In this document: one piece after another, positions 1 through 64,000 of the stretch
How positions within the stretch are numbered: the first letter of the stretch is position 1
How the letters are laid out: every line of letters starts with the position of its first letter
Assembly: GCF_900168025.1 (NCBI RefSeq)
Contig: NZ_FUYN01000003.1
Location: 310,001 to 374,000, forward strand
Origin: Acetoanaerobium noterae
GTDB taxonomy: Bacteria > Bacillota > Clostridia > Peptostreptococcales > Filifactoraceae
DNA length: 64,000 nt
Reading direction: 5' to 3'
Notes under the pieces: generated by a model
What the model saw: the letters and a program-made list of their open reading frames with translations, nothing else
Database searches by the model: none
Told to the model about the DNA's origin: nothing
Made by a program: the position numbers and the translations under genes

Positions 1-368
1 ATAAAAGCAACTATCCCTACTGTAGAGCCCCACTTATCACCTTTCACTAAACCTTCAAACATGTAATTCGAAAAACCCACTTCTCCATATGGTTCGAAGA
101 ATTTAACACCATTAGTAACCTTTTGACCTGAATCATCCAAAACGTACTGAAATGTCTCTGAATCTACAACAGTTCTCGTTTTTTCTTCACCATCCACCAT
201 ATAGGTAACATCCTTTGTTTCAAAATATCCCTGTGGCACAACATATGTAAGAACAGCAGCTAAAAGCACTACAAAGAAAATAATTACATAGGTATCAGGT
301 ACCTTATAGCTTCTTTCTAACATACTCTTGGATTTTGATTCTTTGAGCTCATTCTTTTTAATTGACAT
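1..368 (-). CDS. YfcC/DcuC-like carrier, N-terminal part (runs off the window)
   Basis: This is the first ~122 codons of a membrane transporter that continues beyond base 1. The start ATG sits 7 bases after GGAGGG. After a charged cytoplasmic tail of about 18 residues comes a hydrophobic helix (about residues 23-45) ending in YVVPQG, then a long outer loop (FETKDVTYMV and onward) and the beginning of a second helix. This opening is typical of the YfcC / C4-dicarboxylate anaerobic carrier group, whose members take up dicarboxylates, amino acids or peptides. The substrate cannot be told from this fragment. A sigma-54-type promoter precedes it and a sigma-54 activator gene lies just upstream, so inducible control of uptake of a fermentable substrate is likely. 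Confidence 0.75.
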   Translation of the reverse strand, partial: MSIKKNELKESKSKSMLERSYKVPDTYVIIFFVVLLAAVLTYVVPQGYFETKDVTYMVDGEEKTRTVVDSETFQYVLDDSGQKVTNGVKFFEPYGEVGFSNYMFEGLVKGDKWGSTVGIVAF

Positions 369-406
369 TATATTTCCCTCCTTTTTATAAGTTCGCTTAA
401 GCAAAG

Positions 407-422
407 AGCAAAATATATGCCA
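407..422 (-). promoter_or_regulatory. Sigma-54 (-24/-12) promoter of the YfcC-like carrier
   Basis: The minus strand reads TGGCATATATTTTGCT. It has the invariant GG and GC dinucleotides exactly ten bases apart, against a consensus of TGGCAC-N5-TTGCW. The predicted start is near base 396, giving a 28-base leader with a good ribosome-binding site before the ATG at 368. The sigma-54 activator gene lies directly upstream and rpoN is also in the window (31235-32581). The match is seen directly; its use is inferred. Confidence 0.75.
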
Positions 423-477
423 ATTTATCAGAATTATCAAAATTCATTAACGTTAATATATAATTACACATAAAAAA

Positions 478-552
478 ACTACTGATTTAACTCATCTGCA
501 TATATTATTACTTAATACTTTAATAAATTCTGCATATTTAAAAATCAGTAGT
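478..552. repeat. Inverted repeat between the sigma-54 activator and the carrier promoter
   Basis: ACTACTGATTT at 478-488 is matched by its reverse complement at 542-552, with a 53-base A+T-rich spacer. It lies about 80-155 bases upstream of the predicted carrier transcription start, where sigma-54 activators usually bind. It could instead be a weak terminator of the activator gene, but no clean U-run follows it. Confidence 0.4.
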
Positions 553-587
553 ATTTGGTTTTGTAATTTAATTTTATAATTTTTTAG

Positions 588-641
588 TTTTTTTGGATGT
601 TTTTCTGATATTTTTTTGGATTTATTTTAGTTTTTTGGATG
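588..641. repeat. Three direct repeats of TTTTTTGGAT
   Basis: Three copies of a T-run followed by GGAT lie at about 588-598, 611-621 and 631-640, spaced roughly 20-23 bases, just after the activator's stop codon. They may be activator sites or only low-complexity DNA. No function can be assigned. Confidence 0.3.
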
Positions 642-652
642 TTTATTTGAAT

Positions 653-2380
653 TTATAGACTATCGGTTATAGCTTTCTTTCCTGTTTGAGTAATATATAG
701 CCCATAGCTGCCTTTAGCTTTTCCTAATAGCTGCTTACTCTCAAGATTTTTTATAATTTTTCTAATTTGGTAATCTGAAATTTTATGTCCACTATCTGAC
801 ATTTTAATAATTATTTTTTCCCTGCTCGCAAGCTCTCCTTTAGAAATCAAGTTATGGATGGCAATAAGTGCAGATTTTTCGTTGATACTTAATTCAATAT
901 TTATCTTATCCTTTATACTTTCACTACTAATGCCAAAAAATCTATCATCTGGCAAACTAGATATATCTAATATTTTTTCATCGCATACTGCTGACATGTA
1001 CATCAGAGTATTTATAAGCTCTCTTATATTCCCAGGCCAATCGTAATTTATTAATACATCCAATACCCTGCCATCAATACTCCTTGATTTCATTTCTTTA
1101 GATTCAAATGTGCTTTCAATAATAATAGGAATATCTTCTTTTCTGTGCCGAAGTGCAGGAAGTCCTACATACCCCATCTTAAGTCTATAATACAAGTCTT
1201 CTCTGAATTGTTTTTCCTGTATCATCTGGCGTAAATCCTTATTAGTAGCTGCTATTATTCTTATATCTACAGGAATAATTCTATCCGCTCCGACTCTTCT
1301 TATCTCTTTTTCTTGAAGCACTCTAAGAAGCTTAGATTGCATTTTTATAGAGATATCTCCAATTTCATCCAAAAAAATTGTTCCTTTATCCGCTTGCTCA
1401 AACAGTCCTATCTTTCCACCTTTCTTTGCTCCTGTAAATGACCCTTCTTCATATCCAAAAAGCTCAGATTCAAGTAGCTCATCAGAAATAGCAGAAAAAT
1501 TAACTGCAATAAATGGAGCTTTATTTCTCTTTGAAGCATTGTGAATCGCTGAGGCAAATAGCTCTTTTCCTGTTCCACTTTCTCCATCGATAAGTATAGT
1601 TAAATCCGTTTTAGCTAGCTTCTCTGCTCTTATTTTTGCTTCAACAATTTCTTCACTTTTCCCTTTTATATCATCAAAAGAATACTTAGCATAATAGCCT
1701 TTCCCAACGATATTTTGTCTTAAAAATTTTTCTGTTTTTTCATTTTTTTCACTAAGCATCATAATTTTTTTTGATAAATCTATGATTTTATTAGAATATT
1801 TATTAGCAAAAATCTTTATTCTATCATCGAGGATATCCAATTTTTTTAGTATATTGACTATAGTTACAAAATCTAAAATCCTAACACCTATATCATAAAC
1901 TTCATCTATTCCTTTCGGTGTTTTGTCTATTTCTCCTGGAGTGATGGCAATCTTAATATCCTCTGGCATTTTGATTATGCCTGGATGATAAGGAATTAAG
2001 TCAAGATAGTCTATACCTAAATCTACAAGCTCTTGTATCCCTTGCTCAGCACTTTCCTTCGTGTCATTTACAAATACTATTTTCTGATTTTTCGGGAGCA
2101 TCATAACTCTATCTAGATATTCATAGGATATCATTCTTTTTCCAATTATATAGCTAGTTAGTTTATATTCTTTCTCTATCTGACTGAATTCTTTGTAAGA
2201 CTCGCTGCTTGAAAATACAAATAAATCGCTATTTAGTTCTGGCTTTATACCTTCATCTATCGTGTATCTTATAATTTCAGCTTCAGCTCCTATATACTCT
2301 ATCAGCTGGCTATATAAAGCATCCTGAGTATATCTACTCCCCGCAATCAACATTATTTTCTTTTTCTGCTTTATAACCAT
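653..2380 (-). CDS. Sigma-54-dependent transcriptional activator (AAA+)
   Basis: This 575-residue activator opens sigma-54 promoters by ATP hydrolysis. The AAA+ domain is complete: Walker A GESGTGKE at about residues 266-273, the sigma-54 contact loop GSFTGA at 313-318 (serine at position 2), and Walker B GTIFLDEIGD at 333-342. The N-terminal ~200 residues form an unassigned sensory domain, followed by a short predicted helical linker. The C-terminus (about 505-575) looks like a winged helix rather than the usual Fis helix-turn-helix. The start at 2380 is chosen because GAGGAGGGG lies just before it. A 34-codon upstream extension has no ribosome-binding site. The -24/-12 promoter of the next gene downstream makes the carrier its likely target. 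Confidence 0.9.
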   Translation of the reverse strand: MVIKQKKKIMLIAGSRYTQDALYSQLIEYIGAEAEIIRYTIDEGIKPELNSDLFVFSSSESYKEFSQIEKEYKLTSYIIGKRMISYEYLDRVMMLPKNQKIVFVNDTKESAEQGIQELVDLGIDYLDLIPYHPGIIKMPEDIKIAITPGEIDKTPKGIDEVYDIGVRILDFVTIVNILKKLDILDDRIKIFANKYSNKIIDLSKKIMMLSEKNEKTEKFLRQNIVGKGYYAKYSFDDIKGKSEEIVEAKIRAEKLAKTDLTILIDGESGTGKELFASAIHNASKRNKAPFIAVNFSAISDELLESELFGYEEGSFTGAKKGGKIGLFEQADKGTIFLDEIGDISIKMQSKLLRVLQEKEIRRVGADRIIPVDIRIIAATNKDLRQMIQEKQFREDLYYRLKMGYVGLPALRHRKEDIPIIIESTFESKEMKSRSIDGRVLDVLINYDWPGNIRELINTLMYMSAVCDEKILDISSLPDDRFFGISSESIKDKINIELSINEKSALIAIHNLISKGELASREKIIIKMSDSGHKISDYQIRKIIKNLESKQLLGKAKGSYGLYITQTGKKAITDSL

Positions 2381-2404
2381 CCCCTCCTCCTGACAATTAA
2401 TTGA

Positions 2405-2433
2405 TTCAATATAGCGAAAAAAGATGATACAAT
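2405..2433 (+). promoter_or_regulatory. Sigma-A promoter of the MFS permease
   Basis: TTCAAT at 2405-2410 and TACAAT at 2428-2433 are separated by 17 bases, with a TG one base before the -10 element (extended -10). The start would fall near 2440, leaving about 40 bases of leader to the ATG at 2481. Confidence 0.55.
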
Positions 2434-2480
2434 CATATCTATATAATAGAACATAATTTGAGAAAGTAAGAGGAAATTTC

Positions 2481-3698
2481 ATGAAAAAATCATTAAATAT
2501 TTCATATAGTGCTGTCCAAGGCTCATATTGGATGTATTTTGGCGCTATAATGAGCTTTGCATCTGTTTTTCTACTCAGTAAAGATTATACCAATTCAGAA
2601 ATAGGTGTTATACTTGCACTTTCCAGTATAGGAGCTGTAATTCTCCAGCCTATTCTAGCTGATATGGTGGATAAAATGGAGCAAAAGCCACTCATTTTGC
2701 TTACTAATATAGTAGCCATTGGGCTTATATTTGGAACAGCTTCCTTATACCTATTTAAAATGAAATCCTTAACCTTAACTATAGTATTTATAACATTAGC
2801 TGCTTTTATGTCATCTCTTCAGCCTATAGTAACGTCCATTGCCTTTCATTATAGCACTGCTAGAAATCCAATAAATTTTGGAATGTCTCGTAGCTTTGGT
2901 TCTGTCTCTTACGCTGCAATGACTAGCATATTAGGTGCTATGGTATATAAATATGGCACAAATGCCATTCCTACGGCTGGAATAATAATTCTTTTTTTGC
3001 TTATTGTATCTCTTTTAACTACTGCATCTATATCCAAAAAAGCAGTAATTGAAGCTGATATAGATAACATAGATTTAAATAAAATGCAAAAATCTCAACA
3101 AAAGATAAGCCTTGCAGAATTTATACGCCGTAATAAAAACTTTGTAATCTTTTCATTTGCAGTAATGCTGATTTTTTTCCAAAATTCAGTGCTTAATAGC
3201 TACTTGATTCAAATTCTTGAAAATGTAGGTGGAAACAGTAATCAAATGGGCCAATTATTTTCTTTCATGGCTGTGCTAGAGCTACCTGGACTTTTTTTCT
3301 TTACTCAAATCAGAAAAAAGCTCAGCTGTCAGTTTATGCTCAAGCTATCCTCTGTAGCCTTTTCATTTAAAATATTTCTAACATATTTAGCTGGCTCAGT
3401 TAGCTTCATCTATATAGCATTTTTATTTCAGCTCATCTCTTTTCCTTTATTTTTATCCTCAAGTGTTCATCTTGTCGATGAAGTTATGGATAAGAATGAG
3501 GCTGTTAAAGGTCAATCTCTCATCACTAGCATGATGACTTTAAGCACTGTATTTGCAAGCTTTATCGGAGGATTTGTACTTGATTTAAGCGGTGCTTCTT
3601 CTCTCTTGCTTATCAGTAGCGTTTTAGCAGTGATTGGAACTATAGTTGTATTTGTTATTATTGATAAAATCAAAGATTCGAAAAGCCTTATTGAATAA
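2481..3698 (+). CDS. Major facilitator superfamily permease
   Basis: This 405-residue membrane protein has about twelve hydrophobic helices in two halves, joined by a charged loop around residues 190-215. The opening (SYSAVQGSYWMYFGAIMSF) and the segment AFHYSTARNPINFGMSRSFGSV are like the LacY / nucleoside-H+ symporter branch of the MFS (the MFS_1-like group). In that branch the RSFGS segment follows the sixth helix region. The ribosome-binding site is AAGAGGAAA before the ATG. It is divergent from the sigma-54 activator and convergent with the c-di-GMP operon, so it is probably a single-gene unit. The substrate is unknown; sugars or nucleosides would fit the family. Confidence 0.8.
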   Translation: MKKSLNISYSAVQGSYWMYFGAIMSFASVFLLSKDYTNSEIGVILALSSIGAVILQPILADMVDKMEQKPLILLTNIVAIGLIFGTASLYLFKMKSLTLTIVFITLAAFMSSLQPIVTSIAFHYSTARNPINFGMSRSFGSVSYAAMTSILGAMVYKYGTNAIPTAGIIILFLLIVSLLTTASISKKAVIEADIDNIDLNKMQKSQQKISLAEFIRRNKNFVIFSFAVMLIFFQNSVLNSYLIQILENVGGNSNQMGQLFSFMAVLELPGLFFFTQIRKKLSCQFMLKLSSVAFSFKIFLTYLAGSVSFIYIAFLFQLISFPLFLSSSVHLVDEVMDKNEAVKGQSLITSMMTLSTVFASFIGGFVLDLSGASSLLLISSVLAVIGTIVVFVIIDKIKDSKSLIE

Positions 3699-3712
3699 GA
3701 CCCTCGCCTATT

Positions 3713-3765
3713 AAAGCAATAAAAATAGCTACCAATTAATTATTAGTAGCCATATTTATTGCTTT
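3713..3765. terminator. Bidirectional terminator overlapping the 3' end of the EAL gene
   Basis: AAAGCAATAAA at 3713-3723 pairs with TTTATTGCTTT at 3755-3765. Inside is a second stem, TAGCTAC with GTAGCCA. The flanks are A/T runs on both strands. It ends both the permease mRNA and the c-di-GMP operon, and overlaps the last ten codons of the latter. Confidence 0.7.
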
Positions 3766-5976
3766 TTCCAACGAAACCGGCTTGCTATAATAATAGCCTT
3801 GAGCTATATCACACTCATGCTCTGATAAATAATTCTTTTGATTTTGGCTTTCGACTCCTTCTGCAATTACAGTGAGTCCTAGCTTATGAGCCATAGAAAT
3901 TATATCCTCTGCTATTGAAGTTTCAGAATTATCCTCAGTTATCCTATTTATAAAGCTTCTATCAATTTTGAGCTTATCTATATTCGTCTCTTCAAGCATT
4001 GAAAAAGAGGAATATCCTGTGCCGAAATCATCAAGTGATATTTTTATTCCAAATCTACGAAGTCTATCCAGTTGATTGTTAACAAGCTCAAAATTATCAA
4101 TAAGCAACGACTCTGTAATTTCTAATTCTATTTGGCTTTTGTCACAATCGCATTCCTCTATTATGCCTAGAATAGTTTTTACAAAATCACTTCTAAGGAT
4201 TTGAGCTGCTGATATATTAATTGCTACCCACTGATTAAATATATTGTGCTGATTTAAAGTTTTAATAAACTCGCAAGATTTCTTCAAAACAAAATTACCT
4301 AATTCAACTATAAGAAGTTTTTCTTCGGCAATAGGAATAAATTCCATAGGCGAAACATGGCCTAAATCTCCTGACTTCATCCTAGCTAAAGCTTCGAAAC
4401 CAAGTATTTTACCTGAAATGATATCTACTTGAGGTTGAAATTCTACATATATAATTTCCTGCAAGGGATCTGCTAATGCCTTTCTTAATTCACGCTCTAT
4501 TTTATTTTGTCTAATTAAAGCCTCTTCCATGTCTTTATTAAAAAACACATAGTTTACAAAGGTATCCCTTTTTACATTTTTTAAGGCAATAGCTCCATTT
4601 TTCATAATTCTATCAAGCTCTAAATCCTCTTCATCCAGCTTAACTATTCCTAACTCTACTGTAAGTGAATAATCGCTATTGCTTAAGTCAAGGGATGTGC
4701 TAAAAACATTGTTTATTTGGGCAATTAAGCTCAATATTTCATTTTCATCTGTATAATTTTCTACAAACAATAAAAATCTATCAGATTCCATTCTAAATAA
4801 TGTAGTTTTTACAGTATTTATATTTTTGAGATTTAAAGCTATTTTCTTAATTACTTCATCTCCAAAAGCATATCCATAGGAAATATTTACTGCGCTGAAG
4901 TTTTTTATATTGATGAAAATAAGTGCCTGATTTTGAACATCGCTTTTAGCTAGCAACGGCTTTATATATTCTTCAAAGTAATGCTTGTTTGGGAGATTGC
5001 TAAGCTTGTCATAAAACCCTATGTCAAAATACCTTTTGCTTTTACTATAAAAGCTACTGACAATGTATCCTAATATACATAGTACTATCAAATAAATTAC
5101 TAAGCCATTCATAATAATAAGCCTAGAGCTTTGTCTTATAGACTCAGTATCATAATATATTGCCAAGGTTCCAATCTTAACTCCATCAAAATTAATAGGC
5201 TGATAAAATTGATAATACTCATCGTTTTTATTTTGAGCAATAAATCCCGATTCTTCGTTCTTTTCAATGATTTCCCTGATTCTAGGATTAGTTATCTTTA
5301 CTCCAGTCAGATTATAATCAGTGCTATTTACAATACGTAACTCATTATCTATAAATAATACTTTCTCAAGAGAATTAATCTCCTTAAGTGTTCTTATAAG
5401 ATTTTGAATCTCAAAATCGTTTAAAAACTCATGAATTTTTTCAGCCCTTATACCTATTTGAACAAAAGAGCCATTGTCTAGCTTATAATATCCATATTTG
5501 AAATACACTCCAGACTCCGTGTCAGGTCTAATCTCTTCTATTAGACTATTGCTGTTACCTGTCATAAAATTATAAACTGGATGCCCCTCAAAAGCTTTCC
5601 ACCCAATGTACTCTTTGACATTTGTCTTTACAATTACTCCTTGAGGATTGTAAATATGGATATCGTCAACTCTATATTCATCAGCCAAAGCATCAAGTTG
5701 ACTGCTTTCTAAGGTATTTAGCTTAGTAGCTATACTTTCGCTAGCTATATAAAGTTTTTCTTCAAGCAGCTCAGATATTATTTCCTTTGCATTTGCAGCA
5801 TTTGACAAATTATTTGAATACCCTTTAGCTATTTTAGTAGTTTCTTGGTGAAGTAGGTTGTATTGGCTCTTTATTCTATCTTGTAGCACAATAAAAGTTA
5901 TCATGGAGTAACACATCGAAAGAATTATAAACAATGCTATATATTTCTTAGAGTCTACTGCTTTTAGTTTTTCCAT
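3736..5976 (-). CDS. Membrane GGDEF-EAL protein, probable c-di-GMP phosphodiesterase
   Basis: The 746-residue protein has a helix at about 12-31, an external sensor region to about 285, a second helix at 287-310, a GGDEF-like domain (320-480) and an EAL domain (505-740). The GGDEF signature is degraded to MESDRF (396-401), so cyclase activity is unlikely and the domain may only bind GTP. The EAL domain keeps its metal and catalytic residues: FEALAR at 527-532, N587, E618, DDFGTGYSS from 649, K670, AEGVE at 705-709 and Q726. It should therefore hydrolyse c-di-GMP to pGpG. It is the last gene of the operon with the diguanylate cyclase and the solute-binding lipoprotein, 39 bases after the cyclase. 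Confidence 0.9.
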   Translation of the reverse strand: MEKLKAVDSKKYIALFIILSMCYSMITFIVLQDRIKSQYNLLHQETTKIAKGYSNNLSNAANAKEIISELLEEKLYIASESIATKLNTLESSQLDALADEYRVDDIHIYNPQGVIVKTNVKEYIGWKAFEGHPVYNFMTGNSNSLIEEIRPDTESGVYFKYGYYKLDNGSFVQIGIRAEKIHEFLNDFEIQNLIRTLKEINSLEKVLFIDNELRIVNSTDYNLTGVKITNPRIREIIEKNEESGFIAQNKNDEYYQFYQPINFDGVKIGTLAIYYDTESIRQSSRLIIMNGLVIYLIVLCILGYIVSSFYSKSKRYFDIGFYDKLSNLPNKHYFEEYIKPLLAKSDVQNQALIFINIKNFSAVNISYGYAFGDEVIKKIALNLKNINTVKTTLFRMESDRFLLFVENYTDENEILSLIAQINNVFSTSLDLSNSDYSLTVELGIVKLDEEDLELDRIMKNGAIALKNVKRDTFVNYVFFNKDMEEALIRQNKIERELRKALADPLQEIIYVEFQPQVDIISGKILGFEALARMKSGDLGHVSPMEFIPIAEEKLLIVELGNFVLKKSCEFIKTLNQHNIFNQWVAINISAAQILRSDFVKTILGIIEECDCDKSQIELEITESLLIDNFELVNNQLDRLRRFGIKISLDDFGTGYSSFSMLEETNIDKLKIDRSFINRITEDNSETSIAEDIISMAHKLGLTVIAEGVESQNQKNYLSEHECDIAQGYYYSKPVSLEKAINMATNN

Positions 5977-6015
5977 AGTTAACTCCTTTCACCTAAGATC
6001 TACAAACTCCTAAGC

Positions 6016-8103
6016 TTAAAGTTCAGTCCAGTTACCCTTATTATTAAATTTAGATATATAAAGCGCTTCATCTGCTTTATTCAATAAATCCTCGTAATCT
6101 GTAGGCCAGCTATCAATCCAAGCAAGTCCAGCAGATATACCAATACTATAATCCTTTCCATCTGGAAGCTTTATAGTATTGCCTTTAATATATGAAAAGA
6201 ACTCATTCATACAGTCTTCTATTTCTTGCTTGCTCGTAAACCCATAAAGGAGTAAAACAAACTCATCCCCAGAGCGTCTTCCAAGCAGCATCTTGTTTCT
6301 CTGAGTTATGTTATTAAGTCTTTGAACAGCTTCTTTTATATAGAAATCGCCCCATTTATGGCCATAGGTATCATTCATATTTTTCAGATTATCTAAATCA
6401 AACATAACAAGTGCAGAGCTTTTTAATGGATTTTTATTTAATAACTGCTCCATATAGCTTTGAAAAGCTCTTCTATTTAGAAGTCTAGTAAGCGGGTCAA
6501 TATCTCTATCTCTTCTTATTTGAAGTTTCTCCTTCATCTCTTCAGTAATATCTTGAATGACTCCAATTGTAGTATCTGAAGAATCAGTCATCTTTAGCTT
6601 AACCCATCTCGGATATTCTAGATTTAGTTTATAAACGCCTTCCTCATTTTCCTCAGGATTATTTAGAAGCTCGTTTAGTTTGTTCATAAAAGTGGTTTTA
6701 TTTTTATCATCAAGGTCTAATATAGTGTAAAGCTTTTCTGTTACAAAAATGTCATCACTGTTATTTTTTATTTCAAAAGCAGCGATTGGCAAATCAAATA
6801 GCGAAATTACTCTAGTTAGTCTAGATACAGACTCCAGTCTTTCATTATTGGCTTCCTGCATAGCCTGTGCTAGCTCATCCACCTCAAGTAAACCAGTAGG
6901 CTCCACTATCATAATTTCATTTTTATTACTTTCCCTTACTTTTTTAGAAAGATCCACAATTGGTTTTGAAAATCTATAACTAAAATACACTCCTCCAAAT
7001 ATTCCTACTATTAGAGCTATAATAAAAGCTCCCCATAGTATACTTTGAGTTCTATACACGTATGAGAATAGTTCTTCTCCTCTCATAAATCCAACTAGAT
7101 ACCACGACTCTCCTTCAAAAGGTGTATTTGGTTGATACAGCTTAAGTTCTTCTACACTGGCATAAATATCATAACTACCACTGTGGTTTAAAAGCTTATA
7201 AATTCCAAAGTCTTCATTTTCAATAAGCAGATTTAGTGGTTCATTTTCTACTAAATATCTCTTTTGGAGTGCACTTACTATTACTGATGGTATGGGCTTA
7301 GAATCCTTTGTGGGTTTATGAGTTAAAATATAGCCAAGTGAATCCTTAAGCTTCAAATCAGTAGCTGGAAGCATTTTAATCATATGATTAAGTGTAACCT
7401 CTATTCCTACTATGCCTTTTAGGTTGTTCTTAGAGTCAAATATAGGCATAGAGTAAGTCATTATTTGCAAATCAGTATCCGACAATTTAAATGGCTTACT
7501 CCAGTAGCCTAAAAGTTTAGAGTCGTTTGATAAATTAGCAAGGTTAAGAGGCCTTTTTATAAAATCCTGATTATCACTTGTTAATCGTAAATCATAGCTC
7601 CACATCTGATCTAAAGGTACCTTGAGTTTTTTTGCTATTTCAGAGGGGCCAACTACTACATATAAATCCTTAAAAGAAAGATTATCCGACAAAGGGTCAT
7701 AATCTCTAAAATAAAGTCCCGGAACATTATTATCATTTATATCATCAGTAAGCAATATAAAAGCTCCAGTTGCCTTTGTAGTTCTCAGCATTTCTATTAA
7801 CTCTGAAGACAAATCATCTAGTAGCAGTGTATCTGTTTCATAGGTCTTAGAAAGCTTTTTTGATATTTGCGACAAAAAAGGGTCTACATTTGTCCATCTA
7901 TTTTTCATCTCAAGCTCTAAATATGCTTTTCTGCCTTGAACTTTATCGCTAAAGGATTCATAAGCATTTAATTTAGCTTGTCTTAAAACTCCTCCATTGA
8001 CTAAAACAGCTATTAAAAACAAAGACTGTATTACAATTATAATAATCGCAAAAATAGTCAATCTATATACAATTGAATTTCTTTGTCTCAATATCCGTCT
8101 CAT
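6016..8103 (-). CDS. Membrane diguanylate cyclase with Cache-type sensor, HAMP and GGDEF
   Basis: The 695-residue protein has an N-terminal helix (about 13-35), a large external region resembling a double Cache sensor up to about 350, a second helix (about 355-375), a HAMP segment, a PAS-like linker and a C-terminal GGDEF domain. The active-site signature is RSGDEF (SGDEF at 611-615), a variant found in active enzymes, and the substrate segment DLDNLKNMNDTYGHKWGD is intact. The product-inhibition site RxxD is altered to RNKM (602-605), so allosteric feedback by c-di-GMP is probably lost. It starts 10 bases after the solute-binding gene, so the two are cotranscribed. Confidence 0.92.
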   Translation of the reverse strand: MRRILRQRNSIVYRLTIFAIIIIVIQSLFLIAVLVNGGVLRQAKLNAYESFSDKVQGRKAYLELEMKNRWTNVDPFLSQISKKLSKTYETDTLLLDDLSSELIEMLRTTKATGAFILLTDDINDNNVPGLYFRDYDPLSDNLSFKDLYVVVGPSEIAKKLKVPLDQMWSYDLRLTSDNQDFIKRPLNLANLSNDSKLLGYWSKPFKLSDTDLQIMTYSMPIFDSKNNLKGIVGIEVTLNHMIKMLPATDLKLKDSLGYILTHKPTKDSKPIPSVIVSALQKRYLVENEPLNLLIENEDFGIYKLLNHSGSYDIYASVEELKLYQPNTPFEGESWYLVGFMRGEELFSYVYRTQSILWGAFIIALIVGIFGGVYFSYRFSKPIVDLSKKVRESNKNEIMIVEPTGLLEVDELAQAMQEANNERLESVSRLTRVISLFDLPIAAFEIKNNSDDIFVTEKLYTILDLDDKNKTTFMNKLNELLNNPEENEEGVYKLNLEYPRWVKLKMTDSSDTTIGVIQDITEEMKEKLQIRRDRDIDPLTRLLNRRAFQSYMEQLLNKNPLKSSALVMFDLDNLKNMNDTYGHKWGDFYIKEAVQRLNNITQRNKMLLGRRSGDEFVLLLYGFTSKQEIEDCMNEFFSYIKGNTIKLPDGKDYSIGISAGLAWIDSWPTDYEDLLNKADEALYISKFNNKGNWTEL

Positions 8104-8113
8104 GATAACGTCC

Positions 8114-9553
8114 TTATCCTTTTAGAATTTTGTTGGCATTATTTACTAAATCCTCGTACCATTTTTCAAAGCTAGGCATACTGGTTAACTCTTCTATAGC
8201 TTTAGCTCTTTCATCAATCTCTAAGTTGCTTGAATCTAAAGCTTCTAAGTCCGTTGTAACCTTATCAAACAAGCTGGTTTCTAAAAATCTCCTAATCTCA
8301 TAGCTTTTATCAAATGGCTTATTACTATATAGCTCATAGGTTTCAAGCATTTTGCTAGTTGTTTTTATAGTCGACTTTATAGATTCGCTATTAATATTGT
8401 TTTCCTCGAGAGCAGCTAATAATATTTCTTCATTTAAAGCTTCGTTTTTAACTGGAAAATATCCAGTCGTTATTGCAAATTTAACATTTTGCTTTGTATC
8501 TGTAAACCATTTCAAAAACTCTGCTGATGCATATTCATGTGCATAGTCGCTCTTTGTCATACATATTCCTGCTCCCTGCTGAATAGCTACTGGATTTCCA
8601 CTTTCGAAATGTGGGTAAGCTATAGTGAGAGGTTCTATTCGTACTATATTGTCTTGACTAAAGGTCACTTCTGTTGGGAAATATGATGCACCCGCAGTTG
8701 AGCCTACATAAGCAATCACAGTGCCTGTCTTTGCATCGTCAGAGCTGAATCTGCCAGTTTTTGCAAAATGCTTATTTATATATGGTACATAATAGTTTTG
8801 CCATATTTTATAAGCTGAATCTTTTGATAGGTTAAACTCAGCAGAGCCGTCTTCATTATATTTATATATTTCATTTTCAAGCTGCATAGCTGCTTGTATC
8901 ATATAGTTAGCATTTGAATCAATTCCAAAAAAGCTCTTTCCAGTATTTTCATAGTATACAGCCGCTACTTCAGTGAGGCCTTCCCAGGTTTGAAGCTTTT
9001 TATCGTCTATGGAATTTTCAGTAGCAAACTTCTCCCATGAGGTTTTATTTATAAATAGGTTTTCTGTTGATTTTGCAATAGGCATTATATACAAGCCTTC
9101 ATCAAACAAAAAATTGCCTTCTTCTAAAAATTCTTTTCTATATTCATTTAACTCATCTTGAGTGAAATACTGTTCTAAATTCACAAGACCTTTTATTTTG
9201 TGTACCGTAAGCGCTGTATCTGGGTAAGCCGCAAAAAGATCTGGCATAGGAGAAGAACCTATTGCCTGATTAACAGAATTTTGTACTGATGTAGCTAACT
9301 GGTCTACATCTCCTTGACTTTGGGCATCAACAACAATTCCTTTTTCCATACCTACAGTTTCATTAAATTCCGATACTATCTCATCAAACTTTTCTTTTAT
9401 ATTTCCATTATAGTAATGCCATAATACTACAGTAACTGGTTTTTGAGGATCTAAAGGATTTTCTTTCTCGGTAGGTTTACTAGAGCAGGAAGTGAAAGAA
9501 AAAAGAATAGTCAAAATACAAAAAATACTAAGGACACTTTTATAAATTTTCAT
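8114..9553 (-). CDS. Family 1 extracellular solute-binding lipoprotein
   Basis: The 479-residue exported lipoprotein has a signal peptide ending in the lipobox FTSC at about residues 20-23. After a short linker comes the type-1 binding fold, opening with VTVVLWHYYNG, as in sugar-binding ABC components. No permease or ATPase gene lies nearby. The next two genes are the diguanylate cyclase and the EAL protein. This suggests the lipoprotein presents a ligand to the Cache sensor of the cyclase rather than to a transporter, although it could serve a permease encoded elsewhere. The ribosome-binding site is TAGGAGATG before the ATG at 9553. Confidence 0.88.
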   Translation of the reverse strand: MKIYKSVLSIFCILTILFSFTSCSSKPTEKENPLDPQKPVTVVLWHYYNGNIKEKFDEIVSEFNETVGMEKGIVVDAQSQGDVDQLATSVQNSVNQAIGSSPMPDLFAAYPDTALTVHKIKGLVNLEQYFTQDELNEYRKEFLEEGNFLFDEGLYIMPIAKSTENLFINKTSWEKFATENSIDDKKLQTWEGLTEVAAVYYENTGKSFFGIDSNANYMIQAAMQLENEIYKYNEDGSAEFNLSKDSAYKIWQNYYVPYINKHFAKTGRFSSDDAKTGTVIAYVGSTAGASYFPTEVTFSQDNIVRIEPLTIAYPHFESGNPVAIQQGAGICMTKSDYAHEYASAEFLKWFTDTKQNVKFAITTGYFPVKNEALNEEILLAALEENNINSESIKSTIKTTSKMLETYELYSNKPFDKSYEIRRFLETSLFDKVTTDLEALDSSNLEIDERAKAIEELTSMPSFEKWYEDLVNNANKILKG

Positions 9554-9614
9554 AAATCATCTCCTATAAAATTATATATGTAATAATTTTTAACTTTTCT
9601 TCTCAATATAACTA

Positions 9615-9643
9615 CAACCGCTCCTTGATAATAGAAGCGGTTG
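9615..9643 (-). terminator. Possible terminator after smpB
   Basis: CAACCGCT and AGCGGTTG form an 8-bp G+C-rich stem with a 13-base loop between smpB and the solute-binding gene. The U-run on the minus strand is poor, so it may be only a weak terminator or a processing hairpin. Confidence 0.45.
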
Positions 9644-9654
9644 CAACAATATAA

Positions 9655-10110
9655 TTAATATCTGTCTTTTATTTCTCTTTCCATCCTGCGCTGAGCATCT
9701 TTTTTTGCAAGAGATTCTCTCTTATCATAATTCTTCTTACCTTTTGCAAGAGCAAGCTGTACTTTCACTTTTCCACGCTTAAGATACATGGAAAGAGGTA
9801 TGAGAGAGTAGCCTTTTTGAGTAGTTTCTCCTATAAGCTTTCTAATCTCCTGTTTATGAAGCAAAAGCTTTCTTACTCTAAGAGGGTCTACATTAAAAAT
9901 ATTTCCCTGTTCATATGGACTGATATGCACTTGCTTTAGAAAAACCTCGCCATTATCAACACTTGCATAGCCCTCTCCTAAGTTTACTTTTCCAGCTCTT
10001 ATTGATTTTACTTCTGTTCCCTTTAGTTCGATTCCGACTTCATACGTTTCTATGATTTCGTAATTGAATCTTGCTTTTCGATTGGTTGCTACGGTTTTCG
10101 AACCTTCCAT
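9655..10110 (-). CDS. smpB: SsrA-binding protein SmpB
   Basis: SmpB (151 residues, normal length) binds tmRNA and carries it to stalled ribosomes for trans-translation. Family features are clear: [22 protein letters not shown] near the start, the [12 protein letters not shown] strand, and the basic tail [20 protein letters not shown], which becomes a helix in the mRNA channel. It starts 11 bases after the flavodiiron gene stop, with AAAGGTGAT as ribosome-binding site, so it is probably cotranscribed with that gene. No tmRNA gene was seen next to it, although ssrA often follows smpB in Clostridia. Confidence 0.97.
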
Positions 10111-10121
10111 TTATATCACCT

Positions 10122-11321
10122 TTATCTGCTTTCTTTTAGCCTCTTAGCCATTTCTTTAGCTATCTCTGCACATTTTTCAAGGTCATCAATTGCAGGTGAG
10201 CATTTAACTTCAACTACATTTTCTATAAAATCATACTGGCAAGTTTCACCAAACTCTTTTAATGTTTTAACTGCTCCCCCACTCCAGCTATACGAACCGA
10301 AAACTCCTAAAATGTGGTTTTGAATATTGTTCATTTTGATTACATTTACAAGGTTGCTCATTATTGGGAAAAGTCCGTTGTTATAGGTACAGCTTCCAAG
10401 AATTAAGCCCTTGTACTTCCAGATTTCATTTATAATATGTGAGTTATGAGTTTTGGATACGTCATACATCTTCACATCCTTGATACCTTCTTCAGCAAGT
10501 ACTCTTGCTATAGCCTCTGCCATGATAGAAGTGTTTCCGTACATAGTACCGTATACTATTACAACACCTTCATCTGTATCAAATTTACTCCATTTATCAT
10601 ATAGAGAAACTATCTTTTCAGGCTTGCTTCTCCATACTGGTCCATGAACAGGGCATATCATAGATATATCAAGTCCAGATAGTTTTTTTATAGCTACTTG
10701 AACTTGCTTACTATGCTTTCCAACTATATTAGAATAATATCTTCTAGTTTCTGATTCATAAAAATCCCAGTTTATTTCATCATCAAATATAGGACCATCT
10801 AAAGCACCAAAACCTCCAAAAGCATCTTGAGAAAATAATATTTTATGTTTTGACTCATAGCTCACCATAGACTCTGGCCAGTGAACCATAGGAGTCATAT
10901 AAAATGTAAGCTTTTTATCTCCTAAATCTAAAGTATCGCCTTCTTTAATTTCGATGAAATTTCCTGTTACGCCATAAAACGCTTCTAAGAAATCCTGAGT
11001 TTTTTTGTTTCCTACAAGCTTTACATCTGGATACATATCTATTACAGATTTTATAGAGCCTGAGTGGTCTGGCTCCATATGATGAATTACAAGGTAATCA
11101 AGTGGCTTATCTTTTAGGATGTTTTGAATTTTTACTAAGAAGCTATCTACTTTAGTAATCTTCACTGTATCTAAAAGTACATTTTTTTCTCCAGTTAAAA
11201 GATATGAGTTATAGCTTATTCCGTTATCTAGCGGCCACATATTTTCAAACAAATGGGTTTCTCTGTCATTTACTCCAATATAATGTACATCTTCATGAAT
11301 CTTTACTGACAAGGTATTCAT
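10122..11321 (-). CDS. A-type flavodiiron protein (FprA family)
   Basis: This 399-residue cytoplasmic enzyme reduces O2 to water, or NO to N2O, and so protects anaerobes. The N-terminal beta-lactamase-like half carries the di-iron ligands in HHMEPDHSGS (about 80-89), then MVHWPESMVSY and ICPVHGPVWR. The C-terminal half is a flavodoxin domain that starts with VVIVYGTMYGNTS (FMN phosphate loop) at about residue 254. There is no rubredoxin extension, so electrons must come from a separate rubredoxin or reductase. It lies between rnr and smpB and probably shares a transcript with smpB. O2 versus NO preference cannot be read from the sequence. Confidence 0.95.
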   Translation of the reverse strand: MNTLSVKIHEDVHYIGVNDRETHLFENMWPLDNGISYNSYLLTGEKNVLLDTVKITKVDSFLVKIQNILKDKPLDYLVIHHMEPDHSGSIKSVIDMYPDVKLVGNKKTQDFLEAFYGVTGNFIEIKEGDTLDLGDKKLTFYMTPMVHWPESMVSYESKHKILFSQDAFGGFGALDGPIFDDEINWDFYESETRRYYSNIVGKHSKQVQVAIKKLSGLDISMICPVHGPVWRSKPEKIVSLYDKWSKFDTDEGVVIVYGTMYGNTSIMAEAIARVLAEEGIKDVKMYDVSKTHNSHIINEIWKYKGLILGSCTYNNGLFPIMSNLVNVIKMNNIQNHILGVFGSYSWSGGAVKTLKEFGETCQYDFIENVVEVKCSPAIDDLEKCAEIAKEMAKRLKESR

Positions 11322-11455
11322 AAGGTTATAGCACTCCCCTTCAGACTATAATTTTTTATTATTTTTTAACGATTCAATTTTTGTATTCTTTTCTAAGTTT
11401 ATATACATAAATCATATTATCATATTTTACATAATTTTTTAACGAAAAAATTAAA

Positions 11456-13576
11456 TTAAGCTAGGACAAAGTTCACTTCTCTAAGAGGTATATTGACACT
11501 ATCCACCTTAATATTAATTTTGTCTCCGATTTTGAAGGTCTTTTTTGTATGCTCTCCAAATAACAAATAATTTTCTTGGTCGAAGATATAATAGTCATCT
11601 GAAAGATTGTTAAGTCTTATTAGCCCTTCTACTGTGTTGTAAAGCTCCACAAACATACCAAATGAAGTAATTGAAGAAATAACTCCTTCATATTCTTCTC
11701 CTATATGGTTCTTCATATACTCAGCTTTTCTAAGGTCTTCAACTTGTCTCTGGGCTTCATCTGCTTCTCTTTCTCTTATAGAAGACTGCTCAGACGCCTT
11801 CTCAACTATAGCCTTTAATCTATTAAGTCTTTTTTCATTTAGTGACTCATCAATAGTTTCTTTTATTATCCTGTGAATCTGAAGGTCAGGATATCTTCTA
11901 ATAGGCGAAGTAAAATGAGTGTAATACTTAGCTGCAAGCCCAAAGTGACCAGTACAAATCGGTGAATATCTAGCTTGCTTAAGAGATCTAAGCATAAGAG
12001 TTGATATTACTAGCTCTTCCTTGGTATTTTCTATATCTCCAAGCAATTTCTGAAGTTCTTTTGGGTGAATTTCCTCTATATCACCTTTTAAAGTATATCC
12101 AAATGCTCCTATGAACTTAACAAAATCTCTTATTTTTTCAGGATCTGGATTTTCATGAACTCTGTAAACAAACGGAATCTGTGCCCAGAAAAACTGTTCT
12201 GCAACTGTTTCATTGGCTATAAGCATAAATTCCTCAATTATTCTATTTGCTATTCTTCTATCGTACTTAATTATATCTGTAACATTTCCAGCTTCGTCCA
12301 TAAGAATCTTGCTCTCTGGAAAATCAAAGTCCATAGCCCCTCTTTGATTTCTTCTTGCAGTTAATATCTTTGCTAACTCTTCAGAAAGCTTTAGCTTATC
12401 TAAAATATAGCTGTATTTTTGTTTTAGCTCTTCATTGTCATTTTCTAAAATATCAGATACATCTTCATAAACTAATCTAGCTTTTGAGTTAATAACTGTT
12501 TTTTTGATTTCATGACTTACAACCTTGCCTTTTTCATCTATTTCCATAATGCATGATAAGGTAAGTCTGTCTACATCTGGATGAAGCGAGCATACTCCAT
12601 TTGAAAGCTTTGGTGGGAGCATAGGAATAACTGTATCTACTAGATAAACAGAGGTTCCTCTTTTTAGAGCTTCATCATCTAGTGGAGCTCCTTCAGTCAC
12701 ATAATGAGTAACATCTGCTATATGGACACCTAGCTTGTAATTTCCGTTATTTAACTTTTCAATCGAAATTGCATCGTCTAAATCCTTGGCATCAGAACCA
12801 TCTATTGTATATATAAGTTCATTTCTAAGATCTAGTCTTGAGTGAATTTCTCTTGGATCTATGTCTTCTGGTATTTCATGCGCTTGCTTTAGAACCTTCT
12901 TAGGAAACTCCTCTGGCAAACCATTTTGCTTTATAATAGAAAGCAGGTCTACACCTTTTTCTCCTTGTTTTCCTAGAATTTCTTTTACTTTGCCTTCTGG
13001 GTTTCTTCCTTTTTGAGGATATTTAGTTATCTTACATACTACTATGTCTCCAGTTTTAGCTCCCATTGAATCTTTCTTTGCTATAAAAACATCTGCCGTA
13101 AGCCTTTTATTATCTGATATTACAAATCCAAAATTTTTAGAAGCTTCGAATTTTCCTACAATTTCTGTATAACCTCTTTCTATTATTTTAATTATCTCGC
13201 CCTCAGTACGACTCTGAGTAGTTTCGCTTTTCACTACTCTTGCTATTACTCTATCATGATGCATAGCACCATTTAATGCGCTTGCTGGAATAAAGATGTC
13301 TCTTTCTCCTTCTACTCCTGTATCTAAAAATGCAAATCCCTTTGGATGCACACTTAGTTTGCCCACAAATAAATTCATTTTCTGCGGAAGTCCATACTTT
13401 TCTTTTTTTGTTTTGTATATTAGGCCTTCCTCTTCCATTTCATACAGTATGCTGTTTAAAATATCTTTATCTGCTTTACTAGCGCAAAATATTTGACATA
13501 ATTCAGTTTTACTAAGAGGGCTGTATGCCTCTTCTCTCATGAGCTGTAATATGCTCTCTTTTATACTTAGTTTCAT
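11456..13576 (-). CDS. rnr: Ribonuclease R
   Basis: This 706-residue 3'-5' exoribonuclease degrades structured RNA and, with tmRNA/SmpB, removes non-stop mRNAs. In order it has an N-terminal winged-helix segment (about 1-65), cold-shock OB folds (VHPKGFAFLDTG at about 77), the RNB catalytic domain with the metal-binding aspartates in IDGSDAKDLDDAIS (about 260-273), and a C-terminal S1 domain (EEYEGVISSITSFGMFVEL). The length is normal for the Gram-positive enzyme. It is transcribed away from prfC, and fprA and smpB follow it on the same strand after a 134-base gap. Confidence 0.96.
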   Translation of the reverse strand: MKLSIKESILQLMREEAYSPLSKTELCQIFCASKADKDILNSILYEMEEEGLIYKTKKEKYGLPQKMNLFVGKLSVHPKGFAFLDTGVEGERDIFIPASALNGAMHHDRVIARVVKSETTQSRTEGEIIKIIERGYTEIVGKFEASKNFGFVISDNKRLTADVFIAKKDSMGAKTGDIVVCKITKYPQKGRNPEGKVKEILGKQGEKGVDLLSIIKQNGLPEEFPKKVLKQAHEIPEDIDPREIHSRLDLRNELIYTIDGSDAKDLDDAISIEKLNNGNYKLGVHIADVTHYVTEGAPLDDEALKRGTSVYLVDTVIPMLPPKLSNGVCSLHPDVDRLTLSCIMEIDEKGKVVSHEIKKTVINSKARLVYEDVSDILENDNEELKQKYSYILDKLKLSEELAKILTARRNQRGAMDFDFPESKILMDEAGNVTDIIKYDRRIANRIIEEFMLIANETVAEQFFWAQIPFVYRVHENPDPEKIRDFVKFIGAFGYTLKGDIEEIHPKELQKLLGDIENTKEELVISTLMLRSLKQARYSPICTGHFGLAAKYYTHFTSPIRRYPDLQIHRIIKETIDESLNEKRLNRLKAIVEKASEQSSIREREADEAQRQVEDLRKAEYMKNHIGEEYEGVISSITSFGMFVELYNTVEGLIRLNNLSDDYYIFDQENYLLFGEHTKKTFKIGDKINIKVDSVNIPLREVNFVLA

Positions 13577-13715
13577 TATTTTCCCTCCTAATTTTTGCTT
13601 GCTTTTGTGTTATACCCCTTTATCTGGCTTTAATTCATTGACACCGCTTATTATTAAGGATAAAATTATATAGTTATGGATATATATTTTATCAAATGGA
13701 ATAAGGAAGGTATTT

Positions 13716-15320
13716 ATGTCGGAACAAACAACGAGTTTTATAAATGAAGTAAATAGAAGAAGAACCTTTGCCATCATCTCACATCCCGATGCTGGTAAGA
13801 CCACACTTACAGAAAAATTCTTGCTCTACGGAGGGGCTATACGCTTAGCTGGCTCTGTAAAATCAAGACGTTCTCAAAAGCATGCAGTTTCAGACTGGAT
13901 GGAAATAGAAAAGCAAAGAGGTATTTCTGTTACTTCGAGTGTACTTCAATTTGATTATAGCGGATATTGCATTAATATACTAGACACACCTGGTCACCAA
14001 GACTTCAGTGAGGATACCTATAGAACACTTATGGCTGCTGATAGCGCTGTTATGGTTATCGACTGTGCAAAGGGTGTAGAGGACCAGACAAAAAAATTAT
14101 TCCATGTATGTAAGATGCGCGGAATTCCAATATTTACATTTATAAACAAAATGGATCGTATGGGTAAAGACCCTTTTGAACTTATGGAGGAAGTCGAAAG
14201 TGTACTTGGCATTCGCTCTTATCCTGTAAACTGGCCTATTGGAGCTGGAAGAGATTTCAAAGGCGTTTATAATAGACAAAAAAAGCAAATTGAATTATTT
14301 AAAGATAGCAACCACGGTCAAAGCCAAGGAAATGTAATCAGCGGGGATATTAATGATCCAAAGTTCAACGAGCTACTTGGTGAAACCCTTCATTCACAGC
14401 TACTAAGCGATATTGAGCTTCTAGATATGGCTGGGGATGAATTTGATATGGAAAAAATTCTATCTGGGGAACTAACGCCTACTTTCTTTGGTAGTGCCCT
14501 TACAAATTTTGGTGTTGAGCCATTTTTGGAATCCTTTTTAGAAATGACTACTCCTCCTACTCCAAGACAAAGTAGCAACGGTCTTATTGACCCAAAAACA
14601 GATAATTTTACAGGCTTTATATTTAAGATTCAAGCTAATATGGACCCTACACATAGAGATAGAATTGCATTTTTGAGAATATGCTCAGGCAAGTTTGAAA
14701 AAGGCATGTCAGTAAATCACGTTCAGGTGAATAAAAAAGTTAGACTTGCTCAGCCTCAGCAGTTTATGGCTCAAGATAGAGTAATAGTAGATGAAGCCTA
14801 CCCTGGAGATATAATAGGTATTCATGACCCAGGAATATTTAGAATCGGAGATACCTTGTGCGCTGATAATTCGAAGACAAAATACGAAGGAATCCCACTT
14901 TTTGCACCTGAGCACTTTGCAAAGATATTTGCAAAAAACTCTCTTAAGAGAAAGCAATTCCAAAAGGGAATTACTCAGCTAGCTGAAGAAGGAAGCATTC
15001 AGGTATTTAAAAGACCTAATATAGGTATAGAAGAGCTAATCGTAGGAGTTGTAGGCTCACTTCAGTTCGAGGTATTAGAATATAGGCTTAAAAATGAATA
15101 CGGTGTAGACGTAATAATGGAAAGAACTCCATATAGATATATCAGATGGGTTGAAATGGAAGGCTTTAATCCTTCAAAATTCTCTATCACTATGGATACC
15201 ATGATAGTTGAGGACGAAGATTCACATCCTGTTTTACTATTCCAAAACGAATGGTCTATCAATATGGTAAAAGAACGTAATGAGACTGCTGTTCTAAAGG
15301 AAATTTCATTTAGAAAGTAA
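13716..15320 (+). CDS. prfC: Peptide chain release factor 3
   Basis: RF3 (534 residues) is the GTPase that recycles RF1/RF2 from the ribosome after termination. It shows the G1 loop ISHPDAGKTTLTEK, the switch segment EKQRGISVTSSV, the G3 motif DTPGHQDFSEDTYR and the G4 motif INKMDR. The order and length fit the family. The start is preceded by GGAAGGT. It is divergent from rnr across 139 bases, which puts three ribosome-rescue or recycling genes (smpB, rnr, prfC) within 6 kb. Confidence 0.97.
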   Translation: MSEQTTSFINEVNRRRTFAIISHPDAGKTTLTEKFLLYGGAIRLAGSVKSRRSQKHAVSDWMEIEKQRGISVTSSVLQFDYSGYCINILDTPGHQDFSEDTYRTLMAADSAVMVIDCAKGVEDQTKKLFHVCKMRGIPIFTFINKMDRMGKDPFELMEEVESVLGIRSYPVNWPIGAGRDFKGVYNRQKKQIELFKDSNHGQSQGNVISGDINDPKFNELLGETLHSQLLSDIELLDMAGDEFDMEKILSGELTPTFFGSALTNFGVEPFLESFLEMTTPPTPRQSSNGLIDPKTDNFTGFIFKIQANMDPTHRDRIAFLRICSGKFEKGMSVNHVQVNKKVRLAQPQQFMAQDRVIVDEAYPGDIIGIHDPGIFRIGDTLCADNSKTKYEGIPLFAPEHFAKIFAKNSLKRKQFQKGITQLAEEGSIQVFKRPNIGIEELIVGVVGSLQFEVLEYRLKNEYGVDVIMERTPYRYIRWVEMEGFNPSKFSITMDTMIVEDEDSHPVLLFQNEWSINMVKERNETAVLKEISFRK

Positions 15321-15326
15321 GAGCTG

Positions 15327-15383
15327 AGATTAAACTACTTAACGATAACTGATTTTTTGAGTTATTAATATTTAGTTTAATCT
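15327..15383 (+). terminator. Intrinsic terminator after prfC
   Basis: AGATTAAACTA at 15327-15337 pairs with TAGTTTAATCT at 15373-15383 and is followed by TTTTTT. A smaller stem (ATAACT/AGTTAT) lies inside the loop. Confidence 0.75.
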
Positions 15384-15463
15384 TTTTTCGTAATATAATC
15401 GTAACGATAAAATCTGCATAATGTAATATTTATACTATATCATTACCTTAAGAGGTGATGTAG

Positions 15464-16399
15464 ATGAAGCTTAGAGCTTTTTATGCTGTTATTCTTTCAG
15501 CAATATGTATTTTGACTACAAATATATCCTATGCGGCTACAGATTATTCTATAAGCCGTAAAGTAGAAATAGTTTTAGATTCCAAACGAGACAATGCTCT
15601 TAGTTATCTAAAATCAAGAATAAGCACTATTAATCTGACATTAAATGGCAAAAGAGTTAGAAATTCCGATATATACTTTAGAAACAATGAGCTTATGCTT
15701 CCAATACGAAATGTAGCTGAGGCTTTTAATCTTGATTTAAGCTGGGATTCAAAAACAAGAACAGCTTCCCTCGATGATAAGGCTATCGTTGCTAAAGCTA
15801 CTACCAACGACTATTATTACAGCTATGGTGCTATGGCTGATATAAGGCTTGATATCACACCCGAGGTGAGAAATGGCAGAATGTATGTGCCACTTGATTT
15901 TTTATCAGAAGTCTTAAAGGCAAATGTAGGTATGGATGGCAGTAAAATTACAGTAACTTTAAATGTAGCTCCAGCAAATGCTGCTATAAAAATGCATGAA
16001 ATCGCTAAAAGTCAAATATCTTCGCTTCAAGATGGAGGTATAAACAATATCAAAATCAATATCATGTACATAGGCGACAAGACTGGATATGTAGTTTACG
16101 AAGGGACTATGGTAAAAAATTCAGCTTCCTATAAAGTGCTAACATCTAAAGCTTTTGATATCAAAAATGGAAATGTAATTCCTATAACAAGAGCCGTTTC
16201 TAGTAAAAATATGGATGCCTTTAAAACTACAGTTGAAGCTTATTCTAGCTCAGTAAAATTAGATGAAACTACAAACTACTATATAAGACCTATAGATAAT
16301 AAACTCTTTTTTGTGATATTGATGCAGGATTCAAAAGGAAATTACTATGAAGTTCAAATTCCTTATGAAAAAGTCAGTGACCTGTTAAGCTTAAGATAA
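15464..16399 (+). CDS. Exported stalk-domain (copper amine oxidase N-domain-like) protein
   Basis: This 311-residue exported protein has a signal peptide with hydrophobic core at about 5-22 and likely cleavage after SYA. The next ~120 residues match the stalk domain named after copper amine oxidase: NNELMLPIRNVAEAFNLDLSWD and GRMYVPLDFLSEVLKANVGMD with LPIR/VPLD-type repeats. The C-terminal ~170 residues resemble no family I can name. There are no oxidase catalytic residues, so it is a cell-surface structural or peptidoglycan-associated protein rather than an enzyme. AAGAGGTGATG precedes the ATG. It stands alone between two terminators. Confidence 0.8.
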   Translation: MKLRAFYAVILSAICILTTNISYAATDYSISRKVEIVLDSKRDNALSYLKSRISTINLTLNGKRVRNSDIYFRNNELMLPIRNVAEAFNLDLSWDSKTRTASLDDKAIVAKATTNDYYYSYGAMADIRLDITPEVRNGRMYVPLDFLSEVLKANVGMDGSKITVTLNVAPANAAIKMHEIAKSQISSLQDGGINNIKINIMYIGDKTGYVVYEGTMVKNSASYKVLTSKAFDIKNGNVIPITRAVSSKNMDAFKTTVEAYSSSVKLDETTNYYIRPIDNKLFFVILMQDSKGNYYEVQIPYEKVSDLLSLR

Positions 16400-16405
16400 A
16401 TATAT

Positions 16406-16502
16406 AAACCGTCATTTAAACTGGATGAGTGCTTTTCTTACTTAGGTAGGCAGTTATTTTAACTGCCTACTTTAAAGAACTAATCCATTTTATTGACGGT
16501 TT
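16406..16502. terminator. Large two-level bidirectional terminator hairpin
   Basis: AAACCGTCA at 16406-16414 pairs with TGACGGTTT at 16494-16502. Inside, TGGAT pairs with ATCCA, and at the centre a 10-bp perfect stem (GTAGGCAGTT/AACTGCCTAC, 16446-16470) closes a 5-base loop. It sits between the convergent stalk-domain gene and pheA and ends both transcripts. It is much more elaborate than a simple terminator. Confidence 0.75.
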
Positions 16503-16552
16503 TCTTTTATTATTAAACAGCCCTTAACCAAACTTTCATTAAAATAATTATT

Positions 16553-17662
16553 TTAGGATGCATTTTTATCTGCCGTATAATTTCCTAATAATTTAAAGTA
16601 GGTGCTACTATTTTTAATTTTTTCTATGCTTTTAACTATGTCTATATCATTTAAGCTTCCTTCAAAATCTATATAAAACATGTATTCCCAAGGTCTGTTT
16701 TTTATTGGTCTAGATTCTATTTTCAGCATATTAACATTGTTAAGGTGAAAGCCTTCAAGAACTTTATAGAGTTCTCCTGCCCTATGCTTTATTGAGAACA
16801 TAACGCTAATTTTGCTTGTATCAATATATTCTAAAGCTTTTCTAGAAATTATAACAAACCTCGTGTAATTATGCTCATTGTCATTGATATCTTTTTCTAT
16901 GATATCTAGATTGTAAAGCCTTGCAGCCTTTTCGCTAGCTATAGCTGCCTTTGTAAAATCATTTGAAAGAGCTACAGTTTTTGCGCTATAAGCTGTATTG
17001 TGGTAGGGAATGAGTTTCCATTCCTGATGCTTTTTTAAAAAAGAGCTAGATTGCTCAAATCCTTGAGTATGCGAATAAATTTCTTTTATATCCTTAATAG
17101 AAGCTCCTTTTACCCCTATTAGATTTTGCTTTATTCTAAGGCATTTTTCTCCTACTATATAAAAACCATATTCTCCAATTAAATCGTATACTGAGCTTAT
17201 GCTTCCTGTTGAAGAATTTTCTATAGGAAGTACTCCATAATCTGTTTCTCCATTTAACAAGCCTTTAAATACATCCTCAAAGCTCATATACTCCATAAAT
17301 TCTGCATCTTTATCAAAATATTCTATAGCCGCTTGATGTCCAAATGAACCCTCTACGCCTTGGAATCCAATTTTAATTCTTTTCTTGCCCATACCTAAAA
17401 TTCTTTTTTGCTGAACTCTTCTGCTTATTTCCATAAGCTTTTTTATAAATTCTTCAAGCTCATCTCTATAATCTTTATTGTATAGCTCATTTAGTGCTGA
17501 CTCTATTACTTCTTCTTCTCTTGATGTATTTAATATGCCTAGATTATTTTCTAGCTTGTACTGAGCTATTTTTTCAGCTGTCTCCATTCGCTTTTCAAAT
17601 AGTCTCACAATATTTTTATCGATATCATCTATTATGAATCTAAGCTGATCAACTCTGCTCAC
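16553..17662 (-). CDS. pheA: Bifunctional chorismate mutase / prephenate dehydratase
   Basis: The 369-residue P-protein turns chorismate into prephenate and then phenylpyruvate for phenylalanine synthesis. Domains in order are an AroQ-type mutase (about 1-85, VDQLRFIIDDIDKNIV), the dehydratase (about 95-275, KIGFQGVEGSFGHQAA; catalytic region NYTRFVII) and a C-terminal ACT domain (KHRAGELYKVLEGF, then KIESRPIKNRPWEY), the usual phenylalanine-feedback site. The GTG start at 17662 is preferred because GGAGGAG lies six bases before it. It overlaps the 3' end of aroA by 14 bases, so the two genes are translationally coupled. Confidence 0.95.
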   Translation of the reverse strand: MSRVDQLRFIIDDIDKNIVRLFEKRMETAEKIAQYKLENNLGILNTSREEEVIESALNELYNKDYRDELEEFIKKLMEISRRVQQKRILGMGKKRIKIGFQGVEGSFGHQAAIEYFDKDAEFMEYMSFEDVFKGLLNGETDYGVLPIENSSTGSISSVYDLIGEYGFYIVGEKCLRIKQNLIGVKGASIKDIKEIYSHTQGFEQSSSFLKKHQEWKLIPYHNTAYSAKTVALSNDFTKAAIASEKAARLYNLDIIEKDINDNEHNYTRFVIISRKALEYIDTSKISVMFSIKHRAGELYKVLEGFHLNNVNMLKIESRPIKNRPWEYMFYIDFEGSLNDIDIVKSIEKIKNSSTYFKLLGNYTADKNAS

Positions 17663-18935
17663 ATATATCTCCTCCAAGCATTTTAAAATCCTGCCAAAAG
17701 TTAGGATATGACTTATCTACAGATGAGGCTCCATCGATTATAATGCTTCCTTCACACCTTATCGATGCTACTGCCATTGCCATAGCTATCCTATGGTCAT
17801 TCCAGCTATCTACATTGGCTCCTCTAAGTTTGGACACTCCTTTAATTATAAGAGTGTCTCCCTCTTCTTTTATGTCAGCTCCTAGCTTATTTAGCTCCGT
17901 TTTTGTTGCTGTAAGTCTATCTGATTCTTTTATTCTAAGCCTCGCTCCATTTTTCACTATAGTAGTACCTTTACTCACAGAGGCTAGTACAGAAAGCACC
18001 GGTATTATATCTGGAATCTGCGAGGCATCTATTACAGTTTGTTTAGTCTGGCTCTTTTGAGCTATAAATGAATTATCTTCACAAGATATTTTCCCAGCCA
18101 TAGACTTTATAATATTTATCACTTCTTTATCTGCCTGCAGAGAAGCCTCGTTTAAATCACTACTAGTAATCTTTTCACCTAAACATCCTGCAACTAACCA
18201 AAATGCTGCTTGAGAAAAATCGCCTTCCACTCTATAATCACACGCTTTATAGACCTGTCTTCCTTTTATATAAAAAGCTTTATAATCGTCATTTTCTATC
18301 ACAATTCCATACTTGCTAAGTACTGATATCGTCAAATCTATATAGCCCTTTGATTCAAGCTCCCCTGTTATTGTTATCTTTGAATCCGAATCTAAAAGGG
18401 GAAGAACAAACATCAATCCTGTTATAAACTGAGAGCTTACATCCCCTCTCATATCAAAAGTACTAGGAGTTAAGCTTCCATTTATTTTAAGTGGTAGCTT
18501 ATTATCTTTTGTTTCGTAATGTATTCCTTGCTCATCAAATATTTTGTAGTATACATCTAGTGGTCTTTCAACTAATTTTCCTTTTCCTATAAAGCTGACC
18601 TCACTATTACTAATCATCGCTATTGGAATCATAAATCTGAGAGTGGAGCCTGATTCATTGCAATCTATGGAAGCTTTAGGTGCTTTAAATGTTTCTATTC
18701 CCTTAATTATAAGCTTTACTCTTTCATTTTCAGCTTTCACCTCAGATATTTCTGCTCCTAGCTGTTTCATAGCCTCACATGTAGCCTTTATATCCTTTGA
18801 CATTACTATGTTGCTTATTTCACTTACTCCACTTGATAAGGATGCCGCTATTACAGCTCTATGACTAATGCTTTTGGATGGTGGTATTGAGATTTCTCCA
18901 CTTAATTCTTTAGGCTCTATTTTTACTTTTTTCAA
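17649..18935 (-). CDS. aroA: 3-phosphoshikimate 1-carboxyvinyltransferase (EPSP synthase)
   Basis: This 428-residue shikimate-pathway enzyme joins shikimate-3-phosphate and phosphoenolpyruvate. Visible motifs are PPSKSISHRAVIAASL near the N-terminus (substrate lysine), CNESGSTLRFMIPIA, RGDVSSQFITGLM and RIKESDRLTAT, with the final SVDKSYPNFWQDF. The start is TTG at 18935 behind AAAGGAGG and overlaps the tyrA stop by four bases. Other steps of the pathway (aroB, aroE, aroK, aroC) are not in the window. Confidence 0.96.
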   Translation of the reverse strand: MKKVKIEPKELSGEISIPPSKSISHRAVIAASLSSGVSEISNIVMSKDIKATCEAMKQLGAEISEVKAENERVKLIIKGIETFKAPKASIDCNESGSTLRFMIPIAMISNSEVSFIGKGKLVERPLDVYYKIFDEQGIHYETKDNKLPLKINGSLTPSTFDMRGDVSSQFITGLMFVLPLLDSDSKITITGELESKGYIDLTISVLSKYGIVIENDDYKAFYIKGRQVYKACDYRVEGDFSQAAFWLVAGCLGEKITSSDLNEASLQADKEVINIIKSMAGKISCEDNSFIAQKSQTKQTVIDASQIPDIIPVLSVLASVSKGTTIVKNGARLRIKESDRLTATKTELNKLGADIKEEGDTLIIKGVSKLRGANVDSWNDHRIAMAMAVASIRCEGSIIIDGASSVDKSYPNFWQDFKMLGGDICEQS

Positions 18936-19798
18936 CCTATCTTCCTCCTTTTGCTTCCTGCTTGCTCCATAAGATGCTCTAGTTCTTTTATGTCTGATGA
19001 TATTATTGCTTTTCTGAGCTGCTCCATTTTTTTCTCCATGATTTTTATTTGCTCATCTAAATTGTCTTTATTGCTTATAAGAAGCTGAGCCCATAGTCTG
19101 CTGTTTATTTGTGCTACTCTTGTGGCATCCTTAAAGCTAGGTCCTAGAAGAGCTCCCATTTCCCTCACATCACACATGTCCATAAGCGCTAGTGCTGTGA
19201 TATGAGGCATATGGCTCGCTAGTGCCATCGCTTCATCATGCTTGCCTGGATTAATCTCAGATATAGATTTGCATCCGAGTATCTTGGCAAGACCTTTTAT
19301 TTTGCTTATAGCTTCTAGGCTACTTGTGTCAGTAGGTGTTATGATGTAATTTGCATCCATGAACAAGTTTGGGTTTGCGTGGTCAAATCCTCTAAAATGA
19401 CTTCCTGCCATCGGGTGTCCTCCTACAAACTCCAAATCCTCTCTAAGACATAAGTTAATTTCATTAATTAAATCTAACTTTATTCCTGAAACATCAGTTA
19501 TCACAGCTTTATACTTAAAATCGTTCATGTGTTTTTTTATAAACTCAGCTGTTTCTTTAGGGTATAGACACACAATAACAATTTCAGCTAAAGGTAAAAT
19601 ATTTTCAGGTTCAGTATCCCCTAGCTTTATAAAATCCTTATTTATAGCATCTTCAATAGCTTTATTTTGCGTATCTATACCCATGATATTTTTAAATCCA
19701 TTTATTTTAAGAGCTCCTGCAATCGAGCCCCCAATCAGTCCAAGTCCAACTATCGCAACCCCTTGATTTTTATTTATAAAAAAATCTGGTTCATCCAC
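18932..19798 (-). CDS. tyrA: Prephenate dehydrogenase
   Basis: This NAD-dependent enzyme (288 residues) oxidises prephenate to 4-hydroxyphenylpyruvate for tyrosine. The Rossmann motif VAIVGLGLIGGSIAGAL lies near residue 13, followed by the catalytic-domain motif FVGGHPMAGSHFRGFDHA and the dimer helices. It has no ACT domain, so feedback control must act elsewhere. Two in-frame GTG starts are possible. The one at 19798 sits six bases after AGGTGA. The one at 19807 overlaps that ribosome-binding site. It follows aroF almost directly. Confidence 0.93.
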   Translation of the reverse strand: MDEPDFFINKNQGVAIVGLGLIGGSIAGALKINGFKNIMGIDTQNKAIEDAINKDFIKLGDTEPENILPLAEIVIVCLYPKETAEFIKKHMNDFKYKAVITDVSGIKLDLINEINLCLREDLEFVGGHPMAGSHFRGFDHANPNLFMDANYIITPTDTSSLEAISKIKGLAKILGCKSISEINPGKHDEAMALASHMPHITALALMDMCDVREMGALLGPSFKDATRVAQINSRLWAQLLISNKDNLDEQIKIMEKKMEQLRKAIISSDIKELEHLMEQAGSKRRKIG

Positions 19799-19810
19799 TT
19801 TATTCACCTG

Positions 19811-20830
19811 CTAAAATGAAACTGCTTTATTTTCAATAACTGCTAGCTGATTGATAGTATGCATTAAGTTTGTGAACTGCAGTGGGGTTATTGACTGCTG
19901 TCCGTCACATTTTGCATTTGCTGGGTCATTATGAACTTCTATCATTAGTCCATCAGCTCCTACAGCTATCGCAGCTTTTGATAAAGGCTCAACCATCCAT
20001 GCCAGTCCAGCTGCATGGCTAGGATCTACAATTACAGGAAGGTGACTCAGCTTTTTTATAGCTGGAATAGCACTTAAATCTAAAGTGTTTCTTGTGTAAT
20101 TTTCAAAGGTTCTGATTCCTCTTTCGCATAGAATCACATTTTCATTTCCCTCTGCCATGATGTATTCTGCTGACATTATGAATTCTTCTATACTTGAAGA
20201 CATTCCTCTTTTTAAAAGGACTGGAACTTTACTTTTTCCAACCTCTTTGAGCAGCTCGAAGTTTTGCATATTTCTAGCTCCTACCTGCATTACATCTACA
20301 TGCTCTTCAAATATATCTAAATGAGCTGCTGACATAATTTCAGTCACTATAGGAAGACCAGTTTCTTTTTTTGCTTCAACTAATAATTTTAATCCATCTT
20401 CTCTTAGCCCTTGGAAGCTGTACGGAGATGTTCTTGGCTTAAATGCTCCTCCTCTTAAAAAACCTGCTCCAGAAGTCTTTACATCCTTTGCTATTGATAT
20501 AATCTGCTCTCTGCTTTCTACCGAGCATGGACCAGCTATGATTCCTATGTGTCCACAGCCTATTTTTCTTCCTGCTACTTCCACTATGCTACCTTCTGGC
20601 TTTATTAATCTATTTGCTTTTTTAAATGGTTCTTGGATATTTACAACTTTTTCAACATTTTTGTTTGCACTTATTAATTCTTTATCTATTTTGCTTGTAT
20701 CTCCTACAAGTCCTATTATATGGCGACTTTCACCTACTACTTCATGTACACTGCATCCAAGGCTTTGCATTTTTAATTTTATCTTTTCAATCTCTTCTCT
20801 AGATATCCCAGGCTTTAATACTATTACCAT
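19811..20830 (-). CDS. aroF: 3-deoxy-7-phosphoheptulonate synthase
   Basis: DAHP synthase (339 residues) makes the first committed shikimate-pathway compound from phosphoenolpyruvate and erythrose-4-phosphate. Residues 1-70 form the ferredoxin-like regulatory domain of the AroF/AroG-Gram-positive type (MVIVLKPGISREEIEKI). The barrel carries GPCSVESREQI, GGAFKPRTSPYSFQGL and DPSHAAG. The fused regulatory domain usually makes the enzyme sensitive to an aromatic amino acid or pathway intermediate. It is the first gene of aroF-tyrA-aroA-pheA. TAGGAGTGATTTAA precedes the ATG. Confidence 0.96.
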   Translation of the reverse strand: MVIVLKPGISREEIEKIKLKMQSLGCSVHEVVGESRHIIGLVGDTSKIDKELISANKNVEKVVNIQEPFKKANRLIKPEGSIVEVAGRKIGCGHIGIIAGPCSVESREQIISIAKDVKTSGAGFLRGGAFKPRTSPYSFQGLREDGLKLLVEAKKETGLPIVTEIMSAAHLDIFEEHVDVMQVGARNMQNFELLKEVGKSKVPVLLKRGMSSSIEEFIMSAEYIMAEGNENVILCERGIRTFENYTRNTLDLSAIPAIKKLSHLPVIVDPSHAAGLAWMVEPLSKAAIAVGADGLMIEVHNDPANAKCDGQQSITPLQFTNLMHTINQLAVIENKAVSF

Positions 20831-20928
20831 TTAAATCACTCCTATTTTTTTAATTTTTAAGTTCGTTATCAGCTTTAAGTTTCTCTTATATTATTTACAT
20901 AGTCTCATTTGAATTTTTATTGATTTTC

Positions 20929-21009
20929 AAGCTCTTTAAGCTCTTTAAGCTCTTTAAGCTCTTTAAGCTCTTTAAGCTCTTTAAGCTCTTTAAGCTCTTT
21001 AAGCTCTTA
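20929..21009. repeat. Nine-copy 9-bp tandem repeat (AAGCTCTTT) upstream of aroF
   Basis: Eight perfect copies of AAGCTCTTT and a ninth with one change (AAGCTCTTA) run head to tail, 99-179 bases upstream of the aroF start. No open frame with a start codon runs through it. It lies in the aroF leader or promoter region. Perfect short tandem repeats like this change copy number by slipped-strand replication, so promoter spacing or leader structure could vary between cells. Confidence 0.9.
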
Positions 21010-21110
21010 TGGATTTTAATCTATTAAATCTATTTAAATTCTTATATTTTCTGTGGCCAAATAGAAAGTATAAGAAATAATAATTTAAAATTTAATACTT
21101 ATATTAAAAA

Positions 21111-21140
21111 AGGGCCTCATTGAAGTTTCAATGAGACCCT
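21111..21140 (-). terminator. Terminator of the 54-residue small gene
   Basis: On the minus strand AGGGTCTCATTGAA pairs with TTCAATGAGGCCCT (one mismatch region) and is followed by TTTTTT. It lies 46 bases after the small gene's stop codon and insulates the aro operon from it. Confidence 0.8.
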
Positions 21141-21186
21141 AAGTTTATCAGGTATTTTTATTCACTATTCCCGTATTTGCTTAAGC

Positions 21187-21351
21187 TTAATGCTGAAGAA
21201 CCTGCGGATAATATAAAGAATATCTCATTGGATTTTTATATGATTTTTGGAATGCAAAATAGCCTGCGCTATAAAAATAAAAGCCCAAGCTAAAAAAGCT
21301 AAAATAAAATTTATTATTTGCATTTATCATATTTCCAATAAGGTTTTCCAT
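21187..21351 (-). CDS. 54-residue aromatic-rich small protein
   Basis: I do not recognise this protein. It starts MENLIGNMINANNK, then a stretch rich in Phe and Tyr (FYFSFFSLGFYFYSAGYFAF), then a basic, Tyr- and Pro-containing tail ending YYPQVLQH. The middle could be a short membrane-associated helix, though the Tyr and Ser content is high. It is probably a real gene. AGAAGGG lies eight bases before the ATG, a good promoter lies 68 bases upstream, and a strong terminator follows. An in-frame ATG eleven codons earlier has no good ribosome-binding site. Confidence 0.6.
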   Translation of the reverse strand: MENLIGNMINANNKFYFSFFSLGFYFYSAGYFAFQKSYKNPMRYSLYYPQVLQH

Positions 21352-21418
21352 TTTTTTATCCCTTCTGGATGGATATACATTCATCCTAATATTTATACTG
21401 TATTATGTATTGTGATTT

Positions 21419-21446
21419 ATTCTACCACGATTTTAGAGGATGTCAA
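21419..21446 (-). promoter_or_regulatory. Sigma-A promoter of the 54-residue small gene
   Basis: TTGACA (minus strand, 21446-21441) and TAGAAT (21424-21419) are 16 bases apart, with TG one base before the -10 hexamer (extended -10). Transcription should start near 21412. Confidence 0.75.
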
Positions 21447-21473
21447 CAAATAAAATTAATTTATATAAAAAAA

Positions 21474-21502
21474 AGAACTATATTCGCTATGAACATAGTT
21501 CT
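21474..21502 (-). terminator. Terminator of hppA
   Basis: AGAACTAT and ATAGTTCT form an 8-bp stem with a 13-base loop, followed on the minus strand by eight T. It lies just after the hppA stop. Confidence 0.85.
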
Positions 21503-21514
21503 TTTTTTTATTAA

Positions 21515-23554
21515 TTATTTTCCAAATAGTCCAAGAAGTATTCCACCGTACTGAACAAATACTGGTGCAAATACTAGAGAAACTATAGTCATAAGTTTGA
21601 TTAGGATATTGATAGAAGGTCCAGATGTATCTTTGAATGGATCTCCAACTGTATCTCCAACAACTGCTGCCTTGTGAGCTTCTGAACCTTTTCCGCCATG
21701 AGCTCCAGATTCAATGTATTTCTTAGCATTATCCCAAGCTCCACCTGCATTAGCCATCATGATAGCCATAAGAACTCCAGTTACAAGAGCTCCACCAAGA
21801 AGTCCTCCTAAAGCTTCAGTTCCAAGTAAAAGTCCAATAGCAAGTGGTGATAATACAGCCATAACTCCTGGAACAATCATTTGTCTAAGAGCTGCTGCTG
21901 TAGAAATATCTACGCATCTTGCATAATCAGGCTTACCAGTTCCTTCCATGATTCCAGGAATAGTTTTAAACTGTCTTCTAACTTCTTCAATCATATCAAA
22001 TGCAGCTTTACCAACAGCTTCCATAGTCATAGCTGAGAATAGGAATGGTAGCATACCACCTATAAACATTCCCGCAATAACCTCTGGGTTAGTTAAACTG
22101 ATTGATGATAGTCCAGTAGCTGCTGTGTATGATGCAAATAGAGCAAGCGCAGTAAGAGCAGCAGAACCAATTGCAAAACCTTTACCAATAGCAGCAGTTG
22201 TGTTACCAACTGAGTCAAGTTTGTCAGTGATTGCTCTAACTTCTTTTGGAAGCTCGCACATCTCTGCAATACCACCTGCGTTATCCGCAATAGGTCCATA
22301 AGCATCTACAGCTACTGTCATACCAGTAGTTGCAAGCATACCTACAGCTGCAAGAGCTATTCCGTATAGTCCTCCAGCCATATATGCACCTAATATACCC
22401 ACTGCAATGATAATTAGTGGCCACATTGTTGATTCCATACCAACAGCAAGACCTGAAATTATAGTAGTTGCTGGTCCAGTTTCAGACTGGTCAGCAATTT
22501 TCTTAACATGTTTAAAATCTGCAGAAGTATAAATTTCTGTAATTTGTCCGATAATAGTTCCTACAACTAGACCAATTATGATAGCCCAAAAACCTGAAAG
22601 GTTTCCTAAGAACATATTAGAAAGGAAGAAAGATGCTAAAACTGTAATTCCTCCAGCTACATAAGTACCCATTTTAAGAGCTTTATGTGGATCTGAATTG
22701 TCATCACCTTTTACGAAGAAGGTTCCGATGATAGAGCCTATTATACCAACAGCAGAAACTGCAAGAGGGAAAATAGCTCCTAAAACTCCATATGATTCTC
22801 CAGAGTTTGATACAGCAAGTATACCAAGCGTCATAGCTGCGATTAATGATCCAACATATGACTCAAATAGGTCAGCTCCCATACCAGCAACGTCTCCAAC
22901 GTTATCTCCAACGTTATCAGCGATAACTGCAGGGTTTCTTGGATCGTCTTCTGGGATTCCAGCTTCAACTTTACCAACTAGGTCAGCTCCAACGTCTGCA
23001 GCTTTAGTATAAATACCTCCACCAACACGACCAAAAAGTGCAAGAGAAGATGCTCCTAGTCCAAATCCAGTAAGAATATTTGTTGCTGCAGCAGAGTCAT
23101 ATCCCATGCTTGTTAATATCATATAAAGTACACTTACTCCAAAGATACCAAGACCAACAACAGACATACCCATAACCGCTCCGCCTGAGAAAGCTATAGA
23201 AAGAGCTTTGTTCATTCCGCCTTCTCTAGCAGCATTTGCTGTTCTTACGTTAGCTTTAGTCGCAACCTGCATACCAAAGAATCCTGCAAGTGTAGAGAAT
23301 ATCGCTCCTACTAAAAAGCAAACTGCTGTAAGTATGTTGATACCAATTGCTAAAACTACGAATAATACCGCGATAAAAATAACTAATACCTTGTATTCTC
23401 TAGTTAAGAAAGCCATCGCACCTTCGTGGATGTAATTAGAGATTTCTTTCATTCTCTCAGTTCCAACATCAACTTTGTTGATTTTTGAAGAAAGAACGAA
23501 TGCAAATACAAGGGCAAGTACTCCAACGATAGGAGCCCATATTAAGTTTTGCAT
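21515..23554 (-). CDS. hppA: Membrane-bound ion-translocating pyrophosphatase, K+-stimulated type
   Basis: This 679-residue protein with about 16 helices hydrolyses pyrophosphate and pumps H+ or Na+ out of the cell. It saves energy in anaerobes whose biosynthesis releases pyrophosphate. The Mg-pyrophosphate site is intact ([17 protein letters not shown], then [19 protein letters not shown], and [19 protein letters not shown] near the end). The motif [10 protein letters not shown] has alanine where K+-independent enzymes have lysine, so it belongs to the K+-dependent class. H+ versus Na+ cannot be settled by eye. It follows secG after 29 bases and may share its transcript. Confidence 0.95.
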
Positions 23555-23583
23555 TTGTTAATACCTCCTAAAAATTTTGTTTT

Positions 23584-23811
23584 TTACTGTAGTGCTACTA
23601 ATACGATTGCTAATACTATGAACAATACTGCACACGCTGCTGTTATTTTTCTAAAAATAACATCCATACCTCTTGCTTTGTTTCCCATAAGCTGCTCTGC
23701 TCCTCCAGTTATAGCCCCAGAGAAACCTGCGCTTCTTCCTGACTGGAGAAGTACACTGGCAATTAGACCTAAGCTTACAATAATCTCCACAATCATTAGA
23801 AATGTTTTCAT
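23584..23811 (-). CDS. secG: Protein translocase subunit SecG
   Basis: SecG (75 residues) is the small accessory subunit of the SecYEG export channel. It has two hydrophobic helices (about 3-20 and 53-73) joined by the conserved loop LLQSGRSAGFSGAITGGAEQLMG. The start at 23811 is chosen because AAGGAGGTG lies just before it. An 18-codon extension upstream lacks such a site. It lies between eno and hppA. A terminator-like hairpin after eno (23971-23992) suggests it also has its own promoter. Confidence 0.95.
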   Translation of the reverse strand: MKTFLMIVEIIVSLGLIASVLLQSGRSAGFSGAITGGAEQLMGNKARGMDVIFRKITAACAVLFIVLAIVLVALQ

Positions 23812-23970
23812 ATTAAGCACCTCCTTATGCATATACATGCTAATCATACCTACATATTTTAACATAGTGATAAGTATAAAGCAATAAATAAGATTATATG
23901 TAATGCAAAATTAATTATATTTGTCAATGGCAAATTTTGGATATTATTATTAAAAATTTAGACAAAACAA

Positions 23971-23992
23971 CGAGAGCTATAAAAGCCCTCGC
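23971..23992 (-). terminator. Terminator of the glycolytic operon
   Basis: On the minus strand GCGAGGGCT pairs with AGCTCTCG (including G-U) around a TTTAT loop and is followed by TTGTTTTG. It lies about 115 bases after the eno stop. Confidence 0.65.
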
Positions 23993-24106
23993 TATTTTTA
24001 TTGTGATGCAGTTTTTAAAATGTTTTAAATTCTATATATTTAATTACAACTATTTGCTTAGCATTTAAAAACTTAATCAGATTTAAAGTTTAGTCCTAAA
24101 ATCTAA

Positions 24107-26948
<2,842 letters not shown>

Positions 26949-26962
26949 ATAGATTTCTCCTC

Positions 26963-27709
26963 TTAAAAATTGACTAAAGCAGTAAAATCAGAGGCTTCTA
27001 ATGAGGCTCCTCCCACAAGTGCTCCGTCAATATCACTTTCATTCATAATCTCTTCAACATTCGAAGGCTTAACACTGCCTCCATACTGAATACGAACTTC
27101 CTCAGATACTTCCTCAGAGTACATGTCTTTTACAACCTCTCTGATATAAGCAATTACTTCGTTTGCATCTTGGCTAGATGCAGTTTTTCCTGTACCTATA
27201 GCCCAAATAGGCTCATAGGCTATAACAAGAGATGAGACCTGCTCATTAGTAAGTCCTTCTAGGCCTTTCATCGTTTGGTCTTTTACTATTTCTTTAGTTT
27301 TTTCTGCTTCTCTTTCCTCTAAAGACTCTCCTACGCACATGATTGGAGTTATATCATAAGCTAAAGCCTTTTTTACTTTTTTATTGACAGTTTCATCTGT
27401 CTCATTAAAATACTGTCTTCTCTCTGAATGTCCTATTATTACATAGTCTACCATTAGTTCTTTTAGCATAGCTGCTGATATTTCGCCAGTAAAAGCTCCT
27501 TTTTCCTCATAATGCATGTTTTGAGCTCCTACTTTGATGTTCGTATCCTTTACTGCTTGTTTTATATCCTTTAGCTGTGTAAATGGAGCGCAAATAACTG
27601 TCTCTACATCCGTTCCAGCAACCTCAGCTTTAATTTTTTCTACAAACTCAAGCGCCTCGGCTATTGTTTTATGCATTTTCCAATTTCCAGCTATTATAGG
27701 TTTTCTCAT
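26963..27709 (-). CDS. tpiA: Triosephosphate isomerase
   Basis: This 248-residue barrel enzyme interconverts dihydroxyacetone phosphate and glyceraldehyde-3-phosphate. The active-site segments are GNWKMHKT (Lys), [11 protein letters not shown] (His) and [17 protein letters not shown] (Glu and the flexible loop), ending in [11 protein letters not shown] and [10 protein letters not shown]. It sits nine bases after pgk. Confidence 0.98.
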
Positions 27710-27718
27710 TTTTGCCTC

Positions 27719-28915
27719 CTATTTGCTTTCAAGTACATCTATACCAGGAAGAATTTTACCCTCTAAAAACTCTAGAGATGCTCCTCCACCTGTTGAGATA
27801 TGAGTCATTTTATCAGCGAATCCAAGCTGTTCAACTGCTGCAGCTGAGTCTCCTCCGCCTATAATTGATACAGCATCTGTATTTGCAATTATTTCTGCTA
27901 AGGATTTTGTTCCTACCGCAAATTTAGGCATTTCAAACACGCCCATAGGTCCATTCCAAATTACTGTTTTAGCTTGCTTTATTTCATCTTCAAAAAGCTT
28001 GATAGTTTTAGGTCCAATATCTAGTCCCATAAAGCCTTCTGGAATTTCTTCTGTATCAGTGGCAAAAGATTCACTAGTTTCATTAAATTCCTTTGCAACC
28101 ATGTGGTCAATAGGAAGAAGTAGCTTTATACCTTTTTGCTTTGCTTTTTCTAATAAATCCTTTGCAAGCTCTACTTTGTCATCTTCTACTCTTGAGCTTC
28201 CAACTGGAACGTTTAGAGCTTTCTTGAAGGTATATGCCATAGCTCCGCCTATAATAAGCGTATCTACTTTGTCCATCATATTTTCTATTACAGAAATTTT
28301 ATCTGAAACCTTTGCTCCTCCAAGTATTGCTACAAAAGGTCTTTCTGGAGCTTCAAGCGCTTTTCCCATGATTGAAACTTCTTTTTCTATTAAGAATCCC
28401 ATAGCTGAAGGAAGATAGTTTGCTATTCCAGCTGTTGACGAGTGAGCTCTATGAGCAGTACCAAATGCATCATTTACAAATACATCAGCAAGTGATGCTA
28501 ATTCTTTTGCAAAGTCTAAATCATTTTTTGTCTCGCCTTTTACAAATCTAACATTTTCAAGAAGTACAATATCGCCTTCGTTCATAGATGCAGTAAGTGC
28601 TTTTGCATTTTCGCCAACTACAGCTTCATCTTGTGCCAATTTTACTTCCTTGCCAGTAAGCTCGCTTAATCTTTTTGCTACTGGAGCTAGTGAAAACTCA
28701 GGCTCATATTTTTTATCAGGTCTGCCTAGGTGAGACATAAGTATAACCTTTGCTTTATTTTCAATAAGATAGTTTATAGTTTCTAGTGCTCCTTTAATTC
28801 TTCTATCATCAGTAATTTCACCGTTTTTCATAGGTACATTAAAATCACATCTAACTATTACTTTTTTACCTTTTACATCTATATCATTTACAGCCTTTTT
28901 ATTTAGCATTGACAC
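27719..28915 (-). CDS. pgk: Phosphoglycerate kinase
   Basis: The 398-residue kinase makes ATP from 1,3-bisphosphoglycerate. It shows the substrate motif [11 protein letters not shown], the conserved [33 protein letters not shown] and the nucleotide motif [16 protein letters not shown]. The start is GTG at 28915 behind GAAGGGAG. An in-frame ATG two codons later is the alternative. A terminator-like hairpin precedes it, so its expression can be set apart from gap. Confidence 0.97.
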
Positions 28916-28936
28916 TGATTTTCTCTCCCTTCAAAA

Positions 28937-28966
28937 AAGCCCAGCCCCTTTCGGGAACCTGGGCTT
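28937..28966 (-). terminator. Hairpin with U-run between gap and pgk
   Basis: On the minus strand AAGCCCAG pairs with CTGGGCTT around an inner CCC-GAAA-GGG stem-loop, followed at once by TTTTTT. It has all the marks of an intrinsic terminator inside the operon, 16 bases after the gap stop codon. It would make gap mRNA more abundant than the downstream genes. Confidence 0.85.
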
Positions 28967-28982
28967 ATGTTAGAATTTTATA

Positions 28983-30002
28983 TTATAGTCCTTTTTTTAC
29001 CATATATGCAGCTAAATCTACTACTCTTACTGAGTATCCCCACTCATTGTCATACCAAGATACGATTTTTGCCATGTTTCCATCAATAACCATAGTAGAT
29101 AGAGCATCTACAATCGAAGATCTCTCATCTTTTCTAAAGTCAATAGATACTAGTGGCTCCTCAGTGTATCCAAGAATGCCTTTCATTGTAGTTTCAGATG
29201 CTTCTTTAAGCGCAGCGTTGATTTCATCTTTAGTAGCTGGTTTTGCAAGCTCAACTACTAGGTCAACTACAGATACAGTAGGAGTAGGAACTCTTAGAGA
29301 GAATCCGTTTAATTTTCCTTCAAGCTGAGGTAATACTAATGAAACAGCTTTAGCAGCTCCTGTTGTAGTAGGAATGATTGATAAAGCTCCAGCTCTTGCT
29401 CTTCTTAAATCTTTGTGTTTTTGATCTAAAAGACCTTGGTCGTTAGTGTAAGAGTGAACTGTAGTCATAAGACCTTTTACAATTCCAAACTTCTCATCTA
29501 TAACCTTTGCAAATGGTGCAAGGCAGTTTGTAGTACAAGAAGCGTTAGATACTATGTGATGATTTGCTGGGTCATATTTCTCTTCGTTAACTCCCATAAC
29601 TACTGTTATATCTTCGTCTTTACCAGGCGCAGTAATTAAAACCTTCTTTGCTCCAGCCTCAATATGCTTAGCTGCTCCTTCTCTCTTTGTAAAAGCACCA
29701 GTTGATTCAATAACTATGTCAATTCCCATTTCTTTCCATGGTAATTGAAGTGGATCTCTATTATCAACTACTACTATTTCATGTCCATCTATTATTAATT
29801 TTCCATCTTTTAATTCTACATCTCCAGTATATGTTCCAAAGCAAGAGTCATATTTAAACAAATGAGCTGCTCCAGTAGAATCTCCAGGGTTGTTAATAGC
29901 AACTATATCATAACCGAATTTTTCTTTTCCGCCATTTTCAAAATATGCACGAAGTACACTTTTTCCAATTCTACCAAAACCGTTAATCGCAACTTTTACC
30001 AT
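28983..30002 (-). CDS. gap: Glyceraldehyde-3-phosphate dehydrogenase
   Basis: This 339-residue phosphorylating, NAD-type enzyme opens with [18 protein letters not shown]. The catalytic cysteine is in [12 protein letters not shown], with the helper histidine region [10 protein letters not shown] and C-terminal [16 protein letters not shown]. It lies 33 bases after cggR. TTAGGAGG precedes the ATG. Confidence 0.98.
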
Positions 30003-30035
30003 TTGTAAAAACCTCCTAAAATTTTAATATTAAAA

Positions 30036-31076
30036 TTAATTATCATCAAATCCGCCTGTTATTTCCATAAGGTAATTAGCGGCACTTTCGTCAGTTATAA
30101 GAACTAGATTTCTATTGATTCTAGCTATTGATAAGATTGCTTCAGCTTTTTTCTTGCCTCCAGCTATACCAATGATATCATTTAAAGCTTTGTACTTATC
30201 TAGTTTTATTCCCACTGTACTGGTTTCATAAACTATTTCACCATCAATATTAAAATAATGGCCAAAAGCTTCAGATACAGCTCCTCTTTCTTTGATTACC
30301 ATGCATTCCTTGTCGCTGCTTTTTCTTCTTTTAGCCATATCAGATGCGTTGCCTATTCCAAACACAAGCAAATCTATCTCATCTATAGCTTCAAGAGTGC
30401 TTTTAACTTGAGGAATACTTGTTATGCTTTCCATTATGTCCTTATCGATGTTGTCTGGAACATGAAGAAGTACATAATGTCCATTGAGCTTTTTTGATAC
30501 CATAGCAGCTATGTTGTTGGCTTGAATCTCTACTTCTTCTCCTAGTCCCCCTCTAGCTGGAACTATAGTAAGCGGCATCTCAGTTTTCATTTGAGGAAGG
30601 TTTTCTGCAAAGCTATGCATAGTCGTTCCTCCAGTTATTCCTATAACCTTGTGCTCTCTCATGATAGAAAAGAAATATCTTCCTGCAGCTTTAGCCATAT
30701 CAATACTACAAGCTGGACATTCGTCAATCGATGAAGGAATAATAACAATCTTTTTTATTCCAAGTCTTTTGGTGAGTATATCTTCTAATTTCGTTATACC
30801 CTTAATTTCTGAAATAAAGCTACTTAAATTTTCTAGCACATCTATGCCTTCATCTGTCATAAACATACCAGAAGCGTCTATATTAATTAGGTTTTGTTCC
30901 TTTAAAAATTCAACCTCGCTTCGAACTACTCTCTCCGACAAGTTAAGCTTGCCTGCTAGCATTCTTCTTCCAATAGGACTACTCAAAGAAATTTCCTTTA
31001 ATATAGAATATCTTTTTTCCATGTTTTCCAGAACTTCAGGTACAACTTTTCTTTGAAGATCAATCAGCTTTTTCAT
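30036..31076 (-). CDS. cggR: Central glycolytic genes regulator CggR
   Basis: CggR (346 residues) is a SorC/DeoR-type repressor. It binds its own operon promoter and is released by fructose-1,6-bisphosphate. The N-terminal ~90 residues form a winged helix (GRRMLAGKLNLSERVVRSEVEFL). The rest is the sugar-phosphate domain with IGITGGTTMHSFAENLP and IVPARGGLGEEVEIQANNIAAMV. The ATG at 31076 is chosen because GGTGAGGTGAGC lies before it. The 12-codon upstream extension overlaps the operator. It is the first gene of the glycolytic operon and rpoN lies immediately upstream on the same strand. Confidence 0.95.
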   Translation of the reverse strand: MKKLIDLQRKVVPEVLENMEKRYSILKEISLSSPIGRRMLAGKLNLSERVVRSEVEFLKEQNLINIDASGMFMTDEGIDVLENLSSFISEIKGITKLEDILTKRLGIKKIVIIPSSIDECPACSIDMAKAAGRYFFSIMREHKVIGITGGTTMHSFAENLPQMKTEMPLTIVPARGGLGEEVEIQANNIAAMVSKKLNGHYVLLHVPDNIDKDIMESITSIPQVKSTLEAIDEIDLLVFGIGNASDMAKRRKSSDKECMVIKERGAVSEAFGHYFNIDGEIVYETSTVGIKLDKYKALNDIIGIAGGKKKAEAILSIARINRNLVLITDESAANYLMEITGGFDDN

Positions 31077-31094
31077 GCTCACCTCACCTTCCAA

Positions 31095-31130
31095 GGGACG
31101 TTTTAAGTCCACTGATTTATTTTCGTTCCC
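31095..31130 (-). promoter_or_regulatory. Putative CggR operator, proximal copy
   Basis: This 36-base imperfect palindrome has GGGA at one end and TCCC at the other. It aligns base for base over much of its length with the copy at 31150-31185. It lies in the cggR leader, 19 bases before the start codon. CggR operators in Bacillus also contain GGGAC half-sites downstream of the promoter. Confidence 0.65.
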
Positions 31131-31147
31131 TGTCTTTTCAAAATTAT

Positions 31148-31187
31148 GCGGGACTTCTAAAGACCATCGACTTTATTTACGTCCCGC
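31148..31187 (-). promoter_or_regulatory. Putative CggR operator, distal copy
   Basis: This palindrome is bounded by GCGGGAC and GTCCCGC, with a 36-base core matching the proximal copy. The two copies are 55 bases apart (start to start), about five helical turns on one face. It starts about ten bases after the -10 element, so a bound repressor would block initiation or early elongation. Confidence 0.7.
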
Positions 31188-31196
31188 TTCATATTT

Positions 31197-31225
31197 ATTG
31201 TATATTATATTCCGTAGTTTTTCAA
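31197..31225 (-). promoter_or_regulatory. Sigma-A promoter of cggR-gap-pgk-tpiA-gpmI-eno
   Basis: TTGAAA (31225-31220, minus strand) and TACAAT (31202-31197) are 17 bases apart, immediately downstream of the rpoN stop codon and just before the operator-like palindromes. Confidence 0.75.
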
Positions 31226-31234
31226 GAGGAAAAA

Positions 31235-32581
31235 TTAAATTTCTTTTCTAATTGAAGAGCCTGGGATATTTAGTTCTTCGCGATACTTTGCAACAGTTCG
31301 CCTAGATATATTTATACCCTTTAAATTCAAAATATCACATATTTTTTGATCACTAAGTGGTTTTTTCTTATTTTCTTTATCTATAATATCCTTAAGCTCA
31401 TTTTTTATATTTATATTAGATACCATATCTCCATCGCAATCTTTTACTCCACTGCTGAAAAAATACTTAAACTCAAAAAGTCCTTTTGGTGTAAGCATGT
31501 ATTTTCCATTTACAGTACGTGATATTGTCGATTCGTGAAAACCCGTTTTCTCAGCTATATCCCTAAGTATCATGGGTTTGATATGATTTTTGCCATATAA
31601 GAAAAATTCTTCTTGTTCTTCTACTATCCCTTTAGCAACTTTTAGTACAGTATTTTTTCTCTGCTCTATATTTTTAATTAACATCAATGAGCTCTGAAGC
31701 TTCTCTTTAATATAGTCTTTAGTTTCTTTTTCAATAGAATCCTTGAGCATTTTTTCATAAAAGCTGCTTATTTTAAGACTCGGCAAGCTATCATTATTTA
31801 ATCTAACTTCGAAACCATGGCTTTTTCTTTCTACTACTACATCTGGAAGCACATATTGGTTTTCATCAGACGCGAACTGTCTAGCAGGTCTTGGATCCAA
31901 AGTTTTTATATAATCTATATATGCTTTTAATCTTTCAGAAGGAATAGAGTACTTTTTACAAAGCTCCTTATACTTATGAGCTCCTATCATTTCTATATCT
32001 TCTATGATAATGTTTTCCAGTACCTTATCTGAGATTCCCTTGTCCTTAATCTGAAGAAGCAAACACTCAGATATATTTCTAGCAGCAATTCCGCTAGGTT
32101 CTAGGCTTTGAACCACCTCTAATGCCTCTGTAAAAACCTCTTCAGCTACGCCTACATTTCTGCAAGCATTTCTAATATCCTCTTTAAAGTATCCGTCTTT
32201 ATTTAAAGTTCTTATGATATAACAACCAGCGGCAAATACTTTTGAGTCCAAGCTCATTAATCTAAGCTGCTGGCTCAGATAATCGTACATATTGACATTA
32301 TCTTTTAAATAATTCTCTGCATTGCTATCCTCATCATCTGGTATTTCAAAGAAATTTGAATATACTTTATATGAAGAGTCTCTTAGATTTTTTAAATATT
32401 TCTCCCAATCTATCTCGTCTTTTTTTTCTACTTCAAGTGTAGGATTTTCGTTTGTTTCCCTTACTATGAGCTCCTCTATTTCAAATCTATTCATTTGAAG
32501 TATCTCTAGTGATTGCTTTAGCTCTTTAGTAAGTATCATTTTTTGGCTTTGGTTAATTTCTAATCCAAAACTCATCTTCAT
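31235..32581 (-). CDS. rpoN: RNA polymerase sigma-54 factor
   Basis: Sigma-54 (448 residues) directs RNA polymerase to -24/-12 promoters and needs an AAA+ activator. Region I has the Gln/Leu-rich QSQKMILTKELKQSLEILQM. The middle region includes CLLLQIKDKGI and the core-binding helices. The C-terminus holds the helix-turn-helix (FHESTISRTVNGKY) and the RpoN box SRRTVAKYREELNIP. The length is normal for Firmicutes. The matching activator and a good target promoter lie at 407-2380. It is upstream of cggR, whose promoter starts right after the rpoN stop. Confidence 0.96.
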   Translation of the reverse strand: MKMSFGLEINQSQKMILTKELKQSLEILQMNRFEIEELIVRETNENPTLEVEKKDEIDWEKYLKNLRDSSYKVYSNFFEIPDDEDSNAENYLKDNVNMYDYLSQQLRLMSLDSKVFAAGCYIIRTLNKDGYFKEDIRNACRNVGVAEEVFTEALEVVQSLEPSGIAARNISECLLLQIKDKGISDKVLENIIIEDIEMIGAHKYKELCKKYSIPSERLKAYIDYIKTLDPRPARQFASDENQYVLPDVVVERKSHGFEVRLNNDSLPSLKISSFYEKMLKDSIEKETKDYIKEKLQSSLMLIKNIEQRKNTVLKVAKGIVEEQEEFFLYGKNHIKPMILRDIAEKTGFHESTISRTVNGKYMLTPKGLFEFKYFFSSGVKDCDGDMVSNINIKNELKDIIDKENKKKPLSDQKICDILNLKGINISRRTVAKYREELNIPGSSIRKEI

Positions 32582-32680
32582 GGAGCATTCTCCTCATAAA
32601 TAAATATGCTATTGGTTTTATGTTATATTACCACTGTATTTAAGTCTATTCTATCAAATAATCCAAGTAAAATCAAAAAA

Positions 32681-32707
32681 TATACCAAATTATCTAAAAT
32701 TGGTATA
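32681..32707 (-). terminator. Terminator of hslO
   Basis: TATACCA and TGGTATA, flanked by A and T runs, form a stem with a 13-base loop followed by TTTTTTG on the minus strand, 27 bases after the hslO stop. Confidence 0.7.
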
Positions 32708-32733
32708 TTTTTTGCTTATGGAGTATTTTTATA

Positions 32734-33615
32734 TTAATTATCTAAGGATTTTCTTAAATCTATAAGCTCAGCTTCATTAAAATGATACACAGTGTTACAG
32801 AAATGGCATGAAATTTCAGCGAGCTTATCTTCTTTTATTATTTCATCTAAATCCTTTTTCCCTATACTGATTAGTGCTTTTTCTATTCTTTCTCTGCTAC
32901 AATCACACTTATAGCTCACAGGAATTTTTTCATAAATCATAGGTTCTAAATCCTTTAGCACTAGGTTTATCAAATCCTCAGGTGTTTTTCCATCATCTAT
33001 AAGATGTGATACTGAGGTGATTTGGCTTAAATTTTTCTCCAAAATATCTATATCTTTTTCCTCTGCTTCAGGCATAAGCTGAACTATAAAGCCTCCTGCC
33101 GCCTTAATACTATAATCTACATCTACTAGCACTCCAAGGGCAATAGCTGAAGGCTGTTGCTCAGAATATGCATAGTACGCAGTCAAATCCTCAGCTATTT
33201 CTCCATTGACAAGAGGGTACTGACCAGTATAAGGCTCTTTCATCCCCATATCCTTAATTATAGTAACAAGTCCGTTTATTCCAACTGCTGAGCCTACATC
33301 TAGCTTGCCATCAGCTCTACTTGGAATATCAACAAGTGGATTGCTCACGTAACCCTTTACTGTGCCTTTAGAGTCTGCTACGCAAACTATAGTGCCAAGT
33401 GGGCCTTTTCCATTTATGCTAAGGGTCAGCTTGTCATTATCACCCTTCATCATTATTCCCATAATGCTAGAAGCTGTAAGCGCTCTTCCTAAAGCCGCTG
33501 AAGCGACTGGACTTGTATTATGAAGTCTTCTAGCTTCCTCTACCATACTAGTAGTATCAGCTGCAAATATTCTTATTCCATGATTTTTCGATGTTCCTCT
33601 TAATATATAACTCAT
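32734..33615 (-). CDS. hslO: Redox-regulated chaperone Hsp33
   Basis: Hsp33 (293 residues) is a holdase switched on by oxidation of its zinc site. The fold starts with TSKNHGIRIFAADTTSMV and has GGFIVQLMPEAEE in the linker region. The C-terminal redox switch is intact: CDC at about 239-241 and CHFC about 30 residues later, which gives the CxC...CxxC zinc ligands. It is transcribed with the methyltransferase gene upstream, 68 bases apart. Confidence 0.95.
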   Translation of the reverse strand: MSYILRGTSKNHGIRIFAADTTSMVEEARRLHNTSPVASAALGRALTASSIMGIMMKGDNDKLTLSINGKGPLGTIVCVADSKGTVKGYVSNPLVDIPSRADGKLDVGSAVGINGLVTIIKDMGMKEPYTGQYPLVNGEIAEDLTAYYAYSEQQPSAIALGVLVDVDYSIKAAGGFIVQLMPEAEEKDIDILEKNLSQITSVSHLIDDGKTPEDLINLVLKDLEPMIYEKIPVSYKCDCSRERIEKALISIGKKDLDEIIKEDKLAEISCHFCNTVYHFNEAELIDLRKSLDN

Positions 33616-33683
33616 CTATTTATCGCCAATTTACCTCAATAAGCATCAAGATAAATCAACAGCCTCCTTTCAAAATCTTAAAA

Positions 33684-34436
33684 TTATTTATTACAAGATA
33701 TAAATACTCTCTGGCACTCATTATTATATCCCGGAGATATATCAAAGTCACTGTATACATTTATATTCTTAAATCCAATATCCTCTAAAAATCTAGTTAG
33801 CTTAAGGGGATCGTGAGCTTTTTGAATATGTGTTTCCTCGAATCTCCTATAGGTGTCTTTTTCTTCATTTTTTATAAAGAAGTTCACATCCATTGTCAGC
33901 TCTTTATGTTCATCATCAAAGTAGTTCTCCCATAGGTATACTAAATCCTCCATGGATTCTCCGTAAGTATTGTTGCCTAGAGTAGTCTTAAGCTTATATG
34001 GACTGCTGATATCAAAAATAAAGCATCCAGTCTCTTTGAGATGAGAATAGATAAAATTAAATATATCTTTTACTTCATCATCCTCTAGGATGTAGTTAAA
34101 AGTGTCATTGACAGCTAGAATACAATCAATTTCATATATTTCAAAATCAAGCTCTCTTATATCCTGCTCCATTAATATAACCTTATCTTCATAGTCCTTA
34201 AGCTTCTCATGGGCAAGCTCAAGCATCTGCTCTGAAATATCTATACCCACAACTTCATATCCCATATCTAAAAGATGTTTAGTAATATTCCCACTTCCAC
34301 ATCCAAGTTCAAGAATATTATTAACAGAACTATTATGGATGCCAATTATATCAACCAAATATTTAGCCCAGCTATTATAATCCACATCTTGCATCAATCT
34401 ATCATAAATCATAGGCAAATGAGTATATTGCTCCAT
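33684..34436 (-). CDS. Class I SAM-dependent methyltransferase
   Basis: This 250-residue methyltransferase carries motif I ILELGCGSGNITKHLL (about 40-55), motif II VVGIDISEQML and motif IV-like DCILAVNDTFNYI. The C-terminal half, with WENYFDDEHKELTMDVNFF, is like the family often found with hslO or ribosome-silencing genes in Clostridia, whose substrate is not established. The substrate cannot be read here; a small molecule or RNA is possible. Confidence 0.8.
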   Translation of the reverse strand: MEQYTHLPMIYDRLMQDVDYNSWAKYLVDIIGIHNSSVNNILELGCGSGNITKHLLDMGYEVVGIDISEQMLELAHEKLKDYEDKVILMEQDIRELDFEIYEIDCILAVNDTFNYILEDDEVKDIFNFIYSHLKETGCFIFDISSPYKLKTTLGNNTYGESMEDLVYLWENYFDDEHKELTMDVNFFIKNEEKDTYRRFEETHIQKAHDPLKLTRFLEDIGFKNINVYSDFDISPGYNNECQRVFISCNK

Positions 34437-34647
34437 AAAGTTTCAACCTGCTTCCTTTATTTTTTCATATCATATTATGATAGTATTTTCTATCCTTCAT
34501 GTCAATTTATACCTAGAAAAATAAACTTTTAATTTGCCAAATTTTTATATTATATAAACTCGTTTACACTATATTAATTAAGAGAGTAGAGATGAATATT
34601 GGGTAAATATATTATCAAGCAATCAAAATTATTGAGGTGAGATTGAT

Positions 34648-35910
34648 ATGAAACCAGTAAAGCTATTAAAAACAGTTTCTAAAAAATATGCTAAAGAGTC
34701 AGCAGATTCTGCATTTGAACTTTCTCATAGGAAACACGTTGCAGATTATTCTAAAAAATTAGCTAAAAGTCGCCATTTAGATTCCAAATTAGCGCTGTTA
34801 ATCGCCTATGGTCATGATCTTGGAAGAACCAAGGAAGGCTTTATAGGTAAAGGTCATGCTCTAGCAGGCTCTAATTTTTGCTCTAATCTGCTTAAAAATG
34901 AAACGCATCTAAGCAATAAGAAAATCAAAAAAGTAGCTAAGGCAATATCTCTTCATTCAAAAAAGAAAATAATCGACGACAGCTACTGCGAGCTCATTAA
35001 AGATGCTGATTCTCTTGCTCATTATAAAGAAGGCTTAATTTCTGAAGATGATTGGGCAGAGCTTTATAGAGTCTATGCCTCAAAAATAGACTCTATAGAT
35101 ATAAAAGTTTCTCCTATTGATAATTGGCATGAAGTTTGGAAAAATAATCTTGAATCCTTATTAGAGGATAGTGATTCCCAAGATATCTATTCGCCTTCAT
35201 GGGTTCACAAAAAAAGAATAGCAATAAGGCAGCTTAAAATCATAAATAAGTATTTTATAAAATTAGATAAAAGAAATAAAGAGTTTTTAAAATCCCTGAA
35301 TAGCTTACTAAACACATATTTTCATAGTCTTGAGAATCCAAGAAAATACTTTGTGCTAAACGAATTTGTTAAGAGCTTAAATTTAGATTTAGAAGAGCTA
35401 CAATTAATGCTAGAAGGTGACCTTGCTGAATCCACTCAGGAAATAGAAATAATACTAAAGGATAATGATGTATATAGCAAATTAGACCATTTAATTGAAA
35501 TTTCTAGTGAGAAACTATTTTTACCTTCTGATAAAATCATAAAGAAATATAAGCTGGATGCTATATGGACTAAGGACTATAAAAATCTCATAGATATTAT
35601 TGCAAATTCAGAAAATGAATCTAACTATGATTTTCACGATGCTAGAATAATAGGCAAAAAATTTAAGTATCTATATGATTTGAATTTGATAGATTTTTCT
35701 TCAAAGCATCTTTACAAATCCATTGCTGATTTCCACAAAGCCAGCGGAGACCTTCATGACATAGATGATTTATATAATTATCTTAATAATTATTTGGATA
35801 GTGAGCTGAATATAGACGAGCTTTTCCTATCTATGAATCATGAAGAAGAGGCTTTATATGAGAAATGCTCTAAAGTAATATTTTTTTATAAGCTTCTTAA
35901 GAGAAATTAA
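34648..35910 (+). CDS. HD-domain phosphohydrolase fused to a CHAD domain
   Basis: The 420-residue protein has two parts. Residues 1-130 form an HD hydrolase domain. H30, H56-D57 (YGHDLGR), H70, H103 and D119 fit the H...HD...H...D metal site. Residues ~183-418 resemble CHAD. The first arm is WVHKKRIAIRQLK (H187, R190, R194) and the second is YDFHDARIIGKKFKYLYDL (H330, R333, K337-K338), followed by SIADFHKASGDLHDIDDL, which matches CHAD's last conserved helix. CHAD domains are known polyphosphate binders with basic inner surfaces. I infer an enzyme or scaffold acting on polyphosphate or on a nucleotide near it. A TGAGGTGAG ribosome-binding site precedes the ATG. It is a single-gene unit. Confidence 0.75.
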   Translation: MKPVKLLKTVSKKYAKESADSAFELSHRKHVADYSKKLAKSRHLDSKLALLIAYGHDLGRTKEGFIGKGHALAGSNFCSNLLKNETHLSNKKIKKVAKAISLHSKKKIIDDSYCELIKDADSLAHYKEGLISEDDWAELYRVYASKIDSIDIKVSPIDNWHEVWKNNLESLLEDSDSQDIYSPSWVHKKRIAIRQLKIINKYFIKLDKRNKEFLKSLNSLLNTYFHSLENPRKYFVLNEFVKSLNLDLEELQLMLEGDLAESTQEIEIILKDNDVYSKLDHLIEISSEKLFLPSDKIIKKYKLDAIWTKDYKNLIDIIANSENESNYDFHDARIIGKKFKYLYDLNLIDFSSKHLYKSIADFHKASGDLHDIDDLYNYLNNYLDSELNIDELFLSMNHEEEALYEKCSKVIFFYKLLKRN

Positions 35911-36097
35911 TATTGTATCTTATTCTTATAAATCATTTCCTATATATATAAGTATATTTTCTGAATATTGCCAACTATTTTTATTGTGCATCTTTTATCA
36001 AAGCCCTTGATTTTATTTTTTAGCATGCTATAATAACTTTTGTCCAAAAGATAGAATACTATTTTCCCACTCCCCCTTAGTATTTATCTTATAAAAT

Positions 36098-36124
36098 AAA
36101 CCTATCCGATTTTCGGATAGGTTT
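36098..36124. terminator. Bidirectional terminator
   Basis: AAACCTATCCGA and TCGGATAGGTTT form a perfect 12-bp stem with a 3-base loop and T/A runs on both sides. It lies between the convergent HD-CHAD and cupin genes. The 187 bases between the HD-CHAD stop and this hairpin show nothing else. Confidence 0.9.
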
Positions 36125-36130
36125 TTTGCA

Positions 36131-36448
36131 TTACATATTGCTTGGTGCAGGCGATTTTACAACTATTAGCTCTAAAGTATCTTCATCAAGATTTTTTACG
36201 TTCATTTTTATTCCTTTAGGAATTTTTAATAAATTTCCAGAATCATATTTATGAACTCCTTGATTATCTAAATCTATCGATAATTTTCCTCTTATTACTG
36301 ACATATATACATTTGAATTTGAATAATGTTCAGGAAGACCTTCTTCCTTATTAAATACCATGTGAATATAATGTACGTTTTCATCCATAATTAATTTTTC
36401 TACAGCCTTTTCATTACCAGTTGAAAATTTAAATACTTGTTCTACCAT
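36131..36448 (-). CDS. Small single-domain cupin protein
   Basis: This 105-residue protein folds as one cupin barrel. The strands MSVIRGKLSIDLDNQGVHKYDSGNLLKIPKGIKM fit the second cupin motif (G...P.G). The first motif is weak: EHYSNSNVYMSVIRGKL keeps a histidine and the glycine. Metal binding is therefore uncertain. Such small cupins may bind a small ligand or stabilise an enzyme; no specific function can be assigned. TTAGGAGG precedes the ATG. It lies 60 bases after the split permease genes on the same strand. Confidence 0.7.
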   Translation of the reverse strand: MVEQVFKFSTGNEKAVEKLIMDENVHYIHMVFNKEEGLPEHYSNSNVYMSVIRGKLSIDLDNQGVHKYDSGNLLKIPKGIKMNVKNLDEDTLELIVVKSPAPSNM

Positions 36449-36507
36449 AAATTTTTCCTCCTAATATATTATATTATTCAATAGACACTTTATTTTTTTT
36501 TCAAAAT

Positions 36508-37026
36508 TTACTCACTAGGAATATCCTCAGTGCTCAAATATCTATTAAATATATATCCCATAATAAAAATTGCAATAACAGTGAAAGCCCACCTTATAGC
36601 CATGAATTTTACTCCTAAAAATTTAGCTTCATTTGCTAGCATTGGTAGTTTTACTACTGCCCAAGAGCTAAGAACAATAACTACATTTCCTAAACTAGCA
36701 CCTTTGTCTAGCAGCATTTTAGAAATCGGAAAAGCTGCATATATCGGACCTGCTGAAATACTTCCTAAAAACAGAGCTAATATATTTCCTTTCAATCCTG
36801 AGTCAAAGCCAAATCCTTTTATTATAGCTTCCTTTGGTATAAGTGCATCCAATACTACAGTAAGAAGATACACCACTGGCATAATCATAATCATTTCTAC
36901 TAAATAATATGTGCTATTACTAATAGCTTTTGTTGCTTTCTCTGGATTTGATATTAATAACACTATATAGACTAAGGCTACAAATATTAGAGTCTTATTT
37001 TTTCGCATAAATTTATTTATCTTCAT
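36508..37026 (-). CDS. Split permease, second half (ArsP/YraQ-like)
   Basis: This 172-residue membrane protein has about five helices. GSISAGPIYAAFPISKMLLDKGAS and VIVLSSWAVVKLPMLANEAKFLG are the features of one half of the large permease family that includes YraQ and the organoarsenical exporter ArsP. In usual members both halves are on one chain. Here the second half is a separate gene overlapping the first by four bases. The two probably form a heterodimer. The substrate is unknown. Confidence 0.75.
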   Translation of the reverse strand: MKINKFMRKNKTLIFVALVYIVLLISNPEKATKAISNSTYYLVEMIMIMPVVYLLTVVLDALIPKEAIIKGFGFDSGLKGNILALFLGSISAGPIYAAFPISKMLLDKGASLGNVVIVLSSWAVVKLPMLANEAKFLGVKFMAIRWAFTVIAIFIMGYIFNRYLSTEDIPSE

Positions 37027-37505
37027 AATATTACCCCCATCACTAAAGCTATAGCTATGGCAAATACAAAGCTAAGAGCATTCCTCAGCAATGCAAATTT
37101 AAAGCCAAACTTTTTCTTCTCAAGAGGAAAAGTAACTACCCCTACCATTGTTAAGGTAGTCAAAAATGCTACAGCTGGTACTATGCTGGCACCTGCATCT
37201 ACTAATGAGCCTACAAGTGGAAAAGCTACAAATGCAGGAATAAGAGTAACGCTTCCTGCTAGTGCAGATATAATTGTTACAAGTGGAGATTTTGATGACC
37301 CAAGAAAAGCTTTTATTGTCTCAGGTGGAATAAATGTCAGTACCAATCCAATTAAAAAGATAATGCCTAATATCTCTCCTATCATATTTTTCATCATACT
37401 TTTAGACTTTTTCATTGCGATAATAGTTTTTTTCTTGTCTTTAGTAATTGATATTCCAAATAATATAATTGATATTGCCCAAAAACTAAGTGTAAATATA
37501 TCCAT
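37023..37505 (-). CDS. Split permease, first half (ArsP/YraQ-like)
   Basis: This 160-residue membrane protein has about four to five helices. The segment SALAGSVTLIPAFVAFPLVGSLVDAGAS mirrors the matching segment of its partner, as expected for the pseudo-symmetric halves of this permease family. The start at 37505 (MDIFTLSF) is chosen because GGGGGAG lies just upstream. Two earlier in-frame ATGs have poor sites. It is divergent from a Crp/Fnr-type regulator with a shared palindrome between them, so its expression is probably induced by that regulator. Confidence 0.75.
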   Translation of the reverse strand: MDIFTLSFWAISIILFGISITKDKKKTIIAMKKSKSMMKNMIGEILGIIFLIGLVLTFIPPETIKAFLGSSKSPLVTIISALAGSVTLIPAFVAFPLVGSLVDAGASIVPAVAFLTTLTMVGVVTFPLEKKKFGFKFALLRNALSFVFAIAIALVMGVIL

Positions 37506-37558
37506 ACTCTCCCCCATTCTTACTTTTAAAACTAATTTACTCAAAGCTATTTTCATTC

Positions 37559-37587
37559 TTGCTTTACAAAAAGTATATCAGTATAAT
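37559..37587 (+). promoter_or_regulatory. Sigma-A promoter of the Crp/Fnr-type regulator
   Basis: TTGCTT at 37559-37564 and TATAAT at 37582-37587 are separated by 17 bases. The start would be near 37594, and the palindrome at 37600-37613 follows at about +7 to +20. Confidence 0.65.
37572..37577 (-). promoter_or_regulatory. Extended -10 of the split-permease promoter
   Basis: On the minus strand TGATATACT gives an extended -10 (TATACT at 37577-37572) with no recognisable -35 hexamer at the right distance. That is typical of an activator-dependent promoter. The start would be at about 37565. Confidence 0.5.
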
Positions 37588-37599
37588 TATATAAAAAGA

Positions 37600-37613
37600 G
37601 TTACCAAGGTAAC
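37600..37613. promoter_or_regulatory. Palindrome GTTACC-NN-GGTAAC, likely Crp/Fnr-family operator
   Basis: This is a perfect 6-2-6 palindrome between the divergent regulator and permease genes. Its centre (37606.5) lies at -41.5 from the predicted permease start, the classical class II position for Crp/Fnr activators. It is also just downstream of the regulator's own predicted start, where binding would repress. Confidence 0.7.
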
Positions 37614-37627
37614 ACATGGAGAAAATA

Positions 37628-38290
37628 ATGAAAACAATTATAAAGAAATTAGAGGGGCTTTCACTTATAGATACTGTTTCTGATAAGGATCTAGAATATT
37701 ACTTAAAATCCGGGCAGCTAAAGCTAGTCAAATATAAAAAAAATAGCATAATTCACTTTGATTCTGAAAAGTGCTTAAAGGTTGAAATTCTAGTATCTGG
37801 CAGAGTAGTGGTAAACAGAATAGATGAGGATGGGAATTTACTCAATGTGACTGAGTTTATAAGAGATGATTTAATAGGAGGCAATTTGATTTTTTCTAAA
37901 AATCCTTATTATCCTATGACTGTAGAAACTCATACAGATTCTGAGCTTCTAGAAATAGATAAAAAGCTTTTGTTTATGCTTTTATCTGAAAATGTAAACT
38001 TTCTAAAAATATTCTTAGAGCTTATATCAGACAATGCAATGATGCTTGGTGATAAAATCAAACATTATGTAAGTAAGACTATAAGACAAAGCTTATTAAA
38101 CTATTTTGACTACGAATCTAAAAAGCAAAATACCAATATCATAAAACTTAATATAACTAAAAAAGCTCTCGCTGAGAAAATAGGAGTTAGCCGTACCTCT
38201 ATTTCACGAGAGCTTGCAAAAATGAAAGCTGAAGCTTTAATTGACTACTCTAAAAATCAAATTAAACTTCTTTACCTAGATTCTAAATAA
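37628..38290 (+). CDS. Crp/Fnr-family transcriptional regulator
   Basis: This 220-residue regulator has a cyclic-nucleotide-type beta-roll (about 20-125, with VKYKKNSIIHFDSEKCLKVEILVSGRV), a dimer helix and a C-terminal winged helix with NITKKALAEKIGVSRTSISRELAKM. The effector pocket lacks the Arg-Ser pair of cAMP receptors, and there is no N-terminal cysteine cluster as in Fnr. The signal is therefore unknown. The start at 37628 is favoured by GGAG seven bases upstream. An ATG four codons earlier is possible. It is divergent from the split permease. Its end overlaps the convergent amidohydrolase by eight bases. Confidence 0.88.
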   Translation: MKTIIKKLEGLSLIDTVSDKDLEYYLKSGQLKLVKYKKNSIIHFDSEKCLKVEILVSGRVVVNRIDEDGNLLNVTEFIRDDLIGGNLIFSKNPYYPMTVETHTDSELLEIDKKLLFMLLSENVNFLKIFLELISDNAMMLGDKIKHYVSKTIRQSLLNYFDYESKKQNTNIIKLNITKKALAEKIGVSRTSISRELAKMKAEALIDYSKNQIKLLYLDSK

Positions 38291-39425
38291 TATTTTTTGA
38301 CTTTAGTATTTTTAGAAAGATATCAATTCCATCTAAAAGCACCTCTGGTTCAAAATCGAATTCATGAGTGTGAAGTCCATGAATATGACCAAGCTCCTCA
38401 TTCTGACTTCCTAGCATAAAGAACAGACCTTGTACTTCCTTTTGGTAATATGAAAAATCTTCAGATATCATCAAATAATCAAGGTCTATATATTTAAGTG
38501 ATTCGTCAGAAGTAATAAGGCTTTTAAACTGCTCATAAAGAGCTTCATCGTTGTTCACTGCAGGATAATCGTCATTTGTATTTACAGTTATAGTACAATT
38601 ATGAGCTAATTCTAAGCCTTTTGCTATACTTATAACTCTAGCTTTGATAAAGTCATATACTTCATCTGAAAAAACTCTAAGAGTAGCTTCTAGATTTACT
38701 TTATCACATATGATATTTCGTCTGCTTCCGCCATGAATACTTCCAAATGTCAATACGGCTGGATTTATAGGGCTGACCTCTCTTGAAATAATCCCCTGTA
38801 CCATATTTAAAAACTGACTTGCTATTAAAATAGCATCCTTGCCTTTATGAGGCGCTGCACCATGAGCGGCTTTTCCTAAAATTTCAACATCTATTTCACA
38901 TATTCTTGCTAAAAAAGGACCTTTTTTACAGCCTATTTCTCCTTTTTTAAGCTCGGGATATATATGAAGTCCGTAAATTTCATCTATATTGTAATCTGTC
39001 ATTAGGTTATTTTCTATCATAGGTTGAGCTCCGCCTGGTGCTTCCTCCGCAGGCTGAAATATAAATACTATATTATCTTTTGGAATTATTTTATTTGTTT
39101 TTATGTAATTTAGTAGTCCAAAAAGGATTGTCATATGCCCATCATGACCACAAAGGTGCTTGATTTGATTATTGCTGTTTAGAGCATCCATGTCCGCTCT
39201 AAAAGCAATAGTTTTACTTGGATCTGATCCTTTAATCATTCCTGAAACTGAAGTTTCAATATGGCTTTTATATGCATATCCCATCTTGTCTAGCTCATTT
39301 TTTATGTAAGCAGAAGTTTTATATTCCTGCATGCCTAGCTCAGGCATAGCATTTAAATTTGCTCTCGTGGATTTTAGGTAACTGATGAACTCATCATTAA
39401 AATTCCAAATATAATCTCTATTCAT
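38283..39425 (-). CDS. M20 family amidohydrolase
   Basis: This 380-residue M20D-type zinc amidohydrolase cleaves N-acyl amino acids or related amides. It shows AFRADMDALN, the metal ligands in HLCGHDGHMTILFG (Cys, His, His), IFQPAEEAPGGAQPMIE (Glu pair) and YGLHIYPELKKGEIG, with the dimer lid domain containing GKAAHGAAPHKGKDAI. The end carries SEDFSYYQKEVQGLFFMLG. Family members include hippurate hydrolase and N-acyl-amino-acid deacylase; the exact substrate is not clear. It follows hpt after a strong terminator, so it may depend on read-through. Confidence 0.92.
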   Translation of the reverse strand: MNRDYIWNFNDEFISYLKSTRANLNAMPELGMQEYKTSAYIKNELDKMGYAYKSHIETSVSGMIKGSDPSKTIAFRADMDALNSNNQIKHLCGHDGHMTILFGLLNYIKTNKIIPKDNIVFIFQPAEEAPGGAQPMIENNLMTDYNIDEIYGLHIYPELKKGEIGCKKGPFLARICEIDVEILGKAAHGAAPHKGKDAILIASQFLNMVQGIISREVSPINPAVLTFGSIHGGSRRNIICDKVNLEATLRVFSDEVYDFIKARVISIAKGLELAHNCTITVNTNDDYPAVNNDEALYEQFKSLITSDESLKYIDLDYLMISEDFSYYQKEVQGLFFMLGSQNEELGHIHGLHTHEFDFEPEVLLDGIDIFLKILKSKNII

Positions 39426-39455
39426 AAATACCTCCCGTTATATTTTTGATTTTGG

Positions 39456-39495
39456 AAAAGCACTGCTATGATTTTAATATCACGGCAGTGCTTTT
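39456..39495 (-). terminator. Terminator of hpt
   Basis: AAAAGCACTGC at 39456-39466 pairs with GCAGTGCTTTT at 39485-39495, a perfect 11-bp stem ending in TTTT on the minus strand. Confidence 0.8.
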
Positions 39496-39498
39496 AGC

Positions 39499-40041
39499 TT
39501 ACTCTTTATCTTCGTTTGTAACAGCAAACACATAAGGTATGTTTCTGTAATAATCTCCATAGTTTAGTCCATAACCAACTACAAATTTATCTTCAATAGT
39601 AAAGCCTACATAATCTGGCTCCATGAATATTTGTCTTCTGCTTGGTTTATCTAAAAGAACACATGAGGTTAGACTCTTTGGATTCTTGGATTTTAGATGC
39701 TCTAAAACAAAATTCATAGTAATTCCAGAGTCTACTATATCATCTACTACCATAACATCATATTCTTCTAAATCATCAGTAATATCAGCTTTCATTTGAA
39801 CTTTTCCACTTGAAGTATCTGAATGTCCATAGCTAGATGTAGTCATAAATCCAATTTTAACAGGAATCGAAATCTTTCTTACTAAATCAGCTGTAAAAAC
39901 AAAGCTACCTTTTAGTAATGATATAACATATAAGTTTTTGCCCTTATATTCCTCACTAATTTGTTTTCCCATTTCAGTAATTCTTTGATTGATTTCTTCC
40001 TCAGAACATAGAACTTCCCATACTTTTTTATCAATATCCAT
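39499..40041 (-). CDS. hpt: Hypoxanthine phosphoribosyltransferase
   Basis: This 180-residue purine-salvage enzyme makes IMP or GMP from hypoxanthine or guanine and PRPP. The PRPP loop is VMVVDDIVDSGITM. The early LYVISLLKGSFVFTADLVR and the purine-site segment DKFVVGYGLNYGDYYRNIPYV are typical. Length is normal. The ribosome-binding site is GGAGG ten bases before the ATG. Confidence 0.96.
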   Translation of the reverse strand: MDIDKKVWEVLCSEEEINQRITEMGKQISEEYKGKNLYVISLLKGSFVFTADLVRKISIPVKIGFMTTSSYGHSDTSSGKVQMKADITDDLEEYDVMVVDDIVDSGITMNFVLEHLKSKNPKSLTSCVLLDKPSRRQIFMEPDYVGFTIEDKFVVGYGLNYGDYYRNIPYVFAVTNEDKE

Positions 40042-40078
40042 TTCAAACCTCCATTAAAATTGTAATTCCATGACAAAA

Positions 40079-40222
40079 TTAATCATATTTATTTATATCT
40101 GTTTTTTTTTGACTAATCCTTATTTCTCTAAGTACCTTTAAAATTTGGTTTAAGGTGTATTGGATGCTTATTAATATTATAAACAAAACTGCAATCAAAG
40201 TTATCAAAACATTGTTATCCAC
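40079..40222 (-). CDS. 47-residue single-helix membrane peptide
   Basis: This short frame starts with GTG and encodes one hydrophobic helix (NNVLITLIAVLFIILISIQY) followed by a charged amphipathic tail (LNQILKVLREIRISQKKTD). It ends 37 bases before hpt on the same strand. The hydrophobic N-terminus with a basic C-terminal tail is a sensible membrane topology. A weak AAGGCGGGAT lies upstream. I do not recognise a family. It follows the methyltransferase terminator closely, so expression depends on read-through or a hidden promoter. Confidence 0.45.
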   Translation of the reverse strand: MDNNVLITLIAVLFIILISIQYTLNQILKVLREIRISQKKTDINKYD

Positions 40223-40250
40223 TTTACATCCCGCCTTAAATATTTAAAAA

Positions 40251-40274
40251 AAAGACTAGGTTTCCCTAGTCTTT
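40251..40274 (-). terminator. Terminator overlapping the methyltransferase stop codon
   Basis: AAAGACTAGG and CCTAGTCTTT form a perfect 10-bp stem with a 4-base loop, followed by a T run on the minus strand. It overlaps the stop codon of the gene at 40273-40851. Confidence 0.85.
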
Positions 40275-40851
40275 ATGAAATTTTAGTTCCTAAATAAATA
40301 TATTTTTTCTTAGTAACCGTTTCAACTGTTCCATCTAAGCCAAAGTCTCTAAGCTTATTCGACAGTTCATCAGGATTGTAGTATTTACAGTATTCTCCTC
40401 TTATCATTGACTTAATTGACTCCACTTTATAAGACATACAATTACAGTCATTTTCCTTTATAAGAAGCTGTCCACTATTTTTTAGCACCCTTACAATTTC
40501 TTTTAATACTCTTTTTTCATCTTTAAAGCTGTTAAAACTCTCCAAAAAAATTACTTTATCGAAATATTCGTCTTGAAATGGCATATTATCGATGTTGCCA
40601 CTTATAAACTCACAGCTTTCATTTAATAAATAATTGGTAGTATCTAAAGCCTGGTCCTCACATTGAAGTATCTTTACCTCTGCCCCCATCTTCCTGATGT
40701 ATTTGCCAATATTTTTGATATTCCCAAGTAGCAATACCCTCTCACCAAGTGATGGATTCACAACAGTAATGATATCTTCTAAAGAATCTTCTTTTTCATG
40801 AGCTAAATTTTTTTTAAGACTTCGTATACACTCAATCTCCATTTTTGACAT
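40273..40851 (-). CDS. Class I SAM-dependent methyltransferase-like protein
   Basis: This 192-residue protein keeps the fold of type 11 methyltransferases: SLGERVLLLGNIKNIGKYIRKMG at motif I, a glutamine-rich motif II region (KILQCEDQALDTTNYL), NMPFQDEYFDKVIFLESFNSF and LKEIVRVLKNSGQLLIKEND. Motif I reads LLGNIKNIG instead of the usual glycine-rich GxGxG, so SAM binding may be altered. The substrate is unknown. It has a divergent neighbour (DUF4364) across a 238-base A+T-rich region with no other gene. Confidence 0.65.
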   Translation of the reverse strand: MSKMEIECIRSLKKNLAHEKEDSLEDIITVVNPSLGERVLLLGNIKNIGKYIRKMGAEVKILQCEDQALDTTNYLLNESCEFISGNIDNMPFQDEYFDKVIFLESFNSFKDEKRVLKEIVRVLKNSGQLLIKENDCNCMSYKVESIKSMIRGEYCKYYNPDELSNKLRDFGLDGTVETVTKKKYIYLGTKIS

Positions 40852-41089
40852 TTCTACAGTTTCACCCTCTAATTATCATAATGTAATAATGTACATATTA
40901 ATTATATCATACTATTTAATACTTTTCATCTTGGAAAGCCCAAAACGAGAATATTACTATTATAATCAAGGGCATGCAAAATATCAATCATAAAAAGCTA
41001 TTATTTAAAATAAATATATTGATATATTTTTCTGTTAATGGCACAATAATCATTGTAATATAATATACGTCAAATTATGAGGTGGTATA

Positions 41090-41623
41090 GTGTTTGAAAA
41101 GTCATCTGAAGAACTTGCTTTAAATAAGTTATATATTCTATATATATTAAATAAAATGCAGCTTCCTCTTACTAATGGTCAAATAACAAATATATTTATA
41201 GAAAATGATTTGCTCGATTATTTTTCTCTTCAGGAGTACTTATATCAGCTTAAGGAAGCTGAGCTTGTCAACTTAACAAGCAAAAACAATCTAGACTACT
41301 ATTCAATTTCTGAAAAAGGGAAAATTGCGCTTAATTATTTTACTAATAGAATAGATAGTGATAAAAAAGAAAGCCTAGATATATTTGTACACAAAAACAA
41401 AGAAAATATAATAAGAGATAGAGAGGTTAAGGCAGAATTTAAAAAACTAGCTGACGGACAGTTTGATGTAAAGCTAGAGATTATAGATAACAACCGTCCC
41501 TATATCAGCATATCTTTAAATGTGCCTACTAACAAAACTGCCAATATCATAGCTGAAAACTGGAAAAATAACGCATCAAATTTATATAGCTCAATAATAG
41601 AAACCTTAATTAAAAAACCATAA
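41090..41623 (+). CDS. DUF4364 family protein
   Basis: This 177-residue protein has a GTG start behind GAGGTGG. The N-terminal ~85 residues look like a winged helix (LNKLYILYILNKMQLPLTNGQIT, then YYSISEKGKIALNYF), as in PadR/MarR-like DNA-binding domains. The C-terminal part is a small alpha/beta domain. The whole matches the clostridial DUF4364 family, whose function is not established; a transcriptional role is only inferred. The TSCPD gene follows 18 bases later. Confidence 0.8.
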   Translation: MFEKSSEELALNKLYILYILNKMQLPLTNGQITNIFIENDLLDYFSLQEYLYQLKEAELVNLTSKNNLDYYSISEKGKIALNYFTNRIDSDKKESLDIFVHKNKENIIRDREVKAEFKKLADGQFDVKLEIIDNNRPYISISLNVPTNKTANIIAENWKNNASNLYSSIIETLIKKP

Positions 41624-41641
41624 ACGACTCAGGAGGATCCC

Positions 41642-41902
41642 ATGCTAAAATATAAAACTCAAGGAACTTGCTCAAGAGAAATAATCTTCGATATAGAAAA
41701 CAATACTATTAAATCTGCAGAATTCGTAGGAGGATGTCCAGGTAATCTGATTGGAATTTCATCTTTAGTTAAAGATATGGATATTCACGAGGCTATCACT
41801 AGACTTGAAGGAATCACCTGCGGAAATAAAACAACCTCATGTCCTGACCAGCTTTCCAATGCTCTTAAAGAATATCTTAAAACAAGCTTCGAAATAGCTT
41901 AA
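41642..41902 (+). CDS. TSCPD-domain protein (TIGR03905-like)
   Basis: This 86-residue protein carries GTCSREIIFDIE, FVGGCPGNLIGIS and the signature LEGITCGNKTTSCPDQL. The four cysteines could hold a metal. This domain also occurs at the C-terminus of B12-dependent ribonucleotide reductases; the stand-alone family is uncharacterised. AGGAGGATCC precedes the ATG. It is the second gene of a two-gene unit. Confidence 0.88.
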   Translation: MLKYKTQGTCSREIIFDIENNTIKSAEFVGGCPGNLIGISSLVKDMDIHEAITRLEGITCGNKTTSCPDQLSNALKEYLKTSFEIA

Positions 41903-41918
41903 TCTATTTTCATAAAAA

Positions 41919-41976
41919 ATGCCTCCAAAGATAAAGTCATAATTTAAATAAATTAGACCATATCTTTTGGAGGCAT
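41919..41976 (-). terminator. Terminator between the TSCPD gene and folC
   Basis: ATGCCTCCAAAGATA pairs with TATCTTTTGGAGGCAT across a 27-base loop. The minus strand continues with TTTTTT, so it ends folC transcripts; it may also end the convergent TSCPD unit. Confidence 0.75.
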
Positions 41977-42011
41977 CATATAATTATAGGCTCAGTTTTT
42001 TAATATCAATT

Positions 42012-43328
42012 CTAAAGAGAATCATTCATTTTATTAATTAGAGTTCTTACTTCCCCTATCATATAAAGCGAACCCGCATAAACTATGGCTTCTTTTTCTC
42101 CACTTATCATACTTGCTTTTTCTACAGCATCTTTAATATTTTTAGAAACCTCAACTGGCTTTTCAAAAGCTTTTACTTTTTGGGCTAAATCCTCTGCTGT
42201 CATAGCTCTGTCGCTGTTCGGCATAGCTGTTATTACTTTATCAACTACTGGAAGAAGTATCCCAAGCACTTTATTTATATCCTTATCTCTAAGCATACCA
42301 AATACAAGAGTAACTTTGTAATCAGATAAATACTTTCTTATGGCCTGAGCTAAAACCTCTGCTCCATCTTCATTGTGAGCACCATCAATTATAGTGATTG
42401 GTTCTTTTACAAGCAGCTCTAATCTGCCAGCCCACTTTGTTTCACTTAATCCTTGTCTTAAGTGCTCATTTGTAAACTCAGCTAATTTATTATCTCTAAG
42501 AACTTTAAGTGCCGTAACTGCAGTAAGAGCATTTTTACTTTGGTGATCGCCTATTAAAGAAATAGCAAGATCTTCAAAGCTCTCTCCTGAAATATTCATA
42601 GTCATTTTTTGACCATAAAGAGACTTTTCACTAATGCTCACATTTGATGACTCCACTTGATAAACTGGAGCATTCTTCAATTTAGCTTGATCATATATCA
42701 CAGCTGATGCTTCTTCTTTTTGTGGATATAGTACTAGTGGAACTGAATTTTTGATAATTCCTGCTTTTTCAAAAGCTATTCCTGCAAGACTATCTCCAAG
42801 CTGGTCTACATGGTCTATACTAAGCGAAGTAATTATTGTAAGTATAGGATTATCAATGACATTTGTAGCGTCATATCTTCCTCCGAGTCCTACTTCAAGA
42901 ACTAAGTAATCTACATTTTCAAGTGCGAAATATAAAAATCCAACTGCTGTAGTTACTTCAAACTCTGTAGGATGAGGCATCCCATCCGCAACCATTATTT
43001 CAATTTTTTCCTTAACTATCTCAACCAAATCGGCCAATCTTTGATCTTCTATATTGTTTCCGTTAATTCTCATTCTTTCATTAAAAACTTCAAGGAAAGG
43101 CGAGGTATACAGCCCCACCTTATACCCTGCCTTTGTGAGTACAGAGGAGATAAATGAGCACGTAGAGCCCTTGCCATTTGTTCCTGCAACATGAATTACT
43201 TTAACTTTATTTTGTGGATTATCTAGTAAATTGAGTAAATAAGAAATATTTTCAGTACCTTTTTTTATTCCTAGAGAATAAGTTGAAGATATATAAGATA
43301 GTGCCTGTTCATAATTCATTGTTTGCAA
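42012..43328 (-). CDS. folC: Folylpolyglutamate synthase / dihydrofolate synthase
   Basis: FolC (438 residues) adds glutamates to folates. It has the Mur-ligase-type P-loop HVAGTNGKGSTCSFISSVL at about 46-64, the folate loop YTSPFLEVFNERMRING, the metal and substrate region LEVGLGGRYDATNVI, SLSIDHVDQLGDS and the C-terminal IIDGAHNEDGAEVLA. It starts ten bases after valS and is probably cotranscribed, as in many Firmicutes. Confidence 0.95.
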   Translation of the reverse strand: MQTMNYEQALSYISSTYSLGIKKGTENISYLLNLLDNPQNKVKVIHVAGTNGKGSTCSFISSVLTKAGYKVGLYTSPFLEVFNERMRINGNNIEDQRLADLVEIVKEKIEIMVADGMPHPTEFEVTTAVGFLYFALENVDYLVLEVGLGGRYDATNVIDNPILTIITSLSIDHVDQLGDSLAGIAFEKAGIIKNSVPLVLYPQKEEASAVIYDQAKLKNAPVYQVESSNVSISEKSLYGQKMTMNISGESFEDLAISLIGDHQSKNALTAVTALKVLRDNKLAEFTNEHLRQGLSETKWAGRLELLVKEPITIIDGAHNEDGAEVLAQAIRKYLSDYKVTLVFGMLRDKDINKVLGILLPVVDKVITAMPNSDRAMTAEDLAQKVKAFEKPVEVSKNIKDAVEKASMISGEKEAIVYAGSLYMIGEVRTLINKMNDSL

Positions 43329-43338
43329 GCTCCTTTGC

Positions 43339-45993
43339 CTAAAGTTTTGCTTTTACATTTTCTAATCTTTGGTTTACTGCATCTAGCATCTGCTCGAATT
43401 TATCCTGCTTAGCTTTTTCTTCATCTACAAGAGCTTGAGGTGCTTTTGCAAGGAATCCTTGATTATTAAGCTTTCCTACAACTCTTTTTATTTCGCTTTC
43501 TAGCTTGTCTTTTTCTTTTGTAAGTCTTTCGAGCTCTTTTTCAAAATCAACTAGCTCATCCATAGGAATAAATAGCTTTGCACCATCTAAAACTACACTT
43601 ACAGCATCTTCTGGAACTAGGTCTTCATTATCCATATAGCTTACTTCTGAGGCTGAAGCTAGAGCGGTAAAGTAGTTTTCTCCTTCTTTTATCACAGCTT
43701 TTGTAGCTGAATTTGAAACAACTAAAAGCTTAGCTTTTCTAGAAGGTGGAACATTCATCTCAGCTCTTAAATTTCTAAGATTTCTAATTGCATTTATGAT
43801 GATTTCCATTTTTTCTTCTTCTGATTTAAATTCATCTTCTTCTTGATATACTGGCCAGCTTGATACTATGATTTTTTCTTCTTTTTCCATGTAAGACCAG
43901 ATTTCTTCCGTAATAAATGGCATAAACGGATGAAGAAGCTTTAGAATCTTTTCAAGTACATAGGTAAGAGTATATAAAGCAGCATCCTTTGAGATACTAT
44001 CTTCTGAATATAATCTTTGCTTCACTAGCTCTATATACCAATCGCAGAACTCTGACCATGCAAAATCGTATACCTTTGATACAGCTATTCCAAGCTCAAA
44101 CTTATCCATATTCTCAGTCATTTCTTTAGATAAGCTGTTAACTCTTGAAATTATCCACTTATCAGAAAGCTCAAGAGCCTCATTTACATCTTCTCTTTTA
44201 AATTCTTTCTTTTGTGAGTTTTCAAGGTTCATAAATATAAATCTAGATGCATTCCAGATTTTATTTGCAAAGTTTCTAGATGCTTCCACTCTTTCCATAT
44301 AGAATCTCATGTCATTTCCAGGAGAGTTTCCTGTAGCTAATGTAAATCTCAGTGCATCAGCTCCATAAGTATCTATTATTTCAAGAGGGTCTATTCCATT
44401 ACCAAGTGATTTGCTCATTTTTCTGCCTTCACTATCTCTTACTAGTCCATGGATAAATACATGGCTAAATGGAACCTCATCAAGTACATATAAGGCTGAA
44501 AAAACCATACGAATAACCCAGAAGAATATAATGTCATATCCAGTAACTAGAACAGAGGTAGGATAAAACTTGAGCATTTCCGCTGTCTGCTGTGGCCATC
44601 CTAAAGTAGAAAACGGCCAAAGAGCTGATGAAAACCAAGTATCTAGTACATCCTCATCCTGCTTAATATTATTACTTTTACATTTAGGACAGATGTGTGG
44701 CTTGCTATCAGCTACCATTATCTCATCACAGTCTTGGCAGTAATAAGCTGGAATTCTATGTCCCCACCAAAGCTGTCTAGATATACACCAGTCTCTTATG
44801 TTATTAAGCCAGTTAAGATACGTTTTATCAAATCTATCAGGTACTAATTTCAAATCTCCAGTTTCTAGAGCAAGAGTAGCTGGAGCAGCAAGGTCCTTCA
44901 TCTTTACAAACCACTGCCTAGATACAAGAGGCTCTACTACATTATGACATCTATAGCAATGACCTACATTGTGATTATGCTCTTTTACTTTTACTAAAAG
45001 TCCCATTTCATCTAAGTCTTTTACTATTGCTTTTCTGCATTCAAATCTCGTCATGCCAGCATACTTACCAGCTTTTTCATTCATAGTTCCGTCTTCATTC
45101 ATAACTATGAGCTTTTCTAAACCATGTCTTTCTCCTACTTCAAAGTCATTTGGGTCGTGAGCAGGAGTAATCTTAACTGCTCCAGTACCAAACTCCATAT
45201 CTACGTAGTCGTCCTCTATAACAGGTATCTCTCTATTTAAAATAGGAAGAATAAGAGTCTTTCCTACCAAATGCTTAAATCTATCATCACTAGGATTAAC
45301 AGCTACAGCTGTATCTCCAAGGATAGTCTCTGGTCTAGTAGTAGCTATTTCTATAACTTCATCACTATCCTTTACTTTATAGTTTACATGATAAAAATTA
45401 CCAGCAACCTCATCATGCTCTACTTCTGCATCAGAAAGTGAAGTCTTGCAATCCACACACCAGTTAATTATTCTGTTTCCTCTATAGATATATCCATCGT
45501 TGTATAATCTTACAAAAAACTCAGTAACTGCTTTATTACAGCCTTCATCCATAGTAAAGCGTTCTCTTTCCCAGTCGCAAGAATCTCCTAGCTTTTTCAT
45601 TTGCTCAACAATCTTGCCACCAAACTCTTCCTTCCATACCCAGGCACGCTGTAAGAATTCATCTCTTCCTAATTCTTCCTTAGATAATCCTTCTTGCTCC
45701 TTAATTCTTTCAACTACCTTAACTTCTGTTGCAATACTCGCATGGTCAGTTCCTGGCTGCCAAAGAGTATTAAAGCCCTGCATTCTTTTCCATCTGATAA
45801 GTATGTCCTGAAGTGTATGGTCAAGTGCATGTCCCATATGAAGCTGGCCTGTAATATTTGGTGGTGGAAGAACTATAGAATATGATGGCTGTCCAGCCTT
45901 CATTCTTGCTTTAAAGTAGCCTCCTTCTTCCCACTGCTTGTAAATTCTCGATTCAAATTCTTTCGGATCATAATTTTTTGGAAGATTTGTCAT
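43339..45993 (-). CDS. valS: Valyl-tRNA synthetase
   Basis: ValRS (884 residues) charges tRNA-Val. The HIGH motif is PPNITGQLHMGHALD (about 46) and the KMSKS motif is GRKMSKSLGN (about 524). The zinc-type cysteines lie in CQDCDEIM and CPKCKSN. The editing domain lies between them and the C-terminus is a coiled coil (LERLTKEKDKLESEIKRV) that contacts tRNA. The start at 45993 lies behind TTAGGAGGG. A longer frame to 46101 only reads through the T-box terminator. Expression is set by that T-box. Confidence 0.97.
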   Translation of the reverse strand: MTNLPKNYDPKEFESRIYKQWEEGGYFKARMKAGQPSYSIVLPPPNITGQLHMGHALDHTLQDILIRWKRMQGFNTLWQPGTDHASIATEVKVVERIKEQEGLSKEELGRDEFLQRAWVWKEEFGGKIVEQMKKLGDSCDWERERFTMDEGCNKAVTEFFVRLYNDGYIYRGNRIINWCVDCKTSLSDAEVEHDEVAGNFYHVNYKVKDSDEVIEIATTRPETILGDTAVAVNPSDDRFKHLVGKTLILPILNREIPVIEDDYVDMEFGTGAVKITPAHDPNDFEVGERHGLEKLIVMNEDGTMNEKAGKYAGMTRFECRKAIVKDLDEMGLLVKVKEHNHNVGHCYRCHNVVEPLVSRQWFVKMKDLAAPATLALETGDLKLVPDRFDKTYLNWLNNIRDWCISRQLWWGHRIPAYYCQDCDEIMVADSKPHICPKCKSNNIKQDEDVLDTWFSSALWPFSTLGWPQQTAEMLKFYPTSVLVTGYDIIFFWVIRMVFSALYVLDEVPFSHVFIHGLVRDSEGRKMSKSLGNGIDPLEIIDTYGADALRFTLATGNSPGNDMRFYMERVEASRNFANKIWNASRFIFMNLENSQKKEFKREDVNEALELSDKWIISRVNSLSKEMTENMDKFELGIAVSKVYDFAWSEFCDWYIELVKQRLYSEDSISKDAALYTLTYVLEKILKLLHPFMPFITEEIWSYMEKEEKIIVSSWPVYQEEDEFKSEEEKMEIIINAIRNLRNLRAEMNVPPSRKAKLLVVSNSATKAVIKEGENYFTALASASEVSYMDNEDLVPEDAVSVVLDGAKLFIPMDELVDFEKELERLTKEKDKLESEIKRVVGKLNNQGFLAKAPQALVDEEKAKQDKFEQMLDAVNQRLENVKAKL

Positions 45994-46017
45994 GATTTTC
46001 CCTCCTAATATTTTTGC

Positions 46018-46262
46018 ATATAAAAAGCCCCTCATCCATAATTTAAGGACGAAGGGACTTATTCGCGGTACCACCTTAATTCTGCTAAAAGCAGCTCTCA
46101 AACCCTTTAACGCAGAGATACGTCTTTCCTACTAAGCTCAGAAAGAAGGCTCCAAAGCTACATCAGATATCTTTCACTGCAAAACCTCTCAGCCTATGAG
46201 TTTTGCTCTCTTGAGTTTCCAAAATCAGACCTCTTTTTCACAGCCACTTTATCTTTATATTA
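46018..46262 (-). ncRNA. T-box leader of valS
   Basis: The conserved T-box core AAGGTGGTACCGCG lies at 46077-46064 (minus strand). After it comes a terminator stem (GTCCCTTCGTCC with GGATGAGGGGC, 46059-46026) and TTTTT. Upstream is about 180 bases with stem I, including AGTGAAAGATATCTGATGTAGC, where GTA could be the valine specifier codon. Uncharged tRNA-Val should stabilise the antiterminator and switch on valS and folC. The core is certain; the specifier is a guess. Confidence 0.92.
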
Positions 46263-46274
46263 GAGATTATTATG

Positions 46275-46303
46275 GTATTAGTTTTATATACATCACTATA
46301 CAA
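46275..46303 (-). promoter_or_regulatory. Sigma-A promoter of the valS T-box transcript
   Basis: TTGTAT (46303-46298, minus strand) and TAATAC (46280-46275) are 17 bases apart, a short way upstream of the T-box leader. Confidence 0.5.
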
Positions 46304-46410
46304 TAAGACACATATAAATTTTTAACCATAAATGAAACTTATTAGAAAATATATTACCATAGTTTATGAAAAATTTAAACAAAATTTGTTCTAAATTTGT
46401 CCAAACAAAA

Positions 46411-46445
46411 ATTAGAGAATAACTTTTTAATAGTTACTCTCTAAT
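46411..46445 (-). terminator. Terminator of the 206-residue orphan gene
   Basis: ATTAGAGA...TAACT pairs with AGTTA...CTCTCTAAT, and TTTTTGTTT follows on the minus strand. It lies 48 bases after the stop at 46493 and marks the left edge of the accessory region. Confidence 0.65.
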
Positions 46446-46492
46446 TTTTCAAACACTCAAAAATAAATCTCTTTGATTATTTTTATAATTAA

Positions 46493-47113
46493 TTATTTGA
46501 ATTTGATATTGCCTTTTTTAATAGTGCAGAAATTGTAAAATAGCGATATATCTTGTAATCCTAATTTTTTTCTATATTTAGAATATCCCATAATAACATT
46601 TCTTCTAATTGCTTTCTGTATTTTATCTTTTTCTTCTTCATAATTAAACTTTGGCATATATTTTATTTCATCTAAAAACATATATGCTTTTAATAATACA
46701 ACCAAATCCTTAGGCGCATATGCTAAATTTGAATTCTTAATTACTTCTTTAATTTTATTATCCAAATCATATATTAAAGTCTCTAAATCTTCATCTTTTT
46801 TTGTTTTTTCAGTCTTACCTAATTGTATAAAAGGAGCTTTATCTACTTCAAACTGATCTTTTTCAGCATTAATTAAATGTTTTCTCATATATTCCATTAT
46901 CACTAACTCCTCAAATAAAGGTCCATATACATTTTCAAGAATATTTAGATAAAAATTGCGATTTTTTTCTTGGATGTATTTGTATACTCCCCATAGACCT
47001 CCTGTTATTAATGTAATCGAAGGTAATAAATCTATCATTTTGTTAATTATGATATTACTAGGTTCTGAAATTATTACCATTGGTATTGTCATATTAATTG
47101 AGTATAAGGTCAT
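46493..47113 (-). CDS. Unrecognised membrane-anchored protein, 206 residues
   Basis: I do not recognise this protein. A hydrophobic segment at about 27-46 (MIDLLPSITLITGGLWGVYKY) anchors a mostly helical, charged cytoplasmic part rich in Lys and Glu, including an acidic-basic linker (GKTEKTKKDEDLE). Its lysine-rich, low-GC coding is like that of the neighbouring array and unlike the housekeeping genes on either side. GAGGAGA lies seven bases before the ATG. It follows the 214-residue orphan gene by 44 bases, so the two may form one unit next to the repeat array. Confidence 0.6.
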   Translation of the reverse strand: MTLYSINMTIPMVIISEPSNIIINKMIDLLPSITLITGGLWGVYKYIQEKNRNFYLNILENVYGPLFEELVIMEYMRKHLINAEKDQFEVDKAPFIQLGKTEKTKKDEDLETLIYDLDNKIKEVIKNSNLAYAPKDLVVLLKAYMFLDEIKYMPKFNYEEEKDKIQKAIRRNVIMGYSKYRKKLGLQDISLFYNFCTIKKGNIKFK

Positions 47114-47157
47114 TATCTATTCTCCTCTAGTATTTTTTAGCTCTATATACTATTTAT

Positions 47158-47802
47158 TTACTTAACAATATATATATTATTATCGATATTATATATCCCA
47201 TCATTATTAATAACCATTAGCAGAACTCGTCTAGCATTTGTATTTATTTTAGCCATAGAATCTATAATTATGTTTATAAAATCTTTTGCACTATTATCAA
47301 ATACTTCAAAATAGTCAAATGTCCTTAAAGTTATAATTAAAGTTGTGTTTAAATAATTTTTCATACATTTTTTTTTATAATTGTTCATAAAATCATAAAA
47401 GTAAGAACATATATTATAATCTAAATCAATAGATTTATTTATTAGTCCAATTTTATTTTCTATAATTTTTTTAGCATTCATATTTTCAAATTTACCGTAT
47501 ACAAAATAGCTAATTTCCAATTTTTCAATTCTATCATCATGATATATCAATGCATCATAATTTTGGTTTCCTATTATAATCTTCATCTTGCTATTTTGCG
47601 GGCAATATCTTGATATGCTGTACAAATAAAGAATATAAAACTCTTCTAAAAATTCTTTAAACAAGCCTTTTTTTAATATAGCTAATTCTGTAAGTTCAGG
47701 ATCTGAATTTATCTCTTTGATTTTTAATTTAAAATATTCTTCCATCTGCTGTTTATTTCTATATATACCAATATCGTGAAAATAATTGTCGGCAATAATC
47801 AT
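47158..47802 (-). CDS. Unrecognised protein, 214 residues
   Basis: I do not recognise this protein. It is soluble, rich in Ile, Asn, Tyr and Lys, with no signal peptide or membrane helix. It begins MIIADNYFHDIGIYRNK. Features such as FKEFLEEFYILYLYSISRYCPQ and TTLIITLRTFDYFEVFDNSAKDF suggest a mixed alpha/beta fold. The start at 47802 lies behind AAGGGGATAT; a longer frame upstream has no such site. It pairs with the membrane-anchored orphan gene downstream. Biased low-GC coding suggests transferred DNA. Confidence 0.6.
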   Translation of the reverse strand: MIIADNYFHDIGIYRNKQQMEEYFKLKIKEINSDPELTELAILKKGLFKEFLEEFYILYLYSISRYCPQNSKMKIIIGNQNYDALIYHDDRIEKLEISYFVYGKFENMNAKKIIENKIGLINKSIDLDYNICSYFYDFMNNYKKKCMKNYLNTTLIITLRTFDYFEVFDNSAKDFINIIIDSMAKINTNARRVLLMVINNDGIYNIDNNIYIVK

Positions 47803-47865
47803 AATATATCCCCTTAATTCAAAATATGAATAACTGTTATACAATTTACATTTAAAGTATATCAC

Positions 47866-48315
47866 TTCTATAAATTTAAAAAATAATTTTAATATAAAAG
47901 TGTTATAAATATTTCTATCTTAAAATAAAAAAAGCCCTACCAATAAAGATAGCGCATAATCTTAAATCTCTATATTGTTTTCTTCTCTTTTTCCATTAAC
48001 ATAAGCTTGATAACCCTCTCTATGCTATATAAAAAGCATAATTTGGTTCAAATATATCATACTAAAATGTAATAACATTTTTTATATCGTTAATTTTCAC
48101 TTCAAGGCACACATGTTTTCTATCTTCTATATTATTCTATTCATTTAATACCTTAGGTAAAAGTTTTGGATAAATAAGTATAGAATAAACTCTTCTACTT
48201 AACATTATGAATAAATTTAATAAAATTCTCTAAGACGAATATTCTTTTAAAGGCTTATTTAGAATTTTGTTATATATCAAGTTGTTTTGCCAATATAATC
48301 TGTTAGTCTTTATGA
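47866..48315. other. 450-base stretch without a recognisable gene
   Basis: This A+T-rich DNA between the 214-residue orphan gene and the repeat array has stop codons in all frames and no clear promoter, RNA fold or match to the array units. It may be decayed coding sequence. Confidence 0.5.
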
Positions 48316-48580
48316 TTGTTAACTTCTAAGTTATCAATCTTTTCTTTTTTTTCTATATCTATATTTTTAAAGCTCATTCTACACAAAAAAATTGCAAGAG
48401 ATAAAATAGATATTATTAGTATCCCTCTTATATGAGTATTTACTGGCAAAATATTTATAATTGTAGAAAACACAATAATACTAACTACTCCATCACCTCT
48501 TATTTATCAATTTTAATTAATTTAAAAGAATAGTATATTGTCATTATTGATAATATACCTATTATCACAATAGAAATCAT
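48316..48580 (-). pseudogene. Frameshifted copy of the small membrane protein gene
   Basis: This copy is nearly identical to the intact gene at 50029-50307, including its leader and ribosome-binding site. One base is missing at about 48501, so the codon after IKIDK becomes TAA and the protein stops after the first helix. The 3' end has further small changes. The duplicated block extends on both sides (about 48316-48700 against 50044-50425). Confidence 0.85.
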
Positions 48581-48689
48581 TTTTTTCTCCTGAGTTCATC
48601 TTAATAACAACCATAAGAAATATTTTCATATACCGTTAGATTTTTGATGAAATTATTATTAATTAGATTATAAGCATTAATATATTTGC

Positions 48690-48965
48690 TTACTCTTTTA
48701 AGTTGTTTTCTTCTAAGATACAAAGTTTTTCTTTCTTTTCTATATCTTTATAGCTCTTCCTATATAAGACAGCTGAAAGAGAAAACATAAATAAAAGTAT
48801 CATATCTTTTAATTCCGTTTCAATAGGTAATAGATTATTAACTGCAGGAGTTAGGATAATTATGGTAGCAAGATTATCGCTTTTTGTTTTATCAACTTTT
48901 CTTAGCTTAAAAAAGTAATATATCGAAACTATAAATAAAATAGCCATTAATATGACTGTAATCAT
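48690..48965 (-). CDS. Small three-helix membrane protein, array copy
   Basis: This 91-residue protein has three hydrophobic segments: residues 2-19, 32-48 (ATIIILTPAVNNLLPIE) and 53-68. A basic loop (KLRKVDKTKSDN) lies after the first, and the charged tail ends ILEENNLKE. It is a paralogue of the genes at 49139, 50029 and 50419. The start follows AAAGGAGATAGG. Directly upstream is only a C-terminal scrap of the 119-residue partner gene (48979-49054). No known family is recognised. Confidence 0.7.
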   Translation of the reverse strand: MITVILMAILFIVSIYYFFKLRKVDKTKSDNLATIIILTPAVNNLLPIETELKDMILLFMFSLSAVLYRKSYKDIEKKEKLCILEENNLKE

Positions 48966-48978
48966 AACCTATCTCCTT

Positions 48979-49054
48979 TTACTCAGTATCTATAGAACTA
49001 ACTATAACAGGTATTTTCATGAATTCTTTATCATCTAATTCTATACTTATATAG
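48979..49054 (-). pseudogene. C-terminal remnant of the 119-residue partner gene
   Basis: About 25 codons match the end of the intact gene at 50708-51067 (LDDKEFMKIPVI-type ending and DTE stop). Homology then stops abruptly near 49054. The rest of this copy was deleted. About 85 bases of unrelated DNA follow before the next array gene. Confidence 0.8.
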
Positions 49055-49138
49055 TAACATTGCTTATATTTAGGAACTATCAATTCATAACTGATTAATA
49101 TCAGCTACCTGCCAATTTATTATTGTTGATGTATTTTT

Positions 49139-49417
49139 TTACTGCTCTAATGTATTTTCTTCTATTTTGGTACAATTTTCTTTATTTTTTCCTTCTATTT
49201 TCTTAATGTTTATTTTACACAATAGAATCACAATACCACAGGCAAAAACAAATATATATCCACCTGTTTTATAATGAATCGGTAGAATTTTTAAAACTGT
49301 AGAAAACAAAAAAATACTTCCGATTAATTCACTTCTTTCTTTATCAAGTTTTCTTAATTTTATGCAATAATACAATGAAATACTTGGTATAACAATAATT
49401 AAAATAGGAAAAATCAT
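49139..49417 (-). CDS. Small three-helix membrane protein, diverged array copy
   Basis: This 92-residue paralogue has the same layout. Helix 1 (IFPILIIVIPSISLYYC) is followed by the basic loop IKLRKLDKERSE, helix 2 (LIGSIFLFSTVLKILPIH), helix 3 (YIFVFACGIVILLC) and a charged tail ending KIEENTLEQ. It is the most diverged copy, which suggests an older duplication. It starts 14 bases after the stop of the 5'-truncated partner copy, with GGAGATT as ribosome-binding site. Confidence 0.7.
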   Translation of the reverse strand: MIFPILIIVIPSISLYYCIKLRKLDKERSELIGSIFLFSTVLKILPIHYKTGGYIFVFACGIVILLCKINIKKIEGKNKENCTKIEENTLEQ

Positions 49418-49431
49418 ATATAATCTCCTCT

Positions 49432-49788
49432 TTACTGAGTATCTAGAGAATTAACTATAACAGGTTTTTTCATAAATTCTTTATCATCTAATTCTATATT
49501 TATATAATATACACCACTTTTTTCAAACTCGACCGTAAAAGTAGTGATGGATGTAAAAAAATAATTTTGAGCTTCAAGCTGTTTCTCGCTTGATGATATA
49601 GCTTCTCCTGATGGATCAATAAGCGTAATTTTTTCTTTATATACTCCCTCTTGCAGAATCCAAGAAACAACAAAGTCAAACTCTGCTATTTCATTATTAT
49701 AAAATTGACTACTTACATTAATGAAGTTCAGATTACCATTTGATAGCTCTTGGACTTTTTTGCATATTATAGCTGATTGTAATAATAA
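49432..49788 (-). pseudogene. 5'-truncated copy of the 119-residue protein gene
   Basis: The frame matches the intact copy from about LQSAIICK to the end with few changes (for example INIELDDKEFMKKPVI at the end). The start codon and ribosome-binding site are gone: the sequence runs directly into a terminator hairpin (49787-49826), and an in-frame stop lies upstream with no start codon between. It should not be translated. Confidence 0.85.
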
Positions 49789-49826
49789 AGCCCTTAAGTA
49801 TTGTAATTTTCAATACTCAGGGCTTT
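49787..49826 (-). terminator. Hairpin fused to the truncated partner copy
   Basis: AAAGCCCTTAAGTATTG pairs with CAATACTCAGGGCTTT (two mismatches) around a 7-base loop. A degenerate version of the same hairpin lies upstream of the intact copy at about 51092-51130, so it is part of the duplicated block. Confidence 0.7.
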
Positions 49827-49917
49827 TATTTGCTATTCCCACTCTTCACTATCTTTATATCTTTTCTTTACAAAGTATTGCAATATCAGTATCTTTTTTA
49901 CAGATAGTTCTAGTGTA

Positions 49918-50050
49918 TATCTTTAATTTCGTATAGTTTTTAGATTTTTTTACCCGTTCCAGTACCAGTTCCAACTAAAACTTATGTTGTTATTATTCTT
50001 ATTAGATTATGAACATCAATATATTTGCTTACTCTTTTAAATTGTTTTCT
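49918..50050. repeat. Repeated intergenic block of the array, copy 1
   Basis: About 130 bases are nearly the same as 51139-51270. The block runs from a TTTCGTATRGTTTTTAGA motif through a microrepeat of CCAGT/TTCC units into the 3' end of a small membrane gene. It shows that whole gene-plus-spacer units were duplicated. Confidence 0.8.
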
Positions 50051-50307
50051 TCTACGATACCAAGCTTTTCTTTCTTTTCTATCTCTATATTTTTAAAGCT
50101 CATTCTACACAAAAAAATTGCAAGAGATAAAATAGATATTATTAGTATCCCTCTTATATGAGTATTTACTGGCAAAATATTTACAATTGTAGAAAACGCA
50201 ATAATACTAACTACTCCATCACCTCTTGATTTATCAATTTTAATTAATTTAAAAGAATAGTATATTGTCATTATTGATAATATACCTATTATCACAATAG
50301 AAATCAT
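50029..50307 (-). CDS. Small three-helix membrane protein, array copy
   Basis: This 92-residue intact copy starts MISIVIIGILSIMTIYYSF (helix 1). The loop KLIKIDKSRGDG, helix 2 (VVSIIAFSTIVNILPVN), helix 3 (GILIISILSLAIFLCR) and a tail ending VEENNLKE follow. The ATG at 50307 lies behind AGGAG. A 12-codon upstream extension is unlikely. Its pseudogene twin is at 48316-48580. It follows another array gene by 111 bases and has no 119-residue partner directly upstream. Confidence 0.72.
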   Translation of the reverse strand: MISIVIIGILSIMTIYYSFKLIKIDKSRGDGVVSIIAFSTIVNILPVNTHIRGILIISILSLAIFLCRMSFKNIEIEKKEKLGIVEENNLKE

Positions 50308-50418
50308 ATTTTTTTCTCCTAAGTTCATCTTAATAACAACCATAAGAGGTATTTTAATATACCGTTAGATTTCTTATGAAATTATTATTAATTAGATTAT
50401 AAGCATTAATATATTTGG

Positions 50419-50694
50419 TTACTCTTCTAAATTATTTTTTATTTTTTCTACAATATGAAGGTTTTTTCTCTCTATATTGTTAATGCAAATTTTATATAAA
50501 ACTACTGCAATAAATAACATGAAGATTAATATTATATCTTTTACTTTCCTGTTTATAGAAAGATTATTAATAACAGGCGCAAAAATAATAATACTAGCTA
50601 TAACATCACTTTTAGATTTATCAAGTTTTCTTAGTTTAAGAAAATAATACATCCCGCTAATTGATAAGACAAATAAAATAATCAGTGATAACAT
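50419..50694 (-). CDS. Small three-helix membrane protein, intact pair with the 119-residue protein
   Basis: This 91-residue paralogue has helix 1 (LSLIILFVLSISGMYYFL), a basic loop (KLRKLDKSKSDV), helix 2 (IASIIIFAPVINNLSIN), helix 3 (DIILIFMLFIAVVLY) and a charged tail ending KIKNNLEE. It begins 13 bases after the stop of the 119-residue gene, so the two are translationally coupled. This is the only array pair with both partners intact. Function unknown. Confidence 0.75.
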   Translation of the reverse strand: MLSLIILFVLSISGMYYFLKLRKLDKSKSDVIASIIIFAPVINNLSINRKVKDIILIFMLFIAVVLYKICINNIERKNLHIVEKIKNNLEE

Positions 50695-50707
50695 ATATTT
50701 TCACCCT

Positions 50708-51067
50708 TTACTCAGTATCATGAGAACTAATTATAACAGGTATTTTCATAAATTCTTTTTCATCTAATCCTATACTTATATAGTATACACCACTTTTTTC
50801 AAACTCGACCGTAAAAGTAGTAATGGATGTAAAAAAATAATTTTGAGCTTCTAGCTGTTTCTCGCTTGATGGAATAGCTTCTCCTGATGGATCAATAAGC
50901 GTAATTTTTTCTTTATATACTCCCTCTTGAAGAATCCAAGAAACAACAAAGTCAAACTCTGCTATTTCTTTATTATAAAATTGACTACTTACATTAATGA
51001 AGTTCAGATTACCATTTGATAGCTCTTGGACTTCTTTGCATATTATAGCTGATTGTAATATTGTCAT
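50708..51067 (-). CDS. 119-residue soluble beta-rich protein (DUF6941-like)
   Basis: This soluble 119-residue protein has no signal peptide. It opens ILQSAIICKEVQELSNGNLNFINV, continues through WILQEGVYKEKITLIDPSGEAIP, and ends with VEFEKSGVYYISIGLDEKEFMKIPVII. The alternating pattern suggests an Ig-like beta sandwich. The layout (cell-interior opening strand, NGxLNFI, DPSGE, then GVYxIxIxLD) resembles the uncharacterised DUF6941 family; this is a recognition by eye, not a search. It is the first gene of the intact array pair. The membrane-protein partner follows 13 bases later. Confidence 0.7.
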   Translation of the reverse strand: MTILQSAIICKEVQELSNGNLNFINVSSQFYNKEIAEFDFVVSWILQEGVYKEKITLIDPSGEAIPSSEKQLEAQNYFFTSITTFTVEFEKSGVYYISIGLDEKEFMKIPVIISSHDTE

Positions 51068-51138
51068 ATATTATCTATCACAATACAAAAGCCCTAAATA
51101 TTGTAATTTCAATACTCAAGACTTTTGTTTATTATTCT

Positions 51139-51270
51139 CACTATTATTTCGTATGGTTTTTAGATTTTTTTACCCGTTCCAGTACCAGTTCCAATTAAAA
51201 CTTATGTTGATATTATTCTTATTAGTTTATAAGCATTAATATATTTGGTTACTCTTTTAAGTTGTTTTCT
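51139..51270. repeat. Repeated intergenic block of the array, copy 2
   Basis: This is the partner of 49918-50050. It carries the same CCAGT/TTCC microrepeat and the 3' end of a membrane-protein gene, with scattered base changes. Confidence 0.8.
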
Positions 51271-51445
51271 TCCACGATGCCAAGTTTTCTTTCTTTTCTA
51301 TATCTTTAAATCCCTTCCTTAATAAGACAGCTGAAAGAGCACACATAAATAAAAGTATCCTATCTTTTAATTCTGTTTCTATAGGTAATAGATTGTTATA
51401 GAATGTTACTATAAATATAGTCAAGAGAAACTTGTTAAATTCCAT
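51257..51445 (-). pseudogene. Decayed copy of the small membrane protein gene
   Basis: Residues from NNLLPIETELKDRILLFM to FKDIEKKEN match the gene at 48690-48965 closely. The first helix and basic loop have been replaced by an unrelated 16-residue start (MEFNKFLLTIFIVTFY). A frameshift near the end turns the ILEENNLKE tail into LASWKKTT. It marks the right edge of the array, next to the Fe-S gene. Confidence 0.8.
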
Positions 51446-51456
51446 CTATAATAATT

Positions 51457-51993
51457 TTAGTCCCAGCCAAATGTCTGAGCCATATCTAGTAGCTTTTCCT
51501 TTTGCTCTTCATAGCCCTCAATAAAAATTGTCTTACAGTGATTAATTTTATATTCTCCTGCTATCATTTTTGCGGCAAAGGAAAGACAAGTAGCACAGCC
51601 ACAGCTTTTGCAATTTGTTTTTGGAAGATACTTATAAACTTCTATAGTTGATGGGTTTGCTCTTCTTTCGTACAAAGGCGTAATATTTGACTTGCTATCA
51701 TAAGTAGAGTTCACTAGCTCCATAACCATATCCATTATTTCATATGCATCAAACTCATTTATAGCTTTTGATACAGATAATTTTGTGGGATGAAGAGTAA
51801 TTAATCTAAATTCTTTTTTAAAGGTCAGGCTATTTGAGCTAACATTGTAAATAGCCGATTTCATCTGGGTATTTAAATATGGAAAAATTTCTGAAATGTC
51901 CTTATCAAAAATTGCATGAAACTTAACTCTATTAAAATCAGCCGTGCATGGCTCAATAAAATCAAGCATAATACTTTCTAATAGTTTCCCCAT
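51457..51993 (-). CDS. Putative Fe-S cluster protein with CxxC-type C-terminal motif
   Basis: The last ~45 residues of this 178-residue protein (KTNCKSCGCATCLSFAAKMIAGEYKINHC) form the four-cysteine 4Fe-4S motif found in the corrinoid protein of acetyl-CoA synthase and in electron-transfer proteins. The first ~130 residues form a domain I cannot name. It probably carries or senses a low-potential cluster. It follows the class V aminotransferase by 24 bases on the same strand; that enzyme could supply sulfur. Confidence 0.75.
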   Translation of the reverse strand: MGKLLESIMLDFIEPCTADFNRVKFHAIFDKDISEIFPYLNTQMKSAIYNVSSNSLTFKKEFRLITLHPTKLSVSKAINEFDAYEIMDMVMELVNSTYDSKSNITPLYERRANPSTIEVYKYLPKTNCKSCGCATCLSFAAKMIAGEYKINHCKTIFIEGYEEQKEKLLDMAQTFGWD

Positions 51994-52017
51994 GATTTTC
52001 TCCTATCTTACTAAATA

Positions 52018-53166
52018 CTAAGCTTCATTTGAAATTTCTACAAGAGCCTCATAAAGCTTATCAATATCCTCTTTAGTATTAAAATAACCTATCCCAATTC
52101 TTGCTGTTCCTGTTTTTATAGTCCCTATTAATTCATGAGCTAGAGGAGCACAGTGAAGTCCTGCCCTTATCATGATATCGTAGTTTTTATCGAGTTTATA
52201 TGCTATATCTTCACAGCGCATTCCTTCAATATTAAAGGATATAACCATAGCCGAGCCCTTTGATTCATCTGGTCCGTAAAGCTTTACTTTCTCGATTTTT
52301 TTTAGCTGCTCATAGGCATAGGCTCTTAGCTCTTTTTCTTTATTATGTATGGTCTTGATTCCTTCATTTTCTATGTATTCAAGAGCTGATTTTAGTCCTG
52401 CTATTCCACTTATATTCAAGGTTCCTACTTCAAGCTTATTTGGATAGTAATCTACTTGATAAGGATAAGCAGAGTCTCCCCCAGTTCCACCTTGCTTTAT
52501 AGGATTAAAATCTACGCTTTCTCTGATTGCAAGTCCACCAGTTCCCATTGGCCCCATAAGTGACTTGTGCCCAGTAAATGCAATTATATCTATATTGTCT
52601 CTTTGCATATCTATATCAAAAGCTCCTGCTGTCTGAGCCGTATCCACTAAAAATAGTACATTGTGTCTTTTCGCTATCTCACCTATTTGCGCTATAGGCT
52701 GGATACTCCCCAGAACATTTGAAGCATGGGTGAAGATTATAAGCTTTGTATTTTTATTAATCAAAGCTTCTACATCTTCAGCTTTTGTAGTTCCGTCTTT
52801 GTCACAGGAAGCATTCGAAATAGTTATGCCTTTATCTCTTTCCATGGTCTTGAGACATCTCCAAACAGCGTTATGCTCCAAGGAGCTTGTTATGACATGG
52901 TCATTTTCTTCAAGTATTCCATAAAGAGCCATATTTATGGCTTCAGTCACATTTAAAGTAAAAATGACCTTCTTAGGGTCATTTTGATTGAATAGTTTAG
53001 AGATAAGCTTTCTAGTATCGTAAACTATCTTATCAGCGACCATTGCTTTTCTATATCCGCCTCTGCCTGATGAAACTCCTACATCCACCATGAAATCAAA
53101 TACTGCTTTAGCAACTTGATTCGGCTTTGGATATGATGTGGCTCCATTATCAAGATAGATTCCCAT
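52018..53166 (-). CDS. Cysteine desulfurase-like class V aminotransferase
   Basis: This 382-residue PLP enzyme opens MGIYLDNGATSYPKP. The PLP lysine is in FTGHKSLMGPMGTGGL, the PLP aspartate and histidine regions are VDTAQTAGAFDID and SSLEHNAV, and the active cysteine is probably in RAGLHCAPLAHE. This is the stand-alone cysteine desulfurase family (TIGR01977-like) rather than IscS or SufS. The start at 53166 lies behind GGGGAGAAT; a 25-codon extension has no such site. It likely works with the Fe-S protein downstream. Confidence 0.88.
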   Translation of the reverse strand: MGIYLDNGATSYPKPNQVAKAVFDFMVDVGVSSGRGGYRKAMVADKIVYDTRKLISKLFNQNDPKKVIFTLNVTEAINMALYGILEENDHVITSSLEHNAVWRCLKTMERDKGITISNASCDKDGTTKAEDVEALINKNTKLIIFTHASNVLGSIQPIAQIGEIAKRHNVLFLVDTAQTAGAFDIDMQRDNIDIIAFTGHKSLMGPMGTGGLAIRESVDFNPIKQGGTGGDSAYPYQVDYYPNKLEVGTLNISGIAGLKSALEYIENEGIKTIHNKEKELRAYAYEQLKKIEKVKLYGPDESKGSAMVISFNIEGMRCEDIAYKLDKNYDIMIRAGLHCAPLAHELIGTIKTGTARIGIGYFNTKEDIDKLYEALVEISNEA

Positions 53167-53322
53167 ACTATTCTCCCCTAACTGCATATTATTTAGTTTT
53201 ATTATATCACAGTTGGATATGCTTGTATTAATATACTTCATTTTAGAATAAAAATTAAAATTATATATTTATTTTGTACTCTCTATATATTTCTACAGAT
53301 TATTTTAACTAAAACAACATTA

Positions 53323-53979
53323 CTAATTTAGTTCTAGTCGCTCTCCTCTAGTAATATATACTATTTTTTCACATACATTAGTAAGATGATCAGCTATTCT
53401 CTCTAGATATCTGCCTATGAAAAGAAGTTTCGTACCTTGGCTTATATTTTCTCTATTTTCGTGAATCTTTAGTAGAACCTCATTATATATATCCTTATAG
53501 ATTTCATCTATCATCTCATCATCTCTGCTCACTTCTATTGCAAGGTCAGCATCTAGCTCCTTAAAGCTAATTTTTGTAGCATCTATCATATTTAGTATGA
53601 TATCTCTCATTTTAGGTATGTCCTTTAGTTCTTTCATAAGAGGCTCTTTACCTATAAGAATTACCTCTCTAGCAATATTTACACAGTAATCACCCATACG
53701 CTCTAAATCAGTGACCATTTTAATAAGAGAAAATAAAGTTCTTAAGTCTTTTGCCTTTGGTTGCTGCAAAGCAATCAGCTCAATACATTTTTCTTCAATT
53801 TGGTTCATTTTCTCATCTATTCTGTCGTCAAACTTGAATATTTCTCTTGCTCCATGAACATCTTGCTCTTCTAAAGTCCTTATAACCTCTGTTAGTATAT
53901 CTCTTACCATATCCATCATCACTAAAACCTGAGAAGAAAGATATTTTAAATCATTGTCAAACCCTTCTCTTATCATCAT
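53323..53979 (-). CDS. phoU: Phosphate uptake regulator PhoU
   Basis: PhoU (218 residues) is a helical protein that links the Pst transporter to the Pho two-component system and limits phosphate uptake. It has two PhoU repeats; MIDEIYKDIYNEVLL in the second and FDDRIDEKMNQIEEKCI in the first carry the usual metal-binding acidic helix. It is the last gene of the pst operon, 6 bases after pstB. Confidence 0.96.
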   Translation of the reverse strand: MMIREGFDNDLKYLSSQVLVMMDMVRDILTEVIRTLEEQDVHGAREIFKFDDRIDEKMNQIEEKCIELIALQQPKAKDLRTLFSLIKMVTDLERMGDYCVNIAREVILIGKEPLMKELKDIPKMRDIILNMIDATKISFKELDADLAIEVSRDDEMIDEIYKDIYNEVLLKIHENRENISQGTKLLFIGRYLERIADHLTNVCEKIVYITRGERLELN

Positions 53980-53985
53980 ATCCTC

Positions 53986-54765
53986 CTAACCGAATCTTCC
54001 AGTTACATAATCTTCTGTTCTTTTATCTCTTGGCGAAGTAAATATTATATTTGTATCATCGTACTCTATCATTTCTCCCATTAAGAAAAATGCCGTCTTA
54101 TCTGATATTCTCGCCGCTTGCTGCATCGAGTGAGTAACTATTACTATAGAATATTGATTTTTCAACGTTTCAATCAAGTCCTCTATTTTAGATGTTGCTA
54201 TAGGGTCAAGAGCTGACGTAGGTTCATCCATCAAAATTACATCGGGCTGAACAGCTAGGCATCTAGCTATGCATAGTCTTTGCTGTTGTCCTCCGGATAA
54301 TCCATAGGCGTTGTCATCTAATCTATCCTTTACTTCATCCCATAGTGCCGCTGCCTTTAAACTAGTTTCAAGAATTTCAGATAGTATTTTCTTATCCTTT
54401 ATTCCATGAATTTTAGGTCCATAAAGCACATTTTCGTATATGCTCTTTGGAAAAGGATTTGGTTTTTGAAATACCATTCCTACTCTAGTTCTAAGTTCTT
54501 CTAGCCTCACACTTTTATCAAATATATCAGTTCCGTGGTAGTTTATTTCTCCTGTAGTTCTTACAACTGGTATATTTTCTATCATTCTGTTTAGTGTTTT
54601 TATAAAAGTTGATTTTCCACAACCTGAAGGTCCTATGATTGCTGTAACTCTATTTTTTAGAATCTGCATGTTGATATTTCTAAGAGCCTGGTCTTTTCCA
54701 TACCATAAATTTAAATCCTTTACGTCATAAACGACTTCACTGCTTAACTTTACATTTTCTGTCAA
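53986..54765 (-). CDS. pstB: Phosphate ABC transporter ATPase PstB
   Basis: PstB (259 residues) powers phosphate import. Walker A is [19 protein letters not shown], the signature is [18 protein letters not shown] and Walker B is [13 protein letters not shown], with the PstB-specific [23 protein letters not shown]. The start is TTG at 54765 behind AGGAGGAAT. It lies 16 bases after pstA. Confidence 0.97.
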
Positions 54766-54781
54766 GCTTCATTCCTCCTAA

Positions 54782-55732
54782 TTAAAATTTTCTTTGAAAT
54801 TTATTTCTAATTAAAATAGCTGTAAAATTCATTATAAATAACACTAGGAGCAAAACTACTATAGTTGCAGCTGCTAGGTTAGCATATTCTTTTGTAAGCA
54901 CTGTATCTAAAGTCCAGTAATAAATCTGGATTGGCATAGCGGTAAAATCATCCATAATGCTAGTCGGAAGCTTCATAATAAGTGTAGGAACACCTAGCAC
55001 GACAAGAGGCGCGGTTTCTCCTATAGCTCTTGATACAGATAAAATAACGCCTGTAAGTATTCCTGGAACAGCTACAGGAAGCACTACCTTCCAAGTTGTA
55101 GTCCATTTTGAAGCTCCCATTGCATATGAAGCTTCTCTTAGATATCCTGGCACAGCTCTTAAAGCCTCTTGACTAGCCACAACTACAACTGGAAGCACTA
55201 ATAATGACATAGTAAGCCCTCCAGCTAAAATACTTGAACCCAAAGAAAATATTCTCCCGAAAACAGCAAGTCCAAGTAAACCAAATATTACAGATGGCAC
55301 GCTGGCAAGGTTTGATATATTGACCTTTATAAAGGATTGGATTTTCCCTTTATTTGCATATTCCTCAAGATAAATAGCTGTAGATACTCCAAGTATGCAT
55401 ACAACTGGTATTACGATGCTCATTAGATATAAGGTTCCAAGTATAGCTCCTTTTATTCCAGCTTTTTCAGGAAAAATCGAAAGATTGCTAGTTAAAAAAT
55501 CCATATCCAGCCAGCCTATGCTTTGCACTGATATTCTATATATTAGAATCCCAAGCACAACTAGTGAAACTAGAGTTGAAAGAGAAAAAATAAATTTAGA
55601 AACCTTATCAAGGGCTATTCTGTGTTTCATTTTTTTCATGTTTATTTCAAATCCCTTATTATCAGGATTAGTTTTCAGAGTTAAATTATTTTTAAGAGGA
55701 GCAGTATTTTTAATTTGTACATCTAAGTTCAT
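54782..55732 (-). CDS. pstA: Phosphate ABC transporter permease PstA
   Basis: This 316-residue membrane protein has six helices plus a ~60-residue N-terminal extension. The permease EAA motif is EALRAVPGYLREASYAMGASKW, followed by LPVAVPGILTGVILSVSRAIGETAPL. The N-terminal extension (NLDVQIKNTAPLK...) is hydrophilic and of unknown role. It starts one base after the pstC stop, so translation is coupled. Confidence 0.95.
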   Translation of the reverse strand: MNLDVQIKNTAPLKNNLTLKTNPDNKGFEINMKKMKHRIALDKVSKFIFSLSTLVSLVVLGILIYRISVQSIGWLDMDFLTSNLSIFPEKAGIKGAILGTLYLMSIVIPVVCILGVSTAIYLEEYANKGKIQSFIKVNISNLASVPSVIFGLLGLAVFGRIFSLGSSILAGGLTMSLLVLPVVVVASQEALRAVPGYLREASYAMGASKWTTTWKVVLPVAVPGILTGVILSVSRAIGETAPLVVLGVPTLIMKLPTSIMDDFTAMPIQIYYWTLDTVLTKEYANLAAATIVVLLLVLFIMNFTAILIRNKFQRKF

Positions 55733-55733
55733 A

Positions 55734-56657
55734 TTAATATTCCTCCCTGTATTTTTTAGAAATATACTGTGCTAGCAGATTCATGATTAATGTAAATAAG
55801 AATAACAATAATCCAACAGCATACAAGCTGTAGTAACCAACTGTTCCGCTTCCTGCATCTCCACTTGTAAACTCAACTATATAAGCTGTCATGGTCTGCA
55901 TAGATCTAGTGATATCAAAGGTAAATGCCTTACTGCTTCCACTTGCTATAGCCACTATCATAGTTTCTCCTATTGCTCTTGATATTCCTAGAACAAATGA
56001 TGCCATTATTCCTGATATAGCAGCAGGTATTACTACCTTAAAAGCAACCTCTAATCTAGTAGAACCAAGTCCAAGTGCTCCTTCTTTCATAGACTCAGGA
56101 ACCGCGTTCATAGCATCTTCAGATAGAGATGCGACAAGAGGTATAATCATTATTCCCATTACAATTCCAGGACTTATAACATTTTTAGCTTCTAGTGAAG
56201 GTATTATTTTCATAAGCAAAGGTGTTACAAAAGAATAAGCAAAGAATCCATAAACTATAGTTGGAATTCCAGCTAAAACCTCCATCATAGGCTTTAATAT
56301 TTTTCTTTTGCTTTCACTTGCAAACTGACTTAAATAAATTGCTGATGATAAACCAAAGGGTATAGCAACTAGCATAGCAATAAGCGTAGTAAATATAGTT
56401 CCATTTATAAGAGGAAGGATTCCAAATGATGGATTTGCTCCTAGAGGTGACAGGTTTGTACTAAACACCTCGGCAAGTGGCACACTACTGAAAAATTTTG
56501 CTGCATCTATAACTAGAGTAAGTATTATTCCTACAGTAGTTAATATTGAAATAGATGCTGTTACAAATAAAAACTTAGGCATTATTTTATCTGAAGTATT
56601 TTTATTCTTACTGATATTTAATTGAATCATTTCTCTTACATTGGGCATACTACCCAT
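55734..56657 (-). CDS. pstC: Phosphate ABC transporter permease PstC
   Basis: This 307-residue permease partner of PstA has six helices and the EAA loop EDAMNAVPESMKEGALGLGSTRLEVAFKVVIP shortened here to its key part EGALGLGSTR, with GISRAIGETMIVAIASG after it. The start at 56657 is placed ten bases after AAAGGAG. An earlier ATG overlaps that site and a third lies nine codons upstream. Confidence 0.94.
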   Translation of the reverse strand: MGSMPNVREMIQLNISKNKNTSDKIMPKFLFVTASISILTTVGIILTLVIDAAKFFSSVPLAEVFSTNLSPLGANPSFGILPLINGTIFTTLIAMLVAIPFGLSSAIYLSQFASESKRKILKPMMEVLAGIPTIVYGFFAYSFVTPLLMKIIPSLEAKNVISPGIVMGIMIIPLVASLSEDAMNAVPESMKEGALGLGSTRLEVAFKVVIPAAISGIMASFVLGISRAIGETMIVAIASGSSKAFTFDITRSMQTMTAYIVEFTSGDAGSGTVGYYSLYAVGLLLFLFTLIMNLLAQYISKKYREEY

Positions 56658-56769
56658 AACAACCATGCTCCTTTCGTAAACCATCTAGCTATTTATCATT
56701 AGTATTTAAAACCAGACTAAGATGAGAGAAAAGTATCCCTCATCTTTATCCAGTAATTTATATAAAATT

Positions 56770-57768
56770 TTATTGACTTAATTTTTCTAGCTGAGCTTGA
56801 TACTCTGCGTATACTGAATCAGGAAGAGGTGCAAATCCATTGTCCCCTGCTAGTTTAGCTGCTCCATCCTTTGATACTACAAACTTTGCATAATCAAGAA
56901 CTTGAGGTCTTTCTTTTGCATAATCTGCGTTTAGGTATGTGAACACTGGTCTAGTAAAGCCAGCATATGGAAGATCTTCACCTATAGTTTCAAGAGTTGG
57001 CTCAACTGGTCCGTTTCCAAAATCAACATGAACAGCTTGAAGCTTGTCTTGGTTGCTAGCATAATATCCATATCCAAAGAATGCTATAGCATTTTTATCG
57101 TTTGAAACTAAGTCTACTAGTGTTGAATACTCTTGTTGTAGATTTGCAGTTTTAACCATATCTTGCTCATCTAAAATCTTTTCAAAGAAAAATTCAAAGG
57201 TTCCGTGATTTTCATTAGGTCCATAGAATTTGATTTCTTCTGCTGGCCAATCTGCTCTTATATCTGACCACTTTACAACATCCTCAGCATTGTAGCTTCC
57301 AGAAAGATACATCTTAACAATCTCATCCTTGGTCATTTCTTTAGCCCAAGTATTTTCTTTGTTTATTACCATTGTAAGTCCATCAAGAGCTAACTTAAAC
57401 TCTAGAACATTTTCTCCTAATTTCATTCCTTTTTCTTCTAGTTGAGCTTTTTCTTCATCCTTGATTGCTCTAGATGCATCTGCAAAATCTAATTCACCTG
57501 GAATGAATTTCTTAAAGCCTGCACTTGAACCTGCTCTACCAACTTGTACACTTACTCCTGGCTGAACATTTGTCATGTAATTTTCTGCTATGTTTGCCAT
57601 AAGAGGATACACTGTTCCTGAGCCATCAACTATTACCTGTCCTGATAGTTCTGAAGCTTCACTTGTTACTTCTTCTTGAGTTCCTTCTGACTCAGAGCTA
57701 TTGCCTGCACATCCAACTGTCCCCACCATCAAAGCCACTGCTAGTAATGCTGCCATCCATTTTTTCAT
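56770..57768 (-). CDS. pstS: Phosphate-binding lipoprotein PstS
   Basis: PstS (332 residues) is the exported phosphate-binding part of the importer. The signal peptide ends in the lipobox GTVGC at about residue 20 and is followed by a Ser/Glu-rich linker. The binding site has IVDGSGTVYPLM and GRAGSSAGFKKFI (phosphate loop), with FADASRAIKDEEK after it. It is the first gene of pstSCAB-phoU, behind a PhoP box and a TTAGGAGG ribosome-binding site. Confidence 0.96.
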   Translation of the reverse strand: MKKWMAALLAVALMVGTVGCAGNSSESEGTQEEVTSEASELSGQVIVDGSGTVYPLMANIAENYMTNVQPGVSVQVGRAGSSAGFKKFIPGELDFADASRAIKDEEKAQLEEKGMKLGENVLEFKLALDGLTMVINKENTWAKEMTKDEIVKMYLSGSYNAEDVVKWSDIRADWPAEEIKFYGPNENHGTFEFFFEKILDEQDMVKTANLQQEYSTLVDLVSNDKNAIAFFGYGYYASNQDKLQAVHVDFGNGPVEPTLETIGEDLPYAGFTRPVFTYLNADYAKERPQVLDYAKFVVSKDGAAKLAGDNGFAPLPDSVYAEYQAQLEKLSQ

Positions 57769-57804
57769 GTTTAAGTAACCTCCTAATATTTTATCTTTTT
57801 ATTT

Positions 57805-57823
57805 AGTATGTTTTTTACATACT
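57805..57823 (-). other. Small hairpin in the pstS leader
   Basis: AGTATGT and ACATACT form a 7-bp stem with a 5-base loop in the pstS leader. It may stabilise the mRNA. No U-run follows that would make it a terminator. Confidence 0.4.
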
Positions 57824-57847
57824 TTGTTAACTTGTCTTTACAACTGA

Positions 57848-57853
57848 ATTATA
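57848..57853 (-). promoter_or_regulatory. Extended -10 of the pst promoter
   Basis: TATAAT with TG one base upstream (minus strand TGCTATAAT). The start would fall near 57841. There is no -35 hexamer, but the PhoP box covers that position. Confidence 0.75.
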
Positions 57854-57873
57854 GCACCTCAAATTTTGTCTTT

Positions 57874-57912
57874 CGTTTAGATAAGGTAAACTTTTGGTAA
57901 AGATTATGTTAA
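57874..57912 (-). promoter_or_regulatory. PhoP box of the pst operon
   Basis: Four direct repeats on the minus strand, TTAACA, TTTACC, TTTACC and TAAACG, start exactly 11 bases apart (57912, 57901, 57890, 57879). This matches the TTaACA repeats with 11-bp period that bind PhoP in Gram-positive bacteria. The last repeat takes the place of the -35 element at about -38 to -33 of the predicted start. The PhoP/PhoR genes are not in the window. Confidence 0.85.
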
Positions 57913-57927
57913 ATCCTAATCTGATTT

Positions 57928-60147
57928 TTATAGCTCAAAAACCTCAACAGCTTGATTTAGCTCATTAGAAAGTGAATTTAATATATTAGAGGTCTCAACT
58001 ATCTTTGTTATTGCCTGAGCATGATTTTTAACAGAGCCAGAAACTTTCTGGGTAGAAGCTGAGTTTTCCTGACTGATACATGAAAGAAGCTCTATATTAG
58101 TTTCAACAGCCTTCTTCGCTTCCTTTATAAGCTCAGTACCAGATTTCAGCTGATTGGCTTGACTATTTACCTTAGAAATTGAATCTATAATTTGATAATA
58201 TGTGGACTTAGTATCTATAACTCTTGTTTTCTGCTTTTCAAATATTTCAACAAGTGTATCGATCGTTTTCGCAGCTTGAGAATTCTTATCCTTAACTTCA
58301 TTTACAATAGCATTTATAGTATTTACAGAATCCTTAGACTGCTCAGATAGCATTCTTATTTCCTCTGCTACTACTGCAAAGCCTCTTCCAGCTTCTCCAG
58401 CTCTAGCCGCTTCAATTGATGCATTTATTGCTAGTAGGTTCGTTTTACTTGCTATATCAATAATCATTTGACTTGCTTTTCCAATTTTTACTGAGCTTTC
58501 TGTTGCTTCATTTATTTTGTGATAAACATTTTTATTTGCTTCTTTAGAAGCTTCATTTATTTGCTCTAGTTCGTCAATTACCTTAAGTCCACTATTCGTA
58601 ACATTAACCACTTGACTAGTTTCTAAATACATTTGCTTTATATGACTTTCCTGAGTTTCTAATATTTCACTTAATACTTCAGTTTCAGTTAAGCATTCTA
58701 TAGAGTTTTCAGCTTGCTTTTCAGAGCCCACAGCTATGTTTTCTATAGCTTTATCCACTTCATTTGCCATAAGCTCACAAGTTAGGGAGTTTTGATCTAA
58801 GGTACTGGAAATTTCTGCTATTGACTTTGAAGAAGTATTCACCTGATTTATTATTTGCTTAAAATTATTGACTATTTTTCCCATAGCTATATGTAATTCT
58901 CCTACCTCATCTTTTCGAAGTTTCTCTTGCTTTAATTCATCATGCTCGAGTTTAAATTCTGCTATTTCATCACTCCATTTGGTTATCTGCTTAATCGGCT
59001 GACTTATAGTTCGGGATAAAAAAGTTGCTATTATAAAGCAGATTAAAATTATGATTAAAGCTACTAAAATCAAATTGTTTCTTAGTTCATACAGCTTATA
59101 AAAGCCTTCATTTTCTTCAATTTCAGTTATAATTCCGCTATAGGAATCCCCTATATTTACTGTCGATACAGTTCCAATAACCTTGTTCCCTTGAAAATTT
59201 TTATAGGCTTTTGTTTCAGAATAATCATATTCTCCCCTATTTAAAGTTTTTATCAAGCTATCTACTGCTTTAGATTTCACTTCATAATTTAGAGCTTTAA
59301 TTTCCTCTGATTTATTCTTAAGTGTGTCCGTTAAAAGCATTCCCTTGTCATCTACAATATATATTTGCGCTGTCTTTCCTATCTTTTCTATCTCAGATTG
59401 AACAATTCTATTTATTTCTTCTTGATTAAGCACTATATTAAGTACTCCTATAGGGCTAGCTTCATCTTGATATCCAAATATAGGTGTAGATAAAACCATA
59501 ATGTTGTCATCTATAAAGCTGTTTCTAAACACACTTGACCAGTTTTGCTTTCCATCAAGAGCTTTTTGAACATAGCTTCCTTCTACAGCAAGAGGAGAAA
59601 TGTCTAGCTTGTCATAATTAATTGAAAATACTACTTCCTTGTATTTGTTAGTTATGAAAACATCCGTATAGTTATACTCATCAATTGCTAATTTTAAAAT
59701 ATTTTCAAAATCCTTATTTATCGCATCAATTTTAGTTTTATCTGCCTCAAACGAATTAATTACTTGTAGCCCTTCTCTAATTGGCTTAGACTGAGCAACC
59801 AGCTTTGCATCCGACTGTCTATTATCAAAATAGTCATTTATTCGATTTTTTGTCATAGAAGTATACAGCTCATTTTCCTTGTATATCTCTTCTTTCATTG
59901 TGCTACTTGTATTTACAAGTACAATACTGCTCAAAAGCATAAGAGGAATTAAACTTGTTACTAAGACAAGAACTAAAAGCTTGTTTTGAATGCTAAAATT
60001 ATCTATTATTCTCATGTCTAGATTCGTTTTAAACCTATCTTTCAAAAAACCTCTACTCTGCCCATTCAAAGTGAACCTTGTATTAAGCATTTTAAAATTT
60101 CTAAATTTACCTTTTAACTTCTTAAAGTCATTAAATTTAATATCCAT
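57928..60147 (-). CDS. Methyl-accepting chemotaxis protein
   Basis: This 739-residue transmembrane chemoreceptor has a long cytoplasmic N-terminal tail (about 1-55), helix 1 (about 56-78), a Cache-type outer sensor to about 350, helix 2 (about 355-375), a HAMP segment and a long signalling coiled coil. The tip sequence [20 protein letters not shown] is conserved and contacts CheA/CheW. It has no pentapeptide tether at the end. The ligand is unknown. Its stop lies just upstream of the PhoP box. AGGAGGAAGAA precedes the ATG. Confidence 0.94.
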
Positions 60148-60260
60148 TTCTTCCTCCTAATGCTGTATCAGATATTTTAAATTACAGACTAATTTTACTA
60201 AGTAGTAAGTTTGGATATGTTAAATACACTTTAGGTTCTTGTTAATTTTAGGTATAAAAA

Positions 60261-60289
60261 AAGAGCTTTACTTTAAAAGTAAAACTCTT
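60261..60289 (-). terminator. Terminator of the znu-zur operon
   Basis: AAGAG.TTTACTT pairs with AAGTAAA.CTCTT around a short loop, followed by seven T on the minus strand. It lies 52 bases after the Fur-family gene. Confidence 0.8.
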
Positions 60290-60340
60290 CATATAATAAT
60301 AATTTAAAATTTAAGTATTAAAAAATTACTTATTATTTCC

Positions 60341-60751
60341 TTATTGCTCTTTCCTACATTTAGGACATATTCCAAAAAGCTCAAACACATGCGAGTGTAT
60401 ATCGTATCCTTCTATTTGGCTATTTATATGAGAAAACGGACAAAAATCCAGCTCTTTTTTGCTTCCGCATTTTTCACATACTACGTAGTGAGTATGTTCA
60501 TGCGATTCAATAAGCTTAAACCATCTTTTGTCGTTCTTGTATACTATATCTAAAATTCCTGCATCATATAACGATTCTAAATTTCTATACACTGTAGATA
60601 AATCGGCATTCTTATCTAGTTTTTCATGAACAGATGCTGCATCGAGATATCCCTTGGTCTCTAGAAAAATATCTACAACTTCAGATTTAATTCTCGTTAG
60701 CCTTTGTCCATTATTTCTTAGTTTTTCTATGATTTCTTCTTTATTAATCAA
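60341..60751 (-). CDS. Fur-family metal regulator, probably Zur
   Basis: This 136-residue regulator has an N-terminal winged helix (RLTRIKSEVVDIFL; LSTVYRNLESLYDAGIL) and a dimer domain with HEHTHYVVCEKCG. Two CxxC pairs (CEKC about 93-96 and CPKC about 131-134) hold structural zinc. The position after znuC and znuB, and a Fur-type palindrome at their promoter, point to zinc sensing. Fur or PerR cannot be excluded by sequence alone. It starts four bases after the znuB stop. Confidence 0.88.
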   Translation of the reverse strand: MINKEEIIEKLRNNGQRLTRIKSEVVDIFLETKGYLDAASVHEKLDKNADLSTVYRNLESLYDAGILDIVYKNDKRWFKLIESHEHTHYVVCEKCGSKKELDFCPFSHINSQIEGYDIHSHVFELFGICPKCRKEQ

Positions 60752-60755
60752 ATCC

Positions 60756-61547
60756 TCATCTCCTACCCTTAAGCAATATACTAGCTATAAGTATTATTAC
60801 ACTTATTAATACTATAGTTCCCCCTGATGCCAAATCAAAATAGAATGAAAGTGTTATTCCTCCGATTACTGAAATAACTGCTATTATTATAGATGAAATT
60901 ATAGTTTGCTTGAAGCTAAGCGAATATTGCATCGCAGCAGCTACAGGAATCACCATCATCGAGGATATAAGCAAAACTCCCACAATCCTCATTGATACAA
61001 CAACGCAAAGTGCTATTAAAATTATAAATATCTTACCTAGCTTATCAGTTTTTATTCCCATAGCTTTAGCACTTTCTTCATCAAATGCCATGTGAAACAA
61101 CTTATAATAATTTACTCCCCAAAAAGCAAATATTATAATTGATAAGGCAATCATAATATATATATCCTGATTGCTTATTCCTGTTATGCTTCCAAACAAA
61201 TATGATAAAAAATTACCTCTTATATTTTTAGAAAATCCCATAAGAACCGATGCCAATGCAATGCCTGATGACATTATAATAGCGAGTGATATTTCTTCAT
61301 ATGAGGCGTAATTTTCTCTGAGGAAGAAAATAAAATATGCAGCAATTACGGTTATAACCACTGCTCCATAAATAGGCTCAATCCCAAATAATGCAGCTAA
61401 CACTATTCCAGAAAGTGCAACATGGGATAAACTGTCTCCTATAAGCGACATTCTCCTTACCACTATAAAGGTTCCCATAAAAGGAGCGATAATCGAGACT
61501 AATAAACCGCCTATCAGTGCCCTTTGCATAAATGCGTATTCTAGCAT
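60756..61547 (-). CDS. Zinc/manganese ABC transporter permease ZnuB
   Basis: This 263-residue permease of the ABC-3 metal group has about eight helices. The opening MQRALIGGLLVSIIAPFMGTFIVVRRMSLIGDSLSHVALSG is the family hallmark (key part RRMSLIGDSLSHVALSG). MRIVGVLLISSMMVIPVAAA contains the conserved proline region. It follows the ATPase by eight bases. The metal is probably zinc given the Fur-family neighbour; manganese is possible. Confidence 0.9.
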   Translation of the reverse strand: MLEYAFMQRALIGGLLVSIIAPFMGTFIVVRRMSLIGDSLSHVALSGIVLAALFGIEPIYGAVVITVIAAYFIFFLRENYASYEEISLAIIMSSGIALASVLMGFSKNIRGNFLSYLFGSITGISNQDIYIMIALSIIIFAFWGVNYYKLFHMAFDEESAKAMGIKTDKLGKIFIILIALCVVVSMRIVGVLLISSMMVIPVAAAMQYSLSFKQTIISSIIIAVISVIGGITLSFYFDLASGGTIVLISVIILIASILLKGRR

Positions 61548-61555
61548 AACTCCTC

Positions 61556-62290
61556 CTAATGTGTTACCAATCTCATTTTTTTGCCGTATATTTTTTTAAG
61601 TGATGTCTCTATATCCATGATGTCATTGCTTTCGTGGATGTGAAAGGTATCCTCACCTATGCAAGCAACTCTATTTGCATAAGATGTAATAGCTGATATA
61701 TCATGACTAATCATACATATAGTCACGCCTTTTTGATTTAGCATATGCATAGCTTCATAAAAAAATCCTTCTGAGCCATAATCTATACCAACTGTAGGCT
61801 CATCTAGAAATATTATCTCAGGCTTTGAAGATATAGCTTTAGCTATAAATGCTTTCTGCTGTTGTCCTCCAGATAAATTTCCTATCCTTCTATCTGCTAT
61901 ATGACCTATACCCACCAATTCTATAGCATCGCTAGTCATCTTTTTAGACGATTTTGAATCATATCCTACTGATCTTAAGCTTGAGTAAATAAGCTCCTGC
62001 ACAGTTGCAGGAAAGCTCACATTAAAAGCATTTGATTTTTGAGATATATAGGATATTTTATTTTTTTGTTCAGTGTCCTTTATATCCTCACCAAAAATTT
62101 TTATCTTTCCCTCTTTACTGCTAATTAATCCTAAACACAGCTTTAAAAGCGTAGTCTTTCCTGAGCCGTTAGGTCCTAGGATTCCAAAATAATCTCCTTT
62201 ATATACATCGAAAGAAAGATCTGATAGAACTTTCTGGTCTTTATAACTAAAGCTAAGATTTTTAACTTCTAAAATCTTTTCTTTCATCAT
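61556..62290 (-). CDS. Zinc/manganese ABC transporter ATPase ZnuC
   Basis: This 244-residue ATPase has Walker A ILGPNGSGKTTLLKLCLG, the signature IGNLSGGQQQKAFIAKAI and Walker B IIFLDEPTVGID, plus the H-loop MISHDISAI. The start is one of two adjacent ATGs behind TAGGAGACT. It is the first gene of the operon. No substrate-binding protein (ZnuA) is present in the window, so it must be encoded elsewhere. Confidence 0.92.
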   Translation of the reverse strand: MMKEKILEVKNLSFSYKDQKVLSDLSFDVYKGDYFGILGPNGSGKTTLLKLCLGLISSKEGKIKIFGEDIKDTEQKNKISYISQKSNAFNVSFPATVQELIYSSLRSVGYDSKSSKKMTSDAIELVGIGHIADRRIGNLSGGQQQKAFIAKAISSKPEIIFLDEPTVGIDYGSEGFFYEAMHMLNQKGVTICMISHDISAITSYANRVACIGEDTFHIHESNDIMDIETSLKKIYGKKMRLVTH

Positions 62291-62313
62291 AGTCTCCTAT
62301 TTTTTAATTTTTC

Positions 62314-62330
62314 TTGCAATTAAATTGCAA
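62314..62330. promoter_or_regulatory. Fur-family palindrome (likely Zur box) before znuC
   Basis: TTGCAATT-A-AATTGCAA is a perfect 8-1-8 palindrome, containing the 7-1-7 layout usual for Fur-family operators. It lies just downstream of the -10 element at about +5 to +21, so bound repressor would block the promoter. Confidence 0.7.
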
Positions 62331-62341
62331 CTAGTAATTAT

Positions 62342-62347
62342 ATTATA
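62342..62347 (-). promoter_or_regulatory. -10 element of the znuCB-zur promoter
   Basis: TATAAT on the minus strand, followed by a predicted start near 62335. The -35 region (TTTCAA, about 18 bases upstream) is weak. Confidence 0.5.
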
Positions 62348-62376
62348 CATTAAGATTATAAAAAATTGAAACATAA

Positions 62377-62418
62377 AAAAGAGCAGATACAGAATTAATT
62401 GCCCTGTATTGCTCTTTT
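62377..62418 (-). terminator. Terminator of the dicarboxylate symporter gene
   Basis: AAAAGAGCA.ATACAG pairs with CTGTAT.TGCTCTTTT around an AT-rich loop, with T runs on both strands. It separates the symporter gene from znuC. Confidence 0.8.
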
Positions 62419-62478
62419 TATAGATTTATACTAGTTTAAATGTCTATATTTGATTGTTTCATCAACAAAACTCTATTA

Positions 62479-63759
62479 TTATATTGCAGCTTCCTCTAAT
62501 TCAGAGTTGTCATTGTAAAATATCTCTTGGTCGAACTCTTTTTCTTTTTTCGCAACGATTAGAGTACATACTGCATCACCAGTGATATTAACAACTGTTC
62601 TAGTCATATCTAGCAGTCTATCTATTCCCATTATCAAAGCTATCCCTTCAACTGGCAAGCCTACTGAGGTTAGAACCATAGAAAGTGTTACAAGTCCTAC
62701 TCCAGGAACTCCTGCTGTTCCAACAGAAGCTAAGGTAGCAGTCAAAATAACTGTCAAAAACGATGCCAGAGTAAGCTCAATTCCATATACCTGAGATACA
62801 AATACTACTGCAACTCCTTGCATTATAGCTGTTCCATCCATGTTAATTGTTGCACCAAGAGGAATTGTAAACGAAGCAACGGATTTAGAAACACCCATAC
62901 GTTTTTCCATGGTCTCAATATTAAGTGGTATTGATGCATTTGATGAAGCCGTAGAAAAAGCTAAATTCATAACAGGTGCAAAGTTTTTGAAGAAACGAAT
63001 TGGATTTAGCTGGGCAAATATAGAAAGCATTGCCATATATGTACCACTTGCTTGAATAAATAAAGCTAACAATACTGCTCCCATGTATTTAAGTAATGGT
63101 ATAAATGCATCCCATCCTGTTGTTGCAAATGTTGAGGCAATAAGGCAAAATACTCCAATTGGAGCGAAGTTCATAATGATCATAGTCATTTTCATCATAA
63201 TTTCATTAAGGTTATCTATGAAATCTGAAAATACTTTGGCTTTTTCTCCAAGCACTGCAACAGTTATTCCCGTTAATATCGCAAAGAATATTATTTGAAG
63301 CATGTTACCTGACGCAAGTGAGTTAACAGGATTTGTTGGTATAATTCCAAGTAGTACATCAATCAAATTGGTTTTTTCTCCAATTGTTGGCTCTGATGTT
63401 ACAATCTGAGATAGGTCAAGTCCATAGCCTGGATTGATAATTTCACCAATAATTAGTGCTATAGTAATTGCTAGTGCAGTAGTAACCATGTAAAATCCTA
63501 CAGTTTTTACACCTATTCTTCCTAGTTTTTTTACATCCCCTATTGCAGCGGCTCCTCCTACTAAAGAAGCAAATACAAGTGGTACTACAAGCATTTGAAT
63601 AGCCTGTACAAAACCTCGTCCAAATAGTCTTAGCACTCCACCTACAACGATATTATCTCTAAAATTTCCTGCGGGAACAAAATAATGAAGAATTATTCCA
63701 AATATTGCTCCTAAAATAAGTCCGGAAAATATTTTTCCAGTGAGTCCCATCTTTTTCAT
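62479..63759 (-). CDS. Sodium/proton-dicarboxylate symporter (GltP/DctA family)
   Basis: This 426-residue symporter of glutamate, aspartate or C4-dicarboxylates folds as eight helices with two re-entrant loops. It has STASSNASIPLNIETMEK (first hairpin), ATINMDGTAIMQG (sodium and substrate motif NMDGT) and DRLLDMTRTVVNITGD (binding aspartate and arginine). The start at 63759 lies behind GAGAGAGGTG. A longer frame to 63906 is a chance extension across a terminator. Glutamate or aspartate uptake would fit an amino-acid fermenter. Confidence 0.92.
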   Translation of the reverse strand: MKKMGLTGKIFSGLILGAIFGIILHYFVPAGNFRDNIVVGGVLRLFGRGFVQAIQMLVVPLVFASLVGGAAAIGDVKKLGRIGVKTVGFYMVTTALAITIALIIGEIINPGYGLDLSQIVTSEPTIGEKTNLIDVLLGIIPTNPVNSLASGNMLQIIFFAILTGITVAVLGEKAKVFSDFIDNLNEIMMKMTMIIMNFAPIGVFCLIASTFATTGWDAFIPLLKYMGAVLLALFIQASGTYMAMLSIFAQLNPIRFFKNFAPVMNLAFSTASSNASIPLNIETMEKRMGVSKSVASFTIPLGATINMDGTAIMQGVAVVFVSQVYGIELTLASFLTVILTATLASVGTAGVPGVGLVTLSMVLTSVGLPVEGIALIMGIDRLLDMTRTVVNITGDAVCTLIVAKKEKEFDQEIFYNDNSELEEAAI

Positions 63760-63870
63760 TGAAACACCTCTCTCTCCTATTTTTAAAAAAAGTCCTTTTA
63801 ATATTATCATAATGTTATAAAAATTGCAAAAGAAAGGATAAACTACATATAAAAATTCATTTTTTATATA

Positions 63871-63898
63871 AAAAAAGAGACATATAGTCTCTTTTTTT
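63871..63898 (-). terminator. Terminator upstream of the symporter gene
   Basis: AAAAAAGAGAC and GTCTCTTTTTTT form a hairpin with a 5-base loop and long A/T flanks. It follows the partial gene at the window's right end by about 40 bases. Confidence 0.75.
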
Positions 63899-63938
63899 GA
63901 AGGCATTATTCATTATAATTTCATTTTCGCTTTAAAAA

Positions 63939-64000
63939 TTAAGGTTCTTGTATAGTCAAATAATTTTCATCTGCAACTTTTCTTTCAAAATTAATTTGCA
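63939..64000 (-). CDS. Possible C-terminal end of a gene continuing beyond the window
   Basis: The minus strand carries an open frame of about 20 codons ending INFERKVADENYLTIQEP-stop, followed by a strong terminator. Only the tail is visible, so the product cannot be named. Confidence 0.35.
   Translation of the reverse strand, partial: QINFERKVADENYLTIQEP

Follow-up and report, generated by a model that had tools for sequence, protein, structure and literature searches.

CHAD domains are known to grip polyphosphate (polyP), but the chemistry attached to them has been little explored beyond CYTH. In the CYTH-CHAD protein YgiF of Escherichia coli, the CHAD domain stimulates tripolyphosphatase activity (PMC6537752). 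For CYTH domains, fusions with HD hydrolase, exopolyphosphatase and CHAD domains are described (PMC8233210), and a metallophosphoesterase with a CHAD domain has been reported in Methanospirillum. For HD proteins, a dinuclear metal site can be recognised by the motif “H...HD...H...H...D”, and phosphohydrolases of this superfamily typically carry an arginine three residues before the first histidine (PMC8177086). Here we describe a protein that joins an HD domain of this type to CHAD. An earlier sequence-only reading of the DNA had called such an HD partner less familiar, and our literature search likewise gave CYTH-CHAD and no HD-CHAD protein, although domain-architecture databases and most subscription papers, which lay outside this search, may list it.

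The HD-CHAD gene and its occurrence

The window, i.e. the whole analyzed stretch of 64,000 nucleotides from Acetoanaerobium noterae, contains the fusion gene at 34648..35910 (+ strand). As the sequence-only reading had it, this is a single open reading frame; it starts with ATG, encodes 420 amino acids and matches the Pfam families HD and CHAD. A likely ribosome-binding site, GAGGTGAG (34634..34641, + strand), was read from the sequence 6 bases 5' of the start codon. Within Pfam matches at E<=1, no third domain (and thus no CYTH) was detected, and the six NCBIfam matches of the protein provided no specific name. The gene is solitary, since both flanking genes lie on the opposite strand: a methyltransferase gene on one side (33684-34436, minus strand) and a convergent cupin-like gene, with a Pfam score below the cut-off, on the other (36131-36448, minus strand). 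Between HD-CHAD and the cupin-like gene we found a terminator-like inverted repeat (36098..36124, + strand); read on both strands it counts as two against 0.9 (sd 1.2) expected, and the statistical support for this hairpin as a terminator is weak. Further downstream, two adjacent and overlapping half-size ArsP_1 permease genes (36508-37026 and 37023-37556; 41.7 and 44.5 bits) are followed by a divergent Crp-type regulator (37616-38290).

Near full-length HD-CHAD proteins, defined by a match over 386 or more of the 419 model positions, were present in 9/297 sampled genomes of the window's order; this search also gave many weaker HD-only and CHAD-only matches, which are outside the fusion count used below. 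In a sample of the phylum (n=398), HD-CHAD was found in the window's genome only, while eight other genomes matched the HD part alone (E<=1e-20). Within the window's own family it occurred in 1/11 genomes of the order sample, and the congeneric genome G001 showed no full-length relative. A scan of genomes revealed HD-CHAD in Fusibacter bizertensis (L017) and in five metagenome-assembled Clostridia (L018-L022). After merging of identical entries (L018 = G058, L021 = G032, Fusibacter L017 = G156 = G059, and L019, L020 and L022 = G060, G061 and G062), 12 distinct fusion genomes were considered: G000, G021, G032, G058, Fusibacter, G177, G192, G168, G146, G060, G061 and G062. We left out G142, in which just the CHAD part is present, at the beginning of a contig and with one in-frame stop, as well as G186 (locus L087), where HD occurs without a recognisable CHAD.

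Predicted metal site and polyphosphate contacts

The HD half comprises residues 1-148 (34648..35091, + strand) based on VIA-align to 2pq7, and the Pfam match spans residues 26-124. It passed the gathering cut-off of PF01966 (31.8 bits, E 1.9e-7, cut-off 22), which was reached by 7/12 fusions. The other five (L017, L018, L022, L083, L084) were not matched by Pfam HD at E<=1; they scored 133-151 bits against a custom HD profile, which includes L017, L018 and L022 among its own rows, and kept all metal ligands. These ligands, assigned by the motif rule (PMC8177086), are H27 as the first (34726..34728), the HD doublet H56-D57 (34813..34818), the extra ligands of the dinuclear motif H70 (34855..34857) and H103 (34954..34956), and D121 as the last (35008..35010), all on the + strand. 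All six residues were invariant in 44 sequences (12 HD-CHAD, two of a second type described below, five from Paludibacter and 25 HD-only proteins; L087 was left out). The metal site is therefore complete and even larger than the one first proposed. Its residues fit the dinuclear signature, and motif and fold together predict that two metals are bound.

The conservation of this site bears on two alternatives. A catalytically idle phosin, which coats or positions polyP granules while HD has a structural or regulatory role, appears very improbable, as six ligands kept in the 12 fusions and in 32 other HD sequences would be unexpected for an idle site. The same six-ligand motif is shared by the HD-type di-iron oxygenases MIOX, PhnZ and TmpB (PMC8177086). 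An oxygenase is nevertheless the least credible of the readings considered here: the known HD oxygenases use O2 and act on inositol and phosphonates (PMC8177086), the neighbouring genes in relatives are polyP genes, and the host is presumably anaerobic, judged from its relatives. Counted against a polyP-docked phosphohydrolase was position 24, three residues before the first histidine, which is glutamate instead of the typical arginine in 12/12 fusions.

Directly before ligand H70, the residues G67-K68 (34846..34851, + strand) form a signature that is invariant in the fusion clade. K68 was found in 12/12 HD-CHAD proteins, in contrast to 4/25 HD-only, 0/5 Paludibacter and 0/2 second-type proteins. 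The mean net charge of the HD domain was +0.9 in the fusion clade (-6 to +12) and -5.9 in HD-only proteins (-14 to +5), with overlapping ranges. The window copy has a strongly basic HD domain (+10; 34648-35091), while its CHAD part (35194-35787) is slightly acidic (-2). Comparison of a structural model (see below) with solved HD folds placed 2pq7 first (Z 15.8, residues 1-147), followed by 3dto (13.7) and the YqeK structure 2o08 (13.3). By sequence, 2pq7 was matched at E 2.4e-5 with the single sequence and at 7.5e-14 with a profile, whereas the profile match to YqeK 2o08 was partial and weak (E 0.017).

The CHAD half spans residues 155-418 by structure (35110..35901, + strand) and residues 183-373 by Pfam. 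The domain check by HMMs, which the sequence-only reading had suggested, bore out HD and failed for CHAD when judged by the window's score alone: with 19.1 bits (E 0.0014), the match missed the PF05235 gathering cut-off of 25.6, so that Pfam by itself came close to contradicting the CHAD call. The other 11/12 fusion proteins all passed this cut-off (28.3 to 63.5 bits), and CHAD was matched at E<=0.01 by 8/8 rows of a full-length alignment. A profile search with a 19-row alignment (seven full-length and 12 HD-only rows) found CtCHAD 6qv7 at E 8.6e-11 and RcCHAD 6qv5 at 9.6e-7; lower matches of this profile need caution because two unrelated helical peptides also appeared (4.6e-6 and 5.7e-6). 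Based on 19 rows, the AlphaFold (AF2) model of the window protein reached a mean pLDDT of 91.4 and a pTM of 0.88, and shows the CHAD fold of two four-helix bundles. This model aligned to CHAD structures over 245-264 residues, with Z-scores of 20.0 (6qv5), 18.1 (6rn5), 18.0 (6qva, a CHAD-polyP complex), 17.9 (3e0s) and 17.6 (6qv7). Foldseek ranked the same CHAD chains first, with E-values of only 1.7e-3 to 1.3e-2.

Both basic arms that had been read from the sequence are present. The first, H187-x2-R190-x3-R194 (35206..35229, + strand), corresponds to H253, R256 and R260 of CtCHAD in the alignment with 6qv7, R232 (35341..35343, + strand) to R296, and within the second, H330-x2-R333-x3-K337-x2-K340-Y341 (35635..35670, + strand), K340 and Y341 correspond to R418 and Y419 (numbering counted on the 6qv7 chain, offset 204). 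Mutation of H253, R256, R260, R296 or R418/Y419 in CtCHAD weakens polyP binding (PMC6537752). H187, R190, R194, R232, H330, R333, K337 and Y341 were identical in 12/12 HD-CHAD proteins; position 340, where lysine is a conservative change relative to R418, carries K in 9/12 fusions and I in 3/12. Since one of the locus-finding patterns covered R333-Y341, conservation of this stretch is by construction for the loci it found, but L019, L020 and L022 lay outside this pattern and also keep R333, K337 and Y341. A chance CHAD call, with which the low Pfam score taken by itself would be compatible, is excluded by fold, relatives and residues, and the C-terminal half of the window protein is firmly assigned to CHAD. 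From this homology, i.e. the fold and the mapped contact residues, we infer that it binds polyP.

Among the CHAD halves of the 12 fusions, that of the window protein has diverged furthest and is also the most acidic. It forms the longest end branch of the CHAD tree (2.19), residues 183-380 have a net charge of -2, and all residues after the end of HD sum up to -11, while the values of the 11 remaining fusions lie between -1 and +16. One could thus suppose that CHAD has drifted in this organism, binds polyP poorly and leaves mainly a soluble HD hydrolase; the only sub-cut-off CHAD score of the 12, the unlinked gene (see below) and the missing full-length relative in G001 would agree with this. 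Against such drift, all positions that map to polyP contacts are conserved and a confident model retains the CHAD fold, which makes it an improbable explanation. Because all these contacts are kept, polyP binding by the window copy is to be expected, perhaps in a weaker form.

Gene neighbourhoods and ancestry of the pairing

In 7/12 fusion genomes, representing three genera and two gene orders, HD-CHAD directly adjoins ppx-ppk1, genes for the breakdown and synthesis of polyP. The order ROK kinase-ppx-ppk1-HD-CHAD, with HD-CHAD 10 bases after ppk1, was found in G058, G177 and G192, and the order HD-CHAD-ppx-ppk1-second ppx, with HD-CHAD 15 to 338 bases before ppx, in G021, G032, G168 and G146. 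Neighbours were labelled by phmmer matches, and a subset of two ppk1 and four ppx-like genes was checked with NCBIfam: both ppk1 products passed the TIGR03705 cut-off, and all four ppx-like proteins had exopolyphosphatase as their best match, with one of them above its cut-off of 307 (106, 292, 155 and 313 bits). The remaining 5/12 fusion genomes showed no linkage to ppx-ppk1 in the DNA examined. In the window's genome, ppk1 lies on the same contig at a distance of ~290 kb; it is preceded by one ppx, and a second, divergent ppx lies beyond. In Fusibacter, ppx-ppk1-ppx is located on a different contig, and a ROK-family sugar kinase gene (L017:7272-8216) directly follows HD-CHAD. The loci of G060-G062 (13, 5.1 and 5.5 kb, the latter two being whole contigs) contained no PPX, PPK1 or PPK2 by profile search. 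Overall, ppk1 was present in 12/12 fusion genomes compared to 23/59 relatives, four of these 23 being fusion genomes themselves.

ROK-family sugar kinase genes were also seen by the HD-CHAD cluster in g39 genomes (L010:5495-6451, L083:2251-3207, L084:2506-3462). Two copies scored 50.2 and 51.9 bits against a polyP-glucokinase cut-off of 250; the glucokinase cut-off was missed as well. In G146, a VTC-domain gene (L086:11161-11931, 176.5 bits) is located three genes from the HD-CHAD-ppx-ppk1-ppx cluster. The VTC domain is that of the yeast polyP polymerase Vtc4.

HD-only relatives served as a control, for which multi-sequence profiles (E<=1e-3; flanks of about 1 to 10 kb a side) were used, since single-sequence labels had missed several CHAD genes. 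A CHAD profile built without CYTH-CHAD and CHAD-only rows still recovered 7/7 such loci. None of the 19 HD-only loci (0/19) had a CHAD, PPX, PPK1 or PPK2 gene nearby in this profile search. This set is exclusive of L107, whose contig is shared with L023, and of L106, for which no separate HD open reading frame is listed. Twelve further HD-only loci with flanks of about 1.4 kb or less likewise showed no polyP or CHAD genes. L029 and L030 contained weak ROK-kinase matches (49 and 52 bits). The control rules out that all members of the HD subfamily are polyP proteins and indicates that the link to polyP goes with the fusion.

A second association of the two domains was found in Paludibacter (Bacteroidota). 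In 3/5 loci (L028, L032, L036), the HD gene is directly followed by a separate CHAD gene (55.4, 55.7 and 59.5 bits by Pfam) and then by ppk2, and ppx-ppk1 comes next in L028 and L032. At L035, HD adjoins ppx-ppk1 without CHAD, so that polyP genes stand beside HD in 4/5 loci; L037 showed no CHAD or polyP genes on a contig that ends about 440 bases after HD. In a sample of the Paludibacter order (n=149), this HD was detected in 1/149 genomes, the query genome itself, and CHAD in 24/149.

The 12 fusions and L087 formed one group in the HD tree (support 100/99), and the 12 fusions grouped together in the CHAD tree with weak support (81/75). In the L087 protein (L087:5856-6899, G186), the C-terminal half is not matched by CHAD, and the protein is perhaps an HD-CHAD protein with a decayed CHAD. 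A second, longer type of HD-CHAD protein (L088:6591-8168, 525 aa; L089:5785-7293, 502 aa) is encoded about 3.5 kb from a ppk2-like gene and scored 51 and 41 bits for HD and 82 and 72 bits for CHAD. It was placed outside the main fusion clade in both trees; a single clade of both types was not rejected (p-AU 0.092 for HD and 0.324 for CHAD). Rejected were one HD clade of the fusions, the second type and Paludibacter (p 0.013) and one CHAD clade of the fusions and Paludibacter (p 0.032), with these groups chosen after the first tree. Based on these rejections, at least two separate HD/CHAD pairings are likely.

Domains related to this HD also carry other C-terminal parts: an extension scoring as DUF2284, a predicted metal-binding domain (L061:1357-2487), an extension resembling the latter by eye (L066:1336-2514), and a peptidase-like CHAP domain (L055:907-1953, 34.5 bits). 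Conversely, a histidine-phosphatase domain (PF00300, 24-25 bits) is fused to CHAD (36-44 bits) at L078:895-2217 and L079:1351-2745. These fusions occur in G007 and G003, both of which belong to the window's own family.

Proposed function and comparison with known systems

The sequence-only reading had proposed an enzyme that acts on polyP or on a nucleotide bound to polyP granules. Its link to polyP is upheld by the fold, the mapped contacts and the gene neighbourhood of relatives. We tentatively favour, at somewhat less than even chances, a polyP-docked dinuclear HD phosphohydrolase that would most likely cut polyP itself or short-chain polyP. In such an enzyme, the basic cleft of the CHAD half would hold a chain of polyP, and the predicted two-metal site of H27, H56, D57, H70, H103 and D121 would cleave a phosphoanhydride bond; CHAD could thereby serve the HD enzyme as a substrate gripper, by analogy with the CYTH enzyme YgiF. 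Catalysis is presumably the task of the HD half. PolyP as its substrate is a guess with some support, which comes from ppx-ppk1 next to the gene in relatives, from the basic signature close to the metal ligands and from YgiF as a precedent.

Several findings count against polyP cleavage. The HD phosphatases tabulated in a review act on nucleotides or nucleotide analogues, with no polyP among the substrates of that table (PMC8177086), which speaks for a nucleotide instead. Wherever the ppk1 region of a fusion genome was examined, one or two genes resembling PPX were present too, which would make another enzyme hydrolysing polyP redundant in part. In addition, the window copy and four further fusion genes show no linkage to ppk1 in the DNA examined, and for the window copy in particular, the sub-cut-off score, the long branch and the net acidic charge of CHAD weaken the case.

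We therefore also consider a nucleotide hydrolase on polyP granules, in which CHAD would act as an anchor or sensor and HD would cleave ApnA, (p)ppGpp or NTP, which would couple nucleotide turnover to the polyP pool. In line with this, YqeK is a dinuclear HD phosphatase with the identical six-residue motif that hydrolyses Ap4A (PMC8177086), the HD half aligns with its structure and gives the weak profile match mentioned above, and the last gene of the Streptomyces ppk-pptA(CHAD) operon encodes a Nudix hydrolase that resembles enzymes cleaving Ap6A (PMC8003754). On the other hand, 2pq7 is closer to the HD half than YqeK, a YqeK model is absent among the six NCBIfam matches of the window protein, and CYTH-fused CHAD goes with inorganic tripolyphosphate activity (PMC6537752). 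Taken together, nucleotide cleavage is a serious but less probable option, and we rank polyP ahead of it.

HD-CHAD is probably a little-known enzyme of polyP metabolism. It is conceivable, though less likely than not, that it represents an unrecognised class of polyphosphatases, in which a two-metal HD site acts on inorganic polyP and was recruited to CHAD by fusion in Clostridia and, independently of this, through adjacent genes in Paludibacter. If true, HD would be added to PPX, CYTH and the further folds known to cleave polyP. A dinuclear-type HD-CHAD protein clustered with ppx-ppk1 provides a testable candidate for a new hydrolase of polyP or granule-linked nucleotides in Clostridia.

Compared to described systems, the HD half is closest by sequence and fold to 2pq7, a predicted HD hydrolase of an uncultured Thermotogales bacterium, which lacks CHAD. 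YqeK, the symmetrical Ap4A hydrolase, has the six-ligand motif and the HD fold in common with the HD half, but is without CHAD and only weakly matched by sequence. The HD-only relatives from Bacillota, Actinomycetota, Bacteroidota and others belong to the same HD subfamily, and many carry its YxELIKDAD signature; they differ by the absence of CHAD, by K68 in only 4/25 and, outside Paludibacter, by the lack of polyP genes at all 19 control loci. The stand-alone CHAD phosins (PptA of Streptomyces, CtCHAD and RcCHAD) share the CHAD fold and the polyP contacts with HD-CHAD and, unlike it, have no enzyme domain; Streptomyces pptA adjoins ppk (PMC8003754), as HD-CHAD stands beside ppk1 in relatives. 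The histidine-phosphatase fusions of G007 and G003, together with CYTH and HD, suggest that CHAD is a module borne by several phosphohydrolases. YgiF resembles HD-CHAD in its layout of an N-terminal phosphohydrolase followed by a C-terminal CHAD, which in YgiF grips polyP (PMC6537752). The two differ in the enzyme itself: a CYTH tunnel in YgiF, and in HD-CHAD an HD domain with a predicted two-metal site and a predicted activity.
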